Below, piece after piece: positions 1-32,087 of a DNA stretch of 32,087 nucleotides. Made by a program: the position numbers and the translations under genes. The notes under the pieces are model-generated. The model searched no databases, was not told where the DNA came from, and saw only the letters and a list, made by a program, of their open reading frames with translations. Location: positions 1 through 32,087 of the forward strand of contig PCTH01000086.1 in assembly GCA_002771475.1 (NCBI GenBank), written 5' to 3'. Positions within the stretch are counted from its first letter, which is position 1. Each line of letters starts with the position of its first letter. This DNA comes from Candidatus Omnitrophica bacterium CG22_combo_CG10-13_8_21_14_all_43_16. GTDB taxonomy: Bacteria; Omnitrophota; Gorgyraeia; Gorgyraeales; Gorgyraeaceae.

Positions 1-13
1 AAGTTTCGAAAAG

Positions 14-1351
14 ATGCCCCCGCAAAACCTGGAAGCAGAAATGGCTGTCCTGGGGTCTATGCTGATAGAAGAGACAGCTATAGGATATGCCATAGAGATG
101 CTGGAAAACACCAGTTTTTACAATGACTCAAACCGCAAAATTTTTGAGAGCATGATAAAACTGTACAGCGAAAACAAGGCCATAGATATTGTCACGCTGA
201 TAGAAGAGTTGAAAAAAACAGGGGATCTGGATAAGGTAGGCGGGTCTACGTATGTTGCCAACCTTACTACGGTTGTGCCCACAGCGGCCAATGTGAGGCA
301 TTACGCCACGATCGTAAAAGAAAAGAGTATTTTGAGAAATTTAATTTCCGCCGCCACTAATATTATCACTGAAAGCTACGACGTGCACGGCGAAGTGGAG
401 AAGATTTTAGATAAAGCCGAACGTATCATATTTGACATCTCTTCCAAAAAGATAGAATCAAGTTTTGCCCCGATTAAAGAAATAATAAAAGACAGCATAG
501 AAACCATAGACCAGCTTTATCAGAAGAAGGCGCATGTAACAGGTATCCCCACGGGATTCAGCGACCTCGACAGCCTTACAGCCGGGATGCATCCTTCGGA
601 TCTTATAGTTTTCGCAGGCCGGCCTTCAATGGGCAAGAGCGCGCTTGTGAGTTCCATCGCAGAACATGTAGGGGTCATAGAAAAGATACCTCTTGTGGTA
701 TTCAGTCTGGAAATGTCAAAGGAGCAGCTGGTGCAGAGGATGTTGTGTTCCCACGCAAGGGTAAACGCGCATAATGTAAGGACCGGATTTTTGTCCCAGT
801 CAGACTGGCCGAAGCTTACAAACGCCGCAGGGAAACTTTCAGACGCGCCTATTTATATAGACGATACGGCGGACCTTTCTGTATTGGAGCTTAGGGCAAA
901 GGCCCGGAGGCTGAAATCCCAGCATAACATACAATTTATAATAGTTGATTATCTGCAATTGATGCAGGGCATGCAGGGCGCTGAAAACAGGCAGCAGGAA
1001 ATATCAGAGATATCCCGCTCGTTAAAGGCGCTGGCCAGGGAATTGAATGTGCCTGTTATAGCAGTCAGTCAGCTTTCAAGGGCAGTTGAAAGCAGGCAGG
1101 ACCGCAGGCCTCAGCTTTCGGATCTGAGGGAGTCAGGCGCCATAGAGCAGGATGCCGATTTAGTCGGACTTCTTTTAAGGGAAGAATACTATAACCCTAC
1201 AGAGGAGAACAAGGGTATCGCAGAGCTGATAATAGCAAAACAGCGTAACGGGCCTGTGGGGTCTATAAAGCTGGCCTTTCTTAAGGATTACGCAAAGTTT
1301 GACAACCTGGCTTTAAAGGAAGAAGGCTTGGTAAGCGAAGAGGCGTTTTAG
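14..1351 (+). CDS. dnaB: Replicative DNA helicase DnaB, 5' end possibly outside the window
   Basis: Hexameric 5'-3' helicase that unwinds the replication fork. The N-terminal DnaB domain begins with the family hallmark PPQNLEAE, followed by the RecA-like helicase domain. Walker A GRPSMGKS is at about residues 202-209, Walker B-like IIVDYLQLM near 313-321, and the SQLSRAVE and DLRESGAIEQDAD motifs follow, so the catalytic core is complete. In most DnaB proteins 10-20 residues precede PPQN. Here the reading frame stays open to the window edge (Ser-Phe-Glu-Lys before the Met), so the true start may lie upstream of base 1. It is followed by an AT-rich promoter region, so the next operon probably starts afresh. 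Function is certain; only the start is uncertain. Confidence 0.96.
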   Translation: MPPQNLEAEMAVLGSMLIEETAIGYAIEMLENTSFYNDSNRKIFESMIKLYSENKAIDIVTLIEELKKTGDLDKVGGSTYVANLTTVVPTAANVRHYATIVKEKSILRNLISAATNIITESYDVHGEVEKILDKAERIIFDISSKKIESSFAPIKEIIKDSIETIDQLYQKKAHVTGIPTGFSDLDSLTAGMHPSDLIVFAGRPSMGKSALVSSIAEHVGVIEKIPLVVFSLEMSKEQLVQRMLCSHARVNAHNVRTGFLSQSDWPKLTNAAGKLSDAPIYIDDTADLSVLELRAKARRLKSQHNIQFIIVDYLQLMQGMQGAENRQQEISEISRSLKALARELNVPVIAVSQLSRAVESRQDRRPQLSDLRESGAIEQDADLVGLLLREEYYNPTEENKGIAELIIAKQRNGPVGSIKLAFLKDYAKFDNLALKEEGLVSEEAF

Positions 1352-1368
1352 TAAGCCTCGAGTTTAGT

Positions 1369-1397
1369 TTGACATAGTTTTATATATATGATATATT
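1369..1397 (+). promoter_or_regulatory. Sigma-70-type promoter of the bamA-lpx operon
   Basis: A perfect -35 TTGACA (1369-1374) is separated by 17 bases from -10 TATATT (1392-1397). It lies in the very AT-rich gap between dnaB and bamA and would start transcription about 25 bases before the bamA ATG. No strong Shine-Dalgarno sequence is visible in front of bamA. Confidence 0.7.
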
Positions 1398-1427
1398 AAT
1401 TAATTAAATAATAAAAATTAAATTTAA

Positions 1428-3761
1428 ATGACAAAATTTAAAATAAATCTAGCCATAATTTTAGCTTTAAGTTTCCTCGCAGTTTCTATCCTCAGCCTTC
1501 CCTCTGCCTTTTGCGAAGATGGAGCCGGTCAGAAGATTATAAAGCATGTTGACGTAAAGAATAATAAAACTGTTTCCGGCGCCACGATCCTGGCAAAATT
1601 AAAAACCAAAAAAGGAGACGCCTTTTCCCAGAAAATAGTTGACGAGGACATAAAAAGATTGTATCTTTTGGGATTTTTCAGCGACGTGAGCGTGTCAGTG
1701 GAAGACGTACAGGACGGAGTGGGCATTATATTTACTGTTATGGAAAAAGCGCCTCTTACGAAAGTGGTTTTTGCGGGAAACAAGGTTTTTGATTCAAAAA
1801 GGCTGGAAGGCGCGGTTGAGTCAAAACTTAATGAATTTGCAGACGAGAGAAAGCTCAAAAAAGACGCGGATAACATAAAAGACCTGTATGAGAAAAAAGG
1901 CTACCCATGGGTGGAGGTTATCTACAAGATAGAAACAGATGAAGCCAATGCCTCTTCCAAAGCTATTTTTACTATAAATGAAGGCGCTCGGGCAGTCGTG
2001 AAAAAGATAGACCTGATAGGCAATACAGGATTCAGCGACAAGCGCATAGCGAAGATAATGAAATCCAGGACAGCAGGATTTTTCCGTTCGGGGGTTTACA
2101 AAAAAGAAGTCCTGGAAGATGATATGGAGCGTATAAAGAATTTTTATAGACAGGCAGGGTACCTGGATGTAAAGCCGGGATATGAACTTTTATTCCGGGA
2201 AAAAGGCAGGAAAAAATGGATAGAGATCGCGGTGCGCATAGAAGAAGGCAGAAAATACGTGACAGGCGCGATAAAGATTGCCAATAACACCGTATTTCCC
2301 GAAGAAGAGCTGAAAGCGCTTTTTAATATGAAACCCGGGGACACGTTTACGGAAGAAGCCCTGCATACAGATGTGGGCAGCATCCAGGAACATTATTTTG
2401 ATAAAGGGTATATAATGGCCAGGGTCAGGCCTGATACGGTTTTAAACATGGCTACAGACAGGATAGACATTACATATAGCCTTACGGAAGGCGAAGTGGC
2501 TTATGTAAATAAAATCAACATAAGAGGCAACACGAAAACAAAAGATGTGGTTATCCGCAGAGAACTCAGGATAAAGCCGGGCGAACGCTATGACGGAGCA
2601 AAGCTTAAAAGAAGCAAAGAGCGCCTTAATAATTTAGGATATTTCGAAAGCATAACTTTTGATACGGAAGAAACAGCTCAGGCGGATAAAAGAGATATGG
2701 TGGTAGACGTGAAAGAGACCAAGACAGGCGAATTCAGTTTTGGCGGAGGGTTCAGTTCAATAGACAAGCTGATAGGTTTTGTGGAGATAGAGCAGAGGAA
2801 TTTTGATATGTTGAATTTCCCGACTTTTACAGGAGATGGCCAGGATATAAAACTCAGGGGGGAATTCGGGTCTACGCGTAAGAATTATCTGCTCAGCTGG
2901 ACAGAGCCATGGATATTTGATAAACCCCTTTCTTTCGGATTTGATCTTTATGCGTCAGAACATAATAAGAGCGGCTCCACAGGCTATGCCTATGACGAGA
3001 CAAGACAGGGCGGAGACGTAAGATTCGGGAAGGAATTCAGCGAAGTTTTAAGAGGGGATTTGACTTATAGAATAGAGACTGTTGATATATCCGATTTGGA
3101 CAGCAACGTTTCCCAGGCATTGAAAGATGAGGCAGGGGAAAATACAATATCCAGCGCGATGTTCCAGCTTACCAAAAATACCACAGATAACAGGTTTAAT
3201 CCTGTGAGAGGAGCTATTTTAGTCGGCTCTGTTGAAGTGGCCGGCGGACCGCTTGGAGGCGATAAGGATTTTGCCAAGTTTTTCAATTCAATGAGTCATT
3301 ACTCTACTATAGGGCCTTTTGTGCTGGAATTGAGATTAAGAGACGGGGTAGTCTCTACTTATGGAGGGAACAATGGGGCAGTGCCTGTTTATGAAAGATT
3401 TTTCGCAGGAGGCACATACTCAATCAGAGGATTTAAAGAACGCGATATCGGGCCGAAAGACCAGTCCGGAGACGCGATAGGCGGCGGGACATTAGCTATT
3501 GCAAATGCGGAATTGACATTTTCAATAATAGATAATCTTAAAGGGGCTTTCTTCGTGGATGCCGGGAACGTGTGGCATGTGCCTGACAGTAAGCCAAGAG
3601 GCGGGACATCTCCAGGCGGCATTAAGATGGGTGCGGGAACAGGCGTGAGGATCAAAACGCCCATAGGTCCTGTAAAACTGGATTACGGGTTCCCTATTAA
3701 TGCGGATGAAGGCCAATCTAAAAGCGGAAGGATACATTTCAGCATGACCAGGGGGTTTTAA
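1428..3761 (+). CDS. bamA: Outer membrane protein assembly factor BamA (Omp85)
   Basis: Central component of the BAM machine, which folds beta-barrel proteins into the outer membrane. A Sec signal peptide (basic MTKFK start, hydrophobic stretch to about residue 28, Ala-Phe-Cys near the cleavage site) is followed by five POTRA-like repeats (about 35-420) with the usual GN...F and GYF patterns. A C-terminal Omp85 barrel follows, with the conserved barrel motifs ERFFAGGTYSIRGF (about 652-665) and VKLDYGFPI near the end. The protein ends in Phe, as barrel substrates do. Its 777-residue length is normal. It stops one base before skp/ompH and heads the lipid A operon, the common BamA-Skp-LpxD order of Gram-negative bacteria. 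Confidence 0.96.
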   Translation: MTKFKINLAIILALSFLAVSILSLPSAFCEDGAGQKIIKHVDVKNNKTVSGATILAKLKTKKGDAFSQKIVDEDIKRLYLLGFFSDVSVSVEDVQDGVGIIFTVMEKAPLTKVVFAGNKVFDSKRLEGAVESKLNEFADERKLKKDADNIKDLYEKKGYPWVEVIYKIETDEANASSKAIFTINEGARAVVKKIDLIGNTGFSDKRIAKIMKSRTAGFFRSGVYKKEVLEDDMERIKNFYRQAGYLDVKPGYELLFREKGRKKWIEIAVRIEEGRKYVTGAIKIANNTVFPEEELKALFNMKPGDTFTEEALHTDVGSIQEHYFDKGYIMARVRPDTVLNMATDRIDITYSLTEGEVAYVNKINIRGNTKTKDVVIRRELRIKPGERYDGAKLKRSKERLNNLGYFESITFDTEETAQADKRDMVVDVKETKTGEFSFGGGFSSIDKLIGFVEIEQRNFDMLNFPTFTGDGQDIKLRGEFGSTRKNYLLSWTEPWIFDKPLSFGFDLYASEHNKSGSTGYAYDETRQGGDVRFGKEFSEVLRGDLTYRIETVDISDLDSNVSQALKDEAGENTISSAMFQLTKNTTDNRFNPVRGAILVGSVEVAGGPLGGDKDFAKFFNSMSHYSTIGPFVLELRLRDGVVSTYGGNNGAVPVYERFFAGGTYSIRGFKERDIGPKDQSGDAIGGGTLAIANAELTFSIIDNLKGAFFVDAGNVWHVPDSKPRGGTSPGGIKMGAGTGVRIKTPIGPVKLDYGFPINADEGQSKSGRIHFSMTRGF

Positions 3762-3762
3762 T

Positions 3763-4284
3763 ATGAAGAAGTTATTTGTAGTTATATTGGCGGGTATTTT
3801 TATATCCTGCATGCAAGCGCCGTTATTCGCCGAATCGCAGGGTAAGATCGGTTACATCGATCTATCCAGATCATTTGATGAATACCAGAAAACAAAGGAT
3901 TTCGATAAAGAGCTCGAAGGAAAAGGCGATATGAAACAGAACGAGCGAGAAAAGCTCGTTCAGGAAATAAGGAAAATGCGCGAAGAGCTGGAACTCATGA
4001 ATAAAAAAGCGCGCGAAAAAAAGGAAACGGACATAGAATCAAAAATAAAATTTCTTCAGGAATTCGACCAGGGAGCCAAGACAGACCTTACCAAGGAAAG
4101 GGATAATATGGTAAAGGATATCCTGAGAGAAATGAGCGATGTGATAAAAGAATACGGCGAGAAGAACGGGTATTCAATTATAGTAAATGACAGGGTGCTT
4201 TTATACGGCGATAGCGGAATGGACCTGACAGGCGAAATTATAAAAATATTAAACGATAGATATAAAACAATGCCTGCGAAATAA
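3763..4284 (+). CDS. skp: Periplasmic chaperone Skp/OmpH family
   Basis: Periplasmic holdase for unfolded outer-membrane proteins. A signal peptide at residues 1-23 ([13 protein letters not shown]..., ending in LFAES) precedes [19 protein letters not shown], the typical start of mature OmpH/Skp. A long charged coiled-coil segment (about 45-120) forms the tentacles, and the C-terminal part [16 protein letters not shown]-like strand matches the trimerisation body. The 173-residue length fits the family. The gene starts one base after the bamA stop, so it is probably translationally linked, and it belongs to the same operon. Sequence of this family is weakly conserved; position and architecture support the call. 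Confidence 0.9.
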
Positions 4285-4303
4285 ACCAGAGGGGCTTTGC
4301 AAT

Positions 4304-5350
4304 ATGCAGAAGACATTAAAAGAAGTTGCCAGTCTTATAGACGGTGAGATAGTCGGAGACGAGAATATAGTTGTGACAGGCATTTGCGGCATCAAAGAAG
4401 CAAAAGAGGGCGACCTTACATTTGTCGCCAATTCAAGATATCTGCCTCTTATGGGGCATACCAGAGCCTCGGCTATTATAACATCCAGAGATGTAAAAGC
4501 AGCCCCTAAGACGATAATACGCACCGAGAATCCATCCCTGGCATTTGCGAAGATGGTTTCTCTTTTGGCGCCGAACGAAGTTAGAAGGCCGAAAGGCATC
4601 CACCCGACTGCTGTTATAGGAGACAAAGTAAAGATAGGCAAAAATGTGGCTATAGAGCCGTATGTGGTTATAGAAGATAATGTAGAGATAAAAGATAACA
4701 CGGTTCTTTACGCCGGCGTTTATGCGGGGCATCATACAAAGATCGGAAAAAATTGCATTATTTATCCTTATGTGATAATCAGGGAAAGAGTGGTTATAGG
4801 CGACAGGGTTGTTATTCACGGCGGGACTGTCATAGGTAGCGATGGCTTTGGATTTTCTACGGTCCAGGGCGTGCACCACAGGATTCCCCAGATAGGCACG
4901 GTAATCATAGAAGACGACGTGGAGATAGGGGCCAATGTCACTATTGACAGGGCGCGATTCGATAAAACCATCATAAAAAAAGGGACAAAGATAGATAATC
5001 TTGTTCAGATTGCCCATAATGTATCAATAGGGGAAAATTCCATAATAGTTGCGCAGAGCGGCATATCGGGCAGCGCAACTATAGGCAAGAATGTCACTAT
5101 TGCGGGCCAGTCAGGCGTTATCGGGCATATTTCTATAGGCGATAACGTTGTGGTGGCTGCCCAGTCAGGCGTGACAAAATCTATCCCTTCAAATACCTGC
5201 GTTTCAGGTTATCCTGCCAAACCGCATATCCTGGCAAAAAAAATCCATGCATTTACCCAGAACCTCCCGGGGTTATTTAAAAAGGTAAAGCAATTGGAAG
5301 AAGAGATCGAGCGATTAAAATCCGCAGCTAAAGAAAACAACAAAAGTTAA
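4304..5350 (+). CDS. lpxD: UDP-3-O-acylglucosamine N-acyltransferase LpxD
   Basis: Third step of lipid A synthesis: transfers a 3-hydroxyacyl chain from acyl-ACP to the amine of UDP-3-O-acylglucosamine in the cytoplasm. The N-terminal LpxD domain (about 1-95; [18 protein letters not shown]) is followed by a left-handed beta-helix of hexapeptide repeats (about 100-310). The catalytic His lies in QIAHNVSIG at residue 238, corresponding to the known His239 of E. coli LpxD. A C-terminal helix with [14 protein letters not shown] completes the fold. The Shine-Dalgarno is GAGGGG about ten bases upstream of the ATG. It sits between skp and lpxC as in other lipid A islands. Confidence 0.95.
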
Positions 5351-5369
5351 AAATCATACGAGGAGCAAA

Positions 5370-6683
5370 ATGCAGCAGAGAACAATAAAAAAATCGGTTG
5401 AATTAAAAGGGGTAGGCCTGCATACAGGGGTGAGCGTTAACCTTAAATTCAAGCCTGCCCCGACTAATACGGGCATAAATTTCATAAGGATTGACATAAA
5501 AGATTCTCCTATGGTCAAGGCCGATATCAGTAGCATTATCTGCCAGGAAAAAAGCCCCAGGCGCACTTCCATCGGAATCGATGGGGTTGAGATCCACACA
5601 ATAGAGCATTTAATGGCCGCATTGTGGGCGCTCGGCATAGATAATATAATCATAGAAACGGACGGGCCTGAACTCCCGGGCCTTGATGGAAGTGCAACAG
5701 GCTTCATGGAAATCTTGAGAAAGGTGGGTATCGAAGATCAGGGGCTGCCTAAAAAGATTTACCAGGTAAGAGCACCCCTGTGGGCTGAACAGGATGGGGC
5801 CATGATAATGGTTTTACCTGACGATAATTTCAGGGTGTCTTACACGTTGAATTATGAACACCCTCTTTTAAAGGCGCAGTATATATCATTTACCGTAGAT
5901 GAAAATACATTTGCAAAAGAAATCTCCACTGCCAGGACTTTTTGCCTGGAAAAAGAAGTAAACGAGCTCAGGAAAAAAGGCCTTGGGAAAGGCGCTAATT
6001 ACGACAATACTGTCGTGGTAGGAGAAGGCGGGGTCATAGATAATAAACTCAGATTTGAAGACGAATTCGCGAGGCATAAGATACTGGATCTTTTAGGGGA
6101 TTTATATCTCCTGGGGTACAACATCAGAGGCCATATTATTGCGATGCGCAGCGGCCATCCTCTGAACGTGCAGCTGGTTGAGAAAATAAATAATCAAAGA
6201 GAAAAGATTCATTCCGGCGGCATCAAAGCTGTGTATGTTGAAACAAGCGGCAGGGCACTGGATGCCATTGATATACAGAAGATACTGCCGCACAGGTATC
6301 CGTTTCTATTGGTGGACAGGATCATAAAGATTGAGGTGGACAAAAAAGCTGTAGGAATAAAAAATGTTACAATGAACGAGCAGTTTTTTACAGGGCATTT
6401 TCCAGGCAGGCCTGTTATGCCAGGCGTATTAATTGTTGAGGCAATGGCGCAGGTGGCAGGGGTATTGTTGTTAAATAAAAAAGAGAATATGGGCAAATAC
6501 GCGTATTTCATGAGCCTTGATAATGTAAAGTTCAGAAAAACAGTTATTCCCGGCGACCAACTGCGCCTGGAAGTAGAGGTTATGAAGCTTAAATCAAGGA
6601 CAGGGCAGGTCCACACAAGGGCGCTTGTGGACGGCGCAGTAGTAGCTGAAGCAGACCTGATGTTTGCTCTTGTAGACGCATAA
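5370..6683 (+). CDS. lpxC/fabZ: Bifunctional LpxC-FabZ fusion (deacetylase / hydroxyacyl-ACP dehydratase)
   Basis: Two enzymes in one chain. Residues 1-285 are LpxC, the zinc deacetylase that makes the committed step of lipid A synthesis. The metal ligands are visible as His80 in TIEHLMAAL and as His236 and Asp240 in [10 protein letters not shown]. Residues from about 296 to 437 are FabZ, the dehydratase of type II fatty acid synthesis, with [18 protein letters not shown] (catalytic His) and [11 protein letters not shown] (catalytic Glu). The two consume the same 3-hydroxyacyl-ACP pool, so the fusion couples supply and demand. Comparable fusions are known from Bacteroidetes and some other phyla. 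Shine-Dalgarno AGGAG is just upstream of the ATG. No frameshift is seen at the junction. Confidence 0.96.
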
Positions 6684-6686
6684 TCT

Positions 6687-7469
6687 ATGAACAAGATTCA
6701 TCCGACAGCAATCGTGGATAAAAAAGCAAAGCTGGCCGACGACGTAGAAGTCGGCCCTTATGCTATTATAGGGCCCAACGTAGAGATAGGGAAGGGCGCT
6801 GTTGTAGGCCCGGCCGCTAATATTGAAGGCTATACCACCCTGGGAGAAGGAAGCCGCATATTTACAGGCGCTATCATAGGGAGCCCGCCGCAGGACTTAA
6901 AATATAAGGGTGAGAAAAGTTTTCTTAAAATAGGAAAGAATAATACTATCAGGGAATATGTCACTATGAATCTAGGCACAGAAGAGGGGACTGCTACATG
7001 CGTTGGAGATGACAATCTTTTTATGGCATATTCGCACGTTGCGCACAATTGCAGGGTTGGAAATAACTGTGTCATTGCAAATGCAGGAACTCTTGCAGGA
7101 CACGTTACGCTGGAAGACAAAGTTGTGCTAGGAGGGTTTGCAGGAGTGCACCAGTTTACAAGAGTCGGCAAGATGTCCATAATAGGCGGATGCTCAAAAG
7201 TGGTCCAGGACATCCCTCCTTTTTCTACCTGCGACGGAAATCCTGCAAGGGTATATGGGTTAAATCTGATAGGCGTAAGGCGGGCAGGGATGTCTCAAAA
7301 GGCGCAGGCTGAATTAAAAAAGGCGTTCAAGATTTTATTCCATTCAGGGCTCGCCTTAAAAAACGGCATAGCGAAAGTGAAAAAAGAAATAGCCTCCATG
7401 GAAGAAGTAGAATACCTGCTTAATTTTCTAAAAGACTCAGAAAGAGGTATTTGCAGGGGCGGCAAATAA
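6687..7469 (+). CDS. lpxA: UDP-N-acetylglucosamine O-acyltransferase LpxA
   Basis: First step of lipid A synthesis: attaches the 3-hydroxyacyl chain to UDP-GlcNAc. It opens with IHPTAIVDKKAKL and continues as a beta-helix of hexapeptide repeats to about residue 190, then a helical C-terminal domain. The catalytic His is His120 in SHVAHNCRVG, corresponding to E. coli His125. GGFAGVHQF and GNPARVYGLN(L)IGVRR are family signatures. The 260-residue length is standard. It starts three bases after lpxC-fabZ and ends one base before lpxI, so the three genes are one transcription unit. Confidence 0.96.
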   Translation: MNKIHPTAIVDKKAKLADDVEVGPYAIIGPNVEIGKGAVVGPAANIEGYTTLGEGSRIFTGAIIGSPPQDLKYKGEKSFLKIGKNNTIREYVTMNLGTEEGTATCVGDDNLFMAYSHVAHNCRVGNNCVIANAGTLAGHVTLEDKVVLGGFAGVHQFTRVGKMSIIGGCSKVVQDIPPFSTCDGNPARVYGLNLIGVRRAGMSQKAQAELKKAFKILFHSGLALKNGIAKVKKEIASMEEVEYLLNFLKDSERGICRGGK

Positions 7470-7470
7470 G

Positions 7471-8277
7471 ATGGTTAATAGAATAGGGCTTTTAGCTGGG
7501 AACGGCAGGTTCCCTATTATATTTGCAGAAAGCGCCAGGAAAAAAGGCGTAGAAGTAATTGCGATAGGCATAAACGAAGAAACGTCAGAGGAGCTGGAGA
7601 AATTTGTAAATAAAATATACTGGCTTGGAGCGGGAGAGCTTGAAAAACTGCTGGGGATTCTCAAGGAAGAAAATATCCGCTCTATCGTAATGGCGGGCCA
7701 GGTAAGGCATAAGTTGCTTTTTGATAATAATATAAAGATAGATAAAAAGATGCAGCTTCTCCTCGGAAGCCTGAGGAATAAAAAAACAGACTCTATCATA
7801 GGGGCTGTGGCGAGATTATTGGAGTTTAAAGGCATAAAGGTCCTGAGTTCCATAACTTTTTTATCAGATTATCTTCCTCAAAAAGGCATTCTTACAAGTA
7901 AATTGCCTGATGAAAGGGTGCTGAAGGATATTGATTTTGGAAGGCGCATAGCAAAGGCTATAGCAGGCCTGGATATAGGGCAATCTATTGTAGTAAAAGA
8001 CGGAGTTGTGCTGGCAGTGGAGTCGATAGAAGGGACTGACGAGACAATAAGGCGCGCAGCCAGATACGGCAAAGATGGCGTTGTGGTTATAAAGGTGACA
8101 AAACCCAGGCAGGATATGAGATTTGACGTGCCTGTGATAGGGCCTGATACAATAAGGTTGTTGAAGGAAGTAAAGGCAAGCTGTCTTTCGATAGATGCCA
8201 AAAAAACTCTTATAATAGACAAACAGGAAACGCTGAAATTTGCCGGGGAAGCAGGTATTAGTATTGTAGCAGCATAA
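7471..8277 (+). CDS. lpxI: UDP-2,3-diacylglucosamine pyrophosphatase LpxI
   Basis: Hydrolyses UDP-2,3-diacylglucosamine to lipid X; it replaces LpxH in some lineages. It begins with the family start IGLLAGNGRFPIIFAESARKKG. It has the VMAGQVRHKLLF motif and the C-terminal region QDMRFDVPVIGPDTI, which contains the Asp known to be catalytic in Caulobacter LpxI. The length of 268 is normal. It is the last recognisable lipid A gene here. lpxB, which often follows, is absent, and the next gene four bases on is a GAF-ANTAR regulator. Confidence 0.93.
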   Translation: MVNRIGLLAGNGRFPIIFAESARKKGVEVIAIGINEETSEELEKFVNKIYWLGAGELEKLLGILKEENIRSIVMAGQVRHKLLFDNNIKIDKKMQLLLGSLRNKKTDSIIGAVARLLEFKGIKVLSSITFLSDYLPQKGILTSKLPDERVLKDIDFGRRIAKAIAGLDIGQSIVVKDGVVLAVESIEGTDETIRRAARYGKDGVVVIKVTKPRQDMRFDVPVIGPDTIRLLKEVKASCLSIDAKKTLIIDKQETLKFAGEAGISIVAA

Positions 8278-8281
8278 ATTT

Positions 8282-8992
8282 ATGGCAAAGAAAATTAAAA
8301 AAACATCCAAATCCAGCGATACAATCGAAGCAATTTCAAAGATAAGCAAAGCCATATCAAGCGACTTGTACCTGGAAGACATATTAAAGCTTATAGTGAC
8401 TGTTACAGCGGAAGCGATGAACTCCAGGATTTGCTCATTGATGCTTCTGGACGATAAGAAACAATATTTAGATATCAGAGCCACGCAGAGCATAAGCGAA
8501 GAATATATAGGCAAAAAACCGCTGGCTAAAAGCGAGGGCGTTGCATGGAAAGTGGTACTCCAGAATAAACCTATAGTAGTACCAGATGTCACAAAAGAAC
8601 CTGAATATAAATACAAGGATATAGCTGTAAAAGAGAAACTAGTGTCTTTATTATGCGTGCCTTTGGCAGTCAAAGGGAAGGTAATAGGGGTATTGAACTG
8701 CTATACATCTGAGCCGCACAAATTTACGCCTACGGAAATAAATGTCCTCACAAGCGTTGCAAACCAGGCAGCTATTGCCATAGAGAATACAGAGCTCATG
8801 GTCAAGACAAAGGTTATCCAGGAAGAGCTTGAGACCAGAAAAGTGGTGGAAAGGGCAAAAGGGATTTTAATGGACCAGGAAGAGTTGTCGGAAGAAGATG
8901 CATTCAGGCGCATCCAGAAATACAGCATGGACCGCAGAAAGCCGATGAAAGATGTTGCTGAGGCGATAATAGTAGCGCACGAGATGAAATGA
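8282..8992 (+). CDS. GAF-ANTAR protein, predicted RNA-binding transcription antiterminator
   Basis: Predicted ligand-controlled antiterminator. Residues about 15-170 are a GAF sensor domain (EAISKISKAISSDLYLEDIL start; LLCVPLAVKGKVIGVLNCY core strands). A linker helix (about 170-187) leads to a C-terminal ANTAR domain (about 178-234). The ANTAR hallmarks are VVERAKGILM, LSEEDAFRRIQKYSMDRR and MKDVAEAII. ANTAR domains bind paired RNA hairpins with hexanucleotide loops and prevent terminator formation. No receiver or kinase domain is present, so the signal probably binds the GAF domain directly; the ligand is unknown. The gene follows lpxI by four bases and overlaps queF by ATGA, so it is transcribed with them. 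Five leaders with matching RNA architecture lie downstream in this window, all but one before recognisable nitrogen or regulatory genes, and are its likely targets. Confidence 0.93.
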   Translation: MAKKIKKTSKSSDTIEAISKISKAISSDLYLEDILKLIVTVTAEAMNSRICSLMLLDDKKQYLDIRATQSISEEYIGKKPLAKSEGVAWKVVLQNKPIVVPDVTKEPEYKYKDIAVKEKLVSLLCVPLAVKGKVIGVLNCYTSEPHKFTPTEINVLTSVANQAAIAIENTELMVKTKVIQEELETRKVVERAKGILMDQEELSEEDAFRRIQKYSMDRRKPMKDVAEAIIVAHEMK

Positions 8993-9381
8993 AATCCAAA
9001 TATGAAGGTTTGCAAAAAAATGTACGCAAGTTAAAAACCCCTGAAATAGAGGTTTGGGAAAACCAGTATTCTGACAAAGAATATACAATAACCCTGGAAA
9101 ATCCGGAATTTACATGCGTTTGCCCTAAAACAGGATTGCCTGACTTTGCAAATATAACCATTCAATATAAACCTGTCAAATTTTGCATAGAATTAAAATC
9201 ATTAAAGATATACCTGCTATTTTACAGGGATGTAGGGATATTTCACGAACACGCAGTAAATAAAATCATGGAAGATTTTGTAAAAGCGTGTAAGCCAAAG
9301 TGGGCTTATATCAAAGGCGAATTTAATACGCGGGGCGGGATTTATACAACAGTCAACGCAGAATACAAAAGGAGGAGATAG
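8989..9381 (+). CDS. queF: NADPH-dependent 7-cyano-7-deazaguanine reductase QueF (short type)
   Basis: Reduces the nitrile preQ0 to preQ1 in queuosine tRNA modification. The catalytic Cys and the acid/base Asp are seen in FTCVCPKTGLPDFANI (about residues 43-58). The substrate and NADPH motif ELKSLKIYLLFYRDVGIFHEHAVNKI follows, and TRGGIYTTVNAEY closes the fold. At 130 residues it is the unimodular type like B. subtilis QueF. It starts inside the ATGA overlap with the antiterminator gene, and its stop overlaps the GTG start of glnA by one base. The near-perfect AGGAGG in its last codons serves as the glnA ribosome binding site. Why a tRNA-modification gene sits between two nitrogen genes is unclear. 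Confidence 0.94.
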   Translation: MKSKYEGLQKNVRKLKTPEIEVWENQYSDKEYTITLENPEFTCVCPKTGLPDFANITIQYKPVKFCIELKSLKIYLLFYRDVGIFHEHAVNKIMEDFVKACKPKWAYIKGEFNTRGGIYTTVNAEYKRRR

Positions 9382-10712
9382 TGGCTAAGATGACAAATAA
9401 AGATATTTTGAAGGTAGTAAAAGAGAAAAATGTTAAGTTTATACGTTTATGGTTTACGGATGTACTAGGTTTTCTAAAAGGTTTCGCTATATCCCCATCT
9501 GAGTTGGAAGGCGCGCTTGAAGAAGGTATGGGGTTTGACGGGTCTTCCATAGAAGGTTTTGCCCGCATAGAGGAATCAGACATGATTACAAAGCCTGATC
9601 CTGATACATTTGAAATTTTGCCGTGGCGCACAGGAGAAGAATATAGCGTTGCAAGGATGTTTTGCGATATTTACGAACCCAGCGGGAAACCTTTTGAAGG
9701 AGATCCGAGGTTTGTTTTAAAACGCAATTTAGCCAAGGCAAAGGAGTTGGGTTTTACATATAATGTAGGGCCTGAGCTGGAATATTTTTATTTTAAAGAT
9801 TCCAAAACTCCGGAACCCTTGGATAACGGCGGCTATTTTGACCTGGTGCCGCTGGATGTGGCGCAGGATTTGAGACGCGATACAATCTTTACTTTACAGG
9901 CGCTTGGGATTACGGTTGAATACAGCCATCACGAAGTTGCGCCAAGCCAGCATGAAATTGATTTACGCTATACTGACGCGCTTACAATGGCTGACAATGT
10001 CATGACTTACAGGCTTGTAGTAAAAGAAATTGCCCGTAAGCACGGGGTTTATGCCACATTTATGCCAAAGCCTATTTTTGGGATCAATGGTTCAGGCATG
10101 CATGTGCACCAGTCTTTATTTAAAGGAGACAAGAATGCATTTTTTGAAAAGAGCGAGAAATATCATTTATCAAATACAGGTAAAGCTTACACGGCAGGTA
10201 TTCTGAAGCATGCGCCTGAGATAACCGCTATTACAAGCCAGTGGGTGAATTCGTATAAGAGGCTGGTTCCGGGGTATGAGGCGCCTGTTTATATCTGCTG
10301 GGCGCAGATGAACCGTTCAGCGCTGGTACGCATCCCTATGTACAAACCTGGAAAAGAAAAAGCAACCAGGATTGAATACCGTTCACCTGATCCGAGCTGT
10401 AATCCATATCTGGCGTTTTCAGTAATGCTGGCCGCGGGATTAGAAGGCATAACCAAGAAATACAAATTAAGCGAACCTGCAAATGACAATATTTATCACA
10501 TGAGCGAAGAAGAAAAAGCAAAAGCAGGCATTAATTCTCTCCCAGAAGATCTGCTGGAGGCAATAAAGATTGCCGAGAAGAGCAAGCTTATAAAAGAGTG
10601 CCTCGGCGATAAATTATTCGAATATTTCATCCGCAATAAAAAGATGGAATGGAACGAATACAAGGCGCAGGTCAGCAAGTACGAGATAGATAAATACCTA
10701 CCTATATTATAG
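9381..10712 (+). CDS. glnA: Glutamine synthetase, type I (GSI-alpha-like, 443 aa)
   Basis: Makes glutamine from glutamate, ammonium and ATP. It begins with GTG, read from an AGGAGG about five bases upstream inside queF. The catalytic core is complete: GFDGSSIEGFARIEESDM, the metal site VGPELEYF, HHEVAPSQHEID, the ATP-site [33 protein letters not shown] and EYRSPDPSCNPYLAF. The length of 443 and the absence of the ~25-residue insertion point to the short GSI-alpha group, which is usually not adenylylated. The NIYHMSEEE segment has a Tyr in the equivalent loop, as non-adenylylated alpha enzymes also do. It is the last gene of the lpx/ANTAR/queF unit and is followed by a hairpin repeat. No ANTAR-type leader precedes it. 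Confidence 0.96.
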   Translation: MAKMTNKDILKVVKEKNVKFIRLWFTDVLGFLKGFAISPSELEGALEEGMGFDGSSIEGFARIEESDMITKPDPDTFEILPWRTGEEYSVARMFCDIYEPSGKPFEGDPRFVLKRNLAKAKELGFTYNVGPELEYFYFKDSKTPEPLDNGGYFDLVPLDVAQDLRRDTIFTLQALGITVEYSHHEVAPSQHEIDLRYTDALTMADNVMTYRLVVKEIARKHGVYATFMPKPIFGINGSGMHVHQSLFKGDKNAFFEKSEKYHLSNTGKAYTAGILKHAPEITAITSQWVNSYKRLVPGYEAPVYICWAQMNRSALVRIPMYKPGKEKATRIEYRSPDPSCNPYLAFSVMLAAGLEGITKKYKLSEPANDNIYHMSEEEKAKAGINSLPEDLLEAIKIAEKSKLIKECLGDKLFEYFIRNKKMEWNEYKAQVSKYEIDKYLPIL

Positions 10713-10717
10713 TTTAC

Positions 10718-10753
10718 AGGGACGGTTCTAGTTTCATCTCTAGGGCCGTCCCT
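10718..10753 (+). terminator. Hairpin after glnA; copy 1 of a GGGACGGTTCT-type repeat
   Basis: A 14-bp stem pairs 10718-10731 with 10740-10753 (two G-U pairs) around an 8-base loop. The arms read AGGGACGGTTCTAG and CTAGGGCCGTCCCT. Only a weak T tract follows, so termination strength is unclear. A second hairpin with the same ACAGGGACGGTTCT start lies after gdhA (31018-31053), so this is also a dispersed repeat. Confidence 0.65.
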
Positions 10754-10770
10754 TATTGTTTAGGAAAAAT

Positions 10771-11064
10771 ATGTTTACGCATGCAGTGTTGTTTGAGATA
10801 AAACCCAAAGAGGTCAGAGATTACCGCAAAGACAGTATTATGTGGGCGAGGCATGCGAAAAAACACTCCAAAGGCTTTGTCAGCTATCATACTATGGAGA
10901 GAGCTGATGTCAAAAATCAATACGTGTCTATCTACAGGTGGAAAACCAGAAACCACCATGACATTTTCATGAAAGAGTTTCATGATAATCTTCTTTCCAA
11001 ATCCAAGGCCAAAGTAAAAACGCTCGGTTATTATAACCTGAAGGCCATGGATAAGGTTTTGTAG
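10771..11064 (+). CDS. Small conserved protein, possibly Dabb/ABM-like alpha-beta barrel
   Basis: A 97-residue protein without a signal peptide or membrane segment. MFTHAVLFEIKPKEV resembles the first strand of dimeric alpha-beta barrel (Dabb/ABM) proteins. The later SKAKVKTLGYYNLKAM looks like a closing strand and helix. I do not recognise a specific family, and the function is unknown. I chose the ATG at 10771 because an AGGA lies six bases upstream. A TTG at 10756 in frame would start inside the preceding hairpin repeat. It lies between two nitrogen units, but nothing in its sequence ties it to nitrogen metabolism. Confidence 0.6.
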   Translation: MFTHAVLFEIKPKEVRDYRKDSIMWARHAKKHSKGFVSYHTMERADVKNQYVSIYRWKTRNHHDIFMKEFHDNLLSKSKAKVKTLGYYNLKAMDKVL

Positions 11065-11079
11065 CAGGCTATATTTTTA

Positions 11080-11107
11080 TTGACAGATAATTTTTTTGTG
11101 ATATACT
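11080..11107 (+). promoter_or_regulatory. Sigma-70-type promoter of the sigma-factor gene leader
   Basis: Perfect -35 TTGACA (11080-11085), 16-base spacer and -10 TATACT (11102-11107). The expected start, about 11113-11115, falls immediately before the P1 hairpin at 11116, so the transcript would begin with the ANTAR target structure. Confidence 0.75.
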
Positions 11108-11150
11108 ATAAATAGAAGCGCAAGGTAGCGCTTAAGAAGCAAAGCAATGG

Positions 11151-11171
11151 GGCGTTCGATAGAAGAACGCC
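11151..11171 (+). terminator. First hairpin of leader 1, candidate terminator
   Basis: Perfect 7-bp stem GGCGTTC/GAACGCC around the 7-base loop GATAGAA, followed by TTTTGTATTTT. The U tract is interrupted, so this is a weaker terminator than the one at 11193. Confidence 0.55.
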
Positions 11172-11192
11172 TTTTGTATTTTCAGGATAATG

Positions 11193-11231
11193 AAGTCCTT
11201 TTTGGCAGAATGGTTCTGTCGGAAAGGACTT
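11193..11231 (+). terminator. Conditional terminator of leader 1
   Basis: A 9-bp stem AAGTCCTTT/AAAGGACTT (11193-11201 with 11223-11231) encloses a further CAGAA/TTCTG stem. The run TTTTTTATTTT follows, starting with the last stem base. It competes with P2 of leader 1 for bases 11195-11199. Confidence 0.8.
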
Positions 11232-11255
11232 TTTTATTTTAAGGAGGTAATTAGT

Positions 11256-11765
11256 ATGGAATTTGAAGAATTATACCAGAGAGTCAGCCCGAGGTTAAAA
11301 AGGATAGCCAGTTTCTATGGCAGGAGAGGTTATTCCTTTGACAGGGATGACCTTTATCAGGAAATGACAAGCCATCTATGGGATAAGTTTAAGCTTGGGG
11401 TTCCTGAAGGGCTTAACGATACCTATATTATAAAGGGCTGTGAATTCCATATATTGAACTATATGAGAAAAGAAAGAGAAAAAATCCAAAGGATCAGCTT
11501 GGAAGAGCCTTTGAATGAGAGAGGAGATACATTGAGAGAGACTCTTCCTGCAAACTCCATGCCTTTAGATATGTCAGTTGACAGAAAAATGCTAGTAGAT
11601 CACGTAATGAATAATGGTTTTTCAAAAAATGAAAAAGAGGTTTTTGGATTTTTATTGGAAGGCTATACTGTAAGGGAGACTGGTAAAAAACTAGGGATTT
11701 CGCATGTAATGGTAGTGAAAATGAAAAATAAAATAATCAACAGGGTTACCAGATTAATGAATTAA
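11256..11765 (+). CDS. Small sigma-70-family (ECF-like) sigma factor
   Basis: A 169-residue protein with a region-2-like segment (SFDRDDLYQEMTSHLWDKF, about 27-45, then YIIKGCEFHILNYMRKER). A C-terminal region 4 helix-turn-helix follows (FSKNEKEVFGFLLEGYTVRETGKKLGISHVMV, about 126-157). There is no region 1 or full region 3, so it has ECF-like size. I start it at the ATG at 11256, with AAGGAGG nine bases upstream. An earlier in-frame ATG at 11190 would translate through the terminator and is unlikely. It is expressed behind ANTAR leader 1. Two promoters just downstream share an unusual block that it might recognise. No anti-sigma gene is adjacent. It could instead be a phage-type sigma-like regulator. 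Confidence 0.8.
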   Translation: MEFEELYQRVSPRLKRIASFYGRRGYSFDRDDLYQEMTSHLWDKFKLGVPEGLNDTYIIKGCEFHILNYMRKEREKIQRISLEEPLNERGDTLRETLPANSMPLDMSVDRKMLVDHVMNNGFSKNEKEVFGFLLEGYTVRETGKKLGISHVMVVKMKNKIINRVTRLMN

Positions 11766-11780
11766 TTACTTATGTAATTG
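11744..11780 (+). promoter_or_regulatory. Composite promoter-like block, copy 1 (OM barrel-amtB-P-II operon)
   Basis: GGTTACCA (11744-11751), 15 bases, then TACTTATGTAATTG (11767-11780). The identical two parts at the identical spacing recur at 14297-14333. Read as -35/-10, GGTTAC and TACTTA are 17 bases apart, normal promoter geometry with non-sigma-70 sequences. Copy 1 overlaps the last codons of the sigma gene. A TGTAAT at 11774 could alternatively serve as a sigma-70 -10, but no -35 matches it. Confidence 0.6.
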
Positions 11781-11783
11781 GTA

Positions 11784-11855
11784 AAGCACGTTGCAGTGCA
11801 TGATAAAGACGTCAAATTCAATGCTATGAAGGCATTTAGTTTGGCGTTTTTTTAT
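11784..11855 (+). promoter_or_regulatory. Predicted ANTAR antitermination leader 2 (OM barrel-amtB-P-II)
   Basis: P1 is GCAC/GTGC (11786-11789 with 11796-11799) around the hexaloop GTTGCA. It keeps G4 but has G instead of A at position 1, so it is the least typical P1. P2 is TGAT/GTCA (11801-11804 with 11811-11814, closing U-G pair) around AAAGAC, the same loop as in the gdhA leader. The P2 3' arm is shared with the terminator at 11809-11847, making them alternatives. Confidence 0.68.
11809..11853 (+). terminator. Conditional terminator of leader 2
   Basis: A 16-position stem pairs 11809-11824 with 11832-11847, with two G-U pairs and one mismatch, around the loop TATGAAG. A run of seven T (11847-11853) follows. 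It lies 22 bases before the GTG start of the next gene and must be bypassed for its expression. Confidence 0.85.
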
Positions 11856-11875
11856 TTTTAAGAAAGGAGTTTAAT

Positions 11876-12622
11876 GTGAAGGCTTTAAAAATTACGTTTT
11901 TCATTGTTTCCTGCTGCTTATTTATTGTCTCCCAAGGTTATGCTACTGCCAGCACTCATATCTGGGCGCCGTCTACAGACGTCCAACCTTATAAAAAATG
12001 GCATGTTACTTCTGATTATTATGTGCCTACGGAAAGTAATTCCGCAGGCGCGAGGCCCAATACTATAACTAACTTCGGGCTTACGGTTGGGGTGTTGCCT
12101 TTTGAAAAGCTGAACGCTGAAGTGGGATTTGACCACAAATCAGGATATGGAGACCTGGATGATTACCCGTGGTACTTTAATACTAAGGTAGGAATTCCTG
12201 AAAATGCTTATGGAAAATTTTTCCCTGCCCTGGCTATTGGAATATATGATGTAGGGACAAAGGAGAATAAAACAGCTTCTAACATTATATACGCGAAGGC
12301 CGCGAAGACATTTTCAGCCTGGGATTTATCTCTAGGCAGGGTTTCTTTGGGAGGCTTCCAGGGAGACGGAGATATATTGTTGCATAGCGATAAAAGAGAT
12401 AACAAAGGCCTTTTGTTTGCGTGGGAAAGGCCTATGCCTGAAATTTCGGATAAATTATGGATATGTCTTGAATATCAGGGGACAAGATCTTCGTACGGCT
12501 GTTGGAATGCAGGTTTTTCATGGAAATTCGCAGATAACGTTTCAGGTTTATTTGGATATGATTTTTATAACGATAGAGATTTGGCGGACACCTATACGGT
12601 GCAACTAGATATCGATTTTTAA
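11876..12622 (+). CDS. Outer-membrane beta-barrel protein co-transcribed with amtB, unknown function
   Basis: A 248-residue exported protein. A signal peptide (MKALKITFFIVSCCLFIVSQGYATA, cleavage near residue 25) is followed by alternating aromatic/polar strands (WHVTSDYYVPTES, FGLTVGVLP, LNAEVGFDH, LWICLEYQG, SYGCWNAGFSWKF). It ends in TVQLDIDF, a C-terminal Phe as in BAM substrates. I do not recognise a named family. GTG at 11876 is the start, with AAAGGAG eight bases upstream. An overlapping ATG at 11874 is closed by an immediate stop. Position between ANTAR leader 2 and amtB, 13 bases from amtB, suggests a porin-like role in letting ammonium or another nitrogen source through the outer membrane. 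That role is inference. Confidence 0.75.
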   Translation: MKALKITFFIVSCCLFIVSQGYATASTHIWAPSTDVQPYKKWHVTSDYYVPTESNSAGARPNTITNFGLTVGVLPFEKLNAEVGFDHKSGYGDLDDYPWYFNTKVGIPENAYGKFFPALAIGIYDVGTKENKTASNIIYAKAAKTFSAWDLSLGRVSLGGFQGDGDILLHSDKRDNKGLLFAWERPMPEISDKLWICLEYQGTRSSYGCWNAGFSWKFADNVSGLFGYDFYNDRDLADTYTVQLDIDF

Positions 12623-12635
12623 AAGGAGGTGTTTT

Positions 12636-13862
12636 ATGATTAATTCCGGCGATACAGCGTTTGTTTTGATTTCAGCGGCGCTTGTTATGCTTATGACTCC
12701 GGCACTAGCATTTTTCTACGGAGGCATAGTTAGGCGTAAAAATGTGCTTGGGATTTTGATGCAATGTATGGCAATACTTGCTTTTGTAAGTATTCAGTGG
12801 GTGTTGTTCGGATATAGCCTTTCTTTTGCTCCGGGGAATGCCATATTGGGAAGCCTTAAATGGGCTGGGTTAAATGGTGTTGGGTTAGAGCCTTATGCAG
12901 ACTATGCAGCGACTATCCCTCACCAGGCATTTATGATATTCCAGGCAATGTTTGCCATCATTACGCCGGCGCTTATTATAGGTGCATTTGCAGAGAGGAT
13001 GAAGTTTTCAGGTTTTATGATTTTTATACTTTTATGGGCAACACTTGTATATGATCCTGTTGCTCACTGGGTATGGGGAATCGGAGGGTGGCTCAGGAAT
13101 TTCGGAGCCTTGGATTTTGCAGGCGGAACAGTTGTGCATGTTAATGCAGGCATTGCTGCTCTTGTAACTGCATTATTAATAGGTAAAAGAAGAGGTGTTG
13201 AAAGGTCTCCTGCGCCCCATAACCTGCCTTTTGTTGTGCTTGGCGCAGGTCTATTGTGGTTTGGGTGGTTTGGGTTTAATTCAGGAAGCGCTTTGGCAGC
13301 AAACGGACTGGCAGTGAACGCGTTTGTAGTCACAAATACAGCTGCTGCAGCTGCAGGATTAAGCTGGGCAACCCTGGAATGGATGTTTAATGGCAAGCCT
13401 ACTATATTCGGAACCGTGACAGGTGCTGTAGCAGGATTGGTTGCTATTACGCCAGCTGCAGGATTTGTAAGCGTGATACCGGCGATAATAATAGGGTTAT
13501 TGGTTAGTGTATTTTGTTATATAGCAGTTGCATATGTTAAGCCGAAATTGGGTTATGATGATTCCTTGGACGCATTCGGAGTTCATGGGATAGGGGGCAT
13601 TTGGGGAGCATTAGCAACAGGCTTGTTTGCCTCAAAGGCTGTTAATCCAGCTGGTTCGGACGGGTTATTTTTCGGGAACCCGCATCAATTATTTGTGCAG
13701 GCAGTGGCGGTGTTGGTTACAATTGTTTATTCCGCGATAGTTACCTTTATTATATACAAGGTTGTTGACGCGGCGATAGGTATGCGCGTATCTGAGAAAG
13801 AAGAAACAGTTGGTCTTGATCTTAGTCAGCATCACGAAGGCGCGTATACGATGGTGGAGTAG
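12636..13862 (+). CDS. amtB: Ammonium transporter Amt/AmtB
   Basis: Trimeric inner-membrane ammonium channel. It has about eleven membrane segments over 408 residues and starts directly in the first helix (DTAFVLISAALVMLMTPALAFFYGG). The two pore histidines are His168 in GGTVVHVNAG and His317 in GVHGIGGIWG. AFAERMKFSGF and DPVAHWVWG are family motifs. There is no cleaved signal peptide, as in many Amt proteins outside enterobacteria. Shine-Dalgarno AAGGAGG lies seven bases before the ATG. It is followed after 80 bases by the P-II gene, the classic amtB-glnK pair, in which P-II plugs the channel when nitrogen is plentiful. Confidence 0.97.
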   Translation: MINSGDTAFVLISAALVMLMTPALAFFYGGIVRRKNVLGILMQCMAILAFVSIQWVLFGYSLSFAPGNAILGSLKWAGLNGVGLEPYADYAATIPHQAFMIFQAMFAIITPALIIGAFAERMKFSGFMIFILLWATLVYDPVAHWVWGIGGWLRNFGALDFAGGTVVHVNAGIAALVTALLIGKRRGVERSPAPHNLPFVVLGAGLLWFGWFGFNSGSALAANGLAVNAFVVTNTAAAAAGLSWATLEWMFNGKPTIFGTVTGAVAGLVAITPAAGFVSVIPAIIIGLLVSVFCYIAVAYVKPKLGYDDSLDAFGVHGIGGIWGALATGLFASKAVNPAGSDGLFFGNPHQLFVQAVAVLVTIVYSAIVTFIIYKVVDAAIGMRVSEKEETVGLDLSQHHEGAYTMVE

Positions 13863-13868
13863 ACAAGG

Positions 13869-13930
13869 TCCCTCGCGACAATATGTGGACATAAAGTCGC
13901 TCGGGATCAATTTTTGCGAAGCAAAAATTG
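13869..13930 (+). promoter_or_regulatory. Two tandem hairpins between amtB and the P-II gene
   Basis: Hairpin A pairs 13869-13879 with 13896-13906, with a two-base internal mismatch and a 16-base loop. Hairpin B is a perfect 10-bp stem (13908-13917 with 13921-13930) with loop GAA. Hairpin B ends exactly at the GGAGG Shine-Dalgarno of the P-II gene. There is no U tract, so it is not a terminator. It may tune translation or protect the processed 3' part of the mRNA. Confidence 0.6.
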
Positions 13931-13942
13931 GGAGGCGTAAAA

Positions 13943-14284
13943 ATGAAACTTATCATAGCGATTATACAACCGAGCAAATTTTCAGAAGTAAGGGATGAGC
14001 TGTACAAGTCAGAGGTAAACCTTATTACTGTCAGCGAGGTTCTGGGTCACGGAAGGCAAAAAGGATTTAGCGAGGTCTATCGCGGGGTAAAAGAGATGGG
14101 CAATCTTTTAAAAAAGATACGGCTTGAAATCGCAGTCAATGAAAACTTTGTAGAGCCTACGATCAAAGCTATTCTTAAAGGCGCGAAGACAGGCGAGACA
14201 GGCGATGGCAAAATATTTGTATTAGATTTAAAGGAGTGCGTCAGGATCAGGACAGAGGAACGCGGCTCTGTGGCTATCGGATAG
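13943..14284 (+). CDS. glnK: P-II nitrogen regulatory protein (GlnK/GlnB family) lacking Tyr51
   Basis: A 113-residue trimeric sensor of 2-oxoglutarate and ATP/ADP that normally gates AmtB. Family motifs are KLIIAIIQPSKF at the start, the T-loop GHGRQKGFSEVYRG (35-48), and the B-loop and C-terminal parts KTGETGDGKIFV (about 82-93) and VRIRTEERG. Counting from the ATG keeps canonical numbering: Tyr46 is present, but residue 51 is Glu instead of the uridylylated Tyr, and residue 49 is Val instead of the Ser phosphorylated in cyanobacteria. It therefore should not be uridylylated by GlnD. I use the ATG at 13943 with GGAGG seven bases upstream, not an in-frame TTG at 13928. A GlnK role is inferred from the amtB neighbour. 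Confidence 0.93.
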   Translation: MKLIIAIIQPSKFSEVRDELYKSEVNLITVSEVLGHGRQKGFSEVYRGVKEMGNLLKKIRLEIAVNENFVEPTIKAILKGAKTGETGDGKIFVLDLKECVRIRTEERGSVAIG

Positions 14285-14296
14285 AGCAATAATTTT

Positions 14297-14333
14297 GGTT
14301 ACCAAAATAGCCGAATTTTTACTTATGTAATTG
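14297..14333 (+). promoter_or_regulatory. Composite promoter-like block, copy 2 (GSI-beta-like glutamine synthetase)
   Basis: GGTTACCA (14297-14304), 15 bases, then TACTTATGTAATTG (14320-14333), matching 11744-11780 in both parts and in spacing. The surrounding ATTTTGG-TTA-CCAAAAT is also a 7-bp inverted repeat, so GGTTACCA could be an operator half rather than a -35. The P1 hairpin of leader 3 starts nine bases after the block. Confidence 0.6.
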
Positions 14334-14339
14334 AAGGTT

Positions 14340-14411
14340 AAGACACATAGTAGTGTTGAACATTGACGTTCAAAATGATCAAGGGGACTGATCAGGTTGA
14401 ACGTTTTTTTA
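14340..14411 (+). promoter_or_regulatory. Predicted ANTAR antitermination leader 3 (second glutamine synthetase)
   Basis: The clearest case. P1 is GACAC/GTGTT (14342-14346 with 14353-14357, one G-U) around hexaloop ATAGTA. P2 follows at once: TGAAC/GTTCA (14357-14361 with 14368-14372, extendable by one T-A pair) around hexaloop ATTGAC. Both loops have A1 and G4. The P2 3' arm GTTCAA is also the 5' arm of the terminator (14366-14404), so binding that stabilises P2 would prevent termination. Confidence 0.85.
14366..14410 (+). terminator. Conditional terminator of leader 3
   Basis: The outer stem ACGTTCAA/TTGAACGT (14366-14373 with 14397-14404) and inner stem TGATCA/TGATCA (14376-14381 with 14389-14394) enclose the loop AGGGGAC. 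Seven T follow (14404-14410). It lies upstream of the ATG of the glutamine synthetase gene. Confidence 0.85.
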
Positions 14412-14431
14412 TTTAAAAAAGGAGATTCAAG

Positions 14432-15943
14432 ATGACAAAGTCAAAATCAGTAAAGACGGCAGATAAAGTAAAAACAAAGAACCCTCTTGTAAACGGCTCT
14501 TTCAATGAAAAAGCAGCCAGGGACGTGATGAGCCTTATAAAGGAGAAAGGCATTAAGATTATTGACCTGAAATTCAATGATATGCCGGGTCTTTGGCAGC
14601 ATTTTTCAATACCTGCGACAGAATTAAAAGACATGCCGGACTTGACCCGTTCAATATGGGTGGACGGTATAGGTTTTGACGGTTCTTCAATAAGAGGTTT
14701 TCAGAAAATACAGGAATCAGATATGATTATGATACCTGACCCTAGCACAGCTGTTATTGATCCTGTATGTGAGGTTCCCACGTTAAGCATGATCTGCGAT
14801 ATTTATGACCCTTTGACTCGCAAGGCTTACACAAGGGATCCCAGATACATAGCAAAGAAAGCTGAGAAATATCTTAAAGAAACAGGCATAGCAGATACTG
14901 TGTATTTTGGGCCAGAAGCGGAGTTTTTTATCTTTAACAGCATCCGATTTGACCAGACTGAAAACTCAGGCTACTACTTTATCGATTCTAATGAAGCAGA
15001 CTGGAATACCGGCCGCGATGAAAACCCTAATTTAGGTTATAAAATACGTTTTAAAGAAGGGTATTTTCCTGTACCGCCGCATGATTCCATGCAGGACTTA
15101 AGAAGCAGGATTATTCTAAAGATGATAGAAGCAGGCATTAACATAGAAGTGCATCATCATGAAGTTGCTACTGCCGGGCAATGCGAGATTGATATCAAGT
15201 ATAATAGTTTGACTAAGATGGCAGATGATCTCCTGCTTTATAAGTATATCATTAAAAATATGGCTAAGCAGAATGGCATGGTAGCTACATTTATGCCAAA
15301 GCCTCTTTTTGCGGATAATGGCTCAGGCATGCACTGCCACCAGAGTTTGTGGAAAAACGGGAAAAATATTTTCTTTAACAAGAGCGGTTATGCGCTTTTA
15401 AGCCAGACAGCAAAGTATTATATAGGAGGACTTTTAAAGCACGCTAATAGTTTAATGGCTTTCTGCGCGCCTACGACAAATTCTTACAAAAGGCTTGTGC
15501 CAGGGTATGAAGCGCCTGTAAACCTGGTGTATTCAGCTAGAAACCGCTCAGCAGCAGTGAGAATTCCTATGTATACGGATAATCCGAAATCCAAGAGAAT
15601 AGAGTTCAGGCCGCCTGATCCGTCATGTAATGGATATCTTGCGTTCAGCGCTATGCTAATGGCAGGTTTGGATGGGATAAAGAATAAGATTGACCCGGGC
15701 GAACCTACGGATACGGATTTATTTGAATTAAACGAAGAGGAATTAAGTAAGATAGCCACGGTTCCTTCATCCTTACGTCGGGCAGTAGATGCCCTGGAAG
15801 CTGATAACGAGTATTTATTAAAAGGAGGGGTGTTCACGAAAGATGTGATAGATATCTGGATTGAGTATAAACGTAAAAGAGAAATAGATCCTGTAAGGAT
15901 GAGGCCGCACCCGTACGAATTTTATTTGTATTTTGATATTTGA
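14432..15943 (+). CDS. glnA: Glutamine synthetase, type I (GSI-beta-like) without the adenylylation Tyr
   Basis: Second glutamine synthetase, 503 residues. About 35 extra N-terminal residues precede the beta-grasp domain ([18 protein letters not shown]). The active site is complete: [75 protein letters not shown] and [15 protein letters not shown]. The long insertion after AEFFIF ([12 protein letters not shown]) is typical of the GSI-beta group, whose members are usually switched off by adenylylation of a Tyr in NLYDLPPEE. Here that segment reads DLFELNEEE, with Phe431 (codon TTT) in place of the Tyr. Control therefore seems to lie at leader 3. Shine-Dalgarno AAAGGAG lies seven bases before the ATG. 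Confidence 0.95.
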
Positions 15944-15956
15944 TTAATCTTTATAG

Positions 15957-16029
15957 TTCTCGACTCGCTTCGCTCGCTCGAACAATATTCTTCGAGCGAG
16001 ACCGAAGGTCGAGTCGAGAAGATTTTTTT
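15957..16029 (+). terminator. Terminator after the second glutamine synthetase gene
   Basis: A long hairpin: TTCTCGACTCG (15957-15967) and CTCGCTCGAA (15973-15982) pair with the 3' arm 15991-16020, with a small bulge of about four bases. Seven T follow at 16023-16029. The arms are rich in CTCG/CGAG, typical of a repeat-derived terminator. Confidence 0.8.
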
Positions 16030-16063
16030 ATCTCATGTTGCATAAAAATTAGGCAGTGATAAA

Positions 16064-16270
16064 ATGGATATAGCCAATTCTTTCATAACAATTCAAAAAG
16101 GCGAGATATATAAATCTGTTATAGGCGATATAGAAAAGGCGCTTATTGAAAAAGCCCTGGAATACACATCCGGCAATCAGATCACTGCTGCAAGACTCCT
16201 CGGCATAAACAGAAACACAATACGTTCCAAGATAAAAAAATTAAACATAGATGTAAACAGGTTTAAATAA
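16064..16270 (+). CDS. Orphan Fis-type helix-turn-helix protein in front of gltB
   Basis: A 68-residue protein consisting almost entirely of the DNA-binding module found at the C-terminus of NtrC-type activators and in Fis. LIEKALEYTSGNQITAARLLGINRNTIRSKIKKLNID (about 29-65) contains the A-A-x-x-L-G-I-x-R-x-T-(I/L) helix-turn-helix signature. No receiver or AAA+ domain is present and no upstream reading frame supports a lost one, so it is a stand-alone nucleoid or regulator protein. It ends one base before the gltB ATG, so it is co-translated with glutamate synthase. A role in controlling gltBD is plausible but inferred. The ribosome binding site is weak. Confidence 0.85.
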   Translation: MDIANSFITIQKGEIYKSVIGDIEKALIEKALEYTSGNQITAARLLGINRNTIRSKIKKLNIDVNRFK

Positions 16271-16271
16271 T

Positions 16272-19200
16272 ATGAAAATCTACGGAAATTTTCCAGAAAA
16301 ACAGGGATTATATGACCCTCAGTTTGAACATGATAACTGCGGGGTGGGGTTTGTCTGCAATATAAAAGGCGAAAAATCAAACCTTATTATAAGGCAGGGC
16401 ATCGAGGTTTTACGGCGCCTGTCTCACCGCGGCGCAGTAGGCTCAGACCCAAAGACAGGGGACGGCGCAGGTATCCTGATCCAGATCCCGCACGAGTTTT
16501 TTAAAAAAGCCGCCTCACTGGAAAAAATTGATTTACCGGGCCAAGGCTCATACGGCACAGGATTGATATTTTTGCCGCAGGATGCCAAAGAGCGGCTCTT
16601 CTGCAAAGAGGTGTTTGAAAAGATTGTTAATGAAAATGGCCAGGCTCTCTTGGGATGGCGCAGTGTTCCGATAGATGATTCCAACATAGGGAAAAGCGCT
16701 AAAAGCGCAGAGCCTGTATTTGAGCAGATTTTTGTAGCAAGAAATAAAAACATCAATGATGAGTTAGGTTTTGAAAGAAAGCTATATGTCATCAGAAAGG
16801 AAGTGGAAAATATTATACGCGGGTCAGAATTGGGTCAGAAGAGAGCTTTTTATATTACCAATCTTTCGTGCCGCACATTTTCTTATAAAGGCCTTTTGAT
16901 GCCGGAACAGCTCGAAGGGTTTTTTAAGGACCTGAAAGATGATAGCGTAAAAAGCGCCTTATGCATGGTACATTCACGCTACTCGACCAATACGTTTCCG
17001 ACCTGGGACTTGGCGCAGCCTTTCAGGTACCTGTCGCATAACGGAGAGATCAATACCCTCAGGGGCAATATAAACGGCATAAAGGCAAGGGAAAGGCTTC
17101 TGGCAAGCGGCAATTTCGGAACAGATATAGAAAAACTAAAACCGGTCATTATTGAAGGAGGAAGCGATTCAGCTGCAATAGATAATGTGTTTGAACTTTT
17201 AGTTTTATCAGGCAGATCTCTTGAGCATGCGATGATGATGCTTATTCCTGCGGCATGGGAATATAACAGTTTTATGAGCAAGGAATTGAAAGATTTTTAT
17301 AAATTTCACGCCTGTTTTATGGAGCCGTGGGATGGCCCGGCTGCGATAGCATTTACAGACGGGAAAAATATAGGAGCAGTGCTGGATAGAAACGGTTTAA
17401 GGCCGGCCCGCTATATGATAGCCAAAAACGATTTTGTAGTAATGGCGTCTGAGGCAGGGGTCCTGGATATAAATCCGGAAGATATTAAAGTTTCAGGAAG
17501 GCTTGAGCCGGGGAAAATGCTTTTTATAAACACCGAATCAGGACGTATAGTAGACGACTCTGAGATAAAAGAAGGCGTGTCAAAAAAATCTCCATATGGT
17601 AAATGGAATAGCCGGAATCTGGTAGATTTTGGCAAGCTTGTTACAAGTGTTGCCAATAATCAAAAATCAGAAGATATCATTTCCAGTCTCAAGGCATTTG
17701 GCTATTCGCGCGAAGACCTCAAGATGATTATAAAGCCCATGGCAGAAGACGCTAAGGAACCTGTGGGTTCCATGGGAAATGACGCGCCTCATGCATTTCT
17801 CTCAAAAAAATCACAGATGCTTTACAGCTATTTCAAGCAGTTATTCGCGCAGGTCACTAACCCTGCGATAGATTCTATAAGAGAAAAGATTGTCATGAGC
17901 CTGGAGTGTTTCATAGGCCCTGAAAAAAATATATTAGAAGAGACACCGGAGTACAGCCATAAACTTAGAGTAAAAAACCCCATATTGACAGATGACGAGC
18001 TTCAGGGCTTGCGCGATATAAGCATAAATAGTTTTAAAACAAAAACTGTGTATACTTTTTTTGACGCATCCAGCGGCAAGGAAGGTTTTACCAAGGCCCT
18101 TGAAAGGATCTGTTTTGAAGCAGAATACGCTATTGAAAAAGGGTATTCCTTTATTATATTGAGCGACAGAGGCTCAGACAGGGAAAGGATTGCGCTTCCG
18201 GCTCTTCTGGCAACAAGTGCTGTTCATCATTATCTGGTAAAAAAGACTATACGCTCGCAGGTCGCGTTAATAGTTGAGAGCGCAGAGCCTAGAGAGGTAC
18301 ATCATATTGCGCTGCTTTTCGGTTACGGCGCTGACTGCGTTAATCCGTATCTTGCTCATGAAACAATAGCCTATTTGATAGAAGAAAAAGAGATTCGCTC
18401 AGAGTTAAAAAGCACATTGAAGAATTATAATAAAGCCCTGACAGACGGCATATTAAAGATTCTGTCAAAGATGGGCATATCCACGCTCAGAAGTTATCGC
18501 GGGGCCCAGATATTTGAGGCGCTTGGCCTGGAAAATGAATTAATAGAAAAATATTTTACAGGCACTGTGTCTCGCATAGGAGGAGTGGGGCTGGAGGGGA
18601 TAGCGGAGGAAACTATCCAGCGCCACAAAGACGCTTACAGCCAAAAAGATGCAGGGATAAACTATTTAACAAGCGGAGGGGCTTATCAGTGGAAAAAAGA
18701 CGGGGAATTTCATCTCTGGAATCCGGAGAGCATTGCCAGCTTGCAGGATGCCGCGCGCAACAATGATTATGAAAAATATAAAGAATTCAGCCGGTTGATA
18801 AATGACCAGTCAGCGAATCCGGTGACTTTAAGAAGCCTCTTAAAATTTAAAAAAGCAGATCCTATTCCTGTCAGCGAGGTAGAAAGCGCTGAAAATATTA
18901 TGAAGCGTTTTGCAACAGGCGCCATGAGCTTTGGCTCTATTTCAAGGCCTGCTCACGAGACAATAGCCATTGCCATGAATAGGATAGGCGGCAAATCAAA
19001 TACAGGGGAAGGCGGAGAAGATCCGAATAGATTTGTAATCCTTCCTAACGGCGATTCCAGAAGGAGCGCTATAAAACAGGTTGCTTCCGGTAGATTCGGA
19101 GTCACTATAAATTATCTTGTTAATGCTGATGAGATACAGATAAAGATCAGCCAGGGCGCAAAGCCAGGCGAAGGAGGACAGCTGCCCGGGCATAAGGTGA

Positions 19201-20807
19201 GCGAGATAATAGCGAGGACCAGATATACTACCCCGGGCGTTACTCTGATATCTCCTCCCCCTCATCATGACATATATTCTATCGAGGATCTTGCGCAGTT
19301 GATATTTGATTTGAAAAATGCAAACCCAAAAGCGCGCATAAGCGTAAAACTTGTCTCAGAAATCGGTGTAGGCACAGTTGCTGCAGGCGTTGCAAAAGGC
19401 CACGCAGACATGATACTCATTTCAGGAGGAGATGGCGGCACAGGCGCGTCTCCGCAGAGTTCCATAAGATACGCAGGGCTTCCCTGGGAGCTTGGCCTTT
19501 CTGAAACTCATCAAACGCTAATCTTGAATAATTTGCGTTCCAGAGTCAGGCTGCAGACTGACGGCCAGATTCGCACTGGCAGAGATGTAGCGATTGCGGC
19601 TCTTCTGGGCGCCGAAGAATATGGTTTTTGCACAGCAGTTCTTATTGTAATGGGATGCGTGATGTTAAGGCATTGCCATTTGAATAACTGTTCTGTGGGA
19701 GTGGCGACACAGGACGATGTTTTACAGAAGAGATTCAGGGGCAGGCCGGAGTACATAGTAAGTTATTTCCATTTTGTGGCAGAAGAGCTCCGCCAGATTA
19801 TGGCGAGCCTTGGATTAAAAACTATAGATGAAATGATAGGCAGGACAGATCTTCTTGAGCCGGATAATTCTATAGTGCCTCCTAAGGCAAAAGGCATAGA
19901 TTATTCTAAAATACTTTATAAGCCGGAAGTTTCCAGCGATATCCCAAGGCGCTACGTATCAAGGCAGGATACCAGGCTGGACACGGTTCTGGATAAAGAG
20001 CTTATTAAGATGTGCAAAGATTCTTTAACAAAAAACATTCCGGTAAAGGTCAGCCTTGATATCAATAACACTAATAGGGCTACCGGCACGATGTTAAGCG
20101 GCGAGGTCTGCAAGATGTGCGGAGACGGCGTGCTTTTGGAAGATACAATAACGTGCAAATTTAAAGGCATTGCAGGCCAGAGCTTTGGCGCGTTCCTAGC
20201 AAAAGGCATTACCCTTGAGCTGGAAGGCATGGCCAATGACTATGTGGGGAAAGGTATTTCAGGCGGAAAGATTATAATCTATCCTGACAAAAGAACGCAT
20301 TATAAACCTGACGAAAATGTAATCATAGGAAATACCACTTTCTATGGCGCCATATCAGGCGAGGCGTATATTTCCGGCATGGCGGGAGAAAGGTTTTGCA
20401 TAAGAAATTCAGGGCTGTACGCTGTTGTGGAAGGAGTCGGCGATCACGGCTGCGAATATATGACAGGCGGAAGAGTTATTATTCTAGGAAAAATAGGCAG
20501 GAACTTTGCTGCCGGGATGTCTGGCGGCATAGCGTATGTCTATGATGAGGATAATACATTTAAACAAAAATGCAATATGGATATGGTTGAGATAGAAGAG
20601 ATTAAAAAGGATGATAAAGATACCATATATAACCTGCTTAATAACCACTTTAAATATACAAAAAGTAAGAAGGCAAAGAAAATCCTGGATAATATGAACG
20701 AAGAGCTTAAAAAGTTTGTCAGGGTTATCCCGATAGAGTACAAACGTATACTTGAAGGGGTAAAGATAGAGGAAAAACTTGATTTGACGGAGGTATTAGA
20801 TGGGTGA
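16272..20807 (+). CDS. gltB: Glutamate synthase large (alpha) subunit GltB
   Basis: Glutamine:2-oxoglutarate amidotransferase, large subunit, 1511 residues. It starts with a class II glutaminase domain whose nucleophile Cys23 (HDNCGVGF) is exposed by removal of a 22-residue propeptide. The central domain and the FMN-binding synthase domain follow; visible motifs include SRPAHETIAIAMNRIGGKSN, GEGGEDPNR and ISGGDGGTGASP. The 3Fe-4S cluster cysteines are Cys1129, Cys1135 and Cys1140 in the CVMLRHCHLNNC segment. The C-terminal beta-helix (GXGXG repeats such as GKGISGGKIIIYP) closes the protein. All domains look intact. It overlaps gltD by eight bases. No ANTAR-type leader is seen before it. Confidence 0.97.
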   Translation: MKIYGNFPEKQGLYDPQFEHDNCGVGFVCNIKGEKSNLIIRQGIEVLRRLSHRGAVGSDPKTGDGAGILIQIPHEFFKKAASLEKIDLPGQGSYGTGLIFLPQDAKERLFCKEVFEKIVNENGQALLGWRSVPIDDSNIGKSAKSAEPVFEQIFVARNKNINDELGFERKLYVIRKEVENIIRGSELGQKRAFYITNLSCRTFSYKGLLMPEQLEGFFKDLKDDSVKSALCMVHSRYSTNTFPTWDLAQPFRYLSHNGEINTLRGNINGIKARERLLASGNFGTDIEKLKPVIIEGGSDSAAIDNVFELLVLSGRSLEHAMMMLIPAAWEYNSFMSKELKDFYKFHACFMEPWDGPAAIAFTDGKNIGAVLDRNGLRPARYMIAKNDFVVMASEAGVLDINPEDIKVSGRLEPGKMLFINTESGRIVDDSEIKEGVSKKSPYGKWNSRNLVDFGKLVTSVANNQKSEDIISSLKAFGYSREDLKMIIKPMAEDAKEPVGSMGNDAPHAFLSKKSQMLYSYFKQLFAQVTNPAIDSIREKIVMSLECFIGPEKNILEETPEYSHKLRVKNPILTDDELQGLRDISINSFKTKTVYTFFDASSGKEGFTKALERICFEAEYAIEKGYSFIILSDRGSDRERIALPALLATSAVHHYLVKKTIRSQVALIVESAEPREVHHIALLFGYGADCVNPYLAHETIAYLIEEKEIRSELKSTLKNYNKALTDGILKILSKMGISTLRSYRGAQIFEALGLENELIEKYFTGTVSRIGGVGLEGIAEETIQRHKDAYSQKDAGINYLTSGGAYQWKKDGEFHLWNPESIASLQDAARNNDYEKYKEFSRLINDQSANPVTLRSLLKFKKADPIPVSEVESAENIMKRFATGAMSFGSISRPAHETIAIAMNRIGGKSNTGEGGEDPNRFVILPNGDSRRSAIKQVASGRFGVTINYLVNADEIQIKISQGAKPGEGGQLPGHKVSEIIARTRYTTPGVTLISPPPHHDIYSIEDLAQLIFDLKNANPKARISVKLVSEIGVGTVAAGVAKGHADMILISGGDGGTGASPQSSIRYAGLPWELGLSETHQTLILNNLRSRVRLQTDGQIRTGRDVAIAALLGAEEYGFCTAVLIVMGCVMLRHCHLNNCSVGVATQDDVLQKRFRGRPEYIVSYFHFVAEELRQIMASLGLKTIDEMIGRTDLLEPDNSIVPPKAKGIDYSKILYKPEVSSDIPRRYVSRQDTRLDTVLDKELIKMCKDSLTKNIPVKVSLDINNTNRATGTMLSGEVCKMCGDGVLLEDTITCKFKGIAGQSFGAFLAKGITLELEGMANDYVGKGISGGKIIIYPDKRTHYKPDENVIIGNTTFYGAISGEAYISGMAGERFCIRNSGLYAVVEGVGDHGCEYMTGGRVIILGKIGRNFAAGMSGGIAYVYDEDNTFKQKCNMDMVEIEEIKKDDKDTIYNLLNNHFKYTKSKKAKKILDNMNEELKKFVRVIPIEYKRILEGVKIEEKLDLTEVLDG

Positions 20808-22245
20808 TCCGCGAGGATTCTTAAAATCAGCAAGAAAGACCGGCGCTTACAGGCTGGTTTGCGAGCGCGTCAAGGATTTTAAAGAAGTCAGCGTCCTGCG
20901 GCCAGAAAAAGAATCCGAGGTACAGGCTTCGCGCTGCATGGATTGCTCTACGCCTTTCTGTCATTGGGGTTGTCCAATAGGGAATTATATACCTGAATGG
21001 AATGATTATATGTTTCGTGGCAATTGGAAAGCTGCGCTTACGCTATTGGAAGCCACAAATAACCTGTCTGAGATAACAGGAAGAATCTGCCCGGCATTAT
21101 GCGAACACGCGTGCGTCCTGGGCTTGAATGACGACGCTGTTACTATACGGGAAAATGAGCTGAGCGTTATAGAGCTGGGATTTAAGAAAGGGCTGATTAA
21201 GCCAGGAGCAGTAAAGAAAAACACAGGCAAGAAAATAGCTATTATCGGCTCAGGCCCTGCAGGGCTTTCCTGCGCCAGCCAGCTTAATAAAGCAGGCCAC
21301 AGCGTAACTGTTTTTGAGCGGGATAAAGAGCCGGGAGGAATACTTCGTTACGGCATTCCTGATTTTAAACTAGAAAAATCTATCATAGACAGGCGCATCG
21401 ATATCTGGAAAAAAGAAGGGATTAGTTTTAAGACAGGGGTAAACGTGGGCGTGGACTATTCTAGCAAAAAACTTCTGGAAGAATTTGATGCAGTCTGCCT
21501 GGCAGGCGGGGCGCGTGCACCGAGAGACCTTAAAATAGAAGGAAGGGATCTAAAAGGCATATATTTTGCCATGGATTATTTAGCGCAGTCAAATGTCCGC
21601 TCAAGCGGGGAAAAGGTTCCAAAAGATGAATTGATCGACGCCAAAGGCAAGAAGGTTGTGGTTATAGGCGGAGGAGATACCGGGGCTGATTGCGTGGGCA
21701 CAGCTAATCGTCAGGACGCGGCCTGCGTAGCACAGATAGAAGTCTTGCCCAAGCCTTATGAATGCAGGCCTTCTAACCAGCCCTGGCCGAACTATCCAAT
21801 GCTATTAAAGACAACTTCCAGCCACGAAGAAGGCGGCGAGCGGCACTGGGCAGTGCTTACGAAAAAATTTATCGGAGAAAAAGGTATTGTGAAAAAACTT
21901 TCCTGCGTAAAAGTGGAATTTTCTGAAGGCGATTCTAAGACTTGCTCTGTGATGAAAGAAATCCCAGGGAGCGAATTTGAGATAGAAGCTGATATGGCGA
22001 TTCTTGCAGTAGGATTTTTGCATCCGGAACATTCCGGGCTGCTCACGGATCTCAACGTAGAATTCGATAGACGCGGTAACGTAAAAACAGGCGAAGATTA
22101 TAAGACATCAGTTGAGAAAGTGTTTGCCGCAGGGGATATGAGGCGGGGGCAGTCGCTTGTGGTGTGGGCTATTTCAGAAGGCAGGCGTTCCGCCTACTAT
22201 ATTGATAAGGATCTTATAGGCGAGAGCAGTCTGCCGTTAATTTGA
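20800..22245 (+). CDS. gltD: Glutamate synthase small (beta) subunit GltD
   Basis: NADPH-oxidising partner of GltB, 481 residues. An N-terminal ferredoxin-like region carries the cysteines for two 4Fe-4S clusters (SRCMDCSTPFCHWGCP, about 44-59, and GRICPALCEHAC, about 93-104). An FAD-binding Rossmann motif (IAIIGSGPAGLSCASQL, about 147-163) and the NADPH motif (VVVIGGGDTGADCVGTA, about 285-301) follow. The C-terminal KVFAAGDMRRGQSLVVWAI is the usual FAD-site signature. Start ATG lies inside the end of gltB, with GGAGG about six bases upstream. Together with the glutamine synthetases it completes the GS-GOGAT cycle. Confidence 0.97.
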   Translation: MGDPRGFLKSARKTGAYRLVCERVKDFKEVSVLRPEKESEVQASRCMDCSTPFCHWGCPIGNYIPEWNDYMFRGNWKAALTLLEATNNLSEITGRICPALCEHACVLGLNDDAVTIRENELSVIELGFKKGLIKPGAVKKNTGKKIAIIGSGPAGLSCASQLNKAGHSVTVFERDKEPGGILRYGIPDFKLEKSIIDRRIDIWKKEGISFKTGVNVGVDYSSKKLLEEFDAVCLAGGARAPRDLKIEGRDLKGIYFAMDYLAQSNVRSSGEKVPKDELIDAKGKKVVVIGGGDTGADCVGTANRQDAACVAQIEVLPKPYECRPSNQPWPNYPMLLKTTSSHEEGGERHWAVLTKKFIGEKGIVKKLSCVKVEFSEGDSKTCSVMKEIPGSEFEIEADMAILAVGFLHPEHSGLLTDLNVEFDRRGNVKTGEDYKTSVEKVFAAGDMRRGQSLVVWAISEGRRSAYYIDKDLIGESSLPLI

Positions 22246-22252
22246 GATAGTT

Positions 22253-22575
22253 CTGACCAGCTCTGCTAGGCCTACAAAAAGACGCTCGTCCGCCCCAGCG
22301 TGACGGACTTCGCTCCGCGTCGATTCTCGCTCGCCCTGTCAGGCAGGTCTGAGGCGCATTTGAGAAGTTTCGGCATCACAGATTATTTAAAGTATAAGCG
22401 CGCAAGGGATTACGGCAAAGTTTTTTATACTGTCAAGACTACCTTCAGTATAAAAAACGAGCCGTAAACCGTAGCGCGCGGCGAAACATTCTCTGCGCCG
22501 AACGGCCCGCCTGACAGGGCACCGTGCCCGCTCGAATCGACGAGGCTTTTCTTTAGGCCTAGCAGAGCTGGTCAG
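22253..22575 (+). repeat. 323-bp fold-back palindrome (MITE-like element or giant leader hairpin)
   Basis: The gap between gltD and the next gene holds no convincing gene but one large inverted repeat. The outermost 21 bases (22253-22273) are perfectly complementary to the last 21 (22555-22575). Inward, matching blocks follow in order: 22318-22326 with 22534-22542, 22334-22344 with 22509-22519 (11 bp), 22398-22403 with 22474-22479, 22410-22416 with 22461-22467, and 22420-22432 with 22446-22458 (13 bp) around a 13-base loop. Unpaired arm segments differ in length. No target-site duplication is evident at the ends. It may be a non-autonomous mobile element or a long structured RNA in the leader of the gene at 22602. 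Confidence 0.85.
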
Positions 22576-22601
22576 CACAAATCGAATAAGGAGTTATTGA
22601 A

Positions 22602-25193
22602 ATGATAAGTACCGGGATAAAAGGTTTAGACAATGTAATTACAGGCCTGAGGCTTGGGGATAACGTAGTCTGGCAGATAGACGATATAGAGGCCTATGCC
22701 TACTTAGTAAAGCCTTTTGTGCGCCAGGCGTTAAAAGATAATAAAAAAGTTATATACCTGAGGTTCGCCTGCCATAAAGAACTGCTTGAGCCGTCAAAAG
22801 AAATAAAAAGATATGAGCTGAACGCCTCAGCCGGGTTTGAAACTTTCACGACAAAGGTAAACAGCATAATCACACAGGAAGGCGAAGGCGCGTATTATGT
22901 GTTCGACTGCTTGTCAGAACTTCTTTTGGCATGGGCTACAGACCTTATGATAGGAAACTTTTTTATGGTGACCTGCCCTTACCTGTATGAGCTTAAAACA
23001 GTCACGTATTTTTCTATATTACGCAATAGCCATTCTTTCAAATCCATAGCCACTATACGCGAGACAACCCAGCTATTAATGGACGCGTACCGCTGCGAAG
23101 GCAATCTATATATACATCCTTTAAAAGTATGGAACAGGTATTCTCCTACCATGTTTCTGCCGCACCAGAAAGAAAAAGACAAGTTTGTGCCTATTGCGGA
23201 TAGCGTGGATGCCGTAAAGATATTATCCTATATCAGGGACCAAGGCGTGGATAGCGCAAAAAGAAATCTCGACTACTGGGACCGGTTATTCCTTGAGGCA
23301 GAGGAACTGATAAGAAGCAATGCGCCGCAAGAGAAAATAAAGGACATGATAAAAAAGCTTTGCAGTATCATGATTTCCTCTAACAAAAAGATGCTCTCAA
23401 TGGCAGTGGAAAATTTTCCGCTGGAAGAACTCGTGGATATCAAATCCAGACTGATAGGAACTGGTTTTATCGGCGGTAAAAGCGTAGGAATGCTTCTTGC
23501 CAGAAAGATCCTTTCCGAGGACAAATCTCTGAACTGGAAAAAACTTTCAGAGCCGCATGATTCATTTTATATAGGCTCAAATATATTTTATTCTTATATT
23601 GTGCAGAACAAGTGGTGGAAACTGCATGTGCAGCAGAAGACCGGAGACGGTTATTTCAGCATCGCAAAAATTTTAAAAGAGAAAATGCTCTATGGGGTGT
23701 TTTCCGAAGAGATCATGGAGCATTTTCAGCAGATTATAGAATATTTCGGGGCATCGCCTATCATAATACGCTCCAGCTCTTTACTGGAAGACGGGTTTGG
23801 GAATGCATTCGCAGGTAAATATGAAAGCATATTTCTGGCGAACCAGGGAACTCCTGAGCAAAGGTATATCCAGTTTGCAGAAGCTGTAAAAAAGATTTAC
23901 GCAAGCACTATGAATGAAGATGCCCTTACATACAGGAAACAAAGGGGTCTTGATAAGTTAGACGAACAAATGGCGCTTCTGGTACAGAGGGTTTCAGGCG
24001 CATATCACAAAGATTATTTCTTCCCGGATCTTGCCGGGGTAGGCGTTTCTTATAATACATACGTGTGGAATGAAGATATGAATCCGAAAGAAGGCATGTT
24101 AAGGATGGTCTTCGGGCTTGGAACAAGGGCGGTCAATAGAGTAGAGGGAGATTATCCGAGAATGGTTGCTCTTAGCGATCCTTTGGCTAGGCCGTATGCG
24201 GAAAAAGACGATTTAAGAAAATTTTCACAGCATGAAGTAGATGTCATAGACACAAAGGAAAATATTTTTAAAGCAATGCCTTTTAATAAACTTGTAAGCG
24301 AAGGATTATACCTGGAAGCAGACCGCGTAGCTGTAAAAGACGAAGAGGGCATGGCGATGATGAGCCATTCCAGCGCAAAGGCCAAAGAATATTGGATATT
24401 GACATTAGATAGCATTTTTAGCGATAATACCATGGATAGCTACTTTAAGAAAATTTTGAAAGCACTTGAAGAAAGCTATAATTATCCGGTTGAGATAGAA
24501 TTCACAATAAATTTTACCGGAGAGAGCGCGTTTAAAATAAATCTTTTACAATGCAGGCCTCTGCAGGCAAGCGGGCTAGGCCGCAAGGTGGACATCCCCA
24601 GCCATGTAAAAAAAGAGGACATCCTTTTTGAATCGAGCGGGTATTTTCTGGGAGGAAATATCGCGCTCGATATTAAAAGAATTATATATGTTGATCCGGA
24701 AAAATATACGGGTCTTATATTGTCAGATAAACATGAGATCGCTCGCATAGTAGGCAGTCTGAACAGGGATATAGAAAACAAAGAAGAAATGCCTGCTATT
24801 CTTATGGGGCCAGGAAGATGGGGGAGCACAACCCCGTCTCTGGGCGTGCCGGTAAAATTTGCGGAAATAAATAATATAGCGGTCTTAAGCGAGATTGCTT
24901 TTTCAGCCGGCAATCTCATGCCTGAGCTATCTTTCGGAACGCACTTTTTCCAAGACCTGGTAGAGACAAAAATATTTTATGTAGCGCTTTTCCCTGAAAG
25001 GAAAGAAGTCTTATTCAATACAGGATGGCTTGGGAAGCTTAGAAATTTATTTACGGAACTCAGGCCGGAGTCTTCAAAATATCAAGACATTATTAGCGTA
25101 TATGATGTAAGAGACAAAGGCCTCAGGATAATGTCTGATGTGGTATCCCAGAAGGTTATATGTTTTTCAAGCCAGAAGAAGGTGCTTAAATGA
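22602..25193 (+). CDS. Degenerate KaiC-like domain fused to a PEP synthase/PPDK N-terminal domain, unknown function
   Basis: An 863-residue protein. Residues 1-200 begin like a KaiC/RecA-type ATPase (STGIKGLDNVITGLRLGDNVVW), but the Walker A loop is replaced by QIDDIEAYAY, so it should not bind ATP normally. Residues about 285-660 resemble the ATP-grasp (PPDK_N) domain of phosphoenolpyruvate synthase and pyruvate phosphate dikinase: GGKSVGMLLA, PIIIRSSSLLEDGFGNAFAGKYES (two overlapping parts, about 386-409) and INLLQCRPLQ. The swivelling phosphohistidine domain (GG-x-x-SH) and the PEP-binding barrel are missing; the C-terminal 200 residues are unrecognised. It is thus not a normal PEP synthase and may phosphorylate or sense another substrate. 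It overlaps carA by four bases. Confidence 0.75.
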   Translation: MISTGIKGLDNVITGLRLGDNVVWQIDDIEAYAYLVKPFVRQALKDNKKVIYLRFACHKELLEPSKEIKRYELNASAGFETFTTKVNSIITQEGEGAYYVFDCLSELLLAWATDLMIGNFFMVTCPYLYELKTVTYFSILRNSHSFKSIATIRETTQLLMDAYRCEGNLYIHPLKVWNRYSPTMFLPHQKEKDKFVPIADSVDAVKILSYIRDQGVDSAKRNLDYWDRLFLEAEELIRSNAPQEKIKDMIKKLCSIMISSNKKMLSMAVENFPLEELVDIKSRLIGTGFIGGKSVGMLLARKILSEDKSLNWKKLSEPHDSFYIGSNIFYSYIVQNKWWKLHVQQKTGDGYFSIAKILKEKMLYGVFSEEIMEHFQQIIEYFGASPIIIRSSSLLEDGFGNAFAGKYESIFLANQGTPEQRYIQFAEAVKKIYASTMNEDALTYRKQRGLDKLDEQMALLVQRVSGAYHKDYFFPDLAGVGVSYNTYVWNEDMNPKEGMLRMVFGLGTRAVNRVEGDYPRMVALSDPLARPYAEKDDLRKFSQHEVDVIDTKENIFKAMPFNKLVSEGLYLEADRVAVKDEEGMAMMSHSSAKAKEYWILTLDSIFSDNTMDSYFKKILKALEESYNYPVEIEFTINFTGESAFKINLLQCRPLQASGLGRKVDIPSHVKKEDILFESSGYFLGGNIALDIKRIIYVDPEKYTGLILSDKHEIARIVGSLNRDIENKEEMPAILMGPGRWGSTTPSLGVPVKFAEINNIAVLSEIAFSAGNLMPELSFGTHFFQDLVETKIFYVALFPERKEVLFNTGWLGKLRNLFTELRPESSKYQDIISVYDVRDKGLRIMSDVVSQKVICFSSQKKVLK

Positions 25194-26263
25194 AAGCGAA
25201 AATAGTTCTTGAAGACGGAAAGATTTTTGAAGGTTTTTCCTTTGGGGCGCCAGGCGAGAGGTGCGGAGAAATTGTTTTTAATACCAGCATGACCGGTTAC
25301 CAGGAAATATTGACTGACCCGTCGTATAAGGGCCAGATTGTAATCATGACATACCCTCTTATAGGCAATTATGGAATTAATGCAGAAGACATTGAATCAA
25401 AAAAGATATTCTTGGAAGGTTTTGTCGTAAAAGAATGCAGTAGCATAGCCAGTAATTGGCGCTCCAGTAAGACATTGGCAAGCTACCTTAAAGAAAATAA
25501 TATTTTAGGCGTGGAAGGCATAGATACACGCGCTCTTACCAGGCATATAAGACTAAAAGGCGCAATGAAGGCAATTATTTCTACAAAAGACCCGGATACG
25601 AAGAGCCTGCTTAAAAAAGTAAAGGCCTCTCCCGGCCTCGTTGGCATTGATCTCGTAAAAGAGGTCACGTCCAGTAAAATCCAATACTGGAAAAAAAAAG
25701 GAAAACACAAAGTAGTTGTCATAGATTGCGGGGTTAAGTTTAATATACTGAGAGAATTAGCTAAAAGAGGATGTAAAGTCATCGTTGTGCCTGCAAATAC
25801 AAGTAGCGAAAAGATTTTAGAAATAAATCCTGACGCTGTGCTGCTTTCGAATGGGCCTGGAGATCCCCAGGCTTTAGCATATGTTGTTAATACTGTTAAG
25901 AAGTTAATCGGCAAGATGCCGATTTTTGGAATATGCCTTGGCCATCAGGTGCTAGGGCTGGCATTAGGAGGGAAAACCTACAAGCTTAAATTTGGGCATC
26001 ATGGCGCAAATCATCCTGTAAAAGATTTGCGAACAGGCAAGGTTTATATAACTACGCAGAACCATGGCTTTTGCGTGGATATAAAATCTTTGAATAAAAA
26101 GGATATAAATACAACGCACTTAAATTTGAATGATAATACATCAGAAGGCATGCGCCACAGGAAACTGCCTATTTTTTCAGTGCAGTTTCATCCCGAAGCA
26201 TCTGCTGGGCCGCATGAAGCAAAATATTTATTTGATGAATTTATAAAGATGATGGAGATCTAA
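25190..26263 (+). CDS. carA: Carbamoyl-phosphate synthase small subunit CarA
   Basis: Glutaminase subunit feeding ammonia to CarB for arginine and pyrimidine synthesis. The N-terminal CarA domain ([21 protein letters not shown], about 24-44) is followed by a class I glutaminase domain. Cys249 in FGICLGHQ is the nucleophile, and [11 protein letters not shown] near the C-terminus supplies the His and Glu of the triad. [10 protein letters not shown] and [10 protein letters not shown] are also family signatures. At 357 residues it is complete. ATG overlaps the end of the upstream KaiC/PPDK-like gene (ATGA), and its stop shares one base with the carB start. Confidence 0.97.
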
Positions 26264-29200
26264 TGCCAAAGAGGACTGATATAAAGAAAATTTTGATAAT
26301 CGGATCGGGGCCTATTATTATCGGCCAGGGGTGCGAATTTGACTATTCAGGAACCCAGGCATGCAAGGTCTTGAAGCAGGAGGGTTTTAAGGTAGTGCTT
26401 GTAAATTCAAATCCAGCCACTATTATGACTGATCCGGAAATAGCAGATAAGACTTACATAGAGCCGATAACAGTGGAAGCAATTGAAAAGATTATTGCCA
26501 AAGAAAGGCCTGATGCGCTTTTGCCTACCTTGGGAGGCCAGACTGCTTTAAATGCCACGATGGGGCTTTTTGAAAAAGGAGTATTAAAAAAATATAAAGT
26601 TGAGACAATAGGCGCTGATGTAAAATCCATAAAAAAAGGCGAAGACAGACAGTTATTTAAAGAGGCGATGAAAAAAATAGGCATTGACCTGCCAAAGAGC
26701 GGCAAGGCTTATGATCTTAAAGCCGCTGTCGGTCTCGCTAAAAAACTCGGTTTTCCTGTAATAATAAGGCCGAGCTTTACATTAGGAGGCACAGGCGGAA
26801 GCATCGCGTGGAACATGAAAGAGTTTAGCGAGCTTGCGAAACGCGGGATTGAATCAAGCATAATAGGAGAAATCCTGATAGAGGAATCAGTAATCGGCTG
26901 GAAGGAGTTTGAGCTGGAGGTAATGCGCGATTTAAAAGACAATGTTGTCATAGTCTGCTCAATTGAAAATTTTGATCCAATGGGTACGCATACAGGAGAT
27001 AGCATTACTGTTGCGCCTGCCCAGACCCTCACTGACAAGGAATATCAGAAAATGAGGGATTCCGCGATAAAATGCATCAGAGAGATAGGCGTTCAGACAG
27101 GAGGTTCGAATATACAGTTTGCGGTGCACCCGAAAACAGGCAGGCAGGTTATTATCGAAATGAATCCCAGGGTTTCCAGGAGTTCCGCGCTTGCATCCAA
27201 GGCTACAGGATTTCCGATCGCGAAGATAGCCGCAAAATTAGCAATAGGCTATACATTGGACGAGATATCGAATGACATCACCAGAAAAACACCAAGCTCG
27301 TTTGAGCCTGCCATTGATTACTGCGTAGTTAAAGTGCCTCGTTTTACTTTCGAAAAATTTCCAGAGGCAAAGGATATCCTGGGCGTGTCAATGAAGTCAG
27401 TAGGCGAGACAATGGCGATAGGCAGGACTTTTAAAGAAGCCCTGCAAAAGGCACTGCGTGGTTTGGAGATAGGGCATAGCGGTCTGGATAACAAGCTGGA
27501 TTATCGCAGGATCCGGAATGATAAAATAAAATTACGCCTGGAAGAGCCTAATGCCTCAAGGATCTTTTACATTAAGTATGCTTTGCAGAAAGGCTACAGC
27601 GTAGAAAAGATCCAGGCCATTACAGGCATAGACCCGTGGTTTCTTCAGAATATTAAGGAGATAGTGGAATTTGAAAAAAAGCTTTCAGCTGTCAGCTTTC
27701 AGCTGTCAGCCGAAAAACTCATAAAAGCAAAACAGTACGGCTTCAGCGACAGACAGATAGCAAACCTGACTAAATCAAATGAAGCAGCTATAAGAAAATT
27801 AAGAAAAAAACACGGCGTAAAAGCGGTTTTTAAGCTTGTGGATACATGCGCCGCAGAATTTGAGGCATATACCCCGTATTATTATTCAACTTATGAAGAA
27901 GAAGACGAGACCAGGATTTCAAAGAAAAAGAAGATAATGATACTCGGGGGCGGGCCGAACAGGATTGGCCAGGGCATAGAGTTTGACTATTGCTGCTGCC
28001 ACGCGTCTTTTGCGTTAAAAGAGCTCGGATACGAAACTATCATGGTAAATTCCAACCCGGAAACAGTATCTACTGATTATGACACATCTGATAAACTTTA
28101 TTTTGAGCCGCTTACCTTTGAAGATGTGATGAATATCATAGATAATGAAAAACCGGACGGGATAATAGTACAGTTTGGGGGCCAGACGCCCTTAAATCTG
28201 GCAGCAGAGTTAAAAAAAGCAGGCGCGCCCATTATCGGGACAAGCGTTAATTCTATCAATAAAGCTGAAAACAGGGAGAAATTTGCGAAGGTCCTTAAAA
28301 AATTAAAAATCAGTCAGCCTGAAAATGGGTCTGCCTTCTCAAAAGAAGAAGCCCTTAATATCGCAAGGAAGATAGGGTATCCTGTTTTAGTGAGGCCTTC
28401 TTATGTCCTGGGCGGCAGGGCAATGAAGATTGTTTATGACGATATATCTTTGGAGAGCTTTATCAGCGAGGCGCAAGAGGTTTGCGAGGGGCACCCTGTT
28501 CTCATAGATAAATTTTTAGAGGACGCTATTGAGGTTGACGTGGACGCTATTTCTGACGGTTCTTTAACAGTCATAGGCGGAATAATGGAGCATATAGAGG
28601 AGGCAGGCGTGCATTCAGGAGATTCTGCCTGCGTATTGCCGCCTCATACATTAGGCGAAGGCATGTTGAATATGATAAAAAAATATACCTATGCCCTTTC
28701 CAAAGAACTGATGGTCAGGGGTCTTATGAATATACAGTTTGCGATAAAAGATGACAGGGTGTTCTGCCTTGAAGTAAATCCAAGGGCATCCAGGACAGTG
28801 CCATTCGTGAGCAAGGCAACAGGCGTGCCTCTTGCAAAGATAGCTGCAAAGGTCATGACCGGGAAAAGCTTGAAAGGACTGGGTTTTACAAAAGAGGTTA
28901 AGATAAAGCATATCGCGGTAAAAGAATCAGTGCTTCCTTTTTCAAGATTTTCAGGAGTGGATATAGTTCTTGGCCCGGAGATGAAATCAACAGGCGAGGT
29001 AATGGGTATAGACGATTCTTTTGGAGTAGCGTTTTATAAATCTCAGCTTGCTGCCGGCCAAAATATTCCTTTAAAAGGCAGGATATTTATAAGCGTGAAA
29101 AATAACGACAAGAGAAATATAGTTTTTATAGCAAAAAAACTTAGCGACATGGGTTTTGAAATTATTGCTACAAAAGGTACCCATAAAGCGCTTTGTTCAA

Positions 29201-29466
29201 ATAATATAAAAGCGAGCTCTGTAGATAAGATTTCAGAAGGCGACAATAAAATTTTAGACCTTATTAAAAATAATGAGATACAGCTTATTATAAATACCCC
29301 TTCCGGAGCAAGAGGCCAATCAGATATGAGGCCGATAAGATCTTTAGCTGTAATGCGGGGAATCCCGTGTATTACTACAATGAACGGCGCTCAGGCAGCT
29401 GTGAATGGGATAGAGGCAGTGATAAAAAAAAGATTTGGGGTGAAGGCCATACAGGATTTCATTTAA
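26263..29466 (+). CDS. carB: Carbamoyl-phosphate synthase large subunit CarB
   Basis: Synthetase subunit, 1067 residues, with the usual internal duplication. Each half carries an ATP-grasp domain: first copy [33 protein letters not shown]; second copy [31 protein letters not shown]. The C-terminal methylglyoxal-synthase-like allosteric domain starts near residue 940 and ends in a normal way. Between the halves, at about residues 473-484, a perfect 14-bp tandem repeat encodes [13 protein letters not shown] in a region that is variable in the family. It is contiguous with carA and probably ends the operon before the gdhA leader. Confidence 0.97.
27680..27707 (+). repeat. Two perfect 14-bp tandem copies of AGCTTTCAGCTGTC inside carB
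   Basis: Copies at 27680-27693 and 27694-27707, followed by a further AGC. The core CAGCTG is itself palindromic. The unit is not a multiple of three, yet the reading frame stays open, giving the Ser/Gln/Leu-rich VSFQLSA segment at the junction of the two CarB halves. Confidence 0.85.
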
Positions 29467-29475
29467 AAAATCAGC

Positions 29476-29504
29476 TTGCCAACGGGAAAACGTATTGATA
29501 TAAT
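29476..29504 (+). promoter_or_regulatory. Sigma-70-type promoter of gdhA
   Basis: -35 TTGCCA (29476-29481), 17-base spacer, perfect -10 TATAAT (29499-29504). The expected start near 29511 lies directly before the P1 hairpin of leader 4. Confidence 0.75.
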
Positions 29505-29509
29505 AAAAC

Positions 29510-29592
29510 CCAGCTTGGCACAATGGCTGTGCCTGGAAAAGGGTTAGGACAAAGACGTTCTAAAAATTGACGGCATAGAACGTCTTTTTTAT
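29510..29592 (+). promoter_or_regulatory. Predicted ANTAR antitermination leader 4 (gdhA)
   Basis: P1 is GGCAC/GTGCC (29517-29521 with 29529-29533) around AATGGCT. The first six bases fit A1/G4, but the loop is seven bases, or five if an extra A-T pair closes. P2 is a strong 7-bp hairpin TTAGGAC/GTTCTAA (29544-29550 with 29557-29563, one G-U) around hexaloop AAAGAC, with A1 and G4. The P2 3' arm is also the 5' arm of the terminator at 29553-29585. Confidence 0.82.
29553..29590 (+). terminator. Conditional terminator of leader 4
   Basis: Perfect 10-bp stem AGACGTTCTA/TAGAACGTCT (29553-29562 with 29576-29585), 13-base loop, then a T run. Two further A-T pairs can extend the stem into the T run. 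Confidence 0.88.
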
Positions 29593-29604
29593 TTATATGG
29601 CAAT

Positions 29605-29619
29605 GCCTAAAAATTAGGC
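29605..29619 (+). promoter_or_regulatory. Small inverted repeat GCCTAAAAATTAGGC between terminator and gdhA
   Basis: Six-bp perfect inverted repeat with an AAA centre, 12 bases before the GGGAGG Shine-Dalgarno. The AAAAATTAGGCA half recurs at 16045-16056 before the Fis-type/gltB operon. Possible operator or mRNA hairpin; function unknown. Confidence 0.4.
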
Positions 29620-29629
29620 AAATAATTAA

Positions 29630-30985
<1,356 letters not shown>

Positions 30986-31017
30986 ATAGTATAAACCTGA
31001 CAGGTTGAGGTAAACAC

Positions 31018-31057
31018 AGGGACGGTTCTCAAGGCAATCGGAGAACCGTCCCTTTTT
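31018..31057 (+). terminator. Terminator after gdhA; copy 2 of the GGGACGGTTCT-type repeat
   Basis: Perfect 13-bp stem AGGGACGGTTCTC/GAGAACCGTCCCT (31018-31030 with 31041-31053), a 10-base loop and a T run to 31057. It shares ACAGGGACGGTTCT with the hairpin after glnA at 10718. Confidence 0.85.
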
Positions 31058-31126
31058 ATTTTTTGCAGATTTTTGAAAGAATTTTGCCTCCGGATGTGTC
31101 ATGTATAGCAGAAAGGATGGCGGCAT

Positions 31127-31639
31127 ATGAAAGATCAGCTAATACCAGAAGGTGTAATTGAACGCAGGATTTTCATTATTCGAGGCCATAAAGTAATGTT
31201 AGATAGAGATTTGGCAGGGCTTTATGGGGTTGAAACAAGGGTTTTAAATCAGGCTGTTAGGAGGAATAAAGATCGTTTCCCGGATGATTTTATGTTTTCT
31301 TTGACCAGAGAAGAGATAATGAACTTATCACAAATTGTGATAAGTTCAAAGATAAAGCATGCGCCCAACGTCTTTGTGTTTACGGAACAGGGTGTTTCTA
31401 TGCTTTCCGGTGTGCTTAATAGCAAGAGAGCGATTCATGTTAATATCGAGATCATGCGGGCATTTGTAAGGTTAAATAAAATGATCAGATCTCATAAGGG
31501 GCTATTGAGCAAGATGAGAGAGATGGAAAATAAATACGACGCTCAATTTAAGGTAGTTTTTGATGCTATAAGACAACTGATGGCTCCATCTTTACCTAAA
31601 TCTAAACGTATAATAACGGGTTTTAAGCCGGATAAATAA
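31127..31639 (+). CDS. ORF6N-domain protein
   Basis: A 170-residue protein with the ORF6N domain at about 10-95: IERRIFIIRGHKVMLDRDLAGLYGVETRVLNQAVRRN, given here as a span of residues 10-46 with key motif MLDRDLAxLYGV. The usual RFPDDFMFSLTREE and FVFTEQGVSMLSGVL follow. The C-terminal part (about 105-150) is a charged coiled coil. ORF6N proteins are common on phages and mobile DNA and are thought to bind DNA; the cellular role is unclear. A 27-base perfect palindrome (13-bp arms) lies inside the gene at 31321-31347. It stands alone after the gdhA terminator and is a likely recent arrival next to an XRE regulator. AAAGGA lies upstream of the ATG. Confidence 0.85.
   Translation: MKDQLIPEGVIERRIFIIRGHKVMLDRDLAGLYGVETRVLNQAVRRNKDRFPDDFMFSLTREEIMNLSQIVISSKIKHAPNVFVFTEQGVSMLSGVLNSKRAIHVNIEIMRAFVRLNKMIRSHKGLLSKMREMENKYDAQFKVVFDAIRQLMAPSLPKSKRIITGFKPDK
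31321..31347. repeat. Perfect palindrome inside the ORF6N gene
   Basis: GAACTTATCACAA and its exact complement TTGTGATAAGTTC flank one central A, giving 13-bp arms. It codes for the LSQIVISS segment. It could form a hairpin in the mRNA or bind a dimeric regulator. Confidence 0.7.
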
Positions 31640-31646
31640 CAGTCCG

Positions 31647-31862
31647 CTAAAATTTTAATAAATCACAGGGTTTTACTTTTAAGGCTTTGGCGAGTTTTTC
31701 TATGGTATCTATTCTTACTGCAGGCGGCTTCTTGCCTTCTATTCTCTGGATATATTTATAGTCAATATTAGCAGCTTCTGAAAGTTCTTCCTGGGTATAG
31801 CTGTATTTCTTTCTTAATTCCTTTATCTTTTGCCCTAATTTTAACCTGATAGCATATTCCAT
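31647..31862 (-). CDS. Small XRE-family transcriptional regulator
   Basis: A 71-residue helix-turn-helix protein of the Cro/C1 type. LGQKIKELRKKYSYTQEELSEAANIDYKYIQRIE covers helices 1-4, with the HTH at TQEELSEAANIDYKYIQRIE. The later TIEKLAKALKVKPCDLL is the family's closing helix. I start it at the ATG whose complement is at 31860-31862, with AAGG just upstream. An earlier ATG at 31898 would extend into the divergent promoter at 31892. It faces the ORF6N gene tail to tail, eight bases apart, and is divergent from the lipoprotein leader. Target genes are unknown. Autoregulation or control of the divergent promoter is possible. Confidence 0.85.
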   Translation of the reverse strand: MEYAIRLKLGQKIKELRKKYSYTQEELSEAANIDYKYIQRIEGKKPPAVRIDTIEKLAKALKVKPCDLLKF

Positions 31863-31891
31863 ATACCTTATTATGCTACGGCTTTTTATTA

Positions 31892-31921
31892 TTGACACCT
31901 AACTATAGTAAGGTGTATAAT
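31892..31921 (+). promoter_or_regulatory. Sigma-70-type promoter of the lipoprotein gene leader
   Basis: Perfect -35 TTGACA (31892-31897), 18-base spacer and perfect -10 TATAAT (31916-31921). ACACCT-N9-AGGTGT across the spacer (from 31895 and from 31911) is a short inverted repeat, possibly an operator for the adjacent XRE regulator. Confidence 0.75.
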
Positions 31922-31929
31922 CTTTTTAT

Positions 31930-32012
31930 TGTTAGCCACAAAGGGGTGGTGTAGTGTTAAATTTATTAAATTTTTCTTAAGAGAAAGTTTTAACAAGAAA
32001 CTTTCTCTTTTT
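31930..32012 (+). promoter_or_regulatory. Probable ANTAR-type leader 5 (lipoprotein gene), P2 atypical
   Basis: P1 is GCCAC/GTGGT (31935-31939 with 31946-31950, one G-U) around hexaloop AAAGGG, with A1 and G4. A canonical P2 hexaloop could not be found. An alternative antiterminator fold is available: GTTAAA (31955-31960) pairs with TTTAAC (31989-31994), and an inner TTCT/AGAA stem sequesters the terminator's 5' arm. This leader is therefore less certain than leaders 3 and 4. Confidence 0.55.
31980..32012 (+). terminator. Terminator hairpin in leader 5
   Basis: Perfect 11-bp stem AGAGAAAGTTT/AAACTTTCTCT (31980-31990 with 31998-32008), loop TAACAAG, then TTTTA. It lies 17 bases before the ATG of the following gene. 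Confidence 0.8.
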
Positions 32013-32029
32013 ATTTAAAGGGAGGTATT

Positions 32030-32087
32030 ATGCGAAAGACATGTTGCTTATTTTTGAGTTTTTTATTTTTATGTGGTTGTTCAACCG
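32030..32087 (+). CDS. Lipoprotein, N-terminal fragment cut by the window edge
   Basis: An ATG at 32030 follows GGGAGG by five bases. The 19 visible residues form a lipoprotein signal peptide: MRKTC start, hydrophobic LFLSFLFL, then the lipobox LCGC with Cys17 as the lipidated residue. The mature part is outside the window, so the function is unknown. A substrate-binding protein of a nitrogen-compound ABC transporter would fit the ANTAR-type leader but cannot be seen. It is too short to appear among longer reading frames. Confidence 0.75.
   Translation, partial: MRKTCCLFLSFLFLCGCST

Follow-up and report, generated by a model that had tools for sequence, protein, structure and literature searches.

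Transcription attenuators controlled by ANTAR proteins have been described for the eut genes of Enterococcus faecalis (EutV), nasF of Klebsiella (NasR), and amiE of Pseudomonas (AmiR). Their leaders carry two hairpins, P1 and P2, whose hexaloops have A at position 1 and G at position 4 (A1/G4), and the second hairpin overlaps an intrinsic terminator (PMC3369931, PMC8934654). The linkers between P1 and P2 are 5 to 12 nt long in E. faecalis eut (PMC3369931) and 2 to 25 nt long in actinobacteria (PMC8164766), and Tyr164 of EutV is the aromatic residue that stacks on loop G4 (PMC8934654). In Desulfotomaculum acetoxidans, an ANTAR nitrogen regulon comprises 13 attenuators over six transcription units. 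ANTAR attenuation, its link to nitrogen genes, and the presence of several attenuators in one transcription unit are already known (PMC3369931).

Here, we describe such a leader in front of a sigma factor gene. The window (i.e., the whole stretch of DNA that was analyzed, 32,087 nt) is contig PCTH01000086.1 of a metagenome-assembled genome (MAG) of an uncultured Omnitrophota bacterium, and the functional steps proposed below were read from its sequence. We propose with considerable confidence that an ANTAR attenuator controls the gene of an ECF-like nitrogen-assimilation sigma factor and that the same sensor also gates the targets of this sigma factor, which would form a coherent feed-forward loop. 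The locus resembles the eut, nasF, and amiE systems in having A1/G4 hexaloop hairpins that overlap intrinsic terminators, nitrogen-related genes, and a homologous ANTAR domain. It differs from them in that the controlled gene encodes a sigma factor, in that two terminators, each overlapping a P2 of its own, come after a single P1 without a second P1 between them, and in that the P1 loops of related leaders are often 7 nt long. The sensor is a GAF-ANTAR protein, whereas EutV is a REC-ANTAR protein. As in D. acetoxidans, the amtB, P-II, and glutamine/glutamate synthase genes carry several attenuators, and a single transcription unit can have more than one. Neither a sigma factor nor a promoter class of its own has been reported for the D. 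acetoxidans regulon (PMC3369931), whereas here a sigma layer appears to be interposed, with its targets gated again.

The encoded protein shares with ECF (group 4) sigma factors (TIGR02937) a two-domain sigma2-sigma4 architecture of approximately 170 aa and a candidate -35/-10 motif of fixed spacing. Unlike those factors, it has no adjoining anti-sigma gene, its synthesis is apparently under transcription attenuation, and its predicted regulon is ammonium assimilation. Like sigma-54 (RpoN), it would be an alternative sigma factor for nitrogen-assimilation genes, such as glnA and amtB, but both the protein, a member of the sigma-70 family, and the promoter are unrelated to those of sigma-54. 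A literature search of incomplete coverage did not return any description of a sigma factor under ANTAR control; the parts are known, and neither the circuit nor the promoter class was found described in the literature searched.

Leader of the sigma gene

The sigma gene (11256 to 11765, plus strand, as are all features below) is preceded by a housekeeping sigma-70 promoter at positions 11080 to 11107 (TTGACA and TATACT separated by 16 nt, with an extended -10 TG; 11 of 12 consensus matches) and by a Shine-Dalgarno sequence, AAGGAGG, at positions 11241 to 11247. An earlier note on this DNA had described a P1 hairpin with the loop AAGGTA, right at the predicted transcript start, and two terminator hairpins in series, the first with a possible overlapping P2-like fold and the second overlapping a P2. 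These features are all present, give or take one or two bases. P1 (11116 to 11133; stem AAGCGC/GCGCTT, 6 bp) begins about 8 nt past the -10 box, folds with -8.9 kcal/mol (z = -4.1), and is kept in relatives. A promoter scan from P1 to the start codon at 11256 detected no second plus-strand sigma-70-like promoter. The first terminator, T1 (11149 to 11173), is indeed a U-tailed hairpin, and the overlapping fold with the loop AATGGG, P2a (11144 to 11153; stem GC/GC), exists but is weak, its 2 bp being followed by a mismatch (-0.8 kcal/mol and z = +1.0 when folded alone). The second terminator, T2 (11192 to 11232; U-tailed, 19 bp), is stronger than T1, as had been noted, and overlaps a P2 with the loop AATGAA. 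This hairpin, P2b (11184 to 11199; stem AGGAT/GTCCT, 5 bp), reaches -4.4 kcal/mol alone; the 65-nt stretch of T2 reaches -28.8 kcal/mol (z = -7.4), and 0 of 200 shuffles were as stable. The z score of the whole leader relative to its shuffles was -7.9.

ANTAR targets have been defined by two hairpins of at least 3 bp with hexaloops carrying A1 and G4. P1 and P2b show all of these properties, and P2a has the right loop letters on a 2-bp stem. Overlap of a P2 with a terminator upstream of a gene is found both for P2b with T2 and for P2a with T1. The leader scored 16.9 bits with a dual-hairpin covariance model. That model was used for finding candidates only; its use as a classifier was rejected because a match in a coding sequence (C16:4780) ranked as high as true leaders. 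Rfam, searched over the whole window at the gathering threshold, gave no match to the element, which we do not count against an ANTAR assignment because ANTAR seems to be without an Rfam family. The linker between P1 and P2a is 10 nt, and that between P1 and P2b is 50 nt. The latter is beyond the linkers tolerated by EutV (PMC3369931, PMC8934654) and thus too long for the known mode. The gap between T1 and P2b is only 10 nt, so that a second P1 cannot fit before P2b.

The sigma gene was detected in 45 of 147 relatives (E value of ≤0.001), and the removal of two weak partial matches left 43 sigma-bearing genomes. In a contig scan with 152 relatives, the gene was found mostly in Omnitrophota and also in MAGs named WOR-3, Elusimicrobiota, Aerophobetes, Desantisbacteria, and Syntrophorhabdus/Syntrophus. 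Many of the upstream regions share one plan, i.e., an extended -10 sigma-70 promoter, a P1 that usually lies 8 to 13 nt past the promoter, and then one to three terminators. At least two terminators were present in 45 of 86 leaders of relatives. P2-type hairpins (at least 4 bp, A1/G4 loop) overlapped the first terminator in 24 of 72 cases and the second terminator in 18 of 42 cases, compared with 4.1 and 3.5 expected from shuffled flanks, respectively. The two-terminator plan and the P2 hairpins are thus conserved across related genomes, and the proposal of the earlier note that serial ANTAR attenuators control the sigma gene is supported by the anatomy of the leader and by dozens of relatives. 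The P2 stems differ among relatives, including those equivalent to P2b (AGGAT/GTCCT, CAAAC/GTTTG, GCCC/GGGC, TAGAAC/GTTCTA, and GGGAT/ATCCT); therefore, pairing rather than sequence is conserved. In several tandem leaders, T1 and P2b are separated by 1 to 12 nt, which is too short for a second P1 and indicates the plan P1-P2a/T1-P2b/T2. An A1/G4 loop is retained at the place of P2a in many relatives. Because P2a is unstable alone, the case for it is based on this conservation and not on stability.

An interspersed repeat, aataatcccgagccg...gcggcgagggat, was observed within the sigma leader of two same-genus relatives (L002, positions 251 to 460, and L015). It lies between T1 and T2 in both and additionally before the gene in L002; P1, T1, and T2 are intact in the two leaders despite the repeat. 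A loss of P1 and T1 considered for genome G003 was rejected, as inserted repeats had displaced both elements upstream.

It is very improbable that the hairpins are ordinary constitutive intergenic terminators that act independently of ANTAR. Intergenic terminators are common, and one lies after the upstream gene at 10718, but a near-consensus promoter lies upstream of the hairpins here, P1 sits at the expected start, the A1/G4 hexaloops are carried on varying stems, and a dual hairpin with a terminator also precedes the amtB, glnA, and gdhA-like genes (see below). An arrangement with one ANTAR-gated step, in which T2 alone (or T1 alone) is regulated and the remaining hairpin acts simply as a terminator or pause site, would agree with the weakness of P2a in this genome and with the many T1 hairpins of relatives that lack a 4-bp P2. 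We nevertheless regard it as unlikely, given that most of the relatives read have, just before T1, a loop with G4, usually with A1, and a C-G closing pair, that serial terminators are as frequent as described above, and that several leaders (L183, L193, L196, G135, and G093) have strong P2 stems at both terminators.

The sigma factor and its candidate sensor

The gene that the earlier note had called sigma-like starts with ATG at 11256 and encodes a protein of 169 aa, which its profile match and fold place in the sigma-70 family as an ECF-like alternative sigma factor. The protein scored 50.8 bits against NCBIfam TIGR02937, above the cutoff of 42.9, and 23.1 bits against Pfam Sigma70_r2, just below the 24-bit cutoff. 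Signatures of region 2 (DDLYQEM) and region 4 (TVREIGxxLGISHVMVVK) are kept in 27 relatives. The AlphaFold model had a mean pLDDT of 84.5, and a Foldseek search of the PDB with this model returned mostly sigma factors and RNA polymerase-sigma complexes. The whole-chain TM scores of these fold matches were low (0.3 to 0.4), which probably reflects the non-fixed relative placement of the two domains. A cognate anti-sigma gene adjoining an ECF sigma gene is common, albeit not universal; none was matched among the neighboring genes scanned with Pfam, and the sigma gene ends within the candidate promoter of the porin-amtB operon. No match to RpoN was obtained in the genome assembly, and some relatives have both RpoN and the sigma factor.

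PF03861 has a single match in the genome, a GAF-ANTAR protein of 236 aa with a C-terminal ANTAR domain, a predicted RNA-binding antiterminator (8282 to 8992; 81 bits for Pfam ANTAR, with a cutoff of 27.3, and 87 bits for GAF_2). Its gene lies 2.3 kb upstream of the sigma gene; in 18 of the 43 sigma-bearing genomes, no more than 3 kb separates an ANTAR gene from the sigma gene. The ANTAR part aligns with the EutV, NasR, Rv1626, and AmiR chains, and the position of EutV Tyr164 appears to be occupied by Phe.

A candidate promoter motif associated with the sigma gene

In the 3' flanks of sigma genes, the boxes GGTTACCAAA and TTTTTACTT lie with 15 nt between their cores, and a further ANTAR leader comes after them. 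We defined these boxes as the candidate cognate promoter (GGTTACCAAA-N~11-TTTTTACTT for the full boxes; core GTTACCA-N15-TACTT). Across 80 loci that were chosen solely by the sigma protein, 96 motifs with a spacer of 15 nt were found on the sigma strand, compared with at most 2 for any other spacing and 0 on the opposite strand. The motif was present in 41 of 43 genomes with the sigma gene and in 11 of 104 genomes without it (147 genomes; Fisher P = 1e-23). When the sigma labels were permuted within taxonomic families, 0 of 20,000 permutations reached 41 (maximum, 37). Two genomes with the sigma gene (G104 and G115) lack the exact motif. Of the sites in the 11 motif-bearing genomes in which the sigma gene was not detected, six appear to be chance occurrences (no A/T flanks and no leader), the sites in G001, G008, G034, and G068 are near contig ends, where a sigma gene could be missing, and G143 belongs to neither group. 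A few motif sites in sigma-bearing genomes were likewise dismissed as chance because they have no A/T flanks and no leader.

The genes behind the motif are largely those of nitrogen assimilation. For 84 sites, the first gene on the 3' side encoded glutamine synthetase in 36 cases (30 Gln-synt_C and 6 type III [GSIII_N], counted as separate members), AmtB in 12, glutamate synthase in about 5, P-II in 2, NifH in 1, and an ANTAR protein in 1; the other first genes encoded mostly porin-like proteins of amtB operons. A strict ANTAR-leader descriptor matched within 200 nt downstream of 46 of the 83 motifs in sigma-bearing genomes, compared with none of 950 shuffles and none of 435 windows elsewhere in these loci. 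This descriptor had been relaxed from a version requiring hexaloops and 4-bp P1 stems, which missed heptaloop P1s. Most of the remaining motif sites have leaders with imperfect stems, as judged by eye. The earlier note had suggested that, with a sigma factor under ANTAR control, a single RNA-binding sensor would be able to drive a larger regulon. This idea gains support from the fixed-spacer motif, which tracks the sigma gene and lies before nitrogen-assimilation operons; most of these motif-bearing operons have ANTAR leaders of their own. One relative (L084; G087:C19) has a sigma-type promoter before nifH, which suggests that nitrogen fixation can also be under the control of the sigma factor.

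In the genome studied here, the core has exactly two matches, at positions 11745 and 14298, and both lie before ANTAR leaders of nitrogen genes. The first candidate promoter (11745 to 11771) overlaps the 3' end of the sigma gene and is upstream of a porin-amtB-P-II operon. The leader of this operon contains a P1 (11786 to 11799; stem GCAC/GTGC, loop GTTGCA) with G, not A, at loop position 1, a P2 (11801 to 11814; stem TGAT/GTCA, loop AAAGAC), and an intrinsic terminator (11805 to 11851). The first gene (11876 to 12622) encodes a putative outer-membrane beta-barrel (porin-like) protein, which had no matches in Pfam or NCBIfam; a similar protein precedes amtB in relatives. It is followed by the genes for the ammonium transporter AmtB (12636 to 13862; Pfam, 436.9 bits) and a P-II nitrogen regulatory protein (13940 to 14284; Pfam, 91.4 bits). 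The second candidate promoter (14298 to 14324) is upstream of glnA (14432 to 15943), which encodes a type I glutamine synthetase (TIGR00653, 682.6 bits). The glnA leader has a dual hairpin (14343 to 14371; stem ACAC/GTGT with loop ATAGTA and stem GAAC/GTTC with loop ATTGAC) and an intrinsic terminator (14365 to 14405). The dual hairpin scored 38.9 bits with the covariance model (E value of 6e-9 in the window) and was among the sequences used to build that model.

Lineages that have only the sigma gene or only the ANTAR gene indicate that the motif goes with the sigma factor and the hairpins go with ANTAR. Three Desantisbacteria-like genomes (G154 to G156) have the sigma gene, and no ANTAR protein was found in them; the motif lies 85 to 92 nt before glnA, without a hairpin-terminator leader. 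Genomes with ANTAR and without the sigma gene (e.g., G042, G067, G071, and G122) have ANTAR leaders on the amtB side, downstream of TTGACA/TATA promoters, and the GTTACC motif was found in 0 of 40 amtB upstream regions of this set, which includes two regions from G115, where the sigma gene is present and the motif absent. In five Syntrophorhabdus/Syntrophus-type loci, the sigma gene is directly behind an apparent nadE C terminus, according to our own reading of the sequence. The sigma gene of the Syntrophorhabdus type has no ANTAR leader; in most of these genomes, the motif is found at other loci, including, in several of them, sites before amtB with serial ANTAR leaders. The missing motif beside distant sigma homologues was considered as a counterexample and rejected because most such genomes carry the motif elsewhere.

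These distributions bear on the possibility that a DNA-binding activator binds GTTACCA-N15-TACTT and cooperates with sigma-70, in which case the sigma gene would be under ANTAR control with its regulon elsewhere. The AT-rich region after TACTT could hold a degenerate sigma-70 -10 box, and ECF promoters usually have shorter -10 motifs. The spacer, however, is fixed at 15 nt, as would be expected of two promoter boxes; the presence of the motif follows that of the sigma gene in different families and phyla, even where the two are unlinked or ANTAR is missing; and no other conserved regulator was seen beside the motif in a non-systematic look. We therefore consider an activator site quite unlikely and retain the motif as a candidate promoter of the sigma factor.

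Proposed circuit and further ANTAR leaders

The computed results cover the hairpins and terminators with their conservation, the assignment of the protein to the sigma family, and the promoter motif together with its link to the sigma gene; from them, we infer how binding, readthrough, promoter recognition, and the signal may fit together. The sigma transcript would start at the sigma-70 promoter next to P1, and RNA polymerase would halt at T1 or T2 whenever active ANTAR protein is lacking. Under nitrogen shortage, sensed by the GAF domain (2-oxoglutarate as the ligand is a guess), an ANTAR dimer on P1 and the P2 hairpins would keep the terminators from forming, and the sigma factor would be made. 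The sigma factor would then guide RNA polymerase to the GGTTACCAAA-N~11-TTTTTACTT promoters of amtB/P-II and glnA. Because these transcripts begin with ANTAR leaders, the sensor would act twice, according to AND logic. The serial terminators, an arrangement that is itself conserved, may lower leakage and sharpen the response. Given the 50-nt distance between P1 and P2b, either a second dimer would bridge P2a and P2b or the first dimer would be handed on. More generally, it is likely that this sigma-70-family nitrogen sigma factor is a dedicated, functional counterpart of sigma-54 in Omnitrophota and several other phyla, with serial ANTAR attenuators controlling its synthesis and the same sensor gating most of its target transcripts a second time.

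If this proposal is true, ANTAR antitermination can head a transcription-initiation cascade, and sensing at the RNA level becomes part of a sigma cascade in the form of a feed-forward AND gate. A further prediction is that glnA, amtB, gltB, and P-II in widespread uncultured bacteria, as well as nifH in one relative, have promoters of a previously unreported class, GGTTACCAAA...TTTTTACTT. These are sharp predictions: the spacer is set at 15 nt, and the lineages with only the sigma gene or only the ANTAR gene serve as natural controls. The serial P1-P2-P2 attenuator also raises a direct question for the model of successive binding by ANTAR dimers.

Other genes of this genome would be gated by ANTAR alone, behind sigma-70-type promoters. 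A gdhA-like (glutamate dehydrogenase-like) gene at 29642, named from our own reading of the sequence, has a leader region at positions 29476 to 29592. This region contains a sigma-70-type promoter (29476 to 29504; TTGCCA and TATAAT separated by 17 nt) and an ANTAR dual hairpin with a terminator after it (29517 to 29560; 7-nt P1 loop; P2 stem GGAC/GTTC with loop AAAGAC; covariance model, 29.4 bits). On another contig, a carB-like (carbamoyl-phosphate synthase large-subunit-like) gene (L304; G000:C10:3007) has a sigma-70-like promoter and a probable ANTAR leader with a weak P1.

Further observations concern the glutamate synthase region of the window. A stand-alone Fis-type HTH protein of 68 aa (16064 to 16270) precedes a glutamate synthase gene in this genome, in which RpoN was not found. 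A long imperfect inverted repeat, gaccagctctgctaggcct ... aggcctagcagagctggtc, occupies positions 22240 to 22580, between the glutamate synthase genes and the gene at 22602.
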